From NCBI RefSeq assembly GCF_001889165.1, contig NZ_CP016020.1:3322501-3386500 (forward strand): a stretch of 64,000 nt of DNA. Reading direction: 5' to 3'. This stretch comes from Bacillus weihaiensis (GTDB taxonomy: Bacteria; Bacillota; Bacilli; Bacillales; Bacillaceae). Positions 1-64,000 of this stretch are shown here, one piece after another; positions within the stretch are counted from its first letter, which is position 1, and each line of letters opens with the position of its first letter. The notes beneath the pieces were generated by a model. That model saw only the letters and a list, made by a program, of their open reading frames with translations. It ran no database searches and was not told where the DNA came from. Made by a program: the position numbers and the translations under genes.

Positions 1-386
1 AAAAGAATCAACAAGATTGGAAGGTCTCCTCTTCTATAGCAAGATTGTCAGGTGAGCAACAATTTGTCGCCAACCTTGCAAGAGGGGGATCAAGTATGCA
101 TCTAAAAGAGCTACTAACGAATTTATATGGCGAGAAGGAAAGCCTTCACTTACGGAAGCTACTCATAGAGCTTTCATTAGAGATCGTTGAAGTTATTTGT
201 GTTCAGGCTGGTGGGGAATTTGGTGAATTCGGTGTGGATCTAGCTTTAGATATTGAAGGAAAACCATGGATTATTGAAGTGAATACAAAACCGTCAAAAT
301 CTGAAGATGACCCTAAAAAAGGGAAGGTTAGACCTTCAGCCAAGTCTATTATTCACTATTGTACATTTTTATATAGCCAAATATAA
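1..386 (+). CDS. YheC/YheD family endospore coat-associated protein, 5' part outside window
   Basis: The frame is open from base 3 without a start codon, so only about the last 127 residues are visible. They match the C-terminal half of YheC/YheD proteins: a WKV...IARLSG stretch, the NLARGG segment, and the ATP-grasp metal-binding end FGVDLALDIEGKPWIIEVN followed by TKPS. The family has an ATP-grasp fold and is associated with the spore coat; its substrate is not established. A TTG at 45 is an internal codon, not the start. The next gene begins 14 bp after the stop, so this is the first visible member of a four-gene paralogous operon. Confidence in the family is high; the true start is unknown. 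Confidence 0.9.
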   Translation, partial: KNQQDWKVSSSIARLSGEQQFVANLARGGSSMHLKELLTNLYGEKESLHLRKLLIELSLEIVEVICVQAGGEFGEFGVDLALDIEGKPWIIEVNTKPSKSEDDPKKGKVRPSAKSIIHYCTFLYSQI

Positions 387-400
387 GGGGACGTGGGGAA

Positions 401-1489
401 ATGATAAAGACAACACTTGGGTTTTTAGTCATAAATTTTACACATGAAAACACCTATCTTACAGAAATTGCAAAGTATAGCGACTCTTTTGAAATAGAAT
501 GTGTGCGCTTTACACCAACTTCTATTCAACCGACTACACTATCAATTGCTGGTGAACGATTCGACAGCTCCACACAACAATGGAAGCAAGCATCATTCCC
601 CATCCCCCCTTTTATATATGATAGATGCTTTTACCATGACATTTCATTAGCTAAAAAATCAAAACCAATCGTCACATGGCTTAAGTCCTATCCTCAAACG
701 ACGTTTTTAGGATTTGGCTTACCGAATAAATGGGATGTTTATTCGGCTTTAGCTACTAACAAGGAAATCGAGCCTTACTTACCTAAAAGTGAGAAAATCT
801 ATGATTCACTATCTATTGAAACTATGTTAAAAGAAACTGGCTCATGTATTCTAAAGCCTGTAAAAGGATCCAGAGGGTATGGAATTTACTTTATAAGACA
901 AGAACCTGAACAGCTAAAAATTACCTACCATCATGGAAGAGACAAAAAAACGAAAACCTTCAAATCTAGAAACGCTTTCCACAGATGGTGTACCACTCTT
1001 ATCCAAAGCCAAGCCTACTTCATGCAACCACTGCTTTCTTTAACCGACGAAGAAGGCTATCCCTTCGATCTTCGACTTTTTCTACAGAAAGATCGAAATG
1101 GTGCCTGGCACCTCGTAGATAAAGCGATTCGCAAAGGCTACCAGGGAAGCTTTTTATCTAACTTATCAAGTGGCGGAGATCCTATTACGTATAAATCCTG
1201 GTCAAATCATTTAGCAAGCAAACAAAAATACTTACTTGAAGATGAGCTTCATACAATAGCTAGTGTATTACCTCCACTTTTAGAGGAGACGTTTCAACCT
1301 TTATTTGAATTAGGAATTGATATTGGGATTGCAAAAGATGGGTCTATTTGGATTCTAGACATTAATTCAAAGCCTGGTCGAAAAACATTCGTTACGACGA
1401 ATCCATCGTTAACGGAATTATTTCATCAAGCTCCATTATACTATTGCGATTACTTAGTGAAAAACATGTCACAGACCACTACCTTGTAG
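401..1489 (+). CDS. YheC/YheD family ATP-grasp protein
   Basis: This 362-residue protein is a second YheC/YheD paralog. ATP-grasp landmarks appear in order: FGLPNKWDVYSAL near residue 105, the ATP-binding ILKPVKGSRGYGIYFI near 150, DLRLFL near 225, and the metal-binding ILDINSKPGR near 315. Family members are spore coat-associated in Bacillus, and the ligase-like fold suggests ATP-dependent bond formation, but no substrate is known. The ATG at 401 follows a purine-rich GGGGACGTGGGG stretch. The gene lacks the extra N-terminal domain of the third paralog. It sits 14 bp after the first and 33 bp before the third, so it is probably co-transcribed with them. Confidence 0.9.
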   Translation: MIKTTLGFLVINFTHENTYLTEIAKYSDSFEIECVRFTPTSIQPTTLSIAGERFDSSTQQWKQASFPIPPFIYDRCFYHDISLAKKSKPIVTWLKSYPQTTFLGFGLPNKWDVYSALATNKEIEPYLPKSEKIYDSLSIETMLKETGSCILKPVKGSRGYGIYFIRQEPEQLKITYHHGRDKKTKTFKSRNAFHRWCTTLIQSQAYFMQPLLSLTDEEGYPFDLRLFLQKDRNGAWHLVDKAIRKGYQGSFLSNLSSGGDPITYKSWSNHLASKQKYLLEDELHTIASVLPPLLEETFQPLFELGIDIGIAKDGSIWILDINSKPGRKTFVTTNPSLTELFHQAPLYYCDYLVKNMSQTTTL

Positions 1490-1522
1490 CGAATATCCAT
1501 CCATGAAAGGAGAACAACTACT

Positions 1523-2896
1523 ATGAACGATATGTACTCTATTACAATCGTAAACGAACATGATCAAGTTATCTACTTACCTATTGAGATGGAAGCTGAA
1601 TCAAAAATCACCGCCGTCTCATTTGGTACGCTGTTACTTCCTTGTACAGTAAAGTACCGTCCACATTTACAGGATAGCATTTGTCTTTCAGATACACTTG
1701 TGAAGACCCTTCACATTCCTGTACACGGGAAAACCCATGTAATGATTCATGAGGATACTATCCATTTAGGACCACTGATTGGCATATTCACTGCTGGTTT
1801 TACAGACTCCTCTCTTCGTCCAATTGGGGAAAGATCATTGTTTTTTGCAAAGTTTTTATCGATAGACCATTCTATTGGCCTATATGCGTATGTTTTTGGT
1901 GCACATCATATTAATTGGGAAGAAGGTACTGTAGAAGGCTTTACATATGGAAAAAGTGGCTGGACACAAAAAACATTTCCCCTTCCTAACGTGGTTTATG
2001 ACCGTTTGCCAAACCGCCGTATTGAGAACCATCATGCGTTAAAGCTTGTGAAGAAAAGACTGATTAATGAATATTCCATCCCTTGGTATAATCCTGGTTT
2101 TTTTAACAAATGGTCTGTTCATCAGCTCCTCATTAACGATCAAAAAGCAGCAAAATATTTACCAGATACTGTCCATACTCCTTCCATCTCAAAAATGGAG
2201 GAAATGCTATCAGCCTATCAAAGTATTTACTTAAAACCAGTGAATGGGAGTCTAGGACTCGGTGTTTTTCAGCTTATGTATTCAAAAGAAGAAAACATCT
2301 ATTATTCAAGATATCGAGATGAAAATGAAACAAACAGATTAAGAAAATATCCTTCTATTGAACATTTTTTCAAGGCATCTTTCAAAAAACGATTACTCTC
2401 TAGCTACTTAGCTCAACAAGGCATTAAACTCATTCGGTTAGATGGAAAAGCAATTGATTTCCGGATCCATACTAATAAGGATGAGTATGGGGAGTGGAAG
2501 GTAACGGCTATTGCGGCAAAGGTAGCCGGAAGAGGCAGTGTTACGACACATCTCAATAATGGTGGTGTTGTCAAAACTTTAGAGGAAATTTTTGATGATC
2601 CACAACAGCGTCTAAAAGCACTACATGACCTAACAGAGGCTGCTATATTGTTAAGTGAAAGAATTGATTCTCATATTAAAGGATCTATTGGTGAAATTGG
2701 CTTTGATTTTGGCATTGATCAAAACAGCCGCATTTGGATGTTTGAGGCAAACTCAAAGCCAGGTCGATCTATCTTTGCTCATCCTGAATTAAAAGAAGCC
2801 GATCTACTTTCTAGAAAAAGCGCTCTCCAATTTGGACATTTTTTAACTAAGCAGGCCATCTACCACCCTGAGGATCTCATCGATGCACAAGGATAG
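1523..2896 (+). CDS. YheC/YheD family ATP-grasp protein, long form
   Basis: This is the longest of the four paralogs (457 residues). It carries an extra N-terminal domain of about 95 residues (around LPCTVKYRPHL and LGPLIGIFTAGF), which is typical of YheC/YheD proteins. The ATP-grasp core follows: FFNKWSVHQLL near 195, YLKPVNGSLGLGVFQL near 240, DFRIHTNKD near 312, and a C-terminal IGFDFGIDQNSRIWMFEAN followed by SKPG. The start is ATG at 1523 behind AAAGGAGAA. The last 14 bp overlap the next gene, which indicates translational coupling. It resembles B. subtilis YheC/YheD in layout, but I cannot tell which of the two is orthologous. Confidence 0.92.
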   Translation: MNDMYSITIVNEHDQVIYLPIEMEAESKITAVSFGTLLLPCTVKYRPHLQDSICLSDTLVKTLHIPVHGKTHVMIHEDTIHLGPLIGIFTAGFTDSSLRPIGERSLFFAKFLSIDHSIGLYAYVFGAHHINWEEGTVEGFTYGKSGWTQKTFPLPNVVYDRLPNRRIENHHALKLVKKRLINEYSIPWYNPGFFNKWSVHQLLINDQKAAKYLPDTVHTPSISKMEEMLSAYQSIYLKPVNGSLGLGVFQLMYSKEENIYYSRYRDENETNRLRKYPSIEHFFKASFKKRLLSSYLAQQGIKLIRLDGKAIDFRIHTNKDEYGEWKVTAIAAKVAGRGSVTTHLNNGGVVKTLEEIFDDPQQRLKALHDLTEAAILLSERIDSHIKGSIGEIGFDFGIDQNSRIWMFEANSKPGRSIFAHPELKEADLLSRKSALQFGHFLTKQAIYHPEDLIDAQG

Positions 2897-3905
2897 CTAT
2901 AGACCTTTAGTTGGGATTCTTGTGAGTAAGGGAAGAAAATCGGACACCTTCCGTGGCGATGCGAGTACCCTTAAAGAAATACAAAAGCAACTACAACAAT
3001 TGGGGGGGCTTTCCTTCGTATTCACACTTGATCAATTTCAACACGATGTGGTGACAGGCTATATCTATAGTGAAAAACATCAACGCTTTGGAAAAGCACA
3101 ATTTCCTCAGCCTGATCTTATTTATAATAAGCTGTCTACTAGAAAGGAAGAGACTCTCCCCTCCTTTCATCACATAAAAAAAGTATTTCAACAGCAAAAA
3201 AAGCCCTTTTTTAATAGACAGTTCTTTAACAAATGGCAATGCTATAGAGCGCTATCTAAACTAAAAAATCTAGAACCATATTTACCAAAAACCTGGTTAT
3301 TTAAAGATTCTACCGAAACACTCACTCTTCTGAATGATCGACCATTATTCGCAAAGCCTGTTCAAGGAAAAAAAGGGAGCGGCATTTTCCGTCTTGAAAG
3401 AAACAAAGAAAACTTTCTAGTTCAAGAAAAGGTAAAGAAGAAAAGTTTAACAGAGTCACAATTTATAAAATGGATCTCGGATCATTTGTCCGATCGCTAT
3501 ATTCTCCAGGAAGAAATGACGACTCTTTTCATTGATGACTGTAAAATAGATATAAGAGTTCATTGTTCTTATTATCAAGGAAGCTATCGTCTAACAGGCA
3601 TTGGCGTTAGAAAAGGAAAAAAGCATTCTATTCTTACCCATATCCCAAACGGTGGCCAAATGATTTCTTACTCTTCAATTGAAGAAAAATGCTCGACTAC
3701 TGAGATCATCAAAATGGCGGATTTAGTTGGAAAAGGATTATCAAGTCAGTTCGGCTTTGTAGGAGAGTTTTCAATGGACCTTGGAATTACTAAGGAAGGT
3801 ATACCATCCATTTATGAAGTAAACTCCAAACCCATGGTATTTGATGAGGAGGACATTCAAACCAAAAGAATTGAGCATCTCGTTCAATTATTTGTAGAAT
3901 TATAG
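2883..3905 (+). CDS. YheC/YheD family ATP-grasp protein
   Basis: This fourth tandem paralog (340 residues) starts inside the 3' end of the preceding gene. Visible motifs are FNKWQCYRAL near 118, LFAKPVQGKKGSGIFRL near 155, DIRVHCSYY near 224, and the closing MDLGITKEGIPSIYEVNSKP near 300. The C terminus is divergent and short after the metal-binding motif. Like its neighbours it should be a cytoplasmic ATP-grasp enzyme made during sporulation and associated with the coat; that role is inferred from the family only. The overlap with the preceding gene and the shared strand support one operon. Confidence 0.88.
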   Translation: MHKDSYRPLVGILVSKGRKSDTFRGDASTLKEIQKQLQQLGGLSFVFTLDQFQHDVVTGYIYSEKHQRFGKAQFPQPDLIYNKLSTRKEETLPSFHHIKKVFQQQKKPFFNRQFFNKWQCYRALSKLKNLEPYLPKTWLFKDSTETLTLLNDRPLFAKPVQGKKGSGIFRLERNKENFLVQEKVKKKSLTESQFIKWISDHLSDRYILQEEMTTLFIDDCKIDIRVHCSYYQGSYRLTGIGVRKGKKHSILTHIPNGGQMISYSSIEEKCSTTEIIKMADLVGKGLSSQFGFVGEFSMDLGITKEGIPSIYEVNSKPMVFDEEDIQTKRIEHLVQLFVEL

Positions 3906-4273
3906 TAATTTAAGCAAAAGATCAGGCACCAAAAGGAAGAAAAGCCCTAAACAGAGCTAAAAACGTGATCGGAAAAAACCAAAGGAAGAAAACTAACAAT
4001 GACTGGTTGAAAATGCAGAACGTGAAGCTAGTCCTCTTTTCGAAAAGAAAATCGAAGATCAATTGGACGTTCCTTTCTTTTCTTTATCCCTTATCAATCC
4101 GGAAAAACGTACCTATACTAGTGATAGTGGGAGGTACTCGCTTTTTACGTCTTAAAAGCCTTGTGGCTCTATGTATTCAAATTATGAATCCTCTTAAATT
4201 ACCTTATTTTACCAAAAGGGTTTTCTTCTTTTCTATCGTATTATGTCTATAAAGAGAGGAAAGGAGCAATACA
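3906..4273 (+). other. Gap between the yheC/D cluster and yheE; no confident gene
   Basis: I see no convincing gene here. A 95-codon frame opening with GTG at 3965 lacks a good ribosome binding site and has a basic, hydrophobic composition typical of a non-coding frame. Another frame, from about 4006 to 4159, reads as a soluble, acidic protein-like stretch of some 50 residues (for example PLFEKKIEDQLDVPFFSLSL) but has only a CTG as a possible start. It may be the remnant of a decayed gene. I do not recognise it. Confidence 0.4.
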
Positions 4274-4483
4274 TTGATTACACATTTTCAATACAAACCA
4301 TTATTTAAGCAAGCAAATTTACCTGGTTGGCGAATTTCCTTTTATTTTAGAGGAACAAAATACGATGGCATTTATCATAAGGATGGGCAAATTGAGTGGG
4401 GGACCATTCTCCCACCAAAAGAAGATGTTATGAATCTTCATTCCCAAATCCATGAACTCATGCTCTTTCATGTTTACGAGTAA
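4274..4483 (+). CDS. yheE: YheE family protein (DUF5342)
   Basis: This 69-residue protein matches the YheE family found next to yheC/yheD in Bacillus. The N terminus ITHFQYKPL and the centre GWRISFYFRGTKYDGIYH are characteristic. The start is TTG at 4274, positioned by AAAGGAG seven to eight bases upstream. No function has been established; the conserved neighbourhood and sporulation context suggest a spore-associated role. There is no signal peptide or membrane segment. Confidence 0.8.
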   Translation: MITHFQYKPLFKQANLPGWRISFYFRGTKYDGIYHKDGQIEWGTILPPKEDVMNLHSQIHELMLFHVYE

Positions 4484-4549
4484 TCCGCATGACAACATAC
4501 ACTCCTGTACAAACTAATCATTAACTTGTATAAGGAGGCTGATCTTAAA

Positions 4550-4735
4550 GTGAAGCATGAAAGAGAAGAAAAGAAGGATTTACAATATGAAGGAAAAGAT
4601 CAAGCATACTTAGATGTAGATCGAATGATTAATGAAGGACTTTCAGGTGGTTCTGTTCACAGGAGAGAAGACTTCACAAACATTGAAGAGGCACGAGAGT
4701 TAAAGAAAGAAGATCCACCTTTTTCTGTTGATTAA
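4550..4735 (+). CDS. Small acidic hypothetical protein
   Basis: A 61-residue product starts at GTG 4550, chosen because a full AAGGAGG lies 11 bases upstream; an in-frame TTG at 4526 lies upstream of that site and is unlikely. The protein is strongly charged and predicted soluble, with the distinctive segment INEGLSGGSVHRREDFTNIE and an acidic, proline-containing C terminus. I do not recognise a family. It follows yheE by 66 bp and could share its transcript. The 120-bp repeat begins 18 bp after its stop and could serve as its transcription end. Confidence 0.6.
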   Translation: MKHEREEKKDLQYEGKDQAYLDVDRMINEGLSGGSVHRREDFTNIEEARELKKEDPPFSVD

Positions 4736-4753
4736 TTCTTGAACCTACAGTTT

Positions 4754-4873
4754 GAGGCTGGGACAGAAGTGCCTGGTACCTTATCGTAACGACTATATGT
4801 ACGCACTGATTTATCTAGTGCACACAATAGATTGTATTGGAGGGTGCCTGGCTCTTTGTTTTGTCCCAGCCTC
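4754..4873 (+). repeat. 120-bp interspersed repeat, copy A
   Basis: This is the first of three near-identical copies (others at 48135-48255 and 49473-49592). The ends are inverted repeats: GAGGCTGGGAC on the left and GTCCCAGCCTC on the right. The interior carries GTGCCTGG motifs near both ends and a small hairpin (GCACT/AGTGC). The right arm runs into a T-rich stretch, so a transcript would end in a stem followed by U residues, like a terminator. It lies between genes and encodes no credible protein. Confidence 0.9.
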
Positions 4874-4987
4874 TTTTTATTTATTCTATTTTGAATTAAT
4901 TTCATACATGCTTATTTTAAAGAAACACAGATCTCCATCATATAGAGCCGTTTTAACTTTTGACTATTTATCAAGTGTTCGGTCTGG

Positions 4988-5093
4988 TTGAATTCCGCTC
5001 CAGTTGTGCTCGCTTTTTCGCGGGGCGGGCGGTGAGCCTTTTCGGCGTAAATGCCTTTCGGATCTCACCTGTCCTACTCCTCCATTCAACCTT
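4988..5093 (+). repeat. Diverged GC-rich interspersed Bacillaceae repeat
   Basis: A GC-rich block stands out in AT-rich surroundings: a TTGAATTCCGCTCCAG start, TCGCGGGGCGGGCGGTGAGC in the middle, and GATCTCACCTGTCC near the end. From memory this matches a repeat seen many times in genomes such as Priestia and Cytobacillus, and this copy has substitutions that break its internal symmetry. The block from 5094 to 5273 that follows holds no gene I can support. Confidence 0.65.
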
Positions 5094-5273
5094 AATTCAT
5101 TTTCTTTTAAAGAACCTATAGAAGGCAACAATACTAGACAAGAGAGCGAGTGTTTACATCTTAAGCAGCTTGTGTCTGATTTAACATGGCATTGGTCCGA
5201 TCCCTCAAAAATCCACATTCAAGATGGAATACGATACCTTGTTAGCTAAGGAGGTTAGTCATGAGAACTCTTC

Positions 5274-6263
5274 TTATTTCTCAAGAGTAAGATGATACCA
5301 GCCCGCTTCCTTAATTATTGGTTTGTAGGATGCAAGCTTTAGATCAGCAGCTTTTGTTACCTTTTCAATATCTTTCTTAGTCGGTAACGAATGTAAGTTT
5401 TCAAATGCTGAGAAAAAACTATTAAACACACTTGAAAATTGTTTACCATGCTTTCCATTTTGAATAGGGGTAATGATGGAGATTACTCCACCTTTTTGTA
5501 ACCACTTACTTATATGAGAAAATAAGTTTGTTCTTTCCTCATCTGAAAGATAATGCAATAAGTTGTGTACAAGAACAAGATCCACTTTCTTCTCATCTGG
5601 TGTCCATTCAAAGACGTCTGTACATTCAATTGTAATCTGATCATGCTCGCTACATTGCTTCTTCGCTTCCTCTGTCACCTCTTCATTCACTTCAAGCCCA
5701 CTAAACGTAAGGTTAGGGAATGCCTTTGAAAGCTTCTGAACATATCCTCCGTACCCACAACCAACATCTACAACTTCCTTCACATCATATTTTTTTACTA
5801 AGGAAGTCATTTTTGGTAAAGCCAGTGTTTCAAGCATTGAAGAGGTTTGAGCAACAACAGCTCCATGCTTGTCCCCATCAAATACATTTTTCTCCCCTGT
5901 TTTCATTATTGTAGGATAGCTGAGGAGAGTAGGAATATGAAGCTCCATCATTTCCTTTAAGATTGCACCTGTTGAACGAGGATTTTTCTTAGATGACGGA
6001 AGCATAAGCTTTCGCGCTGTTTTATATTTCCCCTTCTTTCCTTCTTTCACATACGATATGGCTAACCCAACATCTAGCCACCTTTTCAGAAGATCTTTCT
6101 CTAGGGAATATTTATTGGCAACCTCATCAACGGTTTTCGGTTTTTTAAACGCCTCATATAAATTCATTTCATATCCCACATAAGCATGCCACGTATATAA
6201 AAATGGCATATTTCTCTTCATCCATCCTCTTGCTTTTAGAGCCCTTACAACTTCAGTGACCAT
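5274..6263 (-). CDS. Class I SAM-dependent methyltransferase
   Basis: This 329-residue protein begins at ATG 6263, chosen over an upstream in-frame start because AAGGAGG lies eight bases before it. The N-terminal part looks like a helical/winged-helix dimerisation domain of O-methyltransferase type (KTVDEVANKY near 55). The SAM-binding fold follows, with VVDVGCGYGGYVQKL as motif I near residue 165, GLEVNEEV as the acidic loop, and DLVLVHNLLHYL near 225. The first 11 bases overlap the end of the upstream monooxygenase gene, so the two are translationally coupled and probably act in one pathway, as oxidation then methylation of an aromatic or isoprenoid compound. The substrate is unknown. Confidence 0.88.
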   Translation of the reverse strand: MVTEVVRALKARGWMKRNMPFLYTWHAYVGYEMNLYEAFKKPKTVDEVANKYSLEKDLLKRWLDVGLAISYVKEGKKGKYKTARKLMLPSSKKNPRSTGAILKEMMELHIPTLLSYPTIMKTGEKNVFDGDKHGAVVAQTSSMLETLALPKMTSLVKKYDVKEVVDVGCGYGGYVQKLSKAFPNLTFSGLEVNEEVTEEAKKQCSEHDQITIECTDVFEWTPDEKKVDLVLVHNLLHYLSDEERTNLFSHISKWLQKGGVISIITPIQNGKHGKQFSSVFNSFFSAFENLHSLPTKKDIEKVTKAADLKLASYKPIIKEAGWYHLTLEK

Positions 6264-7584
6264 GTACCTCTCCTCCTTCATTTCTCCATGGATAGTCAAC
6301 CTTTGTAGTAAACATATGCTTTCGATAGAAGACGTCACTTTTTTCTGACGTACGTGCAGGAAAAAGACCTAATTGGATGAACCGATCCAATAAGGATTCT
6401 TTCCATAATCCTAGTCCAGACAGATTTAACATTTGTTTATAATGTAGTTTCTGATCCTTTTCCATTTGCTGAAAGCTACGATTGCGAATCCGCGGAAATT
6501 TCCGAAATGGCATTGAGTATGCAAGCGCAGCAAGATGACTGGTGTCTAATAAATGTTGGACCTTAGGCTTCCTCACTTTTTCTAACCACTTTAGGTTCGT
6601 CAAAGAGGTTTCACCTGTTTCTTCCATCCAACAGATTAAATCTCCCAATGCATCTGCATCTTGAATGGCCAAATTCATTCCTTCTCCAGCCATTGGATGA
6701 ACACTGTGGGCTGCATCGCCTATAATCACTTTGTTATCCTTACTGTATTCACTAGCATGAAATTGAACGGGAATCATTAATTGAATGTTTCTCCACGAGG
6801 GAATTTGTGTAACATAACCTTTTAAAGCAGGGCATAGTTCAATATATCGTTTGTAAAAAGATTCGATTCCCTCTTCTTTAATTGCTTTATACTCTCCTGA
6901 AGGAATTAAGTAAACAGAACGAACCTCATCATGTGGTAATGGAAAAAGACCAAGAAATGTAGTGGGGGTAGCAATCATTTCCCCTTCTATCATGGATGTA
7001 GGTCTAGGAAACGTAACAGTCAAGAAATGATGGTCATATCGTTTTTCCTCGATATCCAGATTCATGGCTTTACGTACAAGCGACTTTCTCCCTTCAGCTC
7101 CTACTATATATTTGGCGTGAATGAATATCGTTTCTCCATCGTGCTTCACCACTCCTGTCGTATCGTCACTAAATTCAACAAAACGAGCGGGCTGATAATA
7201 ATGAAAGGTAGGGTAGGTCATCGCCTTTTCCAACAAAATCTCTTTAAGTCGTTCATGTGGAATCATTAGTCCATAGTTAAACACACTGTCAATCACACCA
7301 TAGTTCATAGTGGATATCCCAATCGTCTCAAAAGTACCCTTAACCTTTTTCTTCTCGATCGATTTAATCGTTTTCAGAGGATGGCCACTTTCCTTCACAT
7401 AAGAAAAAACTTGAAGTCTATCAAAGATTTGCAAGCTTTTCGGCTGCAATAATTCTCCTTTATATGTGTGTGCTTGTCCCTTCTGCTGTTCTACTACTGT
7501 GACATCAATTCCACAGCTCGCTAATTTTAAAGCAGTTGTTAAACCACCAACTCCTCCACCAACAATTAACACCTCTGTTCTCAT
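6253..7584 (-). CDS. FAD-dependent monooxygenase (PHBH/UbiH type)
   Basis: This 443-residue flavoprotein shows the group A monooxygenase signature: the Rossmann dinucleotide motif VLIVGGGVGGLTTAL at the N terminus, VGAEGRKSLVRK (the DG-like region) near 165, and the FAD ribityl motif GDAAHSVHPMAGEGMNLAIQ near 285. Such enzymes use NAD(P)H and oxygen to hydroxylate aromatic or quinone-like substrates. The gene overlaps the downstream methyltransferase by 11 bp. The pair could tailor a small secondary metabolite or a quinone-like compound; nothing in the sequence defines which. No signal peptide is present. Confidence 0.9.
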   Translation of the reverse strand: MRTEVLIVGGGVGGLTTALKLASCGIDVTVVEQQKGQAHTYKGELLQPKSLQIFDRLQVFSYVKESGHPLKTIKSIEKKKVKGTFETIGISTMNYGVIDSVFNYGLMIPHERLKEILLEKAMTYPTFHYYQPARFVEFSDDTTGVVKHDGETIFIHAKYIVGAEGRKSLVRKAMNLDIEEKRYDHHFLTVTFPRPTSMIEGEMIATPTTFLGLFPLPHDEVRSVYLIPSGEYKAIKEEGIESFYKRYIELCPALKGYVTQIPSWRNIQLMIPVQFHASEYSKDNKVIIGDAAHSVHPMAGEGMNLAIQDADALGDLICWMEETGETSLTNLKWLEKVRKPKVQHLLDTSHLAALAYSMPFRKFPRIRNRSFQQMEKDQKLHYKQMLNLSGLGLWKESLLDRFIQLGLFPARTSEKSDVFYRKHMFTTKVDYPWRNEGGEVHGH

Positions 7585-7763
7585 ACTCCACCTCTTTCAC
7601 CTGCTGTTTGATGCTTGTATTCCCTCTTTATAATGAATAGAAACGGATGAACTCTCTTTTTAGAGCACATGCTAAGCATGTTAATCAACTTATCAGTAGT
7701 CAGCGATTTGTGAATAGTAGGATAACATAAGCAAAAATTAGGAAGGACTACACATATAAAAGA

Positions 7764-7793
7764 ACCCTCCTAACATGTTTTGCTAAGGAGGGT
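7764..7793 (-). terminator. Hairpin in the 7.6-7.9 kb gap
   Basis: ACCCTCC...GGAGGGT arms enclose a 16-base loop. It lies downstream of the small minus-strand gene at 7894-8079 and is a plausible transcription end for it, although only a weak T-rich run follows on the minus strand. The rest of 7585-7893 contains no gene; it should hold the promoter of the monooxygenase/methyltransferase operon. Confidence 0.5.
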
Positions 7794-7893
7794 CTTGTCT
7801 TGATTTGTAATTACATTGCTTCTGGCCTTGTGTACGAACAAATCATCGAAAATTTTACATTAGTTGTTCCAGCAACACGTTTATCTATAGGCA

Positions 7894-8079
7894 TTACTCT
7901 TTACAGGATTCTGCCTTAAATCCAAATCGTTCCAAAAATTCATTATAGGCTTCAATTTTCCCTTCAATTTTAGCTGTCATCTTCTCATCTACGTTTTCTT
8001 CATTTAAACGTTGGCAGTTTTCTTTAATCATCGTACGTAAATAGGAAGCAATGGACGTTTCATTAAAAGTTTCTAACAT
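7894..8079 (-). CDS. Small hypothetical protein
   Basis: The product is 61 residues, starting at ATG 8079, which has AGGAGG seven bases upstream. Fourteen further in-frame codons upstream precede that site and are not counted. It is a charged, probably all-helical soluble protein (for example ENVDEKMTAKIEGKIEAYNE) with a single Cys near each end. I do not recognise the family. It stands alone between two gaps of about 300 bp. Confidence 0.65.
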   Translation of the reverse strand: MLETFNETSIASYLRTMIKENCQRLNEENVDEKMTAKIEGKIEAYNEFLERFGFKAESCKE

Positions 8080-8376
8080 GTAGGTTCCTCCTAATTTTTG
8101 GGGTGATCTTTCTCTATCCAACCATTCCCCTTGTACACAATTTGTAAACGATTGAAAGAACAGCTCTTTAGGAAATGGCTATGTTACTATATGATCTTGA
8201 TTGTTTGAATAAGATTCCTAATTGAAGGCATCTGGACTAACTACGTAAAGCGAATGAATCGAACGCAAATCAACAACCTAGCTTAACTACCTAGGAAATG
8301 AAGAAATCGCTTTAATGAAGCTGCATTCTTTTTTATAATAGAATTAATACTGTTTTAACGAAATGAGGAATTCACC

Positions 8377-9270
8377 ATGCTTGAAAAGTTACGCCAACAC
8401 TTTAAGGACGCATTTACGACAGCAACTAATGTGAACGATTCCACATATGAATGGTTTCAGACAGAATCTGGAGATCTATTCGGAATACAAAAAAACAGAC
8501 TTAGTAGTAGTGAAAAAACATTGCTAGCGTCACTCTTTAAACCAATTGAAAGTACACAACAACAAGCTCTATCTCCATCGCAACAAAAATGGCATGATTA
8601 TTTATTTTCAGATGACAATCCTTCTTCACCACTAGCCAGTAAGGAAAAATCATTGAGGTTTTATTATTTTTATCTTAAAGAAGCAATTGAAGATAAACAA
8701 AGCTTTGATGAGGCTGTAACCGGAATTGTAGATTCAGAGCTCATCCTTTGGTTAAGCTCGTCACATGGGGTTATTGTTGAGGAGAAACCGTCTGCTACCT
8801 TTGACGATCAGTCTTTGAAAATTTTAATCGACACCCTTACTTCAGACTTTTATGTAGAGCCATCTTTTTACATTGGACAACTTCAAAAAAATGATCAACA
8901 GCTGAGACTAAAATTTTCACTAGAACAGCAGTGTTTTCAAGTCTTTCATCAATCTTCACAACGTGAAAAGGTTAGTAACTTTTACGAAGCGCTCCCGCTT
9001 ATCATTTTACATACACAAGGAAAAGTAAATAAACAGCTTTTATCTAATCATCTTATTGAAGCACTAGAAGATAAAGAGCTATTACATACGATAGAGGCTT
9101 TTCTTCAATCAAATTTGAATGCCTCATCAACAGCCAAACGACTGTATATACATCGAAACAGCCTTCAATACCGTTTGGAAAAGCTATTAGAGAATACGGG
9201 ATTAGATATACGAACCTTCTCAAATGCAGCTTTTATCAATTTAGCCATCACAATCAATAGACATTTGTAA
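8377..9270 (+). CDS. PucR/CdaR-type transcriptional regulator (YxkF-like)
   Basis: This 297-residue protein has a divergent N-terminal region and a C-terminal PucR-family helix-turn-helix: FLQSNLNASSTAKRLYIHRN followed by SLQYRLEKL, the characteristic HTH_30 segment. In B. subtilis a PucR-like regulator, yxkF, lies next to msmX, and the same order is seen here, 185 bp before msmX. It probably regulates its own neighbourhood or sugar uptake, but no ligand-binding domain is recognisable. ATG 8377 follows AATGAGGA. Confidence 0.75.
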   Translation: MLEKLRQHFKDAFTTATNVNDSTYEWFQTESGDLFGIQKNRLSSSEKTLLASLFKPIESTQQQALSPSQQKWHDYLFSDDNPSSPLASKEKSLRFYYFYLKEAIEDKQSFDEAVTGIVDSELILWLSSSHGVIVEEKPSATFDDQSLKILIDTLTSDFYVEPSFYIGQLQKNDQQLRLKFSLEQQCFQVFHQSSQREKVSNFYEALPLIILHTQGKVNKQLLSNHLIEALEDKELLHTIEAFLQSNLNASSTAKRLYIHRNSLQYRLEKLLENTGLDIRTFSNAAFINLAITINRHL

Positions 9271-9339
9271 ACGTGAAAATATATAGCTTTTTGGATCTTC
9301 ACGTAAACACTCTATAACGGAAAGAAACAGAAGTCTATC

Positions 9340-9413
9340 AAGTTGCACAAAAACACCCTCCATATTTTCGTGCAACTTGTACGTTTACTTCAAACTATGA
9401 AATCCCTTACAAT
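9340..9413 (+). promoter_or_regulatory. msmX upstream region: inverted repeat and sigma-A-like promoter
   Basis: A perfect 9-bp inverted repeat (AAGTTGCAC at 9340-9348, GTGCAACTT at 9370-9378) precedes a TTTACT/TACAAT promoter-like pair (9384-9389 and 9408-9413, 18-bp spacing). The repeat could be an operator or the end of the upstream transcript, although no T-tract follows. A partial cre-like site (about 9421-9436, centred on AACGTT) lies between the promoter and the start codon; two of the conserved positions differ, so catabolite control is only a possibility. Confidence 0.5.
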
Positions 9414-9455
9414 GAAACCAAGTTAAACGTTTTCAAAAATTAGGGGGAATAAAAA

Positions 9456-10568
9456 ATGGCAGAATTACAACTTAACAATATTTATAAAATTTATGATAAT
9501 AAAGTAACAGCTGTAGAAGATTTTAACCTTCATATTCAAGATAAAGAATTTATCGTATTCGTTGGTCCATCTGGTTGTGGTAAGTCTACTACACTTCGTA
9601 TGGTTGCTGGTCTTGAAGAAATTTCAAAAGGTGACTTCTTAATCGACGGAAAGCGCATGAACGACGTTGCTCCAAAAGACCGTGATATCGCGATGGTTTT
9701 CCAAAACTACGCTCTTTATCCACATATGAACGTTTATGATAATATGGCGTTTGGACTAAAGCTTCGTAAATTACCAAAAGACGAAATCGAGCGTCGTGTA
9801 ACAGAAGCTGCTAAGATTCTTGGTCTTGAGCAATATTTACAACGTAAACCAAAAGCATTATCAGGGGGTCAGCGTCAGCGTGTTGCATTAGGTCGTGCAA
9901 TCGTTCGTGATGCTAAAGTATTCTTAATGGATGAGCCTTTATCTAACCTTGATGCTAAGCTTCGTGTAGCAATGCGTGCTGAGATTACAAAATTACACCA
10001 ACGCTTACAAACAACAACAATTTACGTAACACATGACCAAACAGAAGCAATGACAATGGCAACACGTCTAGTTGTTCTTAAAGACGGTATCATTCAGCAG
10101 GTTGGTTCTCCAAAAGAAGTATATGACAAGCCTGAGAATGCATTCGTAGGTGGATTCATTGGATCACCAGCAATGAACTTCTTCAAAGGAACGTTATCTG
10201 ATGGTTCATTCTCATTCGGTACAACTTCTGTTACTGTTCCAGAAGGCAAAATGAAATATCTTCGTGAACAAGGCTATGTAAACAAAGAAATTCTTCTTGG
10301 AGTACGTCCTGAAGAAATCCATGATGAGCCAGTATTCATTGAGGCTTCTATTGGAACTAAAATCACTGCAAATATTGAAGTGGCTGAGCTTATGGGTGCA
10401 GAAACAATGCTTTACTCTGAAATTGACGGTCAAACATTTGTAGCACGTGTTGATTCACGTACAGACGTAAAACCAGGTCAATCTTTAGAATTAGCTCTTG
10501 ATATGAACAAAGCTCACTTCTTCGATGTTGAATCTGAGTTAAGAATCCGTCCTGCTGGCGAGCAATAA
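9456..10568 (+). CDS. msmX: Sugar ABC transporter ATP-binding protein MsmX/UgpC
   Basis: This 370-residue CUT1-family ATPase has Walker A GPSGCGKSTTLR (near 37), Q-loop QNYALYPHMNVYDN, signature LSGGQRQRVALGRA, Walker B VFLMDEPLSNLDAKLR, the H-loop TIYVTHDQTEA, and a C-terminal TOBE/OB domain. In B. subtilis MsmX energises several oligosaccharide importers and is encoded apart from them; this copy is likewise solitary, with no permeases nearby. It acts at the inner face of the membrane as a dimer. A strong terminator follows. Codon usage with many CGT and GGT codons suggests high expression. Confidence 0.95.
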   Translation: MAELQLNNIYKIYDNKVTAVEDFNLHIQDKEFIVFVGPSGCGKSTTLRMVAGLEEISKGDFLIDGKRMNDVAPKDRDIAMVFQNYALYPHMNVYDNMAFGLKLRKLPKDEIERRVTEAAKILGLEQYLQRKPKALSGGQRQRVALGRAIVRDAKVFLMDEPLSNLDAKLRVAMRAEITKLHQRLQTTTIYVTHDQTEAMTMATRLVVLKDGIIQQVGSPKEVYDKPENAFVGGFIGSPAMNFFKGTLSDGSFSFGTTSVTVPEGKMKYLREQGYVNKEILLGVRPEEIHDEPVFIEASIGTKITANIEVAELMGAETMLYSEIDGQTFVARVDSRTDVKPGQSLELALDMNKAHFFDVESELRIRPAGEQ

Positions 10569-10576
10569 TAAAAAAA

Positions 10577-10615
10577 AGAAGAGTGATGTCCTTTATTTAG
10601 GACATTGCTCTTTTT
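10577..10615 (+). terminator. Terminator of msmX
   Basis: The stem AGAGTGATGTCC/GGACATTGCTCT (with one mismatch) is followed by five T residues, nine bases after the msmX stop codon. Bases 10616-10811 hold no gene I can support. Confidence 0.85.
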
Positions 10616-10811
10616 GCTATTTTAGTGTTATCTTTGCAAAATGTTAATTCAAATGAAAAGGATGAGACTCCTATTTATAAATACTAGTGCACCTGCCTAG
10701 TCATTCCCCGCAGGTTGATACGCAAAGAATATTCCTAGAACACCTGCAAAAAAGCGAATACGATAAGAGAATAGAACAATTTATTTAGTTCTAACTCATC
10801 GTCCCCCTCAC

Positions 10812-11057
10812 TCACTGTTCATGGAATGATTTTGTTTCTTCATGCTGACAGGAATGACAGTATAGAACATGTAGACATTCATGATTTTCAAGAGAATTGA
10901 TTTCCCCATCATATAATTTCATGATATCTATATCCATATAAGCACTATAATCATCAAAGTAATCCGTTAACTTTCCTCTGTCTTCCATAATTGTGTGGCA
11001 ATTCGAGCATTGAATGGTTTGTTCTACAAAGCCATTACATAACGGACATTGCTCCAT
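10812..11057 (-). CDS. Small zinc-ribbon-like protein
   Basis: The 81-residue product starts at ATG 11057; AAAGGAG directly upstream argues against the longer in-frame start at 11075, which contains that site. Cysteine pairs CPLC (residue 4) and CSNC (near 17) look like a zinc ribbon. A second group near the C terminus (CLHVLYCHSCQH) could bind another metal. The middle is acidic. I do not recognise a named family; a structural or regulatory zinc protein is the likely class. The stop codon overlaps a possible GTG start of a 26-codon hydrophobic peptide, which I do not call. Confidence 0.7.
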   Translation of the reverse strand: MEQCPLCNGFVEQTIQCSNCHTIMEDRGKLTDYFDDYSAYMDIDIMKLYDGEINSLENHECLHVLYCHSCQHEETKSFHEQ

Positions 11058-11200
11058 CCCATCAACTCCTTTCAATAATCATAAATAGATTTCCTCATCG
11101 TTTAAACATTTATGTAAAGGGCAAGCTAAACTACATAAGGAAGCTTTCTCACTTATTTCACACAAGAATTTCACGACTGAAAAATTTACCATAAAAAATG

Positions 11201-11230
11201 TGTATATAAACAAAAAAAAGAACCATAATA
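11201..11230 (+). promoter_or_regulatory. Sigma-G-type promoter of the SASP gene
   Basis: TGTATA (11201-11206) and CATAATA (11224-11230) are separated by 17 bp. This fits the forespore sigma-G consensus (a TGAATA-like -35 and a CATACTA-like -10). It would start transcription near 11237, about 145 bases before the SASP start codon. Confidence 0.7.
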
Positions 11231-11277
11231 CTTAGTAACAACAACGCAACAACGAAACATCACTTCCAACAAATTAA

Positions 11278-11347
11278 TGGGTTACGCCGAGTAAGGCGGT
11301 GAAAACAAATCAGTTTTCATAAGTTTGGTGCAACTCCAACTAACCCA
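11278..11347 (+). ncRNA. Candidate cloverleaf-folding leader RNA of the SASP gene
   Basis: The 70-base segment contains four nested helices. P1 is TGGGTTA (11278-11284) with TAACCCA (11341-11347). P2 is CGCC/GGCG (11285-11298). P3 is TGAAAAC/GTTTTCA (11300-11319). P4 is GTT-TGG/CCA-AC (11323-11340) with one bulged T and a 7-base loop. Together they make a closed four-way junction resembling a tRNA cloverleaf, but without tRNA consensus positions or a 7-base anticodon loop. It lies in the 5' untranslated region of the SASP transcript. Its function is unknown; no Rfam family comes to mind. Confidence 0.6.
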
Positions 11348-11381
11348 ACCAATAAAACTATTATGAGGAGATGAATGTCAG

Positions 11382-11603
11382 ATGGCACAAAACAGCACAA
11401 ACAACAGCAATTCGTCTAATCAACTAGTAGTACCAGGAGCAGCTCAAGCAATTGATCAAATGAAGTATGAGATCGCTTCTGAATTCGGAGTTAACCTTGG
11501 TGGAGAAACTACTTCACGCGCTAACGGTTCAGTAGGTGGAGAAATCACTAAGCGTTTAGTATCAATGGCTCAACAATCTATGAGCGGTTATACTCAACAA
11601 TAA
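11382..11603 (+). CDS. Alpha/beta-type small acid-soluble spore protein
   Basis: The 73-residue protein has the full alpha/beta SASP signature: an N-terminal Asn/Ser-rich tail, [20 protein letters not shown] (containing the KYEIASE germination protease site), [19 protein letters not shown], and the C-terminal [12 protein letters not shown]. These proteins coat forespore DNA, protect it from UV and heat damage, and are degraded at germination as an amino acid supply. A sigma-G-like promoter and a long structured leader lie upstream, and a strong terminator follows, so it is a one-gene transcript. ATG 11382 follows GAGGAG at 11365. Confidence 0.97.
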
Positions 11604-11625
11604 CAATTAAATATAATTGGCTAAG

Positions 11626-11653
11626 AGACTGGCACTTTTGTGCCAGTCTTTTT
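11626..11653 (+). terminator. SASP terminator
   Basis: A perfect 10-bp stem, AGACTGGCAC/GTGCCAGTCT, with a four-T loop is followed by a T-rich tail, 22 bases after the stop codon. Confidence 0.93.
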
Positions 11654-11802
11654 CATATGTTAGAAAAAAAAATTACTCAAATACACCCCGACTTTACTTA
11701 CACACACTCTTACAATGAATAAGACAAGATGATAAAACCATATAGTGAAATAGGAATGCCTTTTTACTTTTTAGATGAAGCTATGCAAAGGAGCGAAAAT
11801 CT

Positions 11803-11928
11803 ATGGTTGATGCAATTGATTGGAAGCAAGTTACCTTTGTAGGATATACCCTATTCCATGAGTATGTTGTCTATATTAGATTCCCACAAGTATATTATTG
11901 GGAAATGGAGAAGAAAAAGTACTTATAG
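11803..11928 (+). CDS. Very small hypothetical protein
   Basis: A 41-residue product starts at ATG 11803 behind AAAGGAGCG (spacing about seven). The sequence is rich in aromatic residues (YTLFHEYVVYIRFPQVYYW) and ends EKKKYL. Its composition is more protein-like than a random frame, and a hairpin terminator follows at 11981. I do not recognise it. A competing frame starting at 11729 lacks a ribosome binding site. Confidence 0.5.
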   Translation: MVDAIDWKQVTFVGYTLFHEYVVYIRFPQVYYWEMEKKKYL

Positions 11929-11980
11929 CCGTTTAAGGACACAGACATTCATCTATAGTTCACTAAAACAAGCCAAATAA

Positions 11981-12035
11981 AAAGATTGTAGGTAATCTTG
12001 ATTAAGATTCGAGTTTGCTTACAATCTTTTATTTT
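11981..12035 (+). terminator. Terminator hairpin
   Basis: AAAGATTGTA and TACAATCTTT arms enclose an imperfect inner stem and are followed by TTATTTTT. It probably ends the transcript of the 41-residue gene. Confidence 0.65.
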
Positions 12036-12083
12036 TCCATTTTCCAGTAAATCAAGTAAGATAGAGGATACGAGGTGATGATA

Positions 12084-12704
12084 ATGAAGATCGCATTATT
12101 TGGAGCAACTGGTAGAGTCGGTAATGAATTAGTAAAGCTCTTATTACAAGAAAACCATGAGGTACGCATTCTCGTTCGGCAGCCTAATAAGGTGCAGTTA
12201 CATTCTCAGAAATTAAGGATACTTAGTGGAAATGCAAGAAATAAAGAAGATGTTGAACGAGTCATTAGTGGCTGTGATGTCGTGATAAGTGCTTTAAATA
12301 CAGATGGTGATGACACCCTTTCAATAGCTACTCCACTCATCATACAAACAATGGAAACGTACAAAATCCATCGAATTCTTACGATTGGCACTGCAGGTAT
12401 TCTCCAATCACGCACTCAACCTGAGGTCTTTCGTTTTCAATCCGATGAATCAAGAAGAAGAACGACGAGAGCAGCTGAGGAGCATCTAAAGGCCTATCTT
12501 TCTCTTCAAGCAAGTAAGCTTGCGTGGACCATCATCTGTCCTACATATCTACCTGATGGTAACCTAACAAAAAACTACAGATATTGTGCAGACTACCTAC
12601 CTGAAAACGGTAGAGAAATATCTGTACAAGACACTGCTCATTTTACTTTAACTCAGCTAAAAAACCATGAATTTCTTCATAAGCGCGTAGGAATTTGTTA
12701 TTAG
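12084..12704 (+). CDS. NAD(P)-binding atypical SDR-type protein (YwnB-like)
   Basis: The 206-residue protein starts at the third of three closely spaced in-frame starts (ATG 12084), with GAGGTG six bases before it. The N terminus MKIALFGATGRVGNELVKLL is the Rossmann nucleotide-binding loop GATGxxG, followed by ILVRQPNK, which is typical of NmrA/BVR-B-like proteins. CDVVISALNTDG and ILTIGTAGI are further fold elements. The family includes NAD(P)H-dependent reductases and redox sensors such as B. subtilis YwnB; no substrate is known. It is monocistronic, with a terminator shared with the opposing gene. Confidence 0.85.
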   Translation: MKIALFGATGRVGNELVKLLLQENHEVRILVRQPNKVQLHSQKLRILSGNARNKEDVERVISGCDVVISALNTDGDDTLSIATPLIIQTMETYKIHRILTIGTAGILQSRTQPEVFRFQSDESRRRTTRAAEEHLKAYLSLQASKLAWTIICPTYLPDGNLTKNYRYCADYLPENGREISVQDTAHFTLTQLKNHEFLHKRVGICY

Positions 12705-12770
12705 TATATATTGGAGATTCCTATCCCTTTTGCATTCTGCATACCATTAAATATGAAAAATTCACCCTAA

Positions 12771-12826
12771 GAAGACAAGGCTCTTTCTTCATTTACTCAC
12801 GAAGAAAGAACCTTGTCTTTATTTTA
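12771..12826. terminator. Bidirectional terminator
   Basis: AAGACAAGG...CCTTGTCTT arms with an inner TCTTTCTTC/GAAGAAAGA stem lie between converging genes, with A-rich and T-rich flanks serving both directions. Confidence 0.8.
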
Positions 12827-12841
12827 GCTATAAAACCAGCA

Positions 12842-13159
12842 TTAGTCTTCAACTGTAACTGCTGTACCATACGCAATGATTTCTGACGCATTTTGCATAA
12901 CAGCAGATGATTCTAGACGCATTGCGACAATAGCATTTGCACCCTTCGCTTTTGCATCCTCAACCATTCGTCCAATTGCTTTTTGTCTAGCCTCTTCCAT
13001 CATTTCAGTGTATTCCTTTAACTCTCCACCGACAATTGTTTTTAATCCAGCCATGATATCTTTCCCAATATTTTTCGACTGAACCGTACTCCCTCTTACA
13101 AAGCCTTTATACTCCTTTGTTTCTTTACCAGGTACTGTTTCAGTAGTCACGATAATCAT
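12842..13159 (-). CDS. YbjQ/UPF0145 family protein
   Basis: The 105-residue protein matches the UPF0145 (YbjQ) family: VTTETVPGKETKEYKGFVRG at the N terminus, GLKTIVGGELKEYTEMMEEA in the middle, and AKGANAIVAMRLESS near residue 80. The family forms small oligomeric beta-alpha rings; a heavy-metal-binding role has been proposed but not proved. ATG 13159 has AAGGAGG about ten bases upstream. The start overlaps the end of the upstream membrane-protein gene by 20 bp, indicating an operon. Confidence 0.92.
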   Translation of the reverse strand: MIIVTTETVPGKETKEYKGFVRGSTVQSKNIGKDIMAGLKTIVGGELKEYTEMMEEARQKAIGRMVEDAKAKGANAIVAMRLESSAVMQNASEIIAYGTAVTVED

Positions 13160-13343
13160 TCTTATCATCCTCCTTTTTTTCATCCATTCTTAGTTTAATA
13201 AACACAACGAGTAATATGATTAATGATAAAAAATAAACAAGAAAAAGTCCTATTGCAATTGTTATGTTTATAAACAAGAATACGATACCTAAAATTTGTG
13301 TAAAGACCGCTGTAATCATACTTAAGTACTTTACTTTTTCCAT
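13140..13343 (-). CDS. Small two-segment membrane protein
   Basis: The 67-residue protein starts at ATG 13343, with GGAAG upstream. Two hydrophobic stretches, about residues 8-30 and 33-50, are followed by a highly charged tail (MDEKKEDDKNDYRDY), probably cytoplasmic. No family is recognised. It overlaps the YbjQ-family gene by 20 bp and is probably translated from the same mRNA, which suggests a functional link. Confidence 0.7.
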   Translation of the reverse strand: MEKVKYLSMITAVFTQILGIVFLFINITIAIGLFLVYFLSLIILLVVFIKLRMDEKKEDDKNDYRDY

Positions 13344-13569
13344 CTTCAACTTCCTTTCTCTACCACTATCTTAACTATACCTTTTTCTTTTTCAAAATAG
13401 AATCATTTTTGAAAACAATTACATAAGTTCTCTTCGTATAGGTATCTTGGACTACCATACAGGACTTTTCTATCATTTATCCCTTTAATAAGTTTGTAAA
13501 AGATGAATGTGAGGTATCTAACCATTAACAATAACGAAGACAAAAAAATTGCTTTGGAGGATGTTAAAA

Positions 13570-13890
13570 ATGGACAACAAATTAACGTTTCAATTAAAAG
13601 TCGAATCTCAATTACGTATCGATCAGGTGATCAAAATAAACCAACTATCTAAATCATATGATGGGAAAATTTCCTTACTAACAAAAAATAACAGTATTAT
13701 CAATACAGCAAACCTACCTTCTTTAATTACGTATTTATTAACGGTAAAAAATGGACATGTACTAAATATCAATATTGAAGGACCATTTCCACAACTAAAG
13801 CAATATGATTTAGAGCAAATTTGCTCATCTGCAGTAGTCAGAAAATCTCATCCAGCATTACAACCAGCCATGAAAGTAAAAATTCAATAA
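13570..13890 (+). CDS. HPr-like domain protein
   Basis: This 106-residue protein (ATG 13570, GGAGG upstream) resembles the HPr phosphocarrier fold in its central part. SYDGKISLLTKNNSIINTANLPSL matches the strand-helix around the regulatory site of HPr, and NGHVLNINIEGP matches the following strand. The catalytic His of true HPr is not present at the expected N-terminal position, so it is unlikely to carry phosphate in the PTS. A fold-related regulatory or structural role is more likely. Two very short membrane-protein genes follow closely on the same strand. Confidence 0.65.
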   Translation: MDNKLTFQLKVESQLRIDQVIKINQLSKSYDGKISLLTKNNSIINTANLPSLITYLLTVKNGHVLNINIEGPFPQLKQYDLEQICSSAVVRKSHPALQPAMKVKIQ

Positions 13891-13919
13891 TTTATTTAAA
13901 ATGAAAGGCGGTGATTTCC

Positions 13920-13991
13920 ATGGTAAGAACAATTTTTATGGTTGTAGGAGCGATTGTCGTAATCGGATTTTTACTAAATTTAATTTTTTAA
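13920..13991 (+). CDS. 23-residue single-pass membrane peptide
   Basis: An ATG at 13920 with a good upstream site (AAAGGCGGTG) opens a 23-codon frame that is almost entirely hydrophobic (FMVVGAIVVIGFLLNLIF). Membrane micropeptides of this size are common in Bacillus and often missed. It lies 29 bp after the HPr-like gene and 30 bp before the next small gene. No function is known. Confidence 0.6.
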   Translation: MVRTIFMVVGAIVVIGFLLNLIF

Positions 13992-14021
13992 TAGGAGCAG
14001 CTATAGGGAGGAGAGAGAAAA

Positions 14022-14180
14022 TTGTCTGAACACAAACGAGTGAACGAGGAGCAAAAAGAAAAAACTAGATCACGTCCAAGCTTGATTGGAGCAACATTAA
14101 TTAAATATGTTACCTATTTAATCATCTTCTTTGCAGTCATTTGGTTTTTGATCCGTTATATTATTCCGTTATTCGATTAA
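14022..14180 (+). CDS. 52-residue membrane protein
   Basis: A TTG start at 14022 has GGGAGGAG nine bases upstream. The charged N terminus (SEHKRVNEEQKEKTRSRPS) is followed by one long hydrophobic helix (about residues 28-48) and a short FD end. The topology is probably cytoplasmic N terminus with a C-terminal anchor. It forms a small cluster with the HPr-like gene and the 23-residue peptide. No family is recognised. Confidence 0.7.
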   Translation: MSEHKRVNEEQKEKTRSRPSLIGATLIKYVTYLIIFFAVIWFLIRYIIPLFD

Positions 14181-14317
14181 TCTAACGAATGCTTAAATTC
14201 AAGTGCCTTGTTCCACTCTGAAGGTCTTTCGACATCGAGAAGCTAGGCATAGACAGATTTTTCACCATCTTACATTCTTGTATCTACATTAAACTTAATT
14301 TCTTGCCTCCATCCCTT

Positions 14318-14343
14318 GAGCTGACAGTGTCAGCTTTTTTTTT
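14318..14343 (+). terminator. Terminator
   Basis: AGCTGAC/GTCAGCT with a three-base loop is followed by nine T residues. It ends the small-gene cluster. Confidence 0.9.
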
Positions 14344-14478
14344 ATTAGTCTTACTTTCACTTATATAGTGTGTTGCAAGATCTTTCGTTGTTAAAAAATA
14401 CTTGTTACAAAAATGAAAGATTAGACTTGTCTAAAAAGGGAAAGAGAAAAGTAACCTTAAATTGAAAGGATGATCCCT

Positions 14479-14994
14479 ATGAAAGCATTTCAACATCTCA
14501 TTATAGCCTATGATGGTACGAAGGATAGTAAACATGCACTTGACCTTGGTATTTCAATGAGTAAACAGCTACAATCAAGATTATCTGTCGTAAACATACA
14601 AAAAGAGGGCGGAATTTCTCATGATCTAACAGATACAGATCGTTCCGGGATTGTACCACCTAAAACACCTTATGTTGGTACAATGAATAACTATCCAGTC
14701 GTGCCAGTAGCAGTTCAGCAGGAACCACCGAGTGAACATCCAGAATATACGGAGCAAGAGATGGCTTTAAAAAATGAGGTAAATCGTATTTTAGCTGATC
14801 AACATGTTGATGCAAATGTCGAGATAGTATATGGTGAACCCTCAGACGAAATTGTACAATATGCACAAGAGCATGACGGAGATCTTATTGTGATCGGAAG
14901 TCGCGATATTAGCGGATTAAAACGACTTATTTTTGGTAGTGTTAGCGAAAAGGTATCACATCGTTCAACCATTCCCGTTTTAATTGCGAAATAA
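14479..14994 (+). CDS. Universal stress protein UspA family
   Basis: The 171-residue protein carries the Usp fold: FQHLIIAYDGTKDSKHALDL at the N terminus and the ATP-binding signature VIGSRDISGLKRLIFGSVSE (G-2x-G-9x-G(S)) near the C terminus. A Pro-rich insertion of about 40 residues (VPPKTPYVGTMNNYPVVPVA) between strand 2 and helix 2 makes it longer than a minimal Usp. Start ATG 14479 is used because GAAAGGA overlaps the earlier ATG at 14470. Such proteins bind ATP and accumulate under stress or stationary phase. A second Usp gene lies at 33096. Confidence 0.93.
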   Translation: MKAFQHLIIAYDGTKDSKHALDLGISMSKQLQSRLSVVNIQKEGGISHDLTDTDRSGIVPPKTPYVGTMNNYPVVPVAVQQEPPSEHPEYTEQEMALKNEVNRILADQHVDANVEIVYGEPSDEIVQYAQEHDGDLIVIGSRDISGLKRLIFGSVSEKVSHRSTIPVLIAK

Positions 14995-14997
14995 ATT

Positions 14998-15050
14998 GCG
15001 GAAAGGCTGGGACAACATAAAGAATCACGTACTGTCTCAACCTCTTTAGT
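14998..15050 (+). terminator. Terminator-like hairpin related to the ends of the 120-bp repeat
   Basis: AGGCTGGGACA and TGTCTCAACCT-like arms enclose about 20 bases. The arms resemble the termini of the 120-bp repeat (GAGGCTGGGAC...GTCCCAGCCTC) with the interior missing. It lies right after the Usp stop codon and can serve as its terminator. Confidence 0.65.
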
Positions 15051-15130
15051 GTAAATGACGATTTATATAAGGCTGGATTCGATTTAAAAGTGCCACGTGT
15101 CGGATTATTCTAGGCAAGGTCTTTCCAAGT

Positions 15131-15155
15131 AAAGAGTGAAAGTCACTCTTTTTTA
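15131..15155 (+). terminator. Second hairpin with T-tract
   Basis: AAGAGTGA/TCACTCTT with a three-base loop and a six-T run. It may be a back-up terminator for the Usp transcript. No gene lies between 15051 and 15233. Confidence 0.7.
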
Positions 15156-15164
15156 AAATATACT

Positions 15165-15208
15165 TAAAAACGGCAGACAAGTTCGTAATATTTCGAGCCT
15201 GTCTGCCG
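15165..15208 (-). terminator. Terminator of the guanidine operon
   Basis: CGGCAGAC (15171) and GTCTGCCG (15201) form the stem; on the minus strand five T residues follow. It lies 26 bases past the allophanate hydrolase stop. Confidence 0.85.
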
Positions 15209-15233
15209 TGTTAGTATCCTATTTCCCCTTCAT

Positions 15234-16976
15234 TCACACTCCTAAAGGAACTCTCCTCCAGCTTCCTGCTTCTGTTATATCCACTGCTCCTTCTGCAGCA
15301 TAGCCTTCACAAATGAAGCCTGGTATTTCAGCACCATTATCTAATTCAATTTTCCCCAGTCCTAATGGGGCAGGAATGCTTTTTGCGAATGAACCAAATG
15401 AGGAGATTGGCATTTCCCAAATTTCAAGCTCTATTGCTTTTCCACCTGAATGCTTTCTGATTAAACCCGGTTTTTGAGGTTCCGTTGCTAATTTTATAAA
15501 CTGATATTTTTCAGCTGTTACAGCTTCTCTAATAAACGTTGCCCCATGCTCGAGCATTTGTTTCTCTAATGGAAAGCCTCTCATATGCAAGCCACATACT
15601 GCTACTAGTGTTGTAGCCTCTTTAGAATCATTCGTTAAGAACTGTTTACAGGCTTCTGCAAGTAAACCTTCTCCTTGTGATAAAGCGAAGAAAGTAATGC
15701 CAAAAGGCAGATTTTCAGAGGCGTTACCTGCTTGCACAGCAACCGCGCTTAAGTCTAATAAATTGCAATGATTTGTATATAATCCCAGCTTACTATTAGT
15801 CTGAATCGGATCTTCAAAGACTTGTTCACGCGTCCAGGTTCCCCCAGCAGTTGGTGTAACAAGCACAGCATTCTTTAAAATACGGGATGCTTTTCGTTTA
15901 AATTCTTGAAGCTTATGCATAGATTGAAACACAGACGCTGCATCATACTTTGATTGGCAACCAGAACGAAGGATTTTTTCTGTAACAGGAAATGATGCTC
16001 CAGGATGCTCATCAATAAAGCCACCCAATTCAGCCCAACGTTCGGCTATAAAAGGTCCATCGTAAAGAATCGCCGCTGCTTCAGCAAAGAATTGATAATC
16101 GATATACTCAATTGGAATATTAAGTCGCTGAATCCGTTGTACTGCTTGATTCCAAGCTTGCTTATATTCCTGCGCATATGGACCATAAAATGGGAGATCA
16201 TTATCCGGTAGACAGATTTTTTTTGGTAATTCCCTCTTTGGTCGTGCGAGATCACGAGACCAACGGTCCTTTTCATCATATCCTCTAACAATTGTATCTA
16301 CTTGATACGCATCCTCTAGATTATGCGAAAAGACAGTCACACAATCCAGACTAGCACATGCTGGTACCACTCCTAAAGTAGACCATGCGCCTAAGCTTGG
16401 CTTTAACCCTACTAGATTATTGAGAGCAGCCGGTACCCTTCCTGAACCAGCTGTATCAGTACCTAACGAAAAAGCAGCTTGCCCTCTTGCTACTGAAACA
16501 GCCGAACCTGAGCTTGATCCACCACTAATAAGCTCTGGGCGAAGAGAATTATGTGTTTCTCCATATGGACTTCGCGTTCCAACAAGCCCTGTTGCAAATT
16601 GGTCTAAATTTGTTTTTCCTATAGGGATAGCTCCAGCATTTACTAACCTTTCCACTACAGTCGCATGCTCTGAAGGTATATACTGATATTCAGCACACCC
16701 TGCTGTAGTAGGCATATGAGCTAGATCTATATTATCTTTAATGGCAAAAGGAACGCCCCATAATGGTGAAGAATGAAAATCTATTGTACTAAGACGATCA
16801 AGATAAGGCTGAATGTGGTCCATGTTCGGAGCTATAATCCAGATGTTCTTTTCTTCGTCTTCTTTTGCACGTTGAATAATAACTTCCATCACCTCATTGG
16901 GTGTTAAAACGTTGGCTTCGTATTTTTCACGTAACCAATTTACCGTGAGCTTTAAAGGAATTTCGATCGACTTCAT
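15234..16976 (-). CDS. atzF: Allophanate hydrolase
   Basis: The 580-residue protein is an amidase-signature hydrolase with an AtzF-type C-terminal domain. The Ser-cisSer-Lys triad region is visible: the Lys in GVPFAIKDNID, and the serine-rich GGSSSGSAVSVARGQAAFSLG plus GTDTAGSGRVPAAL around residues 150-180. The C-terminal part (from about 460, VCGLHMRGFPLE to the PLGLGKIELDNG segment) is the small domain found in full-length allophanate hydrolases. It splits allophanate into two NH3 and two CO2. Its ATG overlaps the stop of the carboxylase gene (ATGA), the last step of a coupled operon. Confidence 0.95.
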   Translation of the reverse strand: MKSIEIPLKLTVNWLREKYEANVLTPNEVMEVIIQRAKEDEEKNIWIIAPNMDHIQPYLDRLSTIDFHSSPLWGVPFAIKDNIDLAHMPTTAGCAEYQYIPSEHATVVERLVNAGAIPIGKTNLDQFATGLVGTRSPYGETHNSLRPELISGGSSSGSAVSVARGQAAFSLGTDTAGSGRVPAALNNLVGLKPSLGAWSTLGVVPACASLDCVTVFSHNLEDAYQVDTIVRGYDEKDRWSRDLARPKRELPKKICLPDNDLPFYGPYAQEYKQAWNQAVQRIQRLNIPIEYIDYQFFAEAAAILYDGPFIAERWAELGGFIDEHPGASFPVTEKILRSGCQSKYDAASVFQSMHKLQEFKRKASRILKNAVLVTPTAGGTWTREQVFEDPIQTNSKLGLYTNHCNLLDLSAVAVQAGNASENLPFGITFFALSQGEGLLAEACKQFLTNDSKEATTLVAVCGLHMRGFPLEKQMLEHGATFIREAVTAEKYQFIKLATEPQKPGLIRKHSGGKAIELEIWEMPISSFGSFAKSIPAPLGLGKIELDNGAEIPGFICEGYAAEGAVDITEAGSWRRVPLGV

Positions 16977-19900
16977 TGGACCACACCTACCTTCTCTTCT
17001 TCAAAGATACTAACGATTAATTGGCCTGCATGGACAGAATCTCCTGGTTTTACATAAACCTCGGCTATTTTCCCATTACAAGGAGACAGTTGTGGGAATT
17101 CCATTTTCATACTTTCTTCTATTATAAGGACATCACCTTGTTTCACTTGCTGTCCTGGTGAAACAAGTACCTTCCATATACTACCTGGCATTGAACAGGT
17201 TATCGGCTGTGAACCTTCGGGGATAACATCCTCTTCCGTTGCTCCCAAAGAATCTTCTTCTGACACATGTTCTTCTATTCCTTGTTCTTTCCATCTTTCA
17301 CGTTCTGCATGAAAAGCAGCTTGTTGGCGTTGCTTGAACAGTTCTGCACTTTCTTTTATTTCATCATTGAATTTTAAATATTCCCCAAGATCAAAGGTTG
17401 TTTCTGTAATATCAACTTCAAAACGACCACGCAACACATCTTCTCTAAGCTGTAGTAATTCATCTGCTTCAACCGGATAAAATTGAATTTGGTCAAAGAA
17501 TCTTAGTAACCATGGTTTCCCTTTTTCAAAGCTTTCCGTCGAACGAAGCTTATTCCACATTTGAATCGTACGACCGACAAATTGATACCCACCAGGTCCT
17601 TCCATACCGTACACACACATATAGGCTCCACCAATTCCAACTGCGTTCTCAGGTGTCCATGTTCTAGCTGGGTTATACTTTGTAGTAACTAAACGATGAC
17701 GTGGATCCATTGGCGTTGCTACTGGTGCACCTAAATAAACATCACCTAAACCAAGGACTAAATAATTCGCGTCAAAAACCACTTTTTTTACATCTTCAAT
17801 ACTTTCCAATCCGTTGATACGACGGATAAATTCTAAGTTATCCGGACACCATGGTGCATCTGGACGTACATTTTGCTGATAACGCTCTGTTGCCAATTGA
17901 ACGGAAGGGTCATTCCAAGATAAGGGTAGCCTCACAATTCGTGAAGGCACTTGAATCGATTCTAGCGGTGGCAGGCCCCGATCGATTTCTACAACTTTAT
18001 CTGCCGCTTCCTTCACCGTTAGTTTAGAAGCATCAATATGAATTTGTAACGAACGAATTCCTGGTGTCAGATCTAAAACAGGAAAGTCATCATTTTTCTC
18101 TATCGCATCCATAAGGACATGTGCTTGGAAGCGAAGTAATAAATCCAGCTCCATATCTCCATATTCAATCAACAAATTTTCATCCCCACTACAACGAATT
18201 GTCATAGGGATTTGACGATTTGTTACGGTCTTTAGCACAGGGTATGCAGCTGTTATCTCTTCAGTAGGGTCCGTTAGTTCAGCTTCTCTTACGTGAGAAA
18301 AATCACCTTCTCCAATTGCTTGTAGGTTAGCCTCCTGAAGCTTACGCAAACGTTCAGCTTCTTCTAGAGTGATCAATTGAAACTGAACCGTATCACCGGG
18401 ATGTAACTGACCTATTTTCCAAAACTCAGCTGATGCAGTAGTAACAGGACAGACAAATCCACCAAGACTAGGACCATCTGGACCAAGTAAAATAGGCATA
18501 TCCCCTGTTAAATCCAGAGTTCCAATTGCATATGCATTGTCATGGATATTAGAAGGGTGTAGACCGGCTTCCCCTCCATCCTCTCGAGTCCAGAGCGGCT
18601 TTGGACCAACTAACCGGACTCCTGTTCGAGAGCTATTAAAATGAATTTCCCACTTTGTTTCAGTAAGCTGTGTTAAATAATCAGGCTGTAAAAACTCTTC
18701 GGTACAATGAGGACCTGGAATGACACCAATTGTCCACGTATTTGCAACCTTAGGCTGATGTTGTTTTGGAAGTTCATGTGTAGGTGGGATCACATCGTTT
18801 CGTACCGATAAGACATCGCCCGTTCGAAGAGCTCTTCCACCATGTCCACCAAAATTCCCAAGAGTAAATGTTGAGGAACTTCCTAAAATTCTCGGCATAT
18901 CAAAACCACCTGAAATTAAGAGATATGCTCTCATTCCTACTTTTGCTTCTCCAAAAGTTATTACTTGACCCTTTTTCGCAAGGATTGGACAATACAACGG
19001 AACCCTTTCACCATCAACCTTCGCATCCATATCTGCTCCAGTTAGACAAAACCACATATCATTTCGAAATTGATAAGAGCCCCCTCTTAACGTAAGTTCC
19101 AAGCCAGGGGCATCTTCGCTATTTCCCAAAAGCTTATTGCCAATCCTAAAGGAAAGTGGATCCATTGGCCCACAAGGAGGTACCCCTACATCCCAGTGTC
19201 CTTTTCGCCCTGGCCAATCTTGTACTGTTGTTTGAATTCCACCATCTAGTACTTCAATTGCATTTTCAACTGTCTCAAAGTGGTTTAACATTCTCGTGTA
19301 AACATTTCCTTGTACGCAATCCTCTTCATGCAGCAATGCTTGTAAATAGTGAAGATTCGTTGTAATTCCATACATACGCGTTTCACTCAAGGCTATTAGT
19401 AGCTTGCTAATAGCCTCCTGTCTATCTTTCCCATGAACAATGATTTTTGCAAGCATTGGATCATAAAGAGAGGTTACGGTTAGTCCATCACGTACCCATG
19501 TTTCATTACGTGAAAGATGAGAGAGAATGACTTGATCTAACTGACCAGCACTAGGGCGGAAATCATGAAAACAATCTTCTGCATAGATGCGTGCTTGGAT
19601 GCTATGACCTACTGGTTTAGCAATGAGTGTGAGTAGATCCTTTAACTCATTTGCCGATTCTTTAACCATCCACTCTACTAAGTCAATCCCTAACACTTCT
19701 TCCGTTACTCCGTGCTCAACCTGTAAGCGAGTATTAACTTCAAGAAAATAAAACTCAGTGGTTTCGGGATCATATAAAAACTCAACTGTACCGGCGCTAC
19801 GATACCCCACTTCTTCTGCTAAGCTCTTTGCAGCTGCATACATCTTTTGGCGCACATCCTCAAGTAGGTTTGGTGCTGGGCTTTCTTCAATAACCTTTTG

Positions 19901-20602
19901 GTTCCGACGTTGAATCGAGCAATCTCGTTCACCAAGAGTCACGACTTCCCCAAAGCGATTCCCAAAAATTTGAACCTCTACATGTCGTGCTTTTGCAATA
20001 TATTTTTCTAGAAACAAGCCAGCATTATTAAAATTTGTTTGCGCTAGATGACGAACTCCATCGTATGCTGCACGAAGTTCTTCCCCACTGTTACACACAC
20101 GCATCCCAATACCGCCACCACCAGCCGTACTTTTTAAAATCACAGGGTAGCCTATTTCTTTTGCATACTCTAAAGCTGTATCAAGAGAGTCTATCAAATT
20201 TGTACCAGATAACATGGGCACACCCGCTTTTTCAGCAATTTCCCTCGCAGAGTGCTTAAGACCGAACATCTCCATTTGTTCAGGATCTGGTCCGATAAAA
20301 ACGATTCCCTTTTCTTGACAGGCACGAGCAAAATCAGCATTTTCACTCAAAAATCCATAGCCAGGATGGATCGCATCAGCACCTGCTTCTATAGCTGTTT
20401 TCAAAATAAGATCGGCATGTAAGTAACTATCCTTAGCTGCTCCCTCTCCGATAAGGATTGCCTCATTTGCATGATCAACATGTAAGCTGTCTTGGTCTGC
20501 TTTCGTATACACAGCAATAGACTGGATACCTAACTTTTTTAACGTTCGTTCAATTCTGACTGCAATGGCCCCTCGATTGGCAATAAGTACTTTTTTAAAC
20601 AT
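16973..20602 (-). CDS. Guanidine carboxylase (urea carboxylase-type biotin enzyme)
   Basis: This 1,209-residue biotin-dependent enzyme contains all modules of urea-type carboxylases. First comes biotin carboxylase, starting FKKVLIANRGAIAVRI with the ATP loop KSTAGGGGIGMR. A carboxyltransferase of the KipA/KipI type follows (EVLDGGIQTTVQDWPGRKGH and later LVLGLGDVYLGAP). A C-terminal biotinyl domain has the biotinylated Lys in IIEESMKMEFPQ. Start ATG 20602 (MFKK) is preferred, since GGAG lies eight bases upstream; the annotated-length frame extends further but without a site. Because the operon is under a guanidine-I riboswitch and carries both DUF1989 genes, the likely substrate is guanidine rather than urea; the substrate assignment is inferred from context. 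Confidence 0.93.
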   Translation of the reverse strand: MFKKVLIANRGAIAVRIERTLKKLGIQSIAVYTKADQDSLHVDHANEAILIGEGAAKDSYLHADLILKTAIEAGADAIHPGYGFLSENADFARACQEKGIVFIGPDPEQMEMFGLKHSAREIAEKAGVPMLSGTNLIDSLDTALEYAKEIGYPVILKSTAGGGGIGMRVCNSGEELRAAYDGVRHLAQTNFNNAGLFLEKYIAKARHVEVQIFGNRFGEVVTLGERDCSIQRRNQKVIEESPAPNLLEDVRQKMYAAAKSLAEEVGYRSAGTVEFLYDPETTEFYFLEVNTRLQVEHGVTEEVLGIDLVEWMVKESANELKDLLTLIAKPVGHSIQARIYAEDCFHDFRPSAGQLDQVILSHLSRNETWVRDGLTVTSLYDPMLAKIIVHGKDRQEAISKLLIALSETRMYGITTNLHYLQALLHEEDCVQGNVYTRMLNHFETVENAIEVLDGGIQTTVQDWPGRKGHWDVGVPPCGPMDPLSFRIGNKLLGNSEDAPGLELTLRGGSYQFRNDMWFCLTGADMDAKVDGERVPLYCPILAKKGQVITFGEAKVGMRAYLLISGGFDMPRILGSSSTFTLGNFGGHGGRALRTGDVLSVRNDVIPPTHELPKQHQPKVANTWTIGVIPGPHCTEEFLQPDYLTQLTETKWEIHFNSSRTGVRLVGPKPLWTREDGGEAGLHPSNIHDNAYAIGTLDLTGDMPILLGPDGPSLGGFVCPVTTASAEFWKIGQLHPGDTVQFQLITLEEAERLRKLQEANLQAIGEGDFSHVREAELTDPTEEITAAYPVLKTVTNRQIPMTIRCSGDENLLIEYGDMELDLLLRFQAHVLMDAIEKNDDFPVLDLTPGIRSLQIHIDASKLTVKEAADKVVEIDRGLPPLESIQVPSRIVRLPLSWNDPSVQLATERYQQNVRPDAPWCPDNLEFIRRINGLESIEDVKKVVFDANYLVLGLGDVYLGAPVATPMDPRHRLVTTKYNPARTWTPENAVGIGGAYMCVYGMEGPGGYQFVGRTIQMWNKLRSTESFEKGKPWLLRFFDQIQFYPVEADELLQLREDVLRGRFEVDITETTFDLGEYLKFNDEIKESAELFKQRQQAAFHAERERWKEQGIEEHVSEEDSLGATEEDVIPEGSQPITCSMPGSIWKVLVSPGQQVKQGDVLIIEESMKMEFPQLSPCNGKIAEVYVKPGDSVHAGQLIVSIFEEEKVGVVQ

Positions 20603-20657
20603 AACCATCTCTCCTACTCTTCTAGTCTCTGATGCTCTTTCTCTTAAACCAATTCTC

Positions 20658-21308
20658 TTATTGATTCCAAATGAGTACACGTATTGGTGTTGGATGATAA
20701 GCGTTACATGGATTGTTTAATTGTGGACAATTACTAATTAATGCGACTGTTTTAACAATAGACTGTACTTCTACATAGCGGCCAGGTGCTGATACACCGT
20801 CCGCAAAGGTTAACCCACCATCTTTAGTAACCGGTACATTCATAAAGAAATTGATATTAGGTGCTAAGTCCCTCTTTGTATAGGTTTCACCATATTTAGA
20901 GAGCTGAAGCATAAAGGTATCTCTGCAATTATGCATTGGGAGTGTATCATGCGAGTAACGAACGGTATTACTTTGTGCTGAACAAGCTCCTCCTAATGTG
21001 TCATGTCGTCCACACGTATCGGCAACAATTTTAAGAAGCTCTTTATTTGATTCTGAACGTAGGATCGTACCTGATGATAGGTAGATATTTTTTTGCCCAG
21101 CCATTGTCGCGACGGCACTATAATGATCTTCTGGATCATCTGCATGGTAAAATAATGTATCCGCCGCTTGATTCCCCTCTAAATCCACAATTCTTAACAC
21201 CTGACCAGGCAATAATTCATGCATCCACCCTTCACCTGCTGGAATTACTCGATCATAAATAGCCTCCTCAAGCTTTCGAGAACTTTCTACATAATTTAAA
21301 ACCGCCAT
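20658..21308 (-). CDS. Carboxyguanidine deiminase subunit (DUF1989, formerly urea carboxylase-associated protein 2)
   Basis: The 216-residue protein belongs to DUF1989: IPAGEGWMHELLPGQVLRIV near the N terminus, then DLEGNQAADTLFYHADDPED, DTCGRHDTLGGACSA near 95, and NINFFMNVPV. Work on guanidine metabolism showed that paired DUF1989 proteins form CgdAB, which deiminates carboxyguanidine to allophanate and ammonia. The conserved Cys/His residues (CGRHD, CSAQ, HNC) fit a metal-dependent deiminase. It lies between the other subunit and the carboxylase on the same strand. I cannot decide which subunit is A and which is B. Confidence 0.9.
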   Translation of the reverse strand: MAVLNYVESSRKLEEAIYDRVIPAGEGWMHELLPGQVLRIVDLEGNQAADTLFYHADDPEDHYSAVATMAGQKNIYLSSGTILRSESNKELLKIVADTCGRHDTLGGACSAQSNTVRYSHDTLPMHNCRDTFMLQLSKYGETYTKRDLAPNINFFMNVPVTKDGGLTFADGVSAPGRYVEVQSIVKTVALISNCPQLNNPCNAYHPTPIRVLIWNQ

Positions 21309-21344
21309 GGTTCCATCCTCCTTTTAATGTCATTAAATATATGG

Positions 21345-22091
21345 TTAATTGAACACAACTGATTTTTTAGAAGCTCCTCGTAATCTGTGATATTCCCAAG
21401 TATTTTCGAATGCTCTCCTGTTTTCGGGACGGAAGGACACACACACATCATCCTCACTCACTGGTTCTGCATCAAACACTTCTATTTGTACCGGAACTGA
21501 TGGATATTCATCTCTTGAATCTAGCGGGTTAGGCGTGTTAGAAAAAACAAACAAGGTATCCAATTCCGTTCGTAATGTAACAGCGTCCCCTTCTTGGCAA
21601 TGATTTTCATCAAAATGCATATCTCCATCTTCATCACAGTACACTTTTGAAAATAAATTTAGGACCGGAACCATATCTCGAACACCTAAACCATTTCGAA
21701 CTAACTCTATTGCAAAATTCTCTTCCCCACTTCTTAACCAATTATTTCGGTGTTCTTGATAGGTTGTTTTTCCGTACTTTTCATCCGTTATGCTTCGTGA
21801 GGTATATCCTGATATACTGTCATGCCAGCCAAGATTATCATCCACAATACTCGCTAATACTCGACCATGATCACTCATAAGCACATGCCCTTTTGATAAA
21901 TGAGAAGTATGCTGAGCTTTTAATGTATCAGGCATGTTATATCGCTCTGTTAAGTTGTTGGCATGATACATAATCGTTGAAAGGTTTGCTCCCTTTCCTA
22001 AAGCTGTAAACGTAATAAGCTTTCCCGTGCCAATCGTTCCGGACCATTTCCCTCCTGCAGGAATTGTTTTCGTCCATATACTTGTTTTCAT
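21345..22091 (-). CDS. Carboxyguanidine deiminase subunit (DUF1989, formerly urea carboxylase-associated protein 1)
   Basis: This 248-residue DUF1989 protein starts the operon, 80 bp downstream of the guanidine-I riboswitch. Family motifs include TIPAGGKWSGTIGTGKLITF, the GANLSTIMYHANNLTERYN segment, NLGWHDSISGYTS near 105, and VLNLFSKVYCDEDG. It presumably pairs with the second DUF1989 protein to form the CgdAB deiminase that converts carboxyguanidine to allophanate. Upstream AAAGGGGGAA provides the ribosome site for ATG 22091. Confidence 0.9.
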   Translation of the reverse strand: MKTSIWTKTIPAGGKWSGTIGTGKLITFTALGKGANLSTIMYHANNLTERYNMPDTLKAQHTSHLSKGHVLMSDHGRVLASIVDDNLGWHDSISGYTSRSITDEKYGKTTYQEHRNNWLRSGEENFAIELVRNGLGVRDMVPVLNLFSKVYCDEDGDMHFDENHCQEGDAVTLRTELDTLFVFSNTPNPLDSRDEYPSVPVQIEVFDAEPVSEDDVCVSFRPENRRAFENTWEYHRLRGASKKSVVFN

Positions 22092-22170
22092 TAAAAATTC
22101 CCCCTTTAATTATGAAAAGCGCAGGCTCCTAAAGCTAAGTAATAAAACGAAGTACACAATTTAAAAAAGA

Positions 22171-22303
22171 AAAAAGCCTGAGAGACTTTATATCGTCTCC
22201 CAGGCTTTTATCCCTCCGTGTATATAGCGAATTCGCTATACGCTCTCTCTCGGACCAGACTTGGTAGGACAAACAACCAACGGAACCCTAGACAGCTTTT
22301 TTC
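22171..22303 (-). promoter_or_regulatory. Guanidine-I (ykkC) riboswitch with terminator
   Basis: On the minus strand the conserved ykkC elements occur in order: CTAGGGTTCCG, GGTCCGAGAGAG, ACACGGAGGGATAAAAGCC and GGGAGA. The last element overlaps one arm of a terminator, AGCCTGGGAGAC/GTCTCTCAGGCT followed by TTTTTT (22171-22210). Guanidine binding should prevent the terminator and permit transcription of the deiminase/carboxylase/hydrolase operon. Stretches of about 68 bases are identical to the second copy at 23834. Confidence 0.95.
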
Positions 22304-22403
22304 TTCTCATAAGAGAATTAATATTCTGTTTATTCTGTAAATTAATTTTATCTGATTAATCGTGACAATCCAAATAGTGTGTAAGATTTTCTTCCATGTT
22401 TTT

Positions 22404-23756
22404 TTATCGATTATCTAAAATGATCTCTCTATCTTGAATAGTTGCTAGAGGTTTTTTTAGCACGAACTTTCGAATTCCGATATAAATGATACCCATTATA
22501 ATCCATCCGGTCCCAATAATTAGTGTTTTAGGTTCTAGTAATGTTAATAACCATCCAATAAAGCATGCTCCTATTAAAGGAAAAATTAAATAGAGAAAGG
22601 TTTCTTTTGGAGACCGTTTTTTCTTCTTGATGTAATAGTGTGAAATAACAGAAAGATTAACGAACGTAAATGCTGTTAAAGCACCGAAGCTGACAAACGT
22701 AACAGCCATATCTAAGTCAATTAAGATAGAAGTAAAAGTGATCACCGTGACAAAAAGAATATTAATGACAGGTGTTTTATATTTAGGGTGTAAATAACTA
22801 AAAACCTTCGGAGGTAGAATTGATTCTCTCCCTAGGGCAAATAAAAATCGAGTGACACTTGTAACCGAAGAAACACCTTGAGTAAAAGTAGCTACGATTA
22901 AAACAGTTGTGAAAAGAGCACTTAATGCATTCCCTCCTACCATCTGAATCAGTTCAAACGAAGCTGTATCAATATGAACAAAAGAAAAAGTAGGGTATGC
23001 TACTTGAGTTAAATAGGAGATGGAAATATATAGCACAGCTGCAATTGTAACAATTAAAAAGATGGCTTTTGGTATTGTTTTACGAGGATTTACTGTTTCC
23101 TCTGCCATTGTTGTAACAGCATCAAATCCTAAAAAACAAAAGCAAATTAAAGCAGCACCAGAAAAGATGGTAGAAAGTGAAAAATCACTTGAAAAGAAAG
23201 GCTGGAAAGAAAGTAATGTTAGCCCATTTCCCCCAGATACTATATCCTTTGCAACAAAGGCACAGAAGAATAAAATGAAGATGACTTGAATAATAACTGA
23301 AAATCCACTCACTCTTGCAACCGATTTAATTCCTATTATATTGACGAAAGCTAAAATAACATTTAACAAAATGATCCAAACAAAAACAGGAATACTAGGA
23401 AACTGTGCATTTAAAAATAGTCCGAATGTTAAACACGCAATAATCGGTGAAACAATGTAATCGAGTAATAAAGCCCAGCCCACAACAAAACCGACTTTTG
23501 GATTAATTGCTTTTTTTGTATACGTATAGGCAGAACCAGAAATTGGGTATGCCTTCACCATCCGACTATAGCTATATGCTGTAAAAAAAATTGCAACAAA
23601 AGCCACGACGTATGCTGCAGCAAGCATCCCCCCTGCTGCTTCAAAGGCAACTCCATATACCGTAAAGAAAATCATCGGTGTCATCCATGCAAGCCCTAAA
23701 AACACAACTCCAAAAAGATTTAAAGATTTTTTAAATTCTTTCGCTGATTGCGCCAT
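22404..23756 (-). CDS. APC-superfamily amino acid/guanidine permease
   Basis: The 450-residue protein has about twelve membrane segments and the APC-family start LFGVVFLGLAWMTPMIFFTV. Conserved elements include FEAAGGMLAAAYVVAF, YPISGSAYTYTKKAINPK near 75, and FLGFDAVTTMAEETVNPRK near 205, which is typical of YbeC/YgjI-like amino acid permeases. It is preceded by its own guanidine-I riboswitch, so it is most likely the guanidine (or guanidino compound) importer feeding the operon downstream; this assignment rests on regulation. ATG 23756 has GAGGAGAG upstream. A terminator-less gap with the first riboswitch follows. Confidence 0.88.
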   Translation of the reverse strand: MAQSAKEFKKSLNLFGVVFLGLAWMTPMIFFTVYGVAFEAAGGMLAAAYVVAFVAIFFTAYSYSRMVKAYPISGSAYTYTKKAINPKVGFVVGWALLLDYIVSPIIACLTFGLFLNAQFPSIPVFVWIILLNVILAFVNIIGIKSVARVSGFSVIIQVIFILFFCAFVAKDIVSGGNGLTLLSFQPFFSSDFSLSTIFSGAALICFCFLGFDAVTTMAEETVNPRKTIPKAIFLIVTIAAVLYISISYLTQVAYPTFSFVHIDTASFELIQMVGGNALSALFTTVLIVATFTQGVSSVTSVTRFLFALGRESILPPKVFSYLHPKYKTPVINILFVTVITFTSILIDLDMAVTFVSFGALTAFTFVNLSVISHYYIKKKKRSPKETFLYLIFPLIGACFIGWLLTLLEPKTLIIGTGWIIMGIIYIGIRKFVLKKPLATIQDREIILDNR

Positions 23757-23833
23757 TTTCAAACCTCTCTCCTCATTTTTTTATTATTTATTGATTATTC
23801 AGAATTCTTAAGGTGTAAAAAAGGAAGAAAATA

Positions 23834-23969
23834 AAAAGCCTAGGAGAGGTTAATCTCCCAGGCTTTTTTCCTTCCGTGTATATAGCGGAGTGCTGCTATA
23901 CGCTCTCTCTCGGACCAGACTTGGTAGGACAAACAACCAACGGAACCCTAGACAGCTTTTTTCGTTCTC
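23834..23969 (-). promoter_or_regulatory. Second guanidine-I (ykkC) riboswitch with terminator
   Basis: The same conserved elements appear on the minus strand (CTAGGGTTCCG, GGTCCGAGAG, ACACGG, then AAAAAAGCCTGGGAGA). A terminator stem GCCTGGGAGA/TCTCCTAGGC with a T-run follows. It controls the permease gene 78 bp downstream. The conserved GGGATAAAAG of the first copy is replaced by AAGGAAAAAAG here, a small variation in the ligand-proximal loop. Confidence 0.93.
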
Positions 23970-24159
23970 ATTATATAGAGAACCTTTATGGAGTTTTCAA
24001 GAAGTGTACTCTGATAATGTAAAGTATATAAGGCTAAAACAAAGGGTTCAACCAACATGTAACAAAACCTAACATGATTCTTTCACCTTTTGATCAAGCG
24101 GATAATCACGTTCATTCTAGTCGTCCTGCTTCATTCGCTGCGTATTCTTTTTATTATCC

Positions 24160-24186
24160 TAAACCATTCCATAAATCAGCCGATAT
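24160..24186 (+). promoter_or_regulatory. Sigma-D promoter of hemAT
   Basis: TAAA (24160-24163), exactly 15 bases, then GCCGATAT (24179-24186). This matches the sigma-D consensus for motility and chemotaxis genes perfectly and lies 40 bp before the hemAT start. Confidence 0.93.
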
Positions 24187-24225
24187 ACCTAGTAAATACA
24201 TTTGATATAAAAGGGGTATGAATGA

Positions 24226-25530
24226 ATGGGAATGTTTTCTTTCAAAAAAGATAAAAGCCATGCTAGCACATCAACAGTCCTTTCTACACAAGTAGAAGAT
24301 GTAACACTCGAAATGAATGAAACTGATTTAAAAACACAAATACACATGATAAACCTTTCGACTCATGACCTTTCAATAGCCTTATCCTTAAAGCCTATAA
24401 TTGAAGAAAACATCGAGGAAATTGTAGAGGCATTTTATGGGGCATTCGAAGCACAAGATGCTTTAATTTCAATTATTAATGAGCATAGCTCCGTTGACAA
24501 ATTAAAAGGAACCCTAAAAGTACACATCTTAAATATGTTCAGTGGAAAGCTAACCGATCAAGATGTAGCTCGTATGAGAAGAATCGCTCACATTCATGTA
24601 AAAATAGGATTAGAAGCAAAATGGTATATGGCTGCATTCCAACAACTATTCGCTTCAATTATTGACATTGCTGATAAGCAAGTAACAACTAAGCAAGAGC
24701 TACTTACTGTCGTTCAAAGTGTTAATAAACTATTCAATTTCGAACAACAAATCGTTCTTGAGGCTTATGATAATGAATATGCTGCAGTTCGTGAAGAAGC
24801 AGAAGCAAAAAAAGAGCAAATTCGATATCAAGTGAGCGAGCTAGCAAACCAGCTTGCTGAAGCGAGTGATCAAACAAACGCTTCGATCCAAGAAATTCTT
24901 GCTCAATCCAGAGAAATTGCCTCTTACCCCATTGGCAGATATGAAGTTGCAGCAACTGCTGAAAAACAAGCACAAAATGGTAAGAATGATTTGGAGCAAC
25001 AAAACGAACTAATGACCTTTATTGAAAAAAGTACGGTTGAAATCTTAGCTCAAATGACGTCACTTGAGCAGACATCAGAAAAAATTAATCACGTCGTTTC
25101 CATTGTGACCTCCATTGCCGAACAAACAAATTTACTTGCTCTTAACGCAGCAATTGAATCAGCACGAGCTGGAGAGTACGGAAAAGGCTTTGCCGTTGTA
25201 GCTAGTGAAGTTCGAAAGCTTGCTGAGGAAACAAAAAATTCTGTTCAAGGGGTTTCTAGCTTAATTTCAAATATTCATACACAAATCGATAGCATGTCAA
25301 CTTCCATCAATCACGTGGCCGATTTAACAACAAAGGGCACTTCCAAAATGACAGAAATGAATACATTCTTTGATTCGATCGTCGACATTATGAATAATAA
25401 TAAACAACAAAGTGAACAAGCCAAAACAGACTTAACACATTTCACAGGTGTAATTGACAATGTATCCAGAGCTATGGCACAAATTGCGGACACAACTGAC
25501 CACCTAAAGGATATGTCCAAAACCATTTAA
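24226..25530 (+). CDS. hemAT: Heme-based aerotactic transducer HemAT
   Basis: The 434-residue protein consists of an N-terminal globin-coupled sensor domain (about 35-190) and a C-terminal methyl-accepting signalling domain. The heme-binding region shows [20 protein letters not shown], containing the proximal His. The signalling tip is [20 protein letters not shown] followed by [22 protein letters not shown]. It has no membrane segments, as expected for soluble HemAT. It senses oxygen and signals through CheA/CheW to the flagella. A perfect sigma-D promoter lies upstream and a strong terminator follows. Several nearby ATG codons exist; 24226 is spaced eight bases from AAAGGGGT. Confidence 0.96.
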
Positions 25531-25565
25531 TTTAAGTTAGGCTATTTAAAGACACAGCTAAAAAC

Positions 25566-25626
25566 CCGGACTCATTTATACCTCTGTAGGAGCGAAGAGG
25601 TATAAATGATCGTTCGGTTTTTTTAT
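25566..25626 (+). terminator. Terminator of hemAT
   Basis: A long stem, CATTTATACCTCT/AGAGGTATAAATG, extended by CCG/CGG pairs, is followed by six or more T residues. Confidence 0.9.
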
Positions 25627-25856
25627 TCGGCGAGAAAAATGAGTGGCCAGCTTGAGCTGAAAAATGAGTGAAAACCTCGTAAAATAGTGAACAAATTAGT
25701 GCTCGTTCTTTTTAGCCTTTTTTGCTTATTTCTTATAGAAATGTAGTGACCTATTTCGTTTTAGTTCAGAAACTTGGTCTAAATAGGACAACTTTTCGTT
25801 CTATTCACGAGTTTTGAAGTCAAGTTTGCGAACTTTAGTGCTTTGCCTACGGATGT

Positions 25857-25981
25857 AAGGACTCTATTCGCGATTTTCGGGGCTCTATCCGCGATTACGG
25901 GCTCTCTTTCCGCGATTATTGCCTCTCTTTCCGCGATTATTGCCCCTCTATCCGCGATTATCGCCTCTCTATCCGCGATTC
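25857..25981 (+). repeat. 21-bp tandem array 1 (six units)
   Basis: CGCGATT recurs at exactly 21-bp steps (25869, 25890, 25911, 25932, 25953, 25974). The unit is roughly CTCTNTCCGCGATTATNGC. Downstream comes a tail with AAAATGCGACAAT and TTTTTAAAATTTCAC, shared with array 2. Bases 25627-25856 and 25982-26183 hold no credible gene; the former contains a few degenerate relatives of the unit (for example CTATTCACGAG). Confidence 0.95.
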
Positions 25982-26183
25982 GGGAAAATGCGACAATCTT
26001 TTTAAAATTTCACGTAATTTTCATGACACTACGTACTGCACTCACCTACTTGACTTCGCTTTGCTACGATACCGCAGGATCCGGAGAATTTACTTAAGAT
26101 TTCGAGGCTCTCTTCACAATTTGAGGTTTCTCTCTCTGAATTTTGTACTTTTACCACACTTTCAAGTACACTATTCACGTTTT

Positions 26184-26497
26184 AGCTGCTCTTTCGCGAT
26201 TCCGCCCTCTCTTTCCGCGATTCCATCACCCCTTTCCGCGATTCCATCACCCCTTTCCGCGATTCCATCACCCCTTTCCGCGATTCCACCACCTCTTTCC
26301 GCGATTCCGCCCTCTCTTTCCGCGATTCCATCACCCCTTTCCGCGATTCCACCACCCCTTTCCGCGATTCCACCACCTCTTTCCGCGATTCCATCACCCC
26401 TTTCCGCGATTCCACCACCTCTTTCCGCGATTCCACCACCTCTTTCCGCGATTCCATCACCCCTTTCCGCGATTCCACCACCTCTTTCCGCGATTTT
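26184..26497 (+). repeat. 21-bp tandem array 2 (fifteen units)
   Basis: CGCGATT recurs every 21 bp from 26195 to 26489, fifteen times without a single phase slip. Units are invariant in CTTTCCGCGATTCC and vary in the last seven or eight bases between three forms (GCCCTC, ATCACCCC, ACCACCTC). Because 21 is a multiple of three, several frames on both strands stay open and yield seven-residue repeat pseudo-proteins. The tail after the last unit (AAAAAATACGACAATCATT) matches the tail of array 1. Bases 26498-26665 contain no gene. Confidence 0.97.
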
Positions 26498-26665
26498 AAA
26501 AAATACGACAATCATTTTAAAATTTCACACCCCTCCATTACAATGCTCCCTCCTAATCATCACACCCCAGCTCTCACCCACGTTCTATTTCCATCGCCAT
26601 TAAATATACTAGGAAAATAACCAAATCGTATCTATACAGTATTGTCTAGCTACGATTAAAAGTAA

Positions 26666-26693
26666 TTGACATCTAATAGTAGATTGATATAAT
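26666..26693 (+). promoter_or_regulatory. Sigma-A promoter of nhaC
   Basis: TTGACA (26666-26671) and TATAAT (26688-26693), 16-bp spacing: both hexamers match the consensus, 50 bp before the start codon. Confidence 0.88.
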
Positions 26694-26743
26694 ACTTTTA
26701 TACAGAAAAGCAAAAAAGCGTTGAAGTTATAAAGGGGAAAACA

Positions 26744-28108
26744 ATGAACAGAACAAAACAAATTCATTTTACAGAAGCATTGGTGATTTTAGCACTTATA
26801 TTAGGCATGATCTTTACAAGCCTATTCGTTTGGAAGGCTGAACCTCATGTTGCCTTATTAGCTTGTATACTAGTTGTTTCATTCATCGGAATAATGAAAG
26901 GGTTCAGCTGGAAAGAGTTAGAAGCTAGTCTTGTTAAGGGTGTGCAAAGTGGTGTGCAGCCCATTTTAGTATTATCCCTAATTGGTATATTAATAGGAGC
27001 ATGGATGAGTAGTGGGACGATCCCGACAATAATGACGTATGCCTTAACCATCATTAACCCAAGCTATCTACTCATCACAGCCCTTTTTTCATGTATGGTA
27101 ATTTCCTCATTAGTAGGAAGTTCCTTTACGACGGTTAGTACGGTAGGTGTAGCCTTAATGGGAGCAGGAATGGCAGTTGGACTCCCATTAGAATGGGTCG
27201 CAGGTGCTGTCATTTCTGGGGCTTGTTTTGGTGACAAGATGTCTCCTATGTCTGATACAACAAATTTCGCCTCAGGTGTCTCCTCAGTAAAGTTATTTAC
27301 TCATATAAGACATATGGCGAATACCACTGTACCTAGCATGATTATCACGGTTATTATCTTTTTTATAATGGGGCGTTTTGCAGAAATAAATACGGCTTCA
27401 ATAGATGATACGGCAAATATGATTTCGATTATGAAGGAAAATGTACATGTTCATTTTAGTACATTACTATCTCCTCTACTGGTAATCCTTTTAGCAAGTA
27501 GGAAAGTACCGGTTATTCCATCATTAGCTGCCGGGATCATTACTGCTGGTCTTACTGCCTTTCTTATCCAAGGCGTGCAAATTAGCGAATTTCTTCAGAT
27601 TCTACAAAATGGAACGAGTTTTGCTATTGATCATGAAGTTGTTGCAAATATGCTCAATCGTGGTGGATTACAATCCATGATGTGGTCCATCTCTTTAATT
27701 TTGATAGCATTTGCCTTTGGAGGATTACTTGAGGGATTACACATCATTCAAGTTTTATTAAAAGGATTCATTGAACGAATTCACCATAAAGGATCCTTAA
27801 TTGCCTCAACTGCAGCTTCCTCTATCGGGGTAAATTTATTAACTGGAGAGCAATACTTATCCATCCTTATTCCAGGGCAATCTTTTAAAGAGTTATATGA
27901 TAAATTACATCTTGATCGAAAATATTTATCACGCACACTAGAAGATGGTGGAACGTTAATTAATCCATTAATTCCATGGGGAGTAAGCGGTGCTTTCTTT
28001 GCTCAAACGTTAGGTGTGTCAGTGCTGGAATTCCTACCTTTTGCTTTCTTCCTTTACCTATCACTTCTCTTTACAATTGGGTATGGATTTTTTACAAAAC
28101 GAGTTTAA
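26744..28108 (+). CDS. nhaC: NhaC-family Na+/H+ antiporter
   Basis: The 454-residue membrane protein has about eleven hydrophobic segments and NhaC motifs: SGVQPILVLSLIGILIGAWM near 70, LVGSSFTTVSTVGVALMGAG near 125, and GACFGDKMSPMSDTTNFASG near 160, which carries the acidic residues thought to bind cations. It expels Na+ or exchanges related substrates in return for protons. It is transcribed alone from a consensus promoter and followed by a terminator. A malate/lactate antiporter of the same family is an alternative. Confidence 0.92.
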   Translation: MNRTKQIHFTEALVILALILGMIFTSLFVWKAEPHVALLACILVVSFIGIMKGFSWKELEASLVKGVQSGVQPILVLSLIGILIGAWMSSGTIPTIMTYALTIINPSYLLITALFSCMVISSLVGSSFTTVSTVGVALMGAGMAVGLPLEWVAGAVISGACFGDKMSPMSDTTNFASGVSSVKLFTHIRHMANTTVPSMIITVIIFFIMGRFAEINTASIDDTANMISIMKENVHVHFSTLLSPLLVILLASRKVPVIPSLAAGIITAGLTAFLIQGVQISEFLQILQNGTSFAIDHEVVANMLNRGGLQSMMWSISLILIAFAFGGLLEGLHIIQVLLKGFIERIHHKGSLIASTAASSIGVNLLTGEQYLSILIPGQSFKELYDKLHLDRKYLSRTLEDGGTLINPLIPWGVSGAFFAQTLGVSVLEFLPFAFFLYLSLLFTIGYGFFTKRV

Positions 28109-28134
28109 CTTAATATGAATAGATTTAGCAGAAG

Positions 28135-28160
28135 ACGAGTGAAAAAATTCACTCGTTTTC
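28135..28160 (+). terminator. Terminator of nhaC
   Basis: ACGAGTGAA/TTCACTCGT with a four-base loop followed by TTTTC. Bases 28161-28348 contain no gene; CGATATATCTAG occurs twice there (28165 and 28203). Confidence 0.85.
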
Positions 28161-28348
28161 TTACGATATATCTAGTATTCTAACAACTCTTCTCTTCCTT
28201 GATTCGATATATCTAGAAAAAATTCGACAAATACCATCTAATTGTTGCTTAATTTCACCAAGTGCTTTATCATGGTTAATAGACATAATTTACACTACAT
28301 ATTGATTAACAACCACAAGTTAGAACTATATATTGTACCACACGAGAA

Positions 28349-28495
28349 TTAGGTGCCAATTTGGCATAATAGGGAATCTGGTGTAATTCCAGAACTGTCC
28401 CCGCAACTGTAAGTGTGACGAACTGAGATTGACCACTGTACTAAGTATGGGAAGGCTCACAGTAGGACGAACACAAGTCAGGAGACCTGCCTATA
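28349..28495 (+). promoter_or_regulatory. Cobalamin riboswitch
   Basis: Conserved parts appear in order: AGGTGCC, GGGAATCTGGTGTAATTCCA, CCCCGCAACTGTAAGTGTGA, and the B12 box AAGTCAGGAGACCTGCC (28475-28491). It lies 160 bp upstream of the ribonucleotide reductase genes. An imperfect hairpin (GTTTCA...TGAAAC) follows at about 28505-28540. No clear T-tract terminator is visible, so control may act on translation or through a non-canonical terminator. Known analogues repress B12-independent reductases when B12 is plentiful. Confidence 0.95.
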
Positions 28496-28655
28496 TCTTG
28501 ATGAAGTTTCAATTTCTTCGGGGACTAAGAAGATGAAACGATATGCACACTGATAGAGTAATAGTTTTATATCCCGCTCATCTTTGTCTGTCGTTTTATC
28601 TTTTACGTGCAAGTCTCCTAAAACGTAAATTAACGAGCAGATGGAGGAATAACCT

Positions 28656-30947
28656 ATGGCAACCACAACAACCAATACCCCTATTATTCATGATTCAATT
28701 AATGGCGATGAAGCATTTGATGTAAAAAAACTACAATCTTTTTTTCAACAAATTCATACACAATTCCCCTCATTAACTATCGATGACTATGTAGAAAGAA
28801 TACAAAAAACAATCCAACAAAGAGATACCTATACTTCCGATCAGCTTCTTAATCTTTTCATACTAGAAGGACTAGCTAACATCACTGAGCTTGAACCTGA
28901 GTGGACCTATTTTTGTGCACAAATTTACTTATCCAAATTATACAAGGAAGCTTCAGTTAGCCGCGGCTATAGCAAAGAAGACAAATATGGTAGCTTATAT
29001 TCATTAATTTCGACTCTTGTTGAGAAAGGTCTCTATCATTCAAAATTGCTAGATCAATATAGCAAAGAAGAAATCGATCAAATCGGCACATTTATTGATC
29101 CTTCAAGAGACACTTTGTTTACGTATATTGGTCTTAGAACTCTAGCAGATCGTTATCTTACTCGCGACTTCTCTAAGAGATTATATGAGCTGCCACAAGA
29201 AAGATTCATTGTAATAGCCATGACATTAATGGCAAATGAAAATAAAGCACACCGCCTAGAGCTTATTAAGCATGCCTATTGGGCAATGAGTAATCTTTAT
29301 ATGACAGTGGCTACACCTACTCTATCAAATGCTGGAAAGCCAGTTGGTCAATTATCTAGCTGCTTTATTGATACTATTGATGATAGTTTACAAGGTATAT
29401 TCGATAGTAATACAGATATTGCGAATTTATCAAAGTCAGGTGGAGGCATAGGGGCATACTTTGGAAAGATCCGTTCCCGTGGTAGTGATATAAAAGGATT
29501 TAAAGGAGTTTCATCTGGTGTCATTCCTTGGATGAAGCAATTAAATAATACAGCTGTTAGTGTTGATCAATTAGGTCAAAGAAAAGGTGCAATTGCCGTT
29601 TACTTAGATGTTTGGCATAGAGACATCTTCTCTTTTCTAGATGCGAAGCTAAATAACGGTGACGAAAGAATGCGTACTCACGATTTGTTTACTGGTGTGT
29701 GTATTCCAGACGTATTCATGGAACAGGTAGAGGCACGCGGTGATTGGTATTTATTTGACCCACATGAAGTGAGACAAGTGATGGGATATAGCCTAGAAGA
29801 CTTCTACGATGAAGAAAAAGGGAACGGTAGCTTCCGTCAAAAATATTGGCAATGTGTTGAAAATGAACAGCTTTCAAAAGAAAAAGTACCTGCAATTGAC
29901 ATTATGAAACGCGTCATGATTAGTCAGTTAGAAGCAGGAACTCCATACATGTTTTATCGTGATGAAGTAAACCGAAAAAATCCAAATGCTCATCAAGGGA
30001 TGATTTATTGCAGCAATTTATGTACCGAAATCACTCAGAACCAAAGTCCAACAACAGTTGAAGAACAATTCACGGAAGACGGGAAAATTATTACCGTAAA
30101 AACGCCTGGTGATTTCGTTGTATGTAACCTTTCTTCTATTAATTTAGCAAAAGCAGTCAATGATGAAGTACTTGATAAGCTAATTCCTATTCAAGTAAGA
30201 ATGCTAGATAATGTTATTGATTTAAATACCATTCCTGTGCTTCAAGCAAAGCTTACAAATGCAAAGTACCGAGCAATCGGCTTAGGAACCTTTGGCTGGC
30301 ATCACTTACTAGCTTTGAAACAAATAAAATGGGAAAGCGAAGAAGCTATTGAATATGCTGATAAGCTTTATGAACAAATCTCTTATTTAACGATACAAGC
30401 GAGCATGGAGCTTTCAAAAGAAAAAGAGGCTTACCCTGTCTTTAAGGATTCAGATTGGGATAATGGGAACTATTTTTCAAAAAGAGAGTATACAACAGCT
30501 TCAAGCGAACTAGATTGGGACAAGCTACGAGAGGATGTTAAAGAACATGGAATTCGTAACGGCTATTTAATGGCTGTAGCACCGAATGCTTCTACCTCAA
30601 TTATTGCTGGTAGTACAGCAAGTATTGACCCAATCTTCCAGAAGGTTTATTCCGAAGAAAAGAAGGATTACAAAATTCCAGTTACAGCACCGGATTTAAA
30701 TGCTACGACAACTTGGTTTTATAAATCTGCCTACCTTATTGACCAGCATTGGAGCATTAAACAAAATGCTGCAAGACAACGTCATATCGATCAGGCCGTT
30801 TCCTTTAATCTCTATGTTCAAAACACGATTAAAGCGAAAGAATTATTAGATCTCCATTTAAGTGCGTGGCATAACGGATTAAAGACATCCTACTATCTTC
30901 GCTCCACATCTAGTGAAATTGAGGAATGTGAATCCTGTGCTAGTTAA
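28656..30947 (+). CDS. nrdA: Class I ribonucleoside-diphosphate reductase, alpha subunit
   Basis: The 763-residue protein shows class I reductase features: LSSCFIDTIDDSLQGIFD (substrate-site Cys) near 235, KSGGGIGAYFGKIRSRGSDI, the active-site motif SNLCTEI near 450, VCNLSSINLAKAV, and PNASTSIIAGSTASIDPI near 645. It ends with the redox pair CESC three residues before the C terminus. A complete N-terminal ATP-cone is not evident. With the beta subunit it reduces NDPs to dNDPs. No nrdI is present nearby, so this may be class Ia rather than the usual Bacillus Ib. Start ATG 28656 follows GGAGGA. Confidence 0.95.
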   Translation: MATTTTNTPIIHDSINGDEAFDVKKLQSFFQQIHTQFPSLTIDDYVERIQKTIQQRDTYTSDQLLNLFILEGLANITELEPEWTYFCAQIYLSKLYKEASVSRGYSKEDKYGSLYSLISTLVEKGLYHSKLLDQYSKEEIDQIGTFIDPSRDTLFTYIGLRTLADRYLTRDFSKRLYELPQERFIVIAMTLMANENKAHRLELIKHAYWAMSNLYMTVATPTLSNAGKPVGQLSSCFIDTIDDSLQGIFDSNTDIANLSKSGGGIGAYFGKIRSRGSDIKGFKGVSSGVIPWMKQLNNTAVSVDQLGQRKGAIAVYLDVWHRDIFSFLDAKLNNGDERMRTHDLFTGVCIPDVFMEQVEARGDWYLFDPHEVRQVMGYSLEDFYDEEKGNGSFRQKYWQCVENEQLSKEKVPAIDIMKRVMISQLEAGTPYMFYRDEVNRKNPNAHQGMIYCSNLCTEITQNQSPTTVEEQFTEDGKIITVKTPGDFVVCNLSSINLAKAVNDEVLDKLIPIQVRMLDNVIDLNTIPVLQAKLTNAKYRAIGLGTFGWHHLLALKQIKWESEEAIEYADKLYEQISYLTIQASMELSKEKEAYPVFKDSDWDNGNYFSKREYTTASSELDWDKLREDVKEHGIRNGYLMAVAPNASTSIIAGSTASIDPIFQKVYSEEKKDYKIPVTAPDLNATTTWFYKSAYLIDQHWSIKQNAARQRHIDQAVSFNLYVQNTIKAKELLDLHLSAWHNGLKTSYYLRSTSSEIEECESCAS

Positions 30948-31023
30948 CTAGAGTATAGCTTACAATGTAAATTCATGAGGTTTCTTTGTGCGACCACCAC
31001 AAAGAAACCGGAGGAGAGAGATC

Positions 31024-32070
31024 ATGACAGAACAATTTTTACATAAAAGAAAACTAATGGATGCTGATGCACCAAACCGGTCCACGGCGATAATTAATGG
31101 GTCAAGTTCTAACATTTTAAATTGGGATGACGTTGCTTACTCATGGGCATATCCACGCTACAAAAAAATGCTCGCAAACTTTTGGACCCCTTTCGAAATT
31201 AATATGGCTCAGGATATTAAACAATATCCTCAATTGTCTAATGATGAAAAGGATGCCTTCTTAAAAATTATTGGACTCCTTGCACTTCTGGATAGCATTC
31301 AAACCGACTATGCAGGTAAAGTCGCTGATTATATAACCGATTCGAGCATTAATGCGCTAATGATCATTCTAGCTCAGCAAGAGGTCATACATAACCACTC
31401 CTATTCCTATGTCTTATCTAGTATTGTTCCGAAGCACGTACAAGATGAGGTATTTGAGTATTGGCGTAGTGAGCCTATTTTGCGAAAACGAAACGATTTT
31501 GTAACAAACGGATACGAAGACTTTGCCAATGAACCTACCGTTTTGAACTTATTAAAATCGATTGTCTATGACGTTATTTTAGAAGGGTTATTCTTCTATT
31601 CTGGCTTTGCCTTCTTTTATAATTTGGCTCGTAATCAAAAAATGGTCGCAACAAGTACAATGATTAACTATATAAACCGGGACGAGCAAATACATGTCGA
31701 CCTATTTGTTCAAATCTTTAAAGAGGTACTAAGAGAATATCCTGAGTATCACACACCGGAGCTAGCTGAGTTTGTTCATAATACATTCATCCAGGCAGCA
31801 GAACTAGAAATAGAGTGGGGCCGTTTAATCATCGGTGATAAGATGGATGGACTAAATATGCAGGATATTGAGGATTATATTAAGTTCTATGCTAATGTTC
31901 GAGCAAATCAACTAGGATTTGAACGTCCTTTTGAAGGCTATCGAACAAACCCTCTTAAATGGATTAAAGCCTATGAAGAGGTTGATTTAGGAAAATCAGA
32001 TTTCTTTGAGCAAAAATCACGACAATACACGAAGGTTAACGCCGTTGATAATGGATTTGATGATCTTTGA
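31024..32070 (+). CDS. nrdB: Ribonucleoside-diphosphate reductase, beta subunit
   Basis: The 348-residue R2 protein starts at ATG 31024, set by GGAGGAGAG; an upstream in-frame ATG at 30988 has no site. Metal ligands fall in the expected segments: the Asp of LALLDSIQTDYAG, QQEVIHNHSYSYVLSS (Glu, His and the probable radical Tyr), EGLFFYSGFAFFYNLA, and NRDEQIHVDLFV. It houses the di-metal centre and tyrosyl radical that starts catalysis in the alpha subunit. It is 76 bp from the alpha gene, under the same cobalamin riboswitch, with a terminator just after. Confidence 0.95.
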   Translation: MTEQFLHKRKLMDADAPNRSTAIINGSSSNILNWDDVAYSWAYPRYKKMLANFWTPFEINMAQDIKQYPQLSNDEKDAFLKIIGLLALLDSIQTDYAGKVADYITDSSINALMIILAQQEVIHNHSYSYVLSSIVPKHVQDEVFEYWRSEPILRKRNDFVTNGYEDFANEPTVLNLLKSIVYDVILEGLFFYSGFAFFYNLARNQKMVATSTMINYINRDEQIHVDLFVQIFKEVLREYPEYHTPELAEFVHNTFIQAAELEIEWGRLIIGDKMDGLNMQDIEDYIKFYANVRANQLGFERPFEGYRTNPLKWIKAYEEVDLGKSDFFEQKSRQYTKVNAVDNGFDDL

Positions 32071-32074
32071 TCTA

Positions 32075-32127
32075 GAGAGGGTGACTCAAAAGGTTGTTAC
32101 ATAACGACCCTTTGAGCACTCTTTTTT
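32075..32127 (+). terminator. Terminator of nrdAB
   Basis: GAGGGTGACTCAAAAGG pairs imperfectly with CCCTTTGAGCACTC and is followed by seven T residues. Bases 32128-32533 contain no gene I can support; another weak hairpin with a T-run lies near 32420-32448. Confidence 0.8.
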
Positions 32128-32533
32128 TATCGCTTTCTGCATTTCTTTATAAGAATGTGCAAACCAAAGAAGCCCCACGTGTTAAATTGAACGTCGAGGT
32201 TTGTTGCTATATTGTATTGATTCAAAAGAATATAGTCATCTTTCACACCTAATACCAAGATTAGTAAAAGAGAGAAGATCTACTCCCCCTTTACAGACAG
32301 AAGAACCTCGTAACCACGGGAAAAAACCCGTCATCTGAGATTTTCTTTACGCAAGCAACTATCTATTCGAAAACAGCCATTTTAAAAGATAAATTGTATA
32401 AAAAAGGCTAATAAGCTCTTAAATCTAGACTTTTAGATCCGCTTTTTTTCATCTGTTTCACTACTATATTTTATATCGTCCTAACCGAAGAAGAGAGCAA
32501 CAAATTCGTTACTCTCCATCCAAAATAACCTAT

Positions 32534-32632
32534 TTATTTTTCTGTTTTTTCATCCAAGAGAGTCGCTTCAAATATTTCATCATCAGTTTCATTTTTAATA
32601 CTTTCTTCTATACGGATTCTACCTTTTCCCAT
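32534..32632 (-). CDS. 32-residue hypothetical peptide
   Basis: A short minus-strand frame has a strong ribosome site (AAGGAGGGA) nine bases before ATG 32632. The product is highly charged (GKGRIRIEESIKNETDDEIF, ending DEKTEK). No family is recognised. Support comes only from the good site and the protein-like composition. Confidence 0.5.
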   Translation of the reverse strand: MGKGRIRIEESIKNETDDEIFEATLLDEKTEK

Positions 32633-32854
32633 AAAGATATCCCTCCTTTTGAAAGCTTACACCTATTATAAATAAGATAAGACTCTATTAACATATAACG
32701 AAAGTACTAAAATTGTCTGAAAAATCACTCTTATCCTTTTCTATTCTTTTTCTACATATTTTTACAAGAATTAGTTTACATTCTAATAGATTGTGGTATT
32801 AATTAGATATGTAGGATTATATACTAGAAAAGTAGTCTAAAAAGGATGATATGT

Positions 32855-33022
32855 GTGAGGTTTTCAACATTATCAAATGAAACGTTATTACATAGCTTTC
32901 AAGAAGCTTGTAGACTGCAGATGAATCCTGAGTTTATTAAAATGCTAGAAAAAGAGATTAGTGATAGAGGATTGCATTTGCCAAACACGTTACGAATGAA
33001 TCATTATAAAAAAATTAATTAA
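32855..33022 (+). CDS. sda: Sporulation checkpoint inhibitor Sda
   Basis: The 55-residue protein matches Sda: LSNETLLHSFQEACRLQMNP followed by EFIKMLEKEI, the two-helix hairpin that binds the histidine kinase KinA (and KinB) and blocks phosphorelay entry when replication is perturbed. The start is GTG 32855 with AAAGGATG upstream, a non-ATG start that gene finders miss. In B. subtilis sda is induced by DnaA and damage; I see no perfect DnaA box upstream here. The C-terminal tail is longer than in B. subtilis Sda (46 residues). A strong terminator follows. Confidence 0.88.
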   Translation: MRFSTLSNETLLHSFQEACRLQMNPEFIKMLEKEISDRGLHLPNTLRMNHYKKIN

Positions 33023-33027
33023 TGAGT

Positions 33028-33073
33028 AAGCTGACCCTTACGATTTATATGAAGTTAAAGGTCAGCTTTTTTT
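33028..33073 (+). terminator. Terminator of sda
   Basis: AAGCTGACC (33028) and GGTCAGCTT (33060) form a 9-bp stem followed by seven T residues. Confidence 0.92.
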
Positions 33074-33095
33074 GTTTCCAAATCACGGCCTCATT

Positions 33096-33515
33096 TTACT
33101 TTACAATCATTACTGGACATTCTACACGTTTTGCCACCTTATGACTTACACTACCTAGAACCATTTCTTGTAGAGCATTTAACCCTCTACTTCCAATGAC
33201 AACTAAATCATATTGTTCTTGATTTGCAAAATGGACAATTTCTGGACCTGGCTCCCCTTTTAACACCTTCACTTCATATGATACTCCTACTTCTTGTAGC
33301 ATCTCTTCTGTAGGTCGTAGCTTTCTTTGACGCTTTTCATAAAGCGCTTCTTTATCTTCAGTACTTAAAACATCAGATTTTGATTGAGTACCATCGATTA
33401 CATAGACAACCGTTATTTTTGCATCCGAAGTTAATTTTGCAATGTCACTCGCTTTTATTGCGGCTCGCAACGCATGGTCTGATCCATCTGTCGCTAATAA
33501 AATTTTTTTGAACAT
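33096..33515 (-). CDS. Universal stress protein UspA family
   Basis: A standard-length (139-residue) Usp. The N terminus MFKKILLATDGSDHALRAA and C-terminal ATP motif GSRGLNALQEMVLGSVSHKV are complete, so it should bind ATP. ATG 33515 is preceded by AAAAGGAGTGGAGG. It is transcribed divergently from the SulP gene, with some 310 bp between them, a pairing of Usp and SulP seen in other bacteria that suggests a link to anion transport or stress. Confidence 0.93.
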   Translation of the reverse strand: MFKKILLATDGSDHALRAAIKASDIAKLTSDAKITVVYVIDGTQSKSDVLSTEDKEALYEKRQRKLRPTEEMLQEVGVSYEVKVLKGEPGPEIVHFANQEQYDLVVIGSRGLNALQEMVLGSVSHKVAKRVECPVMIVK

Positions 33516-33706
33516 CGTTTCCCCTCCACTCCTTTTCTATTATTTTACAACAACACCTCCTAAGTGAATATATGTTAAAACATCTTTCCCTCCATTCGTA
33601 TCCATATTTTACTTCATCTATTTATATAAAATATCATTTTAGCTATTATTACATAGTATTCAAGAGATAATAAGAGAATAACTAAAATTTATACGCTTAC
33701 ATAAGA

Positions 33707-33781
33707 TTACATATTTCAGGGTTTCAGTGATATAATACTTTCCGTTAATAACGGACCCGACTTTCATGAGAGTTGAAAGTC
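33707..33781 (+). promoter_or_regulatory. SulP promoter and structured leader
   Basis: TTACAT (33707) and TATAAT (33731) with 18-bp spacing give a transcript starting near 33742. That start coincides with a hairpin CCGTT/AACGG (33742-33754), and a second perfect hairpin GACTTTCA/TGAAAGTC (33759-33781) follows. The leader may stabilise or regulate the mRNA; no known riboswitch fits. Confidence 0.55.
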
Positions 33782-33825
33782 ACAAAATAGAAAATAAAAA
33801 AATGATAAATGAAAGAGGTGCTGTT

Positions 33826-35292
33826 TTGAACACACAAACATTAAAAGAACAATGGTTTGGGAACATCCGTGGAGATGTGTTATCAGGTATCGTTGTTGCC
33901 TTAGCACTTATTCCAGAAGCGATTGCCTTCTCAATTATTGCAGGTGTTGATCCTATGGTCGGATTGTACGCCTCCTTTTGTATTGCAGTTGTCATTGCAT
34001 TTGTTGGAGGAAGACCTGGAATGATATCTGCCGCAACAGGGGCTATGGCACTTGTCATGGTGACATTAGTAGCTGATTATGGACTGCAGTATTTACTTGC
34101 TGCTACGATTCTCACAGGGATTATCCAGATTATATTAGGATTTTTCAAAGTAGATCGGTTAATGAAATTTATCCCACGTTCCGTTATGGTGGGATTTGTG
34201 AATGCCTTGGCGATTCTAATTTTCACGTCTCAATTACCTCACTTTGTAGGTGAAACGTGGATTATGTACGCAATGGTAGCTGGTTCATTAGCGATCATCT
34301 ATATCTTACCTAGGTTTACTAAGGCTATTCCGTCTCCACTAGTTGCAATTATTGTCATGACAGTCTTTGCAATTTTATCTGGCGTTTCTGTACGAACTGT
34401 TGGTGATATGGGTGAGTTAACACAAGCACTACCAATGTTTTTGCTCCCAGACATCCCGTTAAACTTTGAAACATTACAAATCATCTTCCCTTACTCAATT
34501 GCCTTAGCAATGGTGGGTCTATTAGAATCCTTGTTAACGGCACAAATTGTAGATGATATGACTGATACTGAAAGCAATAAAAACCAAGAAGCGAAAGGAC
34601 AAGGAATAGCCAATATTGTTGCTGGCTTCTTCGGTGGTATGGCAGGCTGTGCTATGATTGGTCAATCTGTTATTAACGTAAAATCAGGTGGCCGTGGTCG
34701 CTTATCTACACTTGTAGCCGGTATGTTCTTAATGGTGCTTATCTTATTATTAAATAACATTCTTGTGCAAATTCCTATGGCTGCCCTTGTTGGAGTCATG
34801 ATTATGGTATCAATTGGGACTTTTGATTGGTCGTCCCTTAGAAAGCTACACATCATGCCTATTACAGATACGGCTGTTATGGTCGTAACAGTAGGTACTG
34901 TTGTCATTACACACGATTTATCTAAAGGAGTATTAGCAGGGGTGCTATTAAGTGCCATTTTCTTTGCTGCTAAAATTTCTAAAGTAAAAGTAGAATCATC
35001 TCAAAATGGGACGACAAAATCCTATTTTGTAAAAGGACAATTATTCTTCGCATCCGTCACAGAACTTGTATCAAGCTTTAACTTTAAAGATCAAGCAAAA
35101 GAGATTATTATTGATTTTAGTCATGCCCACTTATGGGATGATTCAGCAGTAGGTGCAATTGATAAGATTGTGTTAAAGTATAAACAAAATGGTATAACCG
35201 TTAAGATTGTAGGGTTAAACAAAGACAGCTCAACTCTCGTTAAAAAACTAGCTGTATATGATAAAGCAAATGCCAAAATGGCGAATCACTAA
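33826..35292 (+). CDS. SulP family anion transporter with STAS domain
   Basis: The 488-residue carrier has about eleven to twelve membrane segments and SulP family motifs: [20 protein letters not shown] near residue 15, [17 protein letters not shown] near 70, and [17 protein letters not shown] near 230. A short cytoplasmic STAS domain follows ([20 protein letters not shown] near 430). Substrates in the family are sulfate, bicarbonate and dicarboxylates; it resembles B. subtilis YbaR/YvdB, whose substrates are not settled. The start is TTG 33826, positioned by AAAGAGGTG; the in-frame ATG at 33766 lies inside the leader hairpin and has no site. Confidence 0.92.
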
Positions 35293-35347
35293 GATAAAAG
35301 GGTAAATGATTTAGTTAGTCCCTGGAGTTGAATATCGATGCACTACC

Positions 35348-35385
35348 AAAAAAAGAAGTCTGATCTAGATCAGACTTCTTTTTTT
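35348..35385. terminator. Perfect 38-bp palindromic bidirectional terminator
   Basis: AAAAAAAGAAGTCTGATCT followed directly by its exact complement makes a perfect palindrome with A- and T-runs at both ends. It serves the SulP gene on the plus strand and the HAD gene on the minus strand. The TAG stop codon of the HAD gene (35365-35367) lies at the centre. Confidence 0.95.
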
Positions 35386-36033
35386 ATGTAAAATATGGAT
35401 AATTTCTGATAAATCTTCTATTTTATAATCTGATTTCACATCATGAAAATGCTTGTTCTTCTTCCAGATTGTCTTAAATCCAAGTTTTTTTGGTGCTTCA
35501 ATATCATTAGCTGGATGATCACCAACAAAGAAACTTTCCTCAGGTGCTACCCCAACCTCTTCAAGCCCCTTTAAGAAAATGGTCAAATCTGGCTTCTTGA
35601 TTCCTAAATCCTCAGAAATAATAATCGAATGAAAATATTTCTCTATCTTTAATGCCCTTATATTCCCTCTTTGAAAATCACTAAAACCATTTGAAATCAT
35701 GCCTAGCTTATACCCTTTGTTTGTAAGCTCTATTAAGACAGCATGTAAATGATTAAAAGACAAACAATGATTTCTAAAAGACGATAAATAATCCTGTAAA
35801 AGCTCCTCCCAGGTTATCCCTTGTATGCGATACTCTTCCACAAGCTGTTTGTATACCTTATCCTTCCATACATAACCAAACTGATCTAATTCCAAGAAAC
35901 GAGTCGTATATTCTTCTTTTAAGATATGTCCAACATGAGAACGAAGTCTTTCATACTGATCGTCTATAAATGATTTAACTGATTCATCTCGGTCTAAAAG
36001 TGTGTTATCTAAGTCAAAAAACAAGGCTTTCAT
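35365..36033 (-). CDS. HAD-superfamily hydrolase (YjjG/L-2-haloacid dehalogenase type)
   Basis: The 222-residue protein starts at ATG 36033 (GGGAGGGAGGAG upstream). HAD motifs I to IV are visible: FFDLDNTLLDRD near residue 5, LGMISNGFSDF near 105, the Lys in GIKKPDLTIF near 140, and FVGDHPANDIEAPKKLG near 165. The helical cap is inserted between motifs I and II. Such enzymes dephosphorylate nucleotides or sugar phosphates. Its last codons form one arm of the palindromic terminator, so RNA polymerase must read the palindrome to finish the gene. Confidence 0.9.
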   Translation of the reverse strand: MKALFFDLDNTLLDRDESVKSFIDDQYERLRSHVGHILKEEYTTRFLELDQFGYVWKDKVYKQLVEEYRIQGITWEELLQDYLSSFRNHCLSFNHLHAVLIELTNKGYKLGMISNGFSDFQRGNIRALKIEKYFHSIIISEDLGIKKPDLTIFLKGLEEVGVAPEESFFVGDHPANDIEAPKKLGFKTIWKKNKHFHDVKSDYKIEDLSEIIHILHKKRSLI

Positions 36034-36099
36034 ATTCTCTCCTCCCTCCCATGAAAATTCTACCATATTTTAGAAGAGAAGAGTTTCGAGATTAACATA

Positions 36100-36129
36100 A
36101 AAAAAACGTTCAGTCGACACACTGAACGT
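36100..36129 (-). terminator. Terminator of the 55-residue gene
   Basis: ACGTTCAGT/ACTGAACGT with a six-base loop is followed on the minus strand by eight T residues. Confidence 0.88.
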
Positions 36130-36140
36130 GAAGAAATTTA

Positions 36141-36308
36141 TTAGTGGAGAGAATCTTTTTGAACTTCATCTGGTAGATCGTCATGTGATAACAAATGAAA
36201 TGATTGTGTTAGAATTAATGCTGAATGGTTTTCTTCCTTTGGATGTTGTACTACTTCTGCTTGTGCAAAGACTTCATTGTTGTAAAAATCTTTATCCTTC
36301 TCAGTCAT
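36141..36308 (-). CDS. Small acidic hypothetical protein
   Basis: ATG 36308 has AAGGGGG about eight bases upstream and opens a 55-codon frame (TEKDKDFYNNEVFAQAEVVQ at the N terminus, HLLSHDDLPDEVQKDSLH at the C terminus), followed by a strong terminator. It is soluble and acidic. I do not recognise the family. The overlapping plus-strand frames in this interval lack ribosome sites. Confidence 0.65.
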   Translation of the reverse strand: MTEKDKDFYNNEVFAQAEVVQHPKEENHSALILTQSFHLLSHDDLPDEVQKDSLH

Positions 36309-36389
36309 GAAATAAGCCCCCTTATAACAAATTTACTCTTTTTCATCATTCCCATGACCGGTGAATATATGTACTTCTTTAAGAGCCGG

Positions 36390-36989
36390 CTACTCATTTA
36401 TTGGAGGTTTCTTAAAGCGTCTTGATACAAAATAAACCACAAATGCTAAACAAATAATACAAATGAGAGGGGTCATCATTGGCTTTGCTGCTTCTTTAAT
36501 ATACATCCAATTACTCCCGAGCTCCATTCCCAGATATAAAAATAAGATCGTCCAAGGGATCATGGCAGCAGCAGTATACACTGTGAATTTCCATAAAGAC
36601 ATTTTCGCTATACCTGCAGGGATACTAATCGCATGTCTCACAACTGGAATGAACCTCGCACCAAAAATAACACCAGATCCATATTTTTCGAACCAAGACT
36701 CAGATAGATCCAAGTGATGCTTGTTTATAAACAAATATTTTCCATACTTCTCAAGAAAGGGCCTTCCTCCAATACTTCCTAGCCAATACAAGAAAATCTG
36801 AGCTAATGTCCCACCTACTACACCAGCTAAAACAGCACCAAGCATTTCAATTCTTCCGAGAACAACCATATACCCACCATACGCTAAGACAATTTCACTC
36901 GGAATCACCTCTAGCATCAAACCTATCGCAATTCCTACGTAACCGAGACCAGTTAACCACTCTAATACATCAATTATGACAGCTTCCAT
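36390..36989 (-). CDS. DedA family membrane protein
   Basis: The 199-residue protein starts at ATG 36989 (AAGGGTG upstream). DedA features are present: EVIPSEIVLAYGGYMVVLGR near 27, GSIGGRPFLEKYGKYL near 75, and GARFIPVVRHAISIPAGIAK near 110, containing the conserved Arg residues of the re-entrant loop. Members act in lipid-carrier or phospholipid translocation and envelope homeostasis. A longer frame upstream has no site and poor composition. Confidence 0.92.
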   Translation of the reverse strand: MEAVIIDVLEWLTGLGYVGIAIGLMLEVIPSEIVLAYGGYMVVLGRIEMLGAVLAGVVGGTLAQIFLYWLGSIGGRPFLEKYGKYLFINKHHLDLSESWFEKYGSGVIFGARFIPVVRHAISIPAGIAKMSLWKFTVYTAAAMIPWTILFLYLGMELGSNWMYIKEAAKPMMTPLICIICLAFVVYFVSRRFKKPPINE

Positions 36990-37116
36990 CTTTTTCACAC
37001 CCTTATTTATATGTCTCATTCGACCTTGTCCATCTCTACATAAATATGAACAAGGTGAAGAAAATAGTAGAGAAAAATTCTTTGAATCAGGGCTTAGAAC
37101 TAAGCTAAAAAATGGA

Positions 37117-37144
37117 CGAAAAAAACACCTAAACAATAGGTGCT
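37117..37144 (-). terminator. Terminator of the YitT-family gene
   Basis: CACCT/AGGTG with an eight-base loop is followed on the minus strand by seven T residues, 20 bases past the YitT stop. Confidence 0.8.
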
Positions 37145-37163
37145 TTCCAATAAACGATATAGA

Positions 37164-38072
37164 TTAGTGAATATCTTTCTTTTTAAAGCGTCCGCCTCTC
37201 ACTTCAGATATATTTGCTACAGCTAAAAAGGCTGATGTATCATGCTCCTCAACAATCGATTTTAATTTTGCTTCCTCAAGTCGAGTAATGATACAGAAAA
37301 TCACTTTCTTATCATCTCCAGTGTATGCTCCTTCTCCATTAAGGTAGGTCACCCCACGCCCGAGTCTGGCTATTATGGCATCACCAATCTCCCGGTAGTT
37401 TTCACTAATAATCCAAGCTGACTTTGATTCGTCAAGACCTTGAATGACTACGTCAATTGTCTTAAACGCAACAAAGTAGGCAATAAGTGAATACATTGCT
37501 CTGTTCCAACCAAACACAAAGCCGGCGCTACCAAGTATGAAAATATTGAAAAACATAATTGTTTCGCCAACAGAGAACGGGAGCTTTTTATTGGCCAGAA
37601 TCGCTAAAATTTCAGTACCATCTAAGGAACCTCCATACCGAATGACAATTCCTACTCCAATTCCTAAAATAATTCCACCAAATACAGTTGCGAGAAGAAG
37701 GTCTTCTGTAAATGCAGGGACTGGATGAAGTAAAGCCGTTGCAATAGAGAGGATCGTGATACCAAATAGTGTAGAGACAGCAAACGTTTTACCAATCTGC
37801 TTGTAGCCAATAAAGAAGAAGGGAATATTGAGTAAGAATATAAATAAACCAAGCTGCCAACCGAGTAAATGGGAAAGTATGATGGAAATCCCTACAATAC
37901 CTCCATCAATTACTTGATTGGGAACTAGGAAAATTTCTAGACCTACAGCCATTAACAAAGCTCCAATAAAAATAAAAAGACCTCGTTTAAGGATTTGCGC
38001 TTTTGATAATCCTTGATGCTGCTTCAGTTGCCTTTGTAACTCTAACGATACTTCTGACGATACTTCTGACAT
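37164..38072 (-). CDS. YitT family membrane protein (DUF161/DUF2179)
   Basis: The 302-residue protein (ATG 38072, GTGGGGGA upstream) has a hydrophobic N-terminal half with five or six segments, including ALLMAVGLEIFLVPNQVIDG and GIVIRYGGSLDGTEILAIL, followed by a soluble C-terminal DUF2179 domain (SAWIISENYREIGDAIIARL near 220 to the end). This two-part layout is typical of the YitT/YqfU/YpjC paralogs of Bacillus. The function is not established; the C-terminal domain may bind a ligand. Confidence 0.93.
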   Translation of the reverse strand: MSEVSSEVSLELQRQLKQHQGLSKAQILKRGLFIFIGALLMAVGLEIFLVPNQVIDGGIVGISIILSHLLGWQLGLFIFLLNIPFFFIGYKQIGKTFAVSTLFGITILSIATALLHPVPAFTEDLLLATVFGGIILGIGVGIVIRYGGSLDGTEILAILANKKLPFSVGETIMFFNIFILGSAGFVFGWNRAMYSLIAYFVAFKTIDVVIQGLDESKSAWIISENYREIGDAIIARLGRGVTYLNGEGAYTGDDKKVIFCIITRLEEAKLKSIVEEHDTSAFLAVANISEVRGGRFKKKDIH

Positions 38073-38236
38073 ATAATCCCCCACCTTCGTCATCAATTGA
38101 GTCGATTTCTTTATTATTTTTCATTATACCCTAGCAGGCTGCAGAAGTGGATTATAACGTCTTGCACTAAGAAATAGTCAAGGCCGCATAACAACTAGAA
38201 AAGGAATTATATGATAAGATAGAAGAGGAAGCGAAA

Positions 38237-38947
38237 ATGGATGAAAGCCAAAGGAATAGAAAAAGCTTTAACCCTAGTGGTAGAGGTGATAATGTGGCTT
38301 GGAACGCTAAAATATTTGCAGGCTTTCTACTTGAAGGTAATGAGGATGCCGCATGGGAAGCTGCAATGAATGCAATACATTCATATAATAATAGAACACA
38401 GCTTTTTGAAGAGCTCATAACAAAAGCTATGCAGCACATTGGAGAGTTATGGGAAACAGATCAAATCTCTGTTGCAGACGAACATCTTGCAACTTCGACA
38501 TGTGAATATATATTAGCACGATTTCAACATGAGCTTAAACACACACAAACCATCAAGCAGCTTCGTGAAAAAAAAGCAATGTTCATGTGCTTGGAAAATG
38601 AACAGCATGATATTGGACTTAAAATGGTTTCACAAGTTTTTGAGGAATATGGCTGGAAAACACGGTTACTTGGTGCCAATTTGCCTCTAGAGGATGCATT
38701 AAAGGCCGCAGAGAAATGGCAGCCAAGCATAATTGGTCTATCCTTTTCAATATGGTATCACGCTGAGCTTTTATCAACTTACATACACGCTCTTGAGAAG
38801 CTTTCTCATAAGCCAATTGTTATGGTAGGCGGACGTCTATTAGCAAACTATGACTTTACAGCCTATTGCTCAGAAAATACCAAATTATTCCCAACACTTA
38901 CTGAATTGCACAGCTGGCTTTTGAACCATTCATCACAAGGAGTGTAA
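38237..38947 (+). CDS. Cobalamin-binding protein with CarH/LitR-like photosensor signature
   Basis: The 236-residue protein has a four-helix B12-binding cap (about 20-105) and a Rossmann-like B12-binding domain (about 113-230). It contains W72, nine residues, then E82-H83, matching the Wx9EH motif of CarH/LitR photoreceptors. The ligand motif reads E122-Q-H124-DIG, the ExHxxG form used by those photoreceptors to hold adenosylcobalamin. There is no MerR-type DNA-binding domain. Its neighbour, 5 bp downstream, is a PAS-STAS protein, so light (or B12 state) may be passed by protein contact. The photoreceptor role is inferred from motifs. Confidence 0.85.
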   Translation: MDESQRNRKSFNPSGRGDNVAWNAKIFAGFLLEGNEDAAWEAAMNAIHSYNNRTQLFEELITKAMQHIGELWETDQISVADEHLATSTCEYILARFQHELKHTQTIKQLREKKAMFMCLENEQHDIGLKMVSQVFEEYGWKTRLLGANLPLEDALKAAEKWQPSIIGLSFSIWYHAELLSTYIHALEKLSHKPIVMVGGRLLANYDFTAYCSENTKLFPTLTELHSWLLNHSSQGV

Positions 38948-38952
38948 TTGAT

Positions 38953-39699
38953 ATGTCTGACATCAAACATATACCGCTACCTTATTTTATCATTAATCAA
39001 GACCTAACAATCCTTGAGTCTTCACATCAAGCTCATGATCTATTTGGTCATTCCGATAATCTCTTAACATTTATAGATAAGGAAAGCCAAGAAAAAGCAA
39101 AGCGAATCTTAGTGGCAAAAGAAAAGAAATCAACGGAGTTAGTAATGTCCACCTTGGAGTCCTCTTTTGCTTTATTCCAATTAAAAATAAACTGGGTTAA
39201 TGAGAAAGGACATATTGTTTGTATTGAACAGGATGGACGAATTCAACAGCTTATCGATGCCGTTGAAAAACATAGAAAACGATTATCAGATACAAACTTT
39301 GAACTGCTCGACAAAAAAGAGCAGCTAGAGGAATCTTTAGCAAAAATCATGGATTTATCAGCACCATCAATCACATTAACCGATCAAATAATACTCGTTC
39401 CTCTTTTCGGAGATTTAGAGAAGGAGCTTATAGATAAGAACAACCTTAAAATCCTTCAGAAAATAAAACATAGTCCAATTGATAAGGTATTATTTGATTT
39501 TCATGGAGTGGGTGAAATTACAACCGAAGGAATAAATGAATTACGCCAGTTAACTACCTCCATTGAATTGATGGGAGCTAGCTCCTATATTATTGGAGTC
39601 AAGCCAGCCCATGCAAAAGTAATCCACCAAACCTCTATTGAAACTGGAACAGATTACTTAAGAAATCTAAACGAAGCAATCCGCTCCTTTGTCATCTAA
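38953..39699 (+). CDS. PAS-STAS protein (RsbR-like)
   Basis: The 248-residue protein starts five bases after the B12 protein ends, with AAGGAGTG near the shared junction. The N-terminal part (about 5-90) resembles a PAS domain (PLPYFIINQDLTILESSHQA). A coiled coil spans about 95-135. The C-terminal STAS domain (140-248) has VLFDFHGVGEITTEGINELR, where the Thr pair matches the phosphorylation region of RsbR/RsbS-type stressosome proteins. It could be a stressosome-linked partner that relays the state of the B12 protein to general stress control. No kinase or RsbT is nearby. Confidence 0.85.
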   Translation: MSDIKHIPLPYFIINQDLTILESSHQAHDLFGHSDNLLTFIDKESQEKAKRILVAKEKKSTELVMSTLESSFALFQLKINWVNEKGHIVCIEQDGRIQQLIDAVEKHRKRLSDTNFELLDKKEQLEESLAKIMDLSAPSITLTDQIILVPLFGDLEKELIDKNNLKILQKIKHSPIDKVLFDFHGVGEITTEGINELRQLTTSIELMGASSYIIGVKPAHAKVIHQTSIETGTDYLRNLNEAIRSFVI

Positions 39700-39840
39700 A
39701 GTCTAGTCGTTGTGAGAGTAAGTTATCTGGTCCTATCTGGTCCCTTGGTCCCTACTATGCTTTTGCGCTTTAATGGAGTGGGGGCCAGGCACCTTTAACC
39801 GCGCATCGGGGGGAGGGGCGGAAATTGTCGGTTTTAGTCT

Positions 39841-39978
39841 AATCGCGGATAGAACACTCATAATCGCGGATAGAGCCCCCATAATCGCGGATAGAACTCC
39901 CATAATCGCGGATAGAACCCCCATTATCGCGGATAGACCCCTCATAATCGCGGATAGACCCCCATAATCGCGGGATAC
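39841..39978 (-). repeat. 21-bp tandem array 3 (seven units, opposite orientation)
   Basis: ATCGCGGAT recurs at 39842, 39863, 39884, 39905, 39926, 39947 and 39967; the last step is 20 bp and that unit is imperfect. The unit is the reverse complement of that in array 1 (TATCCGCGATTAT). In the repeat orientation the flank beyond the array contains AAAACCGACAATTT, again like the tails of arrays 1 and 2. A GGCCAGGCACC motif, also found in the 120-bp repeat, lies directly beside it at 39784. Bases 39979-40231 contain no gene. Confidence 0.93.
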
Positions 39979-40231
39979 AACCTTACCTCATCAAGAAATA
40001 CATCTACAAATACCCAATCAAGGCTCTGACCAGCCTAAATTTCAATAAAAATTTGGATAGATTCCTATCTTTTAAGAGCATGTAACCTACCACTCACAAA
40101 ATTAGTACGTTTTTACTTCTTGAGCTTTATTCTCTCATTTCTATTTAATAAGAACCCGTTAAACACCGATTTACCACATTTCCACTCCGCTCAGCTTACT
40201 CAATATCCACCCATCCATCCACCCATCCTTA

Positions 40232-40295
40232 ACGAAATCCTAAAAAACCCCGAGCTGATTTAGAGGACAACTCTAAGTCAGTTCGAGGTTTTTTG
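40232..40295. terminator. Terminator
   Basis: AAAAAACCCCGA and TCGAGGTTTTTT arms with an inner CTGATTTAGA/TCTAAGTCAG stem; A- and T-runs on both sides suggest two-way function. It lies beyond the sortase gene on the minus strand. Confidence 0.85.
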
Positions 40296-40342
40296 TTCAA
40301 TATCCCTAATCTTGAGACATTTCTTGCTCTGCTAATTGATAT

Positions 40343-41008
40343 TTAGGTTTTCAAAACCGTATAGACAACCAATCTCTCCTCATGTGTGCCTTTCTCCCTG
40401 TTAAAGGATCCGGTACATGTAATGAGGTTTAATTGACTTCGATAGGAGAAACCAAAGATTTTTTGTACTGGTGCGGTTTCCGTTTCAAAGCTTTTTTTAT
40501 CATATACGACAAAGGTAAGAGTCTTTCCATTTTCATCCTGGACAGTTACTTCATCACCAACAGATAACTGATCTAATCGATAGAAAATAGCCGGACCAGT
40601 TTTACTATCCACATGCCCTGCTAAAACAGCATTTCCTTGTTCTCCGGGCATAATTCCTTCTTTAAACCAACCAACTTGGTTAAAATCCTCCGGAACACCC
40701 ATTTGCCCATTATCAAGTAAACCTACATCTTCTATGTTTGCTTCTACCTTAATCGAGGGAATAGAGATTGTCGTTGGTTTTATTCCCTCTCTTTGATCGC
40801 GTATAATGGGTTTGTCATTTTTAGTAGTCATAGGTGTTATCGATGACGTTTTTGTTTGCTGGCCCTCTTCCTTTTCCTCTACGGCCTTTTCTTCTATTCC
40901 TGTTATATCTGAACCAATTTCTTCATTGGTCGTTTCTTTGGTTACTTCCGGCTCTTGACAAGCTGATAAAACAAGAATGACAAAGATACTTATGGCTATT
41001 CGCCACAT
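40343..41008 (-). CDS. Class F sortase, lipoprotein-type
   Basis: The 221-residue protein has a lipobox (LVLSAC, Cys17) after a short hydrophobic signal, a charged linker to about residue 75, and a class F sortase domain. Catalytic residues are His132 (LAGHVDS), Cys198 (LITCTGS) and Arg212 (ERLVVYT). Sortases link LPXTG-like proteins to the cell wall. Start ATG 41008 is preferred to 41014 for spacing from GAGGTG. The gene follows the surface-protein gene by 26 bp on the same strand, whose MPKTG motif is the obvious substrate. A predicted lipid anchor on a sortase is slightly unusual. Confidence 0.9.
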   Translation of the reverse strand: MWRIAISIFVILVLSACQEPEVTKETTNEEIGSDITGIEEKAVEEKEEGQQTKTSSITPMTTKNDKPIIRDQREGIKPTTISIPSIKVEANIEDVGLLDNGQMGVPEDFNQVGWFKEGIMPGEQGNAVLAGHVDSKTGPAIFYRLDQLSVGDEVTVQDENGKTLTFVVYDKKSFETETAPVQKIFGFSYRSQLNLITCTGSFNREKGTHEERLVVYTVLKT

Positions 41009-41034
41009 ATGCATACACCTCAGCTAGTACTCTA

Positions 41035-42390
41035 TTAGTCTTGCTGTACTTTTTTCCTAATAACTACACCCATGCTAGCAAGAATGGCTAAAAGGATACC
41101 ATAAACAGCCCATTCGCCTGACATGTTGCTTGCAGTACCACCCATACCTGTTTTTGGCATTTCTTCTGGCATCATCATTTTGAATTTATCAGGAAATTGA
41201 TCGACAAATGCTCCAGACAATCCTTTTGCTGGGTTTAACATATGTGCATAAGCTTCACGAATGGAGTCGTATGCTTTTTCATAGTCACCTTCAACATAAG
41301 AGTCAAAAGCCATAACTAATTGTCCCACATGCATTTGTAATCCTTCAGCTAATGCGTCTGATTTAAGACGGCCATCCGTTGCTGTTTCTAAAAAGGATGA
41401 AAACTCTGCTCTATATCCATCTAGGTTTTCTAGTGCCTCTTTTTTCGCTGCTTCATCATTTGCCCCGGTTGCTTTTACATAATCAACAAAGAAACCAATA
41501 TGATTCGACCACATCGTCTTAAATTGCTCTCCTGCTTCATCCCCATATACGGAAGCAATGGCTGCTGATAAATCTTCTGTATTCGTATTAAGTGCATTTG
41601 CTGCCGCTTCAAAATCATCAGCACCGTCCGCCCCTTGCTGCATCGCTACAACTGCTAATCCTGCATGCTCTGTTAATAAATGATTTAAAGTTGCTCGTAA
41701 ATCTACAGCTGGTGTAACTGCCATCGTTGATTCGAATTTTTCTGGGAATTGATCTGTAATAGCATTTGATAATCCTTTTGCTACCATATGCATATGTGAA
41801 ATCGCTTCTCTTTCATATTCGTAGGCTTTATCAAAATCCTCTGCTAAGTATGAATCAAACGCACCCACTAGTTGGTTAACATGCATTTGTAATCCTTCTG
41901 CAAGACCACTTGCTTCTAGTCTCTCTCCAGTAGCCGTTTCTAGGAACTGTGAAAATTTCTCACGGTAAGTATCTAAATTAGTTAACGCTTCTTCTTTTTT
42001 CGCTTCATCATTTTCTGCTGTTGCTGTTACATAATCAACGAAAAAGCCAATATGTTCTTCCCACATTCCATTAAATTGCTCCCCAGCTTCCTCACCGTAT
42101 ACAGAAGCAATGGCTGCTGATAATTCTTCTGTATTCTCACTTAATGCTCCAACAGATGCTTCAAAATCCTTTGCACCCAGTGCACCGTTTCTCATAACCT
42201 CAACAGCTAAGTATGCGTGCTCACTAAGTAAATGACCTAATGTTGTACGAAGCTCTGCTGCTGGTGTTGCTACTGCTTCAGATCCGCTCATCATCGTATG
42301 ACTTGCATGATCTGCTGCAAAAGCCCCTTGTACTGGTACTAATAAAGATAAACTTAATGGTACTGCTAAAAGTGTTGGTTTCATTTTCAT
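41035..42390 (-). CDS. Sortase-anchored surface protein with two His-rich helical repeats
   Basis: The 451-residue protein has a signal peptide (1-25, ending GAFA) and two homologous domains of about 170 residues (about 45-215 and 228-400). A sorting signal follows: MPKTG at 411-415, a hydrophobic segment (429-444) and RKK. Each domain is all-helical, with His at matching places: H53, H58, H113, H170, H199 in the first and H237, H242, H297, H354, H383 in the second, a constant offset of 184. This suggests a hemerythrin- or ferritin-like metal-binding bundle. Start ATG 42390 follows AAAGGGGAAA; 67 earlier codons of open frame have no site. An ECF-type promoter lies upstream. Confidence 0.85.
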   Translation of the reverse strand: MKMKPTLLAVPLSLSLLVPVQGAFAADHASHTMMSGSEAVATPAAELRTTLGHLLSEHAYLAVEVMRNGALGAKDFEASVGALSENTEELSAAIASVYGEEAGEQFNGMWEEHIGFFVDYVTATAENDEAKKEEALTNLDTYREKFSQFLETATGERLEASGLAEGLQMHVNQLVGAFDSYLAEDFDKAYEYEREAISHMHMVAKGLSNAITDQFPEKFESTMAVTPAVDLRATLNHLLTEHAGLAVVAMQQGADGADDFEAAANALNTNTEDLSAAIASVYGDEAGEQFKTMWSNHIGFFVDYVKATGANDEAAKKEALENLDGYRAEFSSFLETATDGRLKSDALAEGLQMHVGQLVMAFDSYVEGDYEKAYDSIREAYAHMLNPAKGLSGAFVDQFPDKFKMMMPEEMPKTGMGGTASNMSGEWAVYGILLAILASMGVVIRKKVQQD

Positions 42391-42425
42391 CTTTTCATTT
42401 CCCCTTTCAAAATTTTCTACTAAGC

Positions 42426-42452
42426 TAACGAGGGGAAAAATAAAGTGGATCA
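42426..42452 (-). promoter_or_regulatory. Putative ECF sigma promoter of the surface-protein/sortase operon
   Basis: On the minus strand TGATCC (42447-42452) is separated by exactly 16 bases from CGTTA (42426-42430), inside a T-rich spacer. This has the form of ECF promoters (conserved -35, CGT-type -10) and lies 35 bp before the start codon. It is the probable target of the ECF factor encoded 1.2 kb away. Confidence 0.6.
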
Positions 42453-42595
42453 CTTTTTTAAAAAGTTTTTTTAATTTTTTTATGACGTAGGAGTTTTTCA
42501 TCCTTTTGCTGCTATTTAAAAGGGCTTTTAACTTAATAAAATTCATCGCCTTCCAGTTCGAGGAAATCAAGCACCTAAACCATTTAAACAATAAA

Positions 42596-42635
42596 AAGCC
42601 TGAGCTGCATGTTCACCAGCTCAGGCTTCTCATTA
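42596..42635 (-). terminator. Terminator of the 43-residue gene
   Basis: AAGCCTGAGCTG/CAGCTCAGGCTT with a loop of about eight bases is followed by a T-run on the minus strand. It separates the regulators from the surface-protein operon. Confidence 0.88.
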
Positions 42636-42640
42636 TTTCA

Positions 42641-42772
42641 TTATTTCTTTGACGTTTTTTCATTATGTTGTTTTTCAGCTAAATCGTTGCCAAAATCTTT
42701 ATCTGTGTTAATCGCGTCACTTGCTTTTTTCATTCGCTTTTGTTGATTTTTATGACTATCTCGCTGTACCAT
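42641..42772 (-). CDS. Small basic hypothetical protein
   Basis: ATG 42772, with AGAGGGA upstream, opens a 43-codon frame. The product is Lys/Gln-rich at the N terminus (QRDSHKNQQKRMKKASDAIN) and hydrophilic throughout. A terminator follows right after. I do not recognise it; it lies within the sigma factor locus on the same strand and may belong to that transcript. Confidence 0.6.
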   Translation of the reverse strand: MVQRDSHKNQQKRMKKASDAINTDKDFGNDLAEKQHNEKTSKK

Positions 42773-42839
42773 TTGTATCCCTCTTTTCTTAAGCTATTCA
42801 CCATAATAGTGTAATCAAAAAGAGGAAAATCATTCTTTT

Positions 42840-43571
42840 TTAAAGTTTTCCTGCTAAAACAATTTCTCCTGCAGGTACAGGGAGATTTTCTTCTTTCTCA
42901 ACCGTAATAGCGATTGTGTCCCATTTCCCCTCTACTTCCTCTAAAGAATATGTTAAGGTTCCTTGTCCTGAGTCATTTGGTTGGAAAGCTCCTGCGGGAT
43001 ATGGCTGTTCGCCTTCAATGACCCAAACTTGATACACTTCATTTTCACTCAGTGTCGGTAGGTTCGATGCTTGTAGTAGCAGTGATTGATTTCCTTCCTC
43101 ATTCAGTAAGGACGCAATAGCTACCGCTTGCTCACCTTCTGTAGTAGGTAATAAGGTTACTTGTGAAGCTTGAATCATTTCACCACTTTCTGCAATTGGT
43201 TTTTCGTTTCTCTCAGTAAGCAGATAGATGTTCGTGATAAGAGAAACAAGTAAAGCAGCTGCAATTGTTGGCATAATAAAACGTGATCTCTTGGTTTTTA
43301 CAGGTTCCACATCTGTCTTTGGTTGAAAATCTATTACTTTTGCGTCTTGTTCTTCCTCAAAGATCTCTGCGAATATTCTTGCTTTCATTTCTTTAGGTAC
43401 TTCAACTGGCTCCGATAGAAAAGGGAGGTCTTCTGTTAACATAGTAAGTTCTTCAAGTTCACTTTGACATTCGGAACAGGTGCTTAAGTGTTGTTCAAAT
43501 TTCTGCATTTCCTCTTTTGTCAACGTTCTATTGTAATAATCAATAAGATTATAGCAAGCTTCGTTATTCAT
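42840..43571 (-). CDS. Anti-sigma factor (zinc-finger and RskA type)
   Basis: The 243-residue protein has an N-terminal zinc-binding anti-sigma domain (H28, C32, C35 in FEQHLSTCSEC), a single membrane helix (about 98-118) and an extracellular RskA domain (VYQVWVIEGEQPYPAGAF near 183). Such proteins hold an ECF sigma factor inactive until a signal triggers proteolysis. The gene overlaps the sigma gene by 8 bp, the usual coupled arrangement. The outer RskA domain may sense envelope or redox signals. Confidence 0.93.
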   Translation of the reverse strand: MNNEACYNLIDYYNRTLTKEEMQKFEQHLSTCSECQSELEELTMLTEDLPFLSEPVEVPKEMKARIFAEIFEEEQDAKVIDFQPKTDVEPVKTKRSRFIMPTIAAALLVSLITNIYLLTERNEKPIAESGEMIQASQVTLLPTTEGEQAVAIASLLNEEGNQSLLLQASNLPTLSENEVYQVWVIEGEQPYPAGAFQPNDSGQGTLTYSLEEVEGKWDTIAITVEKEENLPVPAGEIVLAGKL

Positions 43572-44127
43572 GTGATGCCCCTCCTTCCTTATCTAGCATT
43601 TTCCTAAGATGGTTTAAAGCCATTCGTATCCTTCCCTTTACGGTTCCTAATGGTAATTCACATTGATCAGCTATTTTCTGCTGACTTAAGCCTTTAAAGT
43701 AAAATAAGTCGATAATTTGCTGTTGATCTATTTTTAATTGATTCACCGCTTTCTGGATGACTTGCTTTTGTTCGTTCCATTCTGCCTTTTCCTCTACGGT
43801 TTTTCCTTGTTGAGTTAACGCATCTTTATCAATTATTTCCTCATGTGTATGTCGTTTTCGTTTACGTATCTCATCAATTGCTTTATTGCGTGTAATGGTT
43901 AATAGCCAGGATGAAAATTTCCCTTTCTTTTCATCATAAACATTCGTTCCATTCCAAAGCTTTAAAAAGACATCTTGGACAATTTCTTCTGTTAATGCGG
44001 AATCATTTGTCATTTTATAAGCAAAGGAATAGATCAATCTTTCGTACCGATCATACAGTGCCTCAAACGCCACACGATCTTTATTGATTGTCTCTACATA
44101 TAATACTGCATCGTCCTTCTCAATCAT
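43564..44127 (-). CDS. ECF RNA polymerase sigma factor
   Basis: The 187-residue protein has sigma region 2 (ALYDRYERLIYSFAYKMT, then EEIVQDVFLKLWNG) and region 4 (GLSQQKIADQCELPLGTVKG, the DNA-binding helix pair). It belongs to the ECF group regulated by RskA-type anti-sigma factors. Target genes probably include the surface protein and sortase downstream, given the locus and the TGATCC-N16-CGTTA element there. ATG 44127 follows AAAAGGAG. Confidence 0.94.
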   Translation of the reverse strand: MIEKDDAVLYVETINKDRVAFEALYDRYERLIYSFAYKMTNDSALTEEIVQDVFLKLWNGTNVYDEKKGKFSSWLLTITRNKAIDEIRKRKRHTHEEIIDKDALTQQGKTVEEKAEWNEQKQVIQKAVNQLKIDQQQIIDLFYFKGLSQQKIADQCELPLGTVKGRIRMALNHLRKMLDKEGGASHE

Positions 44128-44387
44128 ATGGATCTCCTTTTTTATTTGTTTCTCTTAGAATAGCACATTTAAGAAATACCTGGCTTATTGCAAGTTTATC
44201 CTTAAGTGTTTTTCAGGTAAAAAAGGAAAAAAGGATTGTTGGAGCCACGTTCACCATCCTTACATTTTAGTCCCCTTATAGGAAGTAAACGAATGAAATT
44301 CTATTTTCGATCATCTTTTTGTATAAAATTGGCTGTATTAGCAAATAAATGATGATGTTGAAAACTATTTGTTAGGGAGGCAATCCA

Positions 44388-46007
44388 TTGAAGAAAGATC
44401 ACTCGAATAATGAGGAATTTGGCACGTCAATTGAAGGTGTTGGTGATTCTTTAAACAGTCGTATGGGTACGAATGAAACAGATGACACATTAACAAATCG
44501 TCAAGGGCATCCTGTAACTGACAATCAGAATGTTCGAACGGTTGGAAATCGCGGTCCAACTACATTAGAGAATTATGATTTTCTAGAAAAGATTAGTCAC
44601 TTTGACCGCGAACGTACACCAGAACGTGTTGTACACGCTCGAGGTGCCGGTGCACATGGTTATTTTGAGGCATATGGATCCTTCGGTGATGAACCCATCT
44701 CGAAGTATACACGTGCGAAATTATTCCAGGAAAAAGGAAAGCAAACACCTGTATTTGTCCGCTTTTCTTCTGTTATCCATGGAGGTCATTCTCCAGAGAC
44801 GTTACGAGATCCACGTGGTTTTGCCGTGAAATTTTACACAGAGGATGGTAACTGGGATTTAGTGGGAAATAACTTGAAAATTTTCTTTATTCGTGATCCA
44901 TTAAAATTCCCTGATCTTGTTCATGCATTTAAACCAGATCCTGTAACAAATATTCAAGACAGTGAGAGAATCTTTGATTTTATTAGTCAAACACCTGAAG
45001 CAATGCATATGATTACGTTCTTATTCTCACCATGGGGTATTCCTGCTAACTATCGTGAAATGCAAGGCTCTGGCGTAAATACATATAAATGGGTGAATTC
45101 TGAAGGTGAAGCAGTGCTCGTTAAATATCACTGGGAGCCTAAGCAAGGAATTAAGAATTTACTTCAAAAGGAAGCTGATGAAATTCAAGGTACGAATTTC
45201 AATCATGGTACACAGGATCTATACGAAGCAATTGAGCGTGGTGAGCATCCTGAATGGGAAATGTATGTTCAGATTCTAAGTGATGATGATCATCCTGAGC
45301 TTGACTTTGATCCACTTGATCCTACAAAAATTTGGCCAAAGGATCAAATCCCATGGGTACCTGTTGGTAAAATGGTCTTAAACAAAAATCCACAAAATTA
45401 TTTTGCTGAAGTTGAGCAGGCTGCCTTTGGTACAGGGGTATTAGTCGATGGGTTAGACTTCTCTGATGACAAGCTTTTACAGGGACGTACGTATTCTTAT
45501 TCAGATACACAACGCTATCGTGTTGGTTCAAACTATCTGCAATTACCGATCAATTCACCGAAGAAGCATGTGTCGACTAATCAACGTGATGGACAAATGG
45601 AATACAAGGTAGACATGGGCAAACACCAAAACCCACATGTTAACTATGAGCCATCCATTCTTGGTGGCTTAAAGGAAGCTCCAAAGGATGGGAAAGACCA
45701 TGAGCCACATATTGAAGGTAAACTCGTACGTCAGAAGATTGATCGAGAAAACAACTTTAAGCAAGCCGGTGAAACATACCGCGAGTTTTCAGATTTAGAG
45801 CGTGACGAGTTAATTATGAACTTAGTAGAAAACTTAAAAATGTGTCACCAGGAAATTAAAGAAACAATGGTCGAGATGTTCTACAAATGTGATGAAGACT
45901 ACGGAAAGCGTGTTGAAGAAGGACTTAAACATGCAAAAATGGACAACAAGATGGAAGATGCTGTGAAAAAAGCAGAAAACGAAGGTCACTCAACAGATTC
46001 TTACTAA
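44388..46007 (+). CDS. Catalase (monofunctional, heme type)
   Basis: The 539-residue protein is a clade 3-like monofunctional catalase. The catalytic His lies in [19 protein letters not shown] (near 80), the Asn in [15 protein letters not shown], and the heme-ligand Tyr in [15 protein letters not shown] near 370. An N-terminal extension of about 40 polar residues precedes the core, as in the spore catalase KatX, which it may correspond to. It converts hydrogen peroxide to water and oxygen. The start is TTG 44388, fixed by AGGGAGG seven bases upstream. A very strong terminator follows. Confidence 0.95.
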
Positions 46008-46011
46008 TATG

Positions 46012-46064
46012 AAGGTGCCAGTCCCCCATCGCGTTAAAGCACTGGGGGACTGGCACCTTTTACT
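46012..46064. terminator. Very stable terminator, 17-bp stem
   Basis: AAGGTGCCAGTCCCCCA (46012-46028) and its exact complement (46043-46059) form a 17-bp stem, then TTTT. It contains the GGTGCC motif found in the 120-bp repeat and ends catalase transcription; the opposing gene ends at 46070. Confidence 0.93.
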
Positions 46065-46069
46065 CTTTT

Positions 46070-47053
46070 TTACTTATCTGCTGGATACACCAGTCCGATT
46101 TGCTTACGTGCTTTTTCGAGGATTGCCGCTGTTTGGCACGTATTGTCATGAGAGTTCATCGATGACTGAAGCTTATTCTCGTTTACAAGCTCCATAAATT
46201 CCTTCGCTTCATAGTACATACTTTCACTATCTTGTTCTCTCGTAATATCTTCTACTGTTCCATCTTTATAGTGAATCTTCACATGCTCAGGTGTATGAAT
46301 TTTATCAATAATGATACTTCCATTCTCTCCTTGAATTTCAGATGGAATATAAGAGTTTGTGATTTTTGAATACATGATAACTGCATCCATGTCATCGTAT
46401 GTTAAGAGCAGGCTTCCTTCCCCGTCTACTCCTGAATCTAGCATATAGCTAGAAGCCTTTACGTCATTTGGTGCTCCAAACAAAGCAACCGCTGGGTATA
46501 CACAATAGATGCCAATATCCATTAGCGATCCATTAGAAAATTCCGGCTTAAAAGCATTAAGCACTGTTCCTGCTTTATATTTATCATAGCGAGAAGAGTA
46601 CTGGCAGTAGCTTGCAAAATAACGTCTAACCTTCCCAATCTTATGTAGATGATCACGTATAGCAAGAAAATTTGGTAATAACGTTGTTTTCACCGCCTCC
46701 ATTAAAACAACGTTATGTTCTTTTGCAACTCTAACCATCTCTTCCACTTCTTTTACATTTGAAGCAATCGGCTTCTCGCAAAGTACATGCTTTCCATTTT
46801 TCATCAGCTTAATCGCTTGTGAAGCATGTAGTGAATTAGGACTCGCTAGATACACGGCATCAAACTCTTCGCTTTTTGCAAATTCATCTAAATCCGTATA
46901 CGTATGTGCTGCATGATATTTCCTTGCAAACTCCTCCGCCTTCTCACTCGTTCTTGAATACACAGCTGTAAGCTGAAAATCCTCCACTTTACTCGCTGCA
47001 CTTATAAAGCTCTCAGTAATCCAGTTCGTACCGATCATTCCGAATCGTACCAT
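46070..47053 (-). CDS. Gfo/Idh/MocA family oxidoreductase
   Basis: The 327-residue protein has the N-terminal NAD(P)-binding fold (VRFGMIGTNWITESFISAA) and the family motif LCEKPIASNVKEVEEMV near 90 with the catalytic-site Lys. The C-terminal alpha/beta domain (GSLMDIGIYCVYPAVALFG near 180) contains the conserved His/Tyr-region substitution pattern DIGIYC. Such enzymes oxidise or reduce sugars, inositols or related compounds; the closest B. subtilis relative by recollection is YulF. ATG 47053 follows TAGGAGGAAG. Confidence 0.92.
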   Translation of the reverse strand: MVRFGMIGTNWITESFISAASKVEDFQLTAVYSRTSEKAEEFARKYHAAHTYTDLDEFAKSEEFDAVYLASPNSLHASQAIKLMKNGKHVLCEKPIASNVKEVEEMVRVAKEHNVVLMEAVKTTLLPNFLAIRDHLHKIGKVRRYFASYCQYSSRYDKYKAGTVLNAFKPEFSNGSLMDIGIYCVYPAVALFGAPNDVKASSYMLDSGVDGEGSLLLTYDDMDAVIMYSKITNSYIPSEIQGENGSIIIDKIHTPEHVKIHYKDGTVEDITREQDSESMYYEAKEFMELVNENKLQSSMNSHDNTCQTAAILEKARKQIGLVYPADK

Positions 47054-47269
47054 ATCGTCTTCCTCCTATCATAACTATATCCATGGCAAGTATAGCCTTT
47101 TTTAGGTAAAAGAAAAAGCAAGTCACACAAGATTACTTCAATAAATTTATGCGTTTTTCTCATGAATAAGGAAAATATATGTCATAATAGATAATTGAAT
47201 TAAGATTTACTTAGTAATACATACCAAACATACAAGCTTACCTACACAAATTTAAAGGAGTGCTTACAA

Positions 47270-48118
47270 ATGAAAAAGCTAATTGCAATTGACCTAGACG
47301 GGACCTTACTTTCCTCTCACATAGAAATATCACAAGAAAATATAAAAGCTCTTCAAGAGGCTCAAGAAGCTGGGCATATTGTGATGATTTGCTCTGGTCG
47401 TGCTCCAGAAGATATTAAAATCGTCCTTGAGAAAACTCCATTAGAATGTCCTATTGCAGGCAGTAACGGAACGATGGTCATCGCAGATGGTAAACTACTA
47501 AGCCAAGTATCCATTCAAAAGGAAATCGTTCAATCCGTTGCTAAAATCCTAAACGAACAAAAATTCCCTTTTAAAATTTATACAAACAAAGGAATTTTTG
47601 TAGCAAAAACATGGTCTGAACGTATGCTTGTCTTTTTAGAAGAAAATCCAGACATAGCCAAAGGATTAACGGAAAAAGAATATAAATTTATGACAGAGCA
47701 ACCAAAAGAAACCGATACTATAAAACACTTTGAAAAAGTCGAAGATATTCTTAGCAACTCTGAGGTAACAATTCAGAAATTCTTCGTCCCAACACTTTCT
47801 GGTAAAAACGAACTGATTACATGTCTAAAAGATGTAAAGGGGATTTCAGTTACAACTTCCGGTCCTTATAATATTGAAATTATGGATGTGAACGGCCATA
47901 AAGGCAATGGTGTGAAAGTTATGGCAGAATATTTTAACATCCCAATCGAAGATACAGTTGCAATCGGTGATAACTTCAATGATGTCCCGATGCTTGAAGT
48001 AGCAGGTCTTTCCGTTGCCATGGGGAACGCAGATCCAACTGTAAAAGAAATGGCAGATGTCGTCACACTTACGAACAACGAACACGGTGTCGCACATGCC
48101 ATTCGGGAATATATTTAA
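47270..48118 (+). CDS. Cof-type HAD-IIB phosphatase
   Basis: The 282-residue protein begins MKKLIAIDLDGTLLSSHIEI (motif I with the catalytic Asp pair) and ends with the HAD-IIB acidic motif VAIGDNFNDVPMLEVAGLSV. The cap is of the large alpha/beta C2 type. Members dephosphorylate sugar phosphates, FMN or pyridoxal phosphate. AAAGGAGTG lies before ATG 47270. Copy B of the 120-bp repeat begins 17 bp past its stop and may act as its terminator. Confidence 0.94.
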   Translation: MKKLIAIDLDGTLLSSHIEISQENIKALQEAQEAGHIVMICSGRAPEDIKIVLEKTPLECPIAGSNGTMVIADGKLLSQVSIQKEIVQSVAKILNEQKFPFKIYTNKGIFVAKTWSERMLVFLEENPDIAKGLTEKEYKFMTEQPKETDTIKHFEKVEDILSNSEVTIQKFFVPTLSGKNELITCLKDVKGISVTTSGPYNIEIMDVNGHKGNGVKVMAEYFNIPIEDTVAIGDNFNDVPMLEVAGLSVAMGNADPTVKEMADVVTLTNNEHGVAHAIREYI

Positions 48119-48134
48119 AAAAAATAATACAAAA

Positions 48135-48255
48135 GAGGTTGGGACAGAAGTGCCTGGCACCTTATCGTAACGACTATATGTACGCACTGATTTATCTAGT
48201 GTACACAATAGATTGTATTCGTGGGTGCCTGGCTCTTTGTTTTGTCCCAGCCGCC
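48135..48255 (+). repeat. 120-bp interspersed repeat, copy B
   Basis: Same element as at 4754, with a few substitutions (GAGGTTGGGAC on the left, GTCCCAGCCGCC on the right, TGTACAC replacing TGCACAC). One base is inserted relative to the other copies. It lies between the HAD gene and the arsR-type gene. Confidence 0.92.
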
Positions 48256-48441
48256 TTTTTTATTTATCTGATCCATACACTATGGACGAATTGTCCAGCA
48301 TACTACTTCTTTAATAATCCCCTAAAAAATGTAATACTTATGAAGAGACCCTTTCACTCCTTGTATGCTATAATAATTTTCACTAATCGCTTGCCTTGTT
48401 AGTAAACTGACAATTATCTTTAAAAAGAAAAGGTGTACATT

Positions 48442-48792
48442 ATGACTCAGAACTCTAATATTCCTTTTAAGGATCTTTCTTTAGAAAGTACTTTCACCAC
48501 GTATGAAATGAAATTTAAAGCACTTGCTGATAAAAAAAGACTTCAGATCATGAATATCCTTACACAACGTGGAGAAATGTGCGTATGCGATTTAGCACCA
48601 TTAATGGACATGACACAATCAAAGCTTTCTTATCATTTGAAAATTCTATTCGAAGCAAAAATTCTTCTTAAAGAAACAAGAGGAACCTGGAGTTATTATT
48701 CGTTAAACCATGCAGAGATTAATCATCTCTTATCGGAAGAGCTTTGTTGCTTATTTAGAAGTGATAATTCTGAAACAAAACCCATAGCTTAG
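48442..48792 (+). CDS. ArsR-family metalloregulator
   Basis: The 116-residue winged-helix repressor has the arsenic-type metal site in helix 3 (GEMCVCDLAPLMDMTQSKLS) and the recognition helix SKLSYHLKILFEAKILLKET. A C-terminal CC pair (EELCCLF) may add ligands. It starts at ATG 48442, with AAAAGGTG upstream. No arsB or arsC lies beside it; the next gene on the strand is a Csp-type copper-storage protein 295 bp away, behind a terminator. It may act on targets elsewhere. Confidence 0.92.
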   Translation: MTQNSNIPFKDLSLESTFTTYEMKFKALADKKRLQIMNILTQRGEMCVCDLAPLMDMTQSKLSYHLKILFEAKILLKETRGTWSYYSLNHAEINHLLSEELCCLFRSDNSETKPIA

Positions 48793-48799
48793 ATCAACT

Positions 48800-48848
48800 A
48801 GCCGGTGAGCATTTGTCTGTCGTTACATGCTCACTGGCTCGTTTTTTT
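48800..48848 (+). terminator. Terminator of the ArsR gene
   Basis: AGCCGGTGAGCA and TGCTCACTGGCT form a 12-bp stem (one G-T pair) followed by seven T residues. Bases 48849-49086 contain the upstream region of the Csp gene and no other gene. Confidence 0.9.
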
Positions 48849-49086
48849 ATTTGGGTGAGAGTACGAATTGAGTTTTAGGCTTGGAGTGTTAAAATTAGAT
48901 TTTGTTTTCCTATTTACAAAGTAACTTAAAGAAATCTCTCTATGATAATAACACCATAATAAGTAAACTCTTATCCTCGCTGACTAAGTTTCTCGACATT
49001 TACTTTTCAACTACTTGTTAGTATGTTTGCTTCATGTAGTGACGGGTATATGAATGTATACAAAAGCTTACAAGGAGGAATGGAAC

Positions 49087-49416
49087 GTGAATCACCAACA
49101 AATACAAGAATGTATACAAGCCTGTATAGAAGCAATGACTGCAAGTAATGCCTGTTATTCTGCTTGTCTCGAAGAAGATCATGTAAAAGAAATGACGGAG
49201 TGTATTAAGCTTGATCGTGAATGTGCAGATATTTGTCGTGTAGCCATCACTAGCATGCAAACTCATAGCCCATTTATGATGGAAATATGCAAATTATGTG
49301 CAGACGTCTGTGAAGCGTGTGCAAAAGAATGTGACAAGCACCCGCATGATCATTGTAGAAAGTGTGCAGAGGCTTGTTATCGATGTGCCAATCTTTGTCG
49401 CAATATGAGCGCGTAA
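49087..49416 (+). CDS. Four-helix-bundle copper-storage protein (Csp/YhjQ type)
   Basis: The 109-residue cytosolic protein contains 17 Cys residues spaced along four helices (QECIQACIEA, NACYSACLEE, ECADICRV, EICKLCADVCEACAKEC, CRKCAEACYRCANLC). This is the pattern of Csp3/YhjQ proteins, which store many Cu(I) ions in the core of a bundle. GTG 49087 is the start because AAGGAGG lies before it; the frame extends upstream without a site. A paralog of equal length lies at 59400. Confidence 0.92.
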   Translation: MNHQQIQECIQACIEAMTASNACYSACLEEDHVKEMTECIKLDRECADICRVAITSMQTHSPFMMEICKLCADVCEACAKECDKHPHDHCRKCAEACYRCANLCRNMSA

Positions 49417-49472
49417 GCATCCGTGTCAACCAGATCACTTAGAAGGAGATTTACACGGTAAATACAACAAAA

Positions 49473-49592
49473 GAGGCTGGGACAGAAGTGCCTGGCACCT
49501 TATCGTAACGACTATATGTACGCACTGATTTATCTAGTGCACACAATAGTTTGTATCAAAGGGTGCCTGGCTCTTTGTTTTGTCCCAGTCTC
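49473..49592 (+). repeat. 120-bp interspersed repeat, copy C
   Basis: The third copy, again with GAGGCTGGGAC/GTCCCAGTCTC ends and the same 60-base interior. It sits between converging genes, 56 bp past the Csp gene and 8 bp before the end of the PCYCGC-protein gene, a suitable place for a two-way terminator. Confidence 0.92.
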
Positions 49593-49600
49593 TTTCCTAT

Positions 49601-50086
49601 TTATACTTCTGGAGTAGGAGTTGGCTTTGCATAACCAGATTTATATTGAGTATCAATTTTTTCTCTAATTTCTTTCAATGATTTGCCTTCTTGATAATCA
49701 AGAATAGACTGGGCAGCAATTTCTAAACAAACCCCACACTTTGTTCCGTGGTCATCCCACACTAAACTCCCATTCTCTTTCTTATTAAATACAAAGCAAT
49801 CATAATTATTCTTGTGGTTTGCAGTTTCGCCACAGCCACAGTAACACGGAATAAATTCTAGTAAATCTTCGTGCTTAGCAGCTGCTTGATAAATAATTTG
49901 AATGTCCTCTGGCTGGCTTTCTAAAAAGGAAGGTAAAGCATCCGTTCCAGTCGTTTCTTCTCGTATATCATGAGATGCACTATGAGCATCGTGGTGATCT
50001 TCTTTACCTGACAATTCCTCTTTTGAACATCCACTTACTACACCCATTATAACAAGACATACTATTATTATACTTTTCACTCTCAT
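49601..50086 (-). CDS. PCYCGC-motif lipoprotein
   Basis: The 161-residue protein has a lipoprotein signal (IMGVVSGC, Cys20) and the motif FIPCYCGCGETANHKNNYDC with a downstream HGTKCGVCLEIA, the defining features of PCYCGC-domain proteins. The clustered Cys and His residues suggest metal binding, possibly copper. It faces outward, anchored to the membrane. The function is unproven. It lies convergent to the Csp gene, with the 120-bp repeat between them. Confidence 0.9.
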   Translation of the reverse strand: MRVKSIIIVCLVIMGVVSGCSKEELSGKEDHHDAHSASHDIREETTGTDALPSFLESQPEDIQIIYQAAAKHEDLLEFIPCYCGCGETANHKNNYDCFVFNKKENGSLVWDDHGTKCGVCLEIAAQSILDYQEGKSLKEIREKIDTQYKSGYAKPTPTPEV

Positions 50087-50244
50087 CTCCTCACCTCTTT
50101 TCCTATCATACTTCCTGATTCTTTATTCAACAATACCTTTCATGGAATTGCCATTTATATGCGATATTTTCATGTTGATACATAATTATCCTTCCTTACA
50201 CAAACATTACAAGTAACAAAATGGTAAAGGAAATGTGAAACTAC

Positions 50245-51693
50245 ATGAATGATTCTACTCAACTTATTTCACAAGATGTTGAAGAAACGATAAAAGAGAT
50301 TAAGGATCAATTTTCCTATGGAATAAATTCAGATTTCACTTGTCATAGCCTCCAGTTACAAAGAGAGAGATGCGCTTATTTGTGCTATTATTCCTCAATT
50401 GTTGATCGAAGTATGATTCAAGAACAAATCTTGTCCCCTTTATTACAATGGCAAGAAGGAGATATTGATTTACGTTTACCTTTTGATAAAACCGAAAAAA
50501 TCACTCGTTTACAAGATGCTATAGTATCCATCCAAGCTGGGAAAGCTATCTTATTTTTAGCTCATTCATCAGTAGCTTACACAATGGATGTCGCCCAATT
50601 CCAGCACCGCGGTATTGAAAAACCTACGAATGAAAATGTTGTAAAAGGTCCTAAAGAAGCATTTACGGAGTCTTTGGGGACTAATTTATCCCTTATTCGG
50701 AAGCGGACACTTCAGCATCAGTTAATTGCTGAATCAATTACTGTAGGAGAAAGATTTCCTAATGACGTAACCATGATGTATATCAAAGATCTTGCAAATG
50801 AACAGCTTGTGAACCTCATTCGTACACGACTAAAGGAGATAAAAGTGGATACAGTACGAAATGTGGAATTACTTGAGCAGCACCTTGAAGAAAGACCCTA
50901 CTCATTAATTCCAACCATCCTGTATACGGAAAGACCTGATCGTGCATCAACCTTTTTAGAGGATGGCTATATCACTTTATTAATGGAGAATTCATCCTCC
51001 TGTTTAATTTTACCTGTTACATTTTGGGCATTTTTCCATTCACCCGAGGATCGATATTTGCGGTTCTCATTTGGAAATTTCTCAAGATTCATTCGGATGA
51101 TTGCCATTTTTATTACGCTCTTTACTTCAGCCATTTACATTGCTATTACTAATTTTCATAGTGAAATGGTTCCAATGGATTTATTATTGGCGATTGCGAG
51201 CGCAAGAGAACGAGTCCCTTTCCCTGCGGTTTTAGAAGTATTTATTATGGAATTTGCCTTTGAGCTTATACGAGAGGCAGGTCTAAGAATACCGAGTCCT
51301 TTAGGTCCGACAATTGGAATTGTTGGCGCCATTATTATTGGCCAAGCTGCTGTTCAAGCAAACGTCATTAGTCCGATTATTATCATTGTTGTATCCTTAT
51401 CAGGATTATCCTCGTTCACCATTTCGGATATTAGCTTTAATTATACAGTTCGTTTAACAAGGTTTATTTTTATTTTTGCAGCATCCTTTTATGGGATCTA
51501 TTCTCTGACTGGTGCTTTTTTATTGTGGGTGATGTATTTATTCTCTTTACGATCCTTTGGTGTTCCATTTCTATCTCCTGCATCACCCTATTCTTTATCA
51601 TCTAATGATACGTTTTTCAGGCCTATACTTAAAAAAGAAAAATATCGTCCAAACTATCTGCTTCCAAAGGATATAAGAAAACAAGAAGATTAG
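50245..51693 (+). CDS. Spore germination protein GerXA (GerA/GerK type A subunit)
   Basis: The 482-residue protein matches the GerXA family: an N-terminal cytosolic domain to about residue 270 (DVTMMYIKDLANEQLVNLIR, LIPTILYTERPD), then about five membrane segments (LYLRFSFGNFSRFIRMIAIF, and LRIPSPLGPTIGIVGAIIIG). With B and C subunits it forms a germinant receptor in the spore inner membrane that responds to amino acids or sugars; recent work describes A subunits as forming ligand-gated channels. It leads a four-gene operon. Confidence 0.95.
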   Translation: MNDSTQLISQDVEETIKEIKDQFSYGINSDFTCHSLQLQRERCAYLCYYSSIVDRSMIQEQILSPLLQWQEGDIDLRLPFDKTEKITRLQDAIVSIQAGKAILFLAHSSVAYTMDVAQFQHRGIEKPTNENVVKGPKEAFTESLGTNLSLIRKRTLQHQLIAESITVGERFPNDVTMMYIKDLANEQLVNLIRTRLKEIKVDTVRNVELLEQHLEERPYSLIPTILYTERPDRASTFLEDGYITLLMENSSSCLILPVTFWAFFHSPEDRYLRFSFGNFSRFIRMIAIFITLFTSAIYIAITNFHSEMVPMDLLLAIASARERVPFPAVLEVFIMEFAFELIREAGLRIPSPLGPTIGIVGAIIIGQAAVQANVISPIIIIVVSLSGLSSFTISDISFNYTVRLTRFIFIFAASFYGIYSLTGAFLLWVMYLFSLRSFGVPFLSPASPYSLSSNDTFFRPILKKEKYRPNYLLPKDIRKQED

Positions 51694-51705
51694 GTGAGTG
51701 AAACT

Positions 51706-52791
51706 ATGCTACCACGTCCTTCATTAAGGGCAAGAGAGTTATTTGCAATGATTTTATTACTAATCGGCATCAAGCTGTCTGATATGACACCTGCCCTGTT
51801 GGCACAAGAAACAAAGAATGCATTTTGGATGGTTCCAATTTTATCTTTTCTTGTGATTCTTCCCTCCCTCCTCCTTCTATTGCATGTTATTAAACAATAT
51901 GAGGACAAGAATTTTGTTCAGCTTTTGAAGCACCTCTTTGGGAATATCGTTGGAGGAAGTATTGGTCTCCTTATATTTTTTATCGCATTCATTGCTTTAG
52001 CTATCGACAGCCGAAGTACAATCGATGTATTGGGGACGGTTTACTTTCAAGAATCACCTACTGTCATCCTTTATGCCATTTTTATGCTCGTCTGTTATTT
52101 TGGAGCAAGGAAAGGTTTTAATGTGATTGGAACAACGGCCTTCTTGATCTTGCCTTATGTAAAATTGGCCTTACTTTTTTTGATGTTGCTAATTTTGAAA
52201 GAAACAGTTTTTCTAAGAATTTTCCCTCTCTTTGGCGATGGATTTACACCATTAATTTTCGAAAGTATTTCAAAAGCATCCATTTATGGTGAATTATTCA
52301 TTTTACCTTTAGCCTATACATCGTTTAAGCAAAGAGAAGACTTTCATAAAGGAATGTTATGGGGAAGCGTGGTTTCTGTTACTGAATTAACCCTCTTTTT
52401 CCTATTGTACTGTACACTTTTTGATTACAAATCAATTGATAAAAATGCTTTCTTATTTCATGAAGTAACCCAATTTATTACTTTGGGAAATTATCTCTCA
52501 AATATTGAAACATTTTTTATGGCTTTTTGGTTAATAGGTACTTTCATACGTTTTATCATTTACCTTTATATGATTGCTTGGCTATTCGGGGAGGTATTTA
52601 CTATTAAAAAATTTAAACCTTTCTTACTTCCATTCAGTTATTTAGTTATTGCAATTGGCATTATTCCCGAAAATCCTATGGTTAATGTTCTTGTCATTCG
52701 TGACCAATTTTTGACGCTCATCACACCACTCTTTATCTTTTTACCTTTTTGTTTATGGATCGCTTATAAATGGAAGGGTGATACTAAATGA
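51706..52791 (+). CDS. Spore germination protein GerXB (permease-like subunit)
   Basis: The 361-residue protein has ten hydrophobic segments and belongs to the GerAB branch of the APC superfamily (AMILLLIGIKLSDMTPALLA at the N terminus, YIMIAW-like segments near the end). It is the likely germinant-binding subunit. ATG 51706 is preferred, with AGGTGAG upstream; a GTG at 51694, directly after the gerXA stop, is the alternative. The 3' end overlaps gerXC by 4 bp. Confidence 0.93.
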   Translation: MLPRPSLRARELFAMILLLIGIKLSDMTPALLAQETKNAFWMVPILSFLVILPSLLLLLHVIKQYEDKNFVQLLKHLFGNIVGGSIGLLIFFIAFIALAIDSRSTIDVLGTVYFQESPTVILYAIFMLVCYFGARKGFNVIGTTAFLILPYVKLALLFLMLLILKETVFLRIFPLFGDGFTPLIFESISKASIYGELFILPLAYTSFKQREDFHKGMLWGSVVSVTELTLFFLLYCTLFDYKSIDKNAFLFHEVTQFITLGNYLSNIETFFMAFWLIGTFIRFIIYLYMIAWLFGEVFTIKKFKPFLLPFSYLVIAIGIIPENPMVNVLVIRDQFLTLITPLFIFLPFCLWIAYKWKGDTK

Positions 52792-54035
52792 AAAGAGCTT
52801 TGTGGGGATTCCTATGCTTATCTTTTCTCTTAGTCGGTTGCTTTGATAAAAAGGAGCTAGAAGAACAAGGCTACGTTATTGGAATTGGGTTAGATAAAGG
52901 AGCTGATGACACGTCTTCTACTCAACTAAACATTACGTTTCAAATTGCCAATCCAGAGGTTGGGAGCGCTATTACGGGTGGGGGTTCTAATGAACAACCT
53001 CAGCAAACCGTCACACTTCAAGCCAATGATATTTTAACAGCCATAAATGCTGCGAATTCTTTTGTTTCAAGACAAATAAGTGTCGATCATACGCAAATTA
53101 TTGTTGTGTCCGAAGAGTTAGCACGTACAGAACAGTTTTTAAGAATCATGCAATCAGTCACAAGATCATCAGAGCTACGCAGAGGTGTTCAGATTATCGT
53201 GAGTAAGGAAAAAGCGAGCGAATTTCTAATTAACAATGACCCAACGTTAGAAACCCGTCCACATAAATACTTTCAACTCATGCTAAATCGAGCAAGGGAA
53301 ACAGGGATAATTCCCAAAGGTGATGTGCACCGTTTCTTCCAGCTAACAGAAGGTGACGCAGACTTATTTCTCGCGATCTATGCAACAACAATCGTGGATA
53401 AAAAAAAGGAAAATGGTTTTGAAGATGAATATATCGCAGGTGAAATTCCTCAATTAATTGGGGACAGAACTCAGTTCATGGGATCAGCTGTATTCAAAGA
53501 AGGAAAAATGATCGATGTTATTGACGGGCAAGAAACAAGATTAGCCCTTATTCTTGACCATACAAGTAAACTAGAAGATATTCTTGCGACCTACCCTGAC
53601 CCTATCGACAGTAATCAAAGAATTGCAACACGTTTTATAAAGAAAAAGAAAAATAAAGTGGATATTACCTATAGAAAGAATGGCCCAAGTGATGTTTCTA
53701 TTACTGTTCCCTTTGAAATTGAAGTGTTGGCAGTGCCAAGCTTGGTAAACTATTCAACAGAAGAAAATAAAGAAAAGCTACGAAAAAGTATTGAGGGTAA
53801 CCTAAACCAAAAAGCGAGAGAACTTGTACAAAAAACGCAGGAACAGTATGGAACAGAACCTTTCTATTGGTCTTTATATGTTAGAAAAAATTTCTTAAGT
53901 ATTAAAGATTATGAAGCTGCTAATTGGAACAAAAATATTTATCCACATGCAAATGTTCACGTAAACTTTACACTCAAAAAAATCCGTTTCGGTAAACTAG
54001 TAAAAAATTCGAATCTCAATGAAGTGAGGGACTAA
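52788..54035 (+). CDS. Spore germination protein GerXC (lipoprotein subunit)
   Basis: The 415-residue Ger(x)C protein has a lipobox (LLVGC, Cys18), then KKELEEQGYVIGIGLDKG, typical of the first domain, and later LASKLED-like and VHVNFTLKKIRFGKL family segments. The lipoprotein sits on the outer face of the spore inner membrane and is needed for receptor function. Its ATG overlaps the gerXB stop (ATGA). A small D-type gene follows. Confidence 0.95.
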   Translation: MKRALWGFLCLSFLLVGCFDKKELEEQGYVIGIGLDKGADDTSSTQLNITFQIANPEVGSAITGGGSNEQPQQTVTLQANDILTAINAANSFVSRQISVDHTQIIVVSEELARTEQFLRIMQSVTRSSELRRGVQIIVSKEKASEFLINNDPTLETRPHKYFQLMLNRARETGIIPKGDVHRFFQLTEGDADLFLAIYATTIVDKKKENGFEDEYIAGEIPQLIGDRTQFMGSAVFKEGKMIDVIDGQETRLALILDHTSKLEDILATYPDPIDSNQRIATRFIKKKKNKVDITYRKNGPSDVSITVPFEIEVLAVPSLVNYSTEENKEKLRKSIEGNLNQKARELVQKTQEQYGTEPFYWSLYVRKNFLSIKDYEAANWNKNIYPHANVHVNFTLKKIRFGKLVKNSNLNEVRD

Positions 54036-54039
54036 CAAC

Positions 54040-54198
54040 GTGGTTTACCACTATATCGTTGCAAGTTGTATTGCGGTTTATACCTTCTGGATCTCCAAAA
54101 GATTATTTCAAGAATCAAATCGAGTTGGTGGTATCGCTACCCTCTTAACGAGTTTACTTGTTCTCGTCTCCCCTATTGTCTTTTATTTTTTTAGTTAA
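54040..54198 (+). CDS. Small D-type subunit of a germinant receptor operon
   Basis: GTG 54040 lies four bases after the gerXC stop, with GTGAGGG upstream, and opens a 52-codon frame with two membrane helices (VVYHYIVASCIAVYTFW and GIATLLTSLLVLVSPIVFYF). Two-helix D subunits occur in some gerA-family operons of Bacillus (for example gerKD) and modulate receptor activity. This one fits by position, size and topology; sequence similarity was not checked. Confidence 0.8.
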   Translation: MVYHYIVASCIAVYTFWISKRLFQESNRVGGIATLLTSLLVLVSPIVFYFFS

Positions 54199-54246
54199 TA
54201 ACCTAACGAAAAGCGCAAAGAGCTGGCCTATTAAAGACAAAAAAAG

Positions 54247-54276
54247 AAGAGGTGCGAATAGACGCCCCTCTTTCCC
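54247..54276. terminator. Terminator of the ger operon
   Basis: AGAGG-GCG/CGC-CCTCT with a short loop, followed by TTTCCCTTTATTT. It lies between the ger operon and the converging phosphatase gene. Confidence 0.75.
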
Positions 54277-54281
54277 TTTAT

Positions 54282-54734
54282 TTATGCCTGTTTAAAAATA
54301 CGTTTTAACGTATCCTTCATATTAGGTTTCACATTTATTTTAGGTCGTGCTGCTTTAGCGATCTCTTCTGCTTCTTCAAGTGATTCCGCTTCCCTTAACG
54401 CAAGTAACGTCCCAATTGCAACCGTACCCGTTCGATTGCTACCACCTTGGCAATGAAAATATACGTTTTTGCCTTGATTGTATGCATCAACAACCTGGTC
54501 AATTGAGTGTTTCACTGATTCATCTTGATAGTCCGCATCATCTACAATTGGACAATGTTTATAATCGTAAAGTGCTGTTTTTTCCTGTTTGGCTTCAGCA
54601 CGTAAATCAAATGCAATATCAATGTTCTCTTTATTCATCACATCATGAATATCATTTGCTCCCCCAATAAAGATACGATCTTTAATTAGTTCATGGTAGT
54701 TTTTTTCAGATTCATGTTTCTCCTGATTTTGCAT
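54282..54734 (-). CDS. Dual-specificity/tyrosine phosphatase-like protein
   Basis: The 150-residue protein has the Cys-phosphatase loop HCQGGSNRTG (HCx5R) near residue 100 and a candidate general acid in FDLRAEAKQ near 45. It is a compact, cytosolic cysteine phosphatase, probably for phosphotyrosine, though phosphoinositide-like substrates occur in the superfamily. ATG 54734 follows GAAAGGAG; a GTG nine bases earlier is less likely. It is transcribed alone. Confidence 0.88.
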   Translation of the reverse strand: MQNQEKHESEKNYHELIKDRIFIGGANDIHDVMNKENIDIAFDLRAEAKQEKTALYDYKHCPIVDDADYQDESVKHSIDQVVDAYNQGKNVYFHCQGGSNRTGTVAIGTLLALREAESLEEAEEIAKAARPKINVKPNMKDTLKRIFKQA

Positions 54735-54779
54735 AACTCCCACTCCTTTCTCCTAAATGGACGTCCATCTTTCTTGTTT

Positions 54780-55190
54780 TTACTACCATCTCAATGCACA
54801 CACTACACTTTACTTCGTAAAGTTCTCTTGTGTCGGGGAACCCCCAAACCACTAAAAGCCTTCCGACTATCGTCAGACTCGCCTTGCTAGAGTGTGGTCA
54901 ATCGAATTACTCGATTAGCAGTACTCCACCAAAACGAGAAAACCTTAAGACCTTTGGCTTTGCCCACACCTTATCAGGAGCTTCTCCCCATACCCCATAA
55001 TCCCTCGCCGGTTGACAGGAACAAACGGTTGTTTTCTTCAAGAAGCTCGATTAATCGCTGATCGCATTAGCCCAAGAATGGGGTACAAGCCTGCCTAGTG
55101 AACGGACTGACCAATACGTATATTTATCTTTCACTAACCTCACACTTCATCATTTGAATCGTGCATTTTGACTAGTGAAGTTTTTTTTCT
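54780..55190 (-). other. Unexplained structured non-coding region
   Basis: About 400 bp of higher GC content without a credible gene. Several small hairpins are visible: ACTTTAC/GTAAAGT (54807-54823), AATCGA/TCGATT (54900-54916), AACAA/TTGTT (55020-55034), plus GGGGAACCCC near 54834. The density of stems suggests a structured RNA or the end of a mobile element (for example a decayed IS200/IS605-type element with its RNA). I cannot match it to a known family; the strand is a guess. Confidence 0.4.
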
Positions 55191-55281
55191 TCATAAAGCT
55201 TGCCCTTCATATTTCCAATTGCCTATTACTATATAACGATTCACTTATATGCACAAGGAAAAAGATTTCTTCTTTTCATGC

Positions 55282-55340
55282 ATAGAAAAAAAAGAGCCTC
55301 ATATCATGAGAAGAGAAAACCTTCACGTGATAGAGTGCTC
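55282..55340 (-). terminator. Terminator of cadA
   Basis: On the minus strand AGAGC...TATCA pairs with TGATA...GCTCT and is followed by eight T residues. Confidence 0.75.
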
Positions 55341-55348
55341 TACTCTCT

Positions 55349-57835
55349 TTATTTCACTCTTAGTAAGCGTAGCGCGTTTAAGATGACAAGCAATGCTGCA
55401 CCAGTATCACTCAATACAGCCATCCATAAAGTGAGCCAGCCAGGAAAAATGAGGACTAAGGCAATCAATTTTATTATTAATGAGAACCAAATATTTTGTT
55501 TAATAATTGTCAGTGCTTTTCTGCTTAGCTTTACCGTATGCGGAAGCTTTTCAAGGTTATCAGCCATTAAAACGATATCTGCTGTTTCCATTGCCGTATC
55601 CGTTCCAGCACCACCCATTGCAATGCCAAGATCTGAAGTAGCTAGTGCTGGAGCATCATTAATCCCATCTCCAACCATCGCAACTGTATATCCTTCTTTT
55701 TGCAATTGCTTTATAGCCTCTACCTTATCCTCTGGTAATAATTCTGCAAAATAACGACTTACATTCGCTTCAGTTGCAATCCGTTCAGCCGTTCCGTTAT
55801 TATCCCCTGTTAGCATGACAATCTGATTAACTCCCACTTGTTTTAACCCTTTTAATGCTTTTACTGTAGTTGGTCGTATGGTGTCCGCTACTGCAATTAC
55901 ACCGAGGATTTCTTTGGAAGTTCCTATAATTACTACTGTTTTCCCGTCGCTTTGTAAATTCTGTAGCTCGTATTCGTACCTTTTTAGTGAAATATTTAAT
56001 TCTTCAAAGAGTCTTTTATTCCCTGCATAAAATACCTCTTTATTTATCGTAGCCTGAACACCTTTTCCTACAATGCTTTTAAACATTTCTCCTTGCTTGG
56101 AAGATATCTTTAGATTTGTTGCATACTCTACAATTGTTTTGGCGATTGGATGTGATGAGTATTCTTCTAATGTTAAGGCAATCGACAACAGCTCTCGTTC
56201 AGGTATCTTATACGTTTTAACCGATGTCACCTTTGGCTTTCCTTCTGTTAAAGTCCCTGTTTTATCAAAAGCAATAGCATCAAGACTTCCTGCTTTTTCT
56301 AAGAAGGTTCCACCTTTAATGAGAATACCGTTCTTAGCCGCATTACCTATAGCTGATACAATCGCAACTGGAGTAGAAATAACTAACGCACATGGACAAG
56401 CGATCACTAGTAATTCAAGTCCCTTATATAACCATTCATCAAGTGTTCCAAACCCAACAAGTGGCGGTAAAATCATAACGGCTAATGCAAGTATAAATAC
56501 AATCGGTGTATAAATTTCCGCAAATCGATCGACAAAGGCCTGTGTAGGTGCTTTTTGTTCTTGAGCTTCTTCTACTAAGTGGATGATTTTGGCTATTGTT
56601 GTATCTTCCACTAGCTTTGTGACCTTTATCTCTAAAGAACCACTTTCATTTATAGTACCCGCATATACTAAATCCCCAATTAATTTATCAACTGGTATTG
56701 ATTCACCTGTAATCGGTGCTTGGTTTACACTAGACTCTCCTTGTAAAACCTCTCCATCAAGGGGAATTTTCTCACCAGGTTTAACAACTAATATGTCATT
56801 AATCCCTATTTCTTCAACTGGTTTTTTTACTACTTGCGTACCCTGTTTCACCCATGCTTCTGAAGGAGCTAAATCCATCAATGAACGAATGGAATTTCTT
56901 GTTTTTTCAATGGATCTATTTTGAAGATAAGTCCCTAAAGAAAATAACCAAACAACAGTAGCCCCCTCAAGCCATTCTCCAATCAGAGCAGCACCAATGG
57001 CAGCAGCAGACATGAGGACATTCATGTCTAAAGATCGACTTTTCAATGCATAAAACGCACTTTTCACTGGCTTAAATCCACTCATCACCATAGCAGCTGC
57101 ATACATAATCGTTGTTAGTAAGGGAGTCACATCTCCATATGAACCAACGAATCCAAGTAAAATAAGTACACCTGAAGTGATAATATAGCTATTTTCTTTT
57201 TTTGCAGTCACTGTATTTTCCTTGTTTTTTTCTTCTAAAGAAGCTTTAAATCCAATTTTTGATACCTCTGAAATAATCTCTTCCACACTGTTTTCATGCT
57301 CAATCTTCATTTTTCCTGTCGAGAAATTCACACTTACGTTTTGAACTTTAGAAATAGTATTTAAATGATTTTCAATACTTTTTGCGCAGCTACCACAATC
57401 CATTCCCTCAATTACATACGTTTTCGCTTTTTTATTTTTAGGAAGGGGCTCAATCGAGAAACCAAGCTTCCCCACTTCCTTTTCCATTCTATCGATTGCA
57501 GAAGAATCTTTCATGGTCACATCTAGCTTCGCACTGTTGTAATGCACCTTCACAGCCTCTACTTCATACATGCCACTTAGTCCTTTTTCAATAGTAAGGG
57601 CACATGAAGGGCAATCCATTCCGCTAATTCGGTAGCTAAACTTCTCAGTTGTGCCCGTAGGCTCATTGCTACAGCATGTGGATTTCTTTTCTACCTTCAC
57701 TGGTATTCGATTCTCTTGATTACTACTACAGCAGGCTGATGCTGGGGCTGCTTTTGTCTCTTCTTTACTGCTGCAGCATGTGTCTTTTTTAGGTCCTGTT
57801 TGTAAATTTTCAGTTGAACAACATGTGTCTGACAT
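55349..57835 (-). CDS. cadA: Cadmium/zinc-type P1B ATPase
   Basis: The 828-residue pump has an unusual N terminus with four CC pairs (TCCST, TCCSS, ACCSS, TCCSN) within the first 65 residues, then two heavy-metal-associated domains (GMDCPSCALTIE near 73 and GMDCGSCAKSIE near 147). The core follows: TGES, the metal-site CPC in VIACPCALVISTP, the phosphorylated Asp in FDKTGTLTEG, and GDGINDAPAL. The last helices carry the Lys/Asp pair (KLIALVL, MAVLSDTGAALLV) of Cd/Zn/Pb pumps. It exports toxic divalent metals, and is translated from the same mRNA as the repressor 12 bp upstream. Confidence 0.95.
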   Translation of the reverse strand: MSDTCCSTENLQTGPKKDTCCSSKEETKAAPASACCSSNQENRIPVKVEKKSTCCSNEPTGTTEKFSYRISGMDCPSCALTIEKGLSGMYEVEAVKVHYNSAKLDVTMKDSSAIDRMEKEVGKLGFSIEPLPKNKKAKTYVIEGMDCGSCAKSIENHLNTISKVQNVSVNFSTGKMKIEHENSVEEIISEVSKIGFKASLEEKNKENTVTAKKENSYIITSGVLILLGFVGSYGDVTPLLTTIMYAAAMVMSGFKPVKSAFYALKSRSLDMNVLMSAAAIGAALIGEWLEGATVVWLFSLGTYLQNRSIEKTRNSIRSLMDLAPSEAWVKQGTQVVKKPVEEIGINDILVVKPGEKIPLDGEVLQGESSVNQAPITGESIPVDKLIGDLVYAGTINESGSLEIKVTKLVEDTTIAKIIHLVEEAQEQKAPTQAFVDRFAEIYTPIVFILALAVMILPPLVGFGTLDEWLYKGLELLVIACPCALVISTPVAIVSAIGNAAKNGILIKGGTFLEKAGSLDAIAFDKTGTLTEGKPKVTSVKTYKIPERELLSIALTLEEYSSHPIAKTIVEYATNLKISSKQGEMFKSIVGKGVQATINKEVFYAGNKRLFEELNISLKRYEYELQNLQSDGKTVVIIGTSKEILGVIAVADTIRPTTVKALKGLKQVGVNQIVMLTGDNNGTAERIATEANVSRYFAELLPEDKVEAIKQLQKEGYTVAMVGDGINDAPALATSDLGIAMGGAGTDTAMETADIVLMADNLEKLPHTVKLSRKALTIIKQNIWFSLIIKLIALVLIFPGWLTLWMAVLSDTGAALLVILNALRLLRVK

Positions 57836-57847
57836 GGCAAGCTCCTC

Positions 57848-58168
57848 CTAGCTTATATGATTCTCACAACACGAAACATCCGTTTGAATATCAACTAACA
57901 CATCTTCAAACATCGTTAATAAATCCCTAACCTTTTGATTACTCAAACTGTAGTAAACATATTTCCCCTCTTGTCTTCCAACGATAAGTCCACAGCCCTT
58001 AAGACACGCTAAATGCTGAGAAATATTTGATTGATTCCCTTCAATCTCCTTCACTATCTGAGAAACAGCTTTCTCTTCATGTTTAATACAGTCAAGAATT
58101 TGAATTCTAACTCTATGTGAAAAGCCGTGTAAAAACTTCACTTTAAGATCTAAATCAATAGTAGACAT
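57848..58168 (-). CDS. ArsR/SmtB-family repressor of cadA
   Basis: The 106-residue winged-helix protein has the recognition segment NQSNISQHLACLKGCGLIVG and the wing RQEGKYVYYSL. Candidate ligands are in the C-terminal helix (DVSCCENH), with an early His/Asp set. It starts at ATG 58168, with GGGGAG upstream. The palindromic operator in its promoter matches the SmtB/ArsR type, so it should repress its own operon with cadA and release it on Cd or Zn binding. Confidence 0.93.
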   Translation of the reverse strand: MSTIDLDLKVKFLHGFSHRVRIQILDCIKHEEKAVSQIVKEIEGNQSNISQHLACLKGCGLIVGRQEGKYVYYSLSNQKVRDLLTMFEDVLVDIQTDVSCCENHIS

Positions 58169-58197
58169 ATGTCTCCCCCATATCATATTCGTTTTTA

Positions 58198-58239
58198 CTA
58201 ATATGATATCATATTAGCCTTTTCTAATATGTGTGTCAA
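58198..58239 (-). promoter_or_regulatory. Promoter and ArsR operator of the cad operon
   Basis: On the minus strand TTGACA (58234-58239), 17 bases, TAATAT (58211-58216). A perfect 20-bp palindrome centred on ATATGATATCATAT (58198-58217) covers the -10 element. This fits the ATA-N-rich palindromes recognised by ArsR/SmtB repressors and gives direct steric repression. Confidence 0.88.
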
Positions 58240-58259
58240 AGAAAAAGTTGAGAAGATAC

Positions 58260-58588
58260 CTATTTTAAGGTTCTTAAGAGTTGATTTAGTAGGAGGGATG
58301 GTTCTAACTTGTTGTAAAAAGGAATGTTGAAGGGAGATAACCTAAAAAAAGTACACCTTCAGCCGAGGTCAGCCAACTATTTAGGTCGGAAATATATCCT
58401 TTTTTTTGGAATTTAGTATCTGTGATCCTAATTTGGGCATTGCACCATTTGTAAGTGCAAATATTTAGAGGTGCAAGCCTTTGGTAAAAAGGATCCAAGT
58501 TGAGATATGAAGATATGTATTTATAAGAGAGTGGAGTGAGGCCTTGCGGCTAACGAGTGTGTATGCGCGAAAACAGCCTTAACAAAAA
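58260..58588. other. Gap without a gene
   Basis: I see no supported gene here. A 64-codon minus-strand frame (58304-58498) lacks a ribosome site. A small hairpin (TTGCACC...GGTGCAA, 58439-58475) is present. The stretch adjoins the truncated spoVR gene and may include rearrangement debris. Confidence 0.4.
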
Positions 58589-58620
58589 AATAAAAGCCAC
58601 TAATAAATTAGTGACTTCTT
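58589..58620 (-). terminator. Terminator of the spoVR remnant
   Basis: CACTAAT/ATTAGTG with a two-base loop, followed on the minus strand by TTTTATTTTTTT. Confidence 0.85.
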
Positions 58621-58630
58621 AAGTAAGCTA

Positions 58631-59263
58631 CTATAAATACTTCCTCGAGATACTCTTCCCATCATATGAGAACAGCACTGCTTTGTCTTCTAATACAGAT
58701 TCCATATGAACAGGTCTTCCCCATAGTTGATAGACATATGGGAGAACCTTTTCTAAATATTTTAAATCAAGCTCGATATCCTCAAACCAGTGTTTTAGAT
58801 AGAGTTCGTTATTTCTTAAGTAATCTCCGTCATTTACTGTGATATAAGGGAAACCTCCGTTTACTCTCATGCTTACAAGCTGATCTCGAACCGCTTCCCA
58901 TTCTTTATCAACGACTTTGTAATCTCGACCTTGCTTTTGGAAGAGATACATATCCTCACGCATGACAAGGTCTTTTGTTAAGTAGTTTCGAATAAATGAG
59001 ATGTCTGATTCGATTTCTCTGACTTCAAACATCTTTTCTCGTCCAGATCCTGATTTCACACCAAGTTGTTTCATTGCTTCAGTAGGGTTGTTATAGCGCT
59101 CTTCAATATCTTCAAAGATTTTCAATCCCAAATAATATGGGTTAATACTTGTTTTTGATGGCTGTACAACACCCGCGTTGAGCTTAGCAAATTCAATGGA
59201 CTCGTCTGAGGTAAGATCCATTTCACGTAGGATCCGTTGGTGCCAGAAGGAAGCCCAGCCTTC
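58631..59263 (-). pseudogene. spoVR: spoVR, 5'-truncated
   Basis: The frame encodes only the C-terminal part of SpoVR (about 210 of some 470 residues): [40 protein letters not shown] and [10 protein letters not shown] are clear family segments. Homology begins at the Tyr/Glu codons near 59263 and continues without a break to the stop. Upstream the frame runs only to a TGA near 59300, in unrelated sequence. The missing part includes the start. SpoVR is needed for spore cortex formation in B. subtilis; this copy is unlikely to work unless restarted at ATG 59221. The break adjoins the metal-gene stretch to the right. Confidence 0.9.
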
Positions 59264-59399
59264 GTATTGTAATAGTGTTTTTGTTATGTCAGTGTTCTTT
59301 CATAAAATGTGCAGATTCTAAGGAGTTTGTGAAAACTACGTTATAATCTGCATTGGACGGGTACTATGTATAATGTAAAAAAATAAGGAGGTATTCCAA

Positions 59400-59729
59400 A
59401 TGTTAAACCAACAATATAAAGAATGTATCCAAGCATGCTTAGAATGCATGGAGGCTTGTAATGTTTGTTATAGTGCATGCCTTAAAGAAGAAGATGTAGC
59501 AATGATGTCATACTGTATTCGCCTTGACAGAGAATGTGCGGATATTTGTAGTTTTGCAGCAAAAGCGATGCAATCAAATAGTCCTTTTGCTGAACAAATT
59601 TGTAAATTGTGTGCTGAAATATGTGAAGCATGTGGAAAAGAGTGTGAAAAACATGAGCAGGATCATTGTAAAAAATGTGCTGAGTCTTGCTTTAGATGTG
59701 CAGATGCATGTCGCAAAATGGCTTCATAA
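59400..59729 (+). CDS. Four-helix-bundle copper-storage protein (Csp/YhjQ type), second copy
   Basis: A 109-residue paralog of the protein at 49087, with 19 Cys residues in the same places (ECIQACLECMEACNVCYSAC, ICKLCAEICEACGKEC, CKKCAESCFRCADACRKM). ATG 59400 has a perfect AAGGAGG site. It should bind many Cu(I) ions in the cytosol. The extra Cys residues occur in the first helix. It is 137 bp downstream of the truncated spoVR and divergent from it. Confidence 0.93.
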   Translation: MLNQQYKECIQACLECMEACNVCYSACLKEEDVAMMSYCIRLDRECADICSFAAKAMQSNSPFAEQICKLCAEICEACGKECEKHEQDHCKKCAESCFRCADACRKMAS

Positions 59730-59882
59730 AACTTAACAGGAACTGAATAATAAAGAATTAAGGACTTGGAGCAAAGCATAATTAGCTTTGCTCTTTAACT
59801 AAGTTTCAACCAAAAAACTAAGAATACTTACCTAATAATCAGGTAAAACACTATCTAAATAGTCTTGAAAGGAGTAGCTATC

Positions 59883-60332
59883 ATGAAACAATACCTTAAA
59901 TTTGCTGGGATGATCATCACTTCAACTATAGTTATGTTTCTATTTAAATATTTAAGCACGTACAGTCTTGATCATGTCTTTTTTAGTGAATCAAGGCTTT
60001 ATATGGCTCTGTTGATGGGTTCTACAATGACTATTATTATGTTAGGGTTTATGTATCGTATGCTAAAAAACAGAAAAGTAAATATTGGAATTGCAGTTGT
60101 TAGTGTTCTTGTTTTTTCGCTTTCACTTTTCCTATTACGAAGTCAAACATTGGTGGATGATACCGACTATATGGAAGCCATGATTCCACATCATTCTATT
60201 GCGATATTAACTAGTGAACGTGCAGAAATATCTGATCCGAGAGTTCGTGACCTAGCAGATGAAATTATAAAAGCTCAACGTAAAGAAATTGATGAAATGA
60301 AGAAATTAATTGAGGATCTAGAAGAAGAATAA
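59883..60332 (+). CDS. DUF305-type membrane protein
   Basis: The 149-residue protein (ATG 59883, AAAGGAG upstream) has three hydrophobic segments (about 8-25, 38-58, 68-86) followed by a DUF305 domain: DYMEAMIPHHSIAILTSERA, then DEIIKAQRKEIDEMK. The HH pair and following helix are typical. DUF305 proteins often accompany copper resistance genes and may bind metals on the outer side of the membrane; here it follows the Csp gene. A terminator follows. Confidence 0.9.
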   Translation: MKQYLKFAGMIITSTIVMFLFKYLSTYSLDHVFFSESRLYMALLMGSTMTIIMLGFMYRMLKNRKVNIGIAVVSVLVFSLSLFLLRSQTLVDDTDYMEAMIPHHSIAILTSERAEISDPRVRDLADEIIKAQRKEIDEMKKLIEDLEEE

Positions 60333-60346
60333 TTTACTATCTTACT

Positions 60347-60372
60347 AAAAAACCTCCATTTGGAGGTTTTTT
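60347..60372 (+). terminator. Terminator of the DUF305 gene
   Basis: AACCTCC/GGAGGTT with a four-base loop and flanking A- and T-runs; could serve both strands. Confidence 0.93.
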
Positions 60373-60378
60373 ATCTGT

Positions 60379-60540
60379 TTAAAGAAGGTTTCGGCACTCG
60401 GCAATACATTCCTCTAAGTCTTTAACAGCATGCTGCATTCTTTGCTTTGATTGCTCATGTGCTTTACCAATCGCATTATTTAAATGAGTTAATGCACTTT
60501 CGCATTCTGAAATACATTCTTGAAGATCTGCTTTATTCAT
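60379..60540 (-). CDS. 53-residue helical miniprotein with two CxxxC motifs
   Basis: ATG 60540 has AAGGAGTG upstream. The product looks like a helical hairpin: LQECISECESALTHLNNAI, a short turn, then HAVKDLEECIAECRNLL. The two CxxxC motifs lie at opposite ends of the sequence and would come together in a hairpin, forming a four-Cys site. Its place among Csp and DUF305 genes suggests metal binding; that is inference. I do not recognise a named family. Confidence 0.75.
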   Translation of the reverse strand: MNKADLQECISECESALTHLNNAIGKAHEQSKQRMQHAVKDLEECIAECRNLL

Positions 60541-60597
60541 TAAAAACACTCCTTGAATCTTATTTTCACAGGAGTATTTTCCACAATTATGATTATT

Positions 60598-60897
60598 TTA
60601 TCCTTTAGTCTCGCTATAGCCTTTACTTAAAACAATTCTCCTATCTTCTATGTTTAGAATTGCTTTAAACTTCATTTCAGATGTTATTTTGCAAATTCTC
60701 CTTATTTCAACTGGAATATGAAGTGTCCCCCTATTACTTAGTATGCATTGATTTTCTTTTTCGCATGCTTCTTTAGCCAATATAATTGCTTTATTATCCA
60801 CAAAAATATAGATATTATCACCTGGTTCGAGATTTATGTCTTTTCTGATACAATTTGGGAGATAGACTTGTCCCGATTTAGTTAGTTTTAATTGCAT
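60598..60897 (-). CDS. AbrB/SpoVT-like protein with two tandem domains
   Basis: The 99-residue protein (ATG 60897, GAGGTGG upstream) contains two swapped-hairpin-like units: LKLTKSGQVYLPNCIRKDIN with LEPGDNIYIFV, and LSNRGTLHIPVEIRRICKI with LNIEDRRIVLSKG. Each resembles an AbrB DNA-binding beta-hairpin element (signal, bind to operator DNA as a swapped dimer). Having both in one chain suggests a pseudo-dimer. It is divergent from the histidine kinase gene, with an inverted repeat between them. Three Cys residues occur. Confidence 0.75.
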   Translation of the reverse strand: MQLKLTKSGQVYLPNCIRKDINLEPGDNIYIFVDNKAIILAKEACEKENQCILSNRGTLHIPVEIRRICKITSEMKFKAILNIEDRRIVLSKGYSETKG

Positions 60898-60947
60898 TGA
60901 AACCACCTCTAAAACAAAGGTTTTTTTCATGATAATAAAAAATTATG

Positions 60948-61006
60948 GAGAAAATTTGCATTTTTAAGTAATTCAATAAAAAAGCAACAAATCTGCAAAT
61001 TTTCTC
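60948..61006. promoter_or_regulatory. Long perfect inverted repeat in a divergent intergenic region
   Basis: GAGAAAATTTGCA (60948-60960) and TGCAAATTTTCTC (60994-61006), 13 bp each with a 33-bp spacer, lie between the divergent AbrB-like gene and the two-component operon. The symmetry suggests an operator for a dimeric regulator acting on both promoters, perhaps the response regulator or the AbrB-like protein. Confidence 0.7.
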
Positions 61007-61054
61007 AACAATTTCCCATTACAATAATCTTATAAAGATAAAAAGGTGTAGTTT

Positions 61055-62458
61055 ATGAAAATTTCAATCAAACTTGGTCTTTGGTTTTTTATCTGTATTT
61101 TTATCATTGAAGCATCTTCCATGTTCTTCTTACATCGTAATGTTGTACATTCTCTTGTTAATGAAGAGTTGGACTCATTAAAATCACGTGGAAATAGTCA
61201 TAGTGATGTTTTAGATATATCATACGATGAATTGACGTTACATCATATTCAAATTATGGAGACAGGAACAGATACAGAAGTTGTCATAACCGATGAGGTT
61301 GGGAAAATAATGATTTCATCTAAACCCATAGATGATGTGATGGACAAAATCTTAACAAGAAATAGCGTTGACCTAGATGCTCCGAATGAAGGTCTAATCC
61401 TACAAGCAGATTGGCAAAATGAACAATATATTTCTACCGTCTCCTCATTTAAGGGTCCGAAAGGAGATATTGGTTATGTTTACATGTTCAAAAGTACGGA
61501 CCAAATACAAAGGTTTATTTCACGATTAAATGAACATTTTATCTTAGCTTCAGTGCTCATTTTATTTTTCATGTTGATTACCATATTCTTTTTATCAAAA
61601 GCTCTTACAAAACCATTATTATCAATGAAGGAAGCGACCAGAAAAATAAGCAAAGGTGATTTTTCAGTTTCTTTACCAAAGACTACAAATGATGAAATTG
61701 GTGAGTTATCAACTTCTATTCAAAAACTTGCAAACGACTTAAACTATTTAAAAAAAGAGAGAACCGGGTTCTTAGCGAGTATTTCTCATGAACTACGTAC
61801 TCCTCTTACCTACATTAAAGGTTATACAGATATTGCTAGAAGAGAAAACTTATCCGAAAAAGACCGTCTTAGTTATTTAAATATTATTTATGAAGAAGCT
61901 AACCATGTTGGTGACCTTCTAAAAGAATTATTTGATTTAGCTAAAATGGATCAAAATACTTTTACTATCTCTAAGGAAAAAGTGAAAATTGGCTCATTCA
62001 TGTACTCCATTTTTCAAAAAATAAAGCCAGCTTTCGATAGTAAAGGAGTTACACTTGAATTGGTTTGTAAAATCAATACTGTTGTAGATATTGATCCTAT
62101 TAGGTTTGAACAGGTCTTATTAAATTTATTGGATAATGCTTTAAAATACTCTGATACCCACACTTTGACTACAATTGTAATAACAAACGAAGGGAATTTG
62201 GTAAAGATATTTGTCAAAGATCAAGGCATAGGGATTCCTGCTGAAGATTTACCATATATCTTTGAACGTTTATATAGAGTGGATAAATCTCGTTCCAGGC
62301 TAACAGGGGGTTACGGATTAGGATTATCCATAGTTAAAGAAATAGTAGATGCTCACGGTGGAAACATTACGGTAGAAAGTCAATTAAATAAAGGTACATG
62401 CTTTAGGATTACACTGAAAGGACTTTATGATGACAACAGTTTTGTTAATAGACGATGA
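61055..62458 (+). CDS. Sensor histidine kinase
   Basis: The 467-residue kinase has an N-terminal helix (about 6-25), an extracellular sensor region to about 162, a second helix (163-185), a HAMP domain (ALTKPLLSMKEATRKISKGD), the phospho-acceptor box FLASISHELRTPLTYIKGY, and the ATPase boxes QVLLNLLDNALKYSD, VKDQGIGIP and GGYGLGLSIV. The signal is unknown; the surrounding copper/metal genes suggest metal or envelope stress. Its 3' end overlaps the response regulator gene by 29 bp. Confidence 0.95.
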   Translation: MKISIKLGLWFFICIFIIEASSMFFLHRNVVHSLVNEELDSLKSRGNSHSDVLDISYDELTLHHIQIMETGTDTEVVITDEVGKIMISSKPIDDVMDKILTRNSVDLDAPNEGLILQADWQNEQYISTVSSFKGPKGDIGYVYMFKSTDQIQRFISRLNEHFILASVLILFFMLITIFFLSKALTKPLLSMKEATRKISKGDFSVSLPKTTNDEIGELSTSIQKLANDLNYLKKERTGFLASISHELRTPLTYIKGYTDIARRENLSEKDRLSYLNIIYEEANHVGDLLKELFDLAKMDQNTFTISKEKVKIGSFMYSIFQKIKPAFDSKGVTLELVCKINTVVDIDPIRFEQVLLNLLDNALKYSDTHTLTTIVITNEGNLVKIFVKDQGIGIPAEDLPYIFERLYRVDKSRSRLTGGYGLGLSIVKEIVDAHGGNITVESQLNKGTCFRITLKGLYDDNSFVNRR

Positions 62459-63116
62459 GCAAAGAATGCTCGATTTATTATCCTTATATATAGAACCTTA
62501 TGGATATACGTGTTTTAAGAAGAACTCTGGTCCTGAAGGCATAGAATTTTTGCAATACAAAAAAGTCGATATTGTTATTCTTGATATCATGATGCCTGAA
62601 ATGGACGGATGGACAACCTGTGAAAAAATAAGAGAAATATCTGATGTACCAATCATCATGTTAACGGCAAGAAATGAAAAGGAAGATATCGTTAAAGGAT
62701 TAAAAAAAGGTGCTGATGATTATTTGGTCAAACCATTTAATGAAGAAGAATTGTTATCACGTATAGAAGCGATTATGAGGAGAACCAGCAGGACTTCTCA
62801 TTCTGAAAATATCATCAGATTTGAAGGTTTGTTAATAAATCAATCTACGTATCAGGTTACATTTCAGAAGAAAGAAATCGTACTTACACCAAAGGAATAT
62901 GCATTACTTAGCTTATTTTTAGAAAACCAAAATAAAGTATTTTCACGAGAACATTTACTCTCAACCATATGGGGGCTAAAAGCTGAAACAGAGGATCGAA
63001 CTATTGATTCGCATATACGGAACATGAGAGAAAAGCTACGACAAGCTAACTTTCCAGTAGGACAATATTTAAAAACTGTTTGGGGAGTTGGCTATAAATG
63101 GATCTCTAGTAACTAA
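62430..63116 (+). CDS. OmpR-family response regulator
   Basis: The 228-residue protein has a receiver domain (VLLIDDEQRML, phosphorylated Asp in VDIVILDIMMPEMDGWTT, the conserved Lys in VKPFNEEELLSR) and an OmpR-type winged-helix domain (LTPKEYALLSLFLENQNKVF, then DRTIDSHIRNMREKLR). It is the cognate partner of the overlapping kinase. The two adjacent ATG codons at 62427 and 62430 are both possible starts. It probably controls genes to the right, such as the lipoprotein that follows. Confidence 0.95.
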   Translation: MTTVLLIDDEQRMLDLLSLYIEPYGYTCFKKNSGPEGIEFLQYKKVDIVILDIMMPEMDGWTTCEKIREISDVPIIMLTARNEKEDIVKGLKKGADDYLVKPFNEEELLSRIEAIMRRTSRTSHSENIIRFEGLLINQSTYQVTFQKKEIVLTPKEYALLSLFLENQNKVFSREHLLSTIWGLKAETEDRTIDSHIRNMREKLRQANFPVGQYLKTVWGVGYKWISSN

Positions 63117-63143
63117 TCAAAAAGTAGGAGGTATTGTTGTAAT

Positions 63144-64000
63144 AATGATAAAAAAGATATCTTCATTTTTTCTAATAAGTATATTATTAACTGCTTGCTC
63201 GCAGGGAGAAAATGAACAGACAACGAATAAAGATTCAGAATTATACAATGAAGTAAAAGGCGAAAAAATTGAACATATACACGGTATTGGCTATGCAGGA
63301 AATAAAAATGAATTGTATCTGGCTTCACATGATGGATTATTAAGATTCTCAAATGAAAAGTGGTTTAAAATAACCGAAAATAAACATGACTACATGGGTT
63401 TCCAAGCAACTGATGAAGGATTCTATTCAAGTGGACACCCTGAACATGGATCTGATTTAAAGAATCCTCTTGGGATAATAAAAAGTTCGGACGCAGGAAA
63501 AACAATGGACAAACTAGCTTTTTATGGGGAAACGGACTTTCATTATTTAGCGGCAGGTTATAAAAGTCATATGATCTATGTGATTAATGAATCAGCGAAT
63601 TCAAGTTTAAATAGTGGTTTTTATTATTCCAAAGATGAAGGTGAAAACTGGACACAAGGTAAGACGCAGGGGCTTTCATTTAATAATATTGGTAACATAG
63701 CCACTCACCCTACCAAAGCAAATATAGTAGGTATAGCCACAGATCAAGGTTTATATATTTCAAATGATCATGGTGATTCATTCTCTCTAGCGTCACAACC
63801 TCAGCCAGTAACAAGTGTTGAATTTAGAGAAAAATCCTTACTTTATTTTACTTTAAAAGGAGATAAGGTATCGCTTTATAGACAAGAACTAAGTAATGAA
63901 AAAGAAGAAACAATCCCTCTCCCAAATGAAGTGAATAGACAAAATCCTGTGATGTACATTTCATCTCATGCAGAAAAAGAAGAAGTGATGACTGTGGTTA
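63144..64000 (+). CDS. BNR-repeat lipoprotein (F510_1955-type glycosylhydrolase-like), 3' part outside window
   Basis: The first 285 residues are visible. A lipoprotein signal (SILLTAC, Cys17) is followed by IEHIHGIGYAGNKNELYLAS and several BNR/sialidase-like Asp-box repeats (KSSDAGKTM, YSKDEGENWTQ, ISNDHGDSFS), giving a beta-propeller. From memory, proteins annotated as F510_1955 family glycosylhydrolase have this form; true enzymatic activity is doubtful. AGGAGG lies 12 bases before ATG 63144. It follows the two-component genes by 27 bp and may be part of their regulon or operon. Confidence 0.85.

Follow-up and report, generated by a model that had tools for sequence, protein, structure and literature searches.

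What would a cobalamin-binding protein of the kind found in light-sensing repressors do if it had no DNA-binding domain and sat directly in front of a gene for a PAS-STAS protein? Such an arrangement is found in a 64,000-nucleotide stretch of the Bacillus weihaiensis genome (hereafter, the window), for which an earlier note had proposed a B12 photoreceptor wired to a stress protein. The observation was right and its reading largely so, and the system is bigger than two genes, being a split relative of the photocobilins; on balance, we consider it probable that the pair constitutes the sensor and the receiver of such a split photocobilin, with its output going to the stressosome and SigB. The parts of the locus are as follows:

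38210..38215, forward strand: -10-like element TATGAT, partly conserved in relatives (the whole promoter scan was no better than shuffles)
38283..38289, forward strand: ribosome-binding site of the B12 gene, GAGGTGA, conserved in the alignment with five Metabacillus loci
38294..38947, forward strand: stand-alone B12-binding protein of the CarH/photocobilin type (Pfam PF02607 and PF02310, PDB matches, invariant pocket)
38937..38942, forward strand: ribosome-binding site of the PAS-STAS gene, AAGGAG, read from the sequence
38953..39699, forward strand: PAS-linker-STAS protein, the probable receiver/output partner (Pfam STAS, PDB RsbR/YtvA, AF2, Foldseek)
38953..39234, forward strand: predicted PAS-type domain, residues 1-94 (AF2 pLDDT 78-93 over residues 11-90; Foldseek)
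39235..39363, forward strand: predicted helical linker, residues 95-137 (AF2 model, low confidence)
39367..39642, forward strand: STAS domain, residues 139-230 (Pfam; K157/T191 at the RsbR T171/T205 sites)

Both open reading frames lie within 38237..39699, five bases apart, as had been claimed, and only the start of the first had to be corrected: its longest frame begins with the ATG at 38237, but the protein (217 aa) probably starts at GTG 38294, because the conserved GAGGTGA precedes this codon and the alignment is poor upstream of it (the matching start codon is ATG in all five aligned Metabacillus loci). The pair makes up a small, separate operon; the neighbouring YitT-type membrane protein gene is divergent to it and the sortase gene on its other side convergent. 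Sigma-70 and terminator scans did no better than shuffles, and GTTT-GGGWAW, which we take to be the SigB promoter pattern, matches seven times in the window and never in front of the pair (at least seven matches were seen in 11 of 100 shuffles). A defence system was rejected as a reading of the locus, neither the B12 protein nor the PAS-STAS protein having a PADLOC match at E 0.01, and so was a mobile element, as a search of phage sequences at E 1e-5 returned nothing for the photoglobin of the same genome (see below); the B12 protein of the L008 locus has one distant plasmid match (E 1e-15; Ilyobacter, 31% identity). As for the surroundings, a 21-bp tandem repeat, TAATCGCGGATAGAACCCCCA, is present in 6.8 copies at 39840-39982 and again at 25884-25979 (the repeat unit ATCGCGGATAGA occurs nine times in the window vs. 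0.01 expected), and genes for an ECF sigma factor and an RskA-type anti-sigma factor are located at 40343-44127, close to a sortase gene and a surface protein gene whose product has an LPXTG-like end, as judged by eye.

The B12 protein comprises a helical cap and a Rossmann domain (B12-binding_2, E 8.6e-13, and B12-binding, E 3.6e-15, both over the Pfam cut-offs) with no further Pfam domain above cut-off, and the claim that it has no DNA-binding domain stands, as neither Pfam nor NCBIfam scans returned an HTH or MerR-type domain. Its match to the CarH model, at 46 bits (cut-off 400), runs from position 91 on, and a separate MerR-B12 protein of the same genome (L031:3509-4447) reaches 146 bits against that model and cut-off. 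The best PDB sequence matches are 8j2x, 8j2w and 8jbs, i.e., the Saccharothrix photocobilin and the light-active CtMerR, followed by weaker ones to a GGDEF protein (8j2y), methionine synthases and CarH, in this order. The Wx9EH and ExHxxG motifs ascribed to the protein are indeed present (W72-x9-E82-H83 and E122-x-H124-x-x-G127), and since these residues are identical in all 80 family loci, the motifs are not a matter of chance; the genome's own MerR-B12 protein retains the W and EH, and its methionine synthase and methylmalonyl-CoA mutase have other residues at those places. The light signature of cobalamin domains, as given in the SignatureFinder source (PMC11796333), consists of GxxW, EH, GxxH and GxxxP, three of which are seen here (G69-W72, E82-H83 and G146-P150), the GxxH being replaced by NxxH (N121-E-Q-H124), with Gly at that site in only 17 of 80 loci, and this absence counts against the split-photocobilin reading. 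TtCarH has a His after the W, where the B12 protein has E73; the light-active CtMerR and the photocobilins likewise do without it.

The B12 gene was detected in 132 of the 299 sampled genomes of the order (E 1e-20), and its pairing is conserved: a PAS-STAS gene adjoins it in all nine named relatives (Metabacillus, Domibacillus, Rossellomorea and Saliterribacillus; the frame is broken in one, L003), and the next gene encodes a PAS-type signalling protein in 77 of 80 loci (PAS-STAS in 68, a PAS-histidine kinase in four and a PAS with a short tail in five), the other three, with no PAS gene downstream, speaking against the split-photocobilin reading. The same genome encodes another such pair (L023:6795-7481 and 7488-8129), this one of the PAS-short type: its B12 paralogue has the full GxxW/EH/GxxH/GxxxP signature, and the PAS-like partner ends in a short tail where the STAS would otherwise be. 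On a quick 80-row tree with some long branches, the window's B12 protein groups with the Metabacillus loci, partner type accounting for four changes and photoglobin adjacency for ten.

That the partner is a PAS-STAS protein holds for its STAS domain, albeit barely over the Pfam cut-off (23.2 bits vs. 22.6), and, more conditionally, for its PAS domain, which has no match in the Pfam scan and is called from the predicted fold, Foldseek likening this block to LOV and heme PAS domains. The AF2 model is middling (mean pLDDT 74, pTM 0.48); its top Foldseek match is 2mwg, and the whole-chain superposition on YtvA is bad (rmsd 16.8, TM 0.41). The STAS half is nearest to YtvA and RsbR in NCBIfam, PDB and Foldseek comparisons, the YtvA_fam model matching this half only (57 bits vs. 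a cut-off of 250). A LOV domain was rejected on the grounds that the flavin-binding Cys motif, which we assume to be NCRFLQ, is absent by eye. When 54 partners covering every output type were aligned, all had P8, K48 and E62 in the PAS; in the linker, L111 is kept in 50 and L118 in 49. No evidence was found for the PAS being a second sensing domain, as the earlier note suggested it could be; because the PAS is the part common to all three partner types, it is likelier to be a receiver for the B12 protein. AerR offers an analogy, its modelled contact on CrtJ being the linker helix beside the PAS domain in what is available of PMC9144470, and we infer that PAS and linker together would receive the B12 protein here.

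Does the STAS half then speak to the stressosome? The RsbR-like Thr residues attributed to it were borne out by half: with the RsbT target residues of RsbR presumably being T171 and T205, and the sites located by aligning the genome's own RsbR and RsbS, Thr191 matches T205, the T171 site is Lys157, and Thr is kept in only 2 of 45 and 5 of 45 STAS-type partners, respectively, so that an RsbR-like phospho-switch was rejected as a feature of the family. The four RsbR-type proteins of the genome that were examined have Thr at both sites. A 152-aa STAS protein with little ahead of the STAS (L024:5690-6148) has E and I there. It is thus possible, if rather doubtful in our estimation, that the partner is a separate partner switch or scaffold, no stressosome subunit at all, and that SigB is not its target, as would suit both the unconserved phospho-Thr sites and the ease with which a kinase or a short tail can replace the STAS output. 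This is countered by the closeness of the STAS half to YtvA and RsbR, by the genome's YtvA-like protein also lacking these Thr residues (Glu at both sites), and by RsbS being present in all 56 sampled genomes with a PAS-STAS locus. RsbS is found in 128 of the 132 B12-gene genomes, and the four without it all have the PAS-kinase form and are not among the RsbT genomes; some support for a stressosome-type partner is therefore gained, even if not from conserved phospho-Thr residues. RsbS is, however, common regardless (230 of 299 genomes; RsbT in 235), which weakens the reading of 56/56 as a link, three of seven kinase-type genomes have it nonetheless, and its absence from the other four, all of one family, may represent a single event.

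The photoglobin is what enlarges the system beyond two genes. In this genome it is a separate gene (L033:6943-7311), far from the B12 gene and outside the window, together with a gene for an IsdG/HmuQ-like heme monooxygenase, and none was found within 6 kb on each side of the five closest (Metabacillus) loci; that the window pair would work with it is suggested chiefly by co-occurrence. Among the 299 genomes, descent being ignored, 132 have the B12 gene, 124 the photoglobin, 115 both and 158 neither, and by genus (117, again ignoring descent) the corresponding figures are 41 with both, 4 and 2 with a single one and 70 with neither; the 17 genomes with a B12 gene and no detected photoglobin, as well as the nine with the reverse, weigh against the split-photocobilin reading. 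The two genes are adjacent in 44 of 80 loci, and L097, L102 and L058 have monooxygenase-photoglobin-B12 sets with no PAS gene downstream (L058 has a PAS-like match upstream). The L008 homologue is predicted to have a photoglobin fold with a bilin pocket, its C/D/N/H residues being conserved, and a Cys at the phycobilin-attachment position (44 of 53) suggests that the bilin may be bound covalently; the photocobilins, according to PMC10979010, have no attaching Cys, and the linked photoglobin has C-x-E-D vs. the CXQD that PMC10151467 gives for photoglobins. IsdG/HmuQ heme monooxygenases use an Asn-Trp-His triad (PMC6018153), the sites of which hold His in 51, Trp in 45 and, with this site placed by eye, Asn in only 9 of 52 linked enzymes (H in 24 of 52; the genome's own copy has H5, W65 and H75), and because the catalytic Asn is so rarely kept, the linked monooxygenase may not make a bilin.

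Another alternative is that, in the same complex, the B12 protein senses the cobalamin form, the redox state or the AdoCbl supply and not light, and reports this to the PAS-STAS partner. We regard this as unlikely, even though pocket conservation argues more directly for cobalamin binding than for a response to light, one element of the light signature (GxxH) is absent, and the genome also encodes an AdoCbl enzyme (methylmalonyl-CoA mutase-like, L014): the W and EH, adenosyl contacts in CarH and the photocobilins, are invariant, and light is also the better fit for a gene linked to those of a bilin-type globin and a heme monooxygenase. A methyltransferase-type corrinoid carrier (MtaC/MtgC-like) is highly improbable and was rejected, the MtgC, MtaC and pyl_corrinoid matches being weak and far under cut-off (the best model is CarH with 46 bits vs. 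38 for MtgC, cut-off 370), the W/EH being conserved, a PAS-type signalling gene coming next in 77 of 80 loci and none of the nine neighbours scanned being a methyltransferase.

Returning to the split photocobilin, with the pairing of the genes, their domain make-up, the conservation of the pocket, the co-occurrence and the fold matches observed as above, we infer chromophores, light response, contacts and stressosome output as follows. AdoCbl would be held by the B12 protein between the helical cap and the Rossmann domain and, judging from the residues shared with CarH and the photocobilins, would lose its adenosyl group in green light; the heme monooxygenase could make the bilin of the photoglobin, which, going by co-occurrence, operons in relatives and fold, would dock in trans on the B12 protein and widen the colour range. 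The light-driven change would reach the neighbouring protein through contact with its PAS domain and linker helix, and the STAS of this protein would then act in or on the RsbR-RsbS-RsbT stressosome towards SigB in the manner of YtvA; in relatives, the same PAS is joined either to a histidine kinase or to a short helical tail. More tentatively, we propose a split two-chromophore photoreceptor family widespread in the order, i.e., an AdoCbl protein and a separate photoglobin with its own heme-opening enzyme, one conserved PAS receiver and outputs that can be swapped, namely, a STAS for the stressosome, a histidine kinase or a short tail.

How different would this be from what is known? The earlier note's contrast with CarH/LitR is sound, as these light-dependent repressors share the B12 domains, Wx9EH and ExHxxG and have a MerR DNA-binding domain that is lacking here, but a free-standing B12 photoreceptor acting on a partner protein is not unprecedented, AerR-CrtJ and SasPcob being already known. 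In the available parts of the sources, AerR likewise acts on a PAS protein (CrtJ/PpsR), although one that binds DNA and regulates photosynthesis genes, with no photoglobin partner mentioned (PMC9144470); the photocobilins SasPcob and AbDPcob have B12 domain and globin in one chain (PMC10979010), whereas here the genes are separate and the partner is a PAS-STAS protein; and genes for B12-binding proteins and heme oxygenases similarly accompany those of the BBAG-2 bilin-binding globins, albeit in other bacteria, including Myxococcales, with STAS, Bacill- and Firmicutes unmentioned (PMC10151467). YtvA (LOV-STAS) and RsbR share the sensor-linker-STAS layout and the nearest STAS, yet here, with a PAS showing no LOV Cys motif by eye, light sensing would fall to a separate protein. 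Schneider et al. (2022) reportedly found links of photoglobin with B12 domains and with signalling systems, and may show this operon; a literature search returned no recognisable paper on the B12/PAS-STAS/photoglobin gene set, which does not prove absence, and no experiment on this putative B12 light sensor.

All of this suggests, at the level of sequence, a candidate for a widespread way of turning light into a stress signal in Bacillus relatives. Should this hold, close to half of the genomes sampled from the order (132/299) would carry a B12 light sensor, which would most probably feed the general stress response, with the photoglobin supplied in trans; the photocobilins would gain a partner and a pathway, as well as hosts that are easy to grow, optogenetics would gain parts with exchangeable outputs, and the SigB stress response would receive light signals from the B12/bilin pair in addition to those from LOV proteins.
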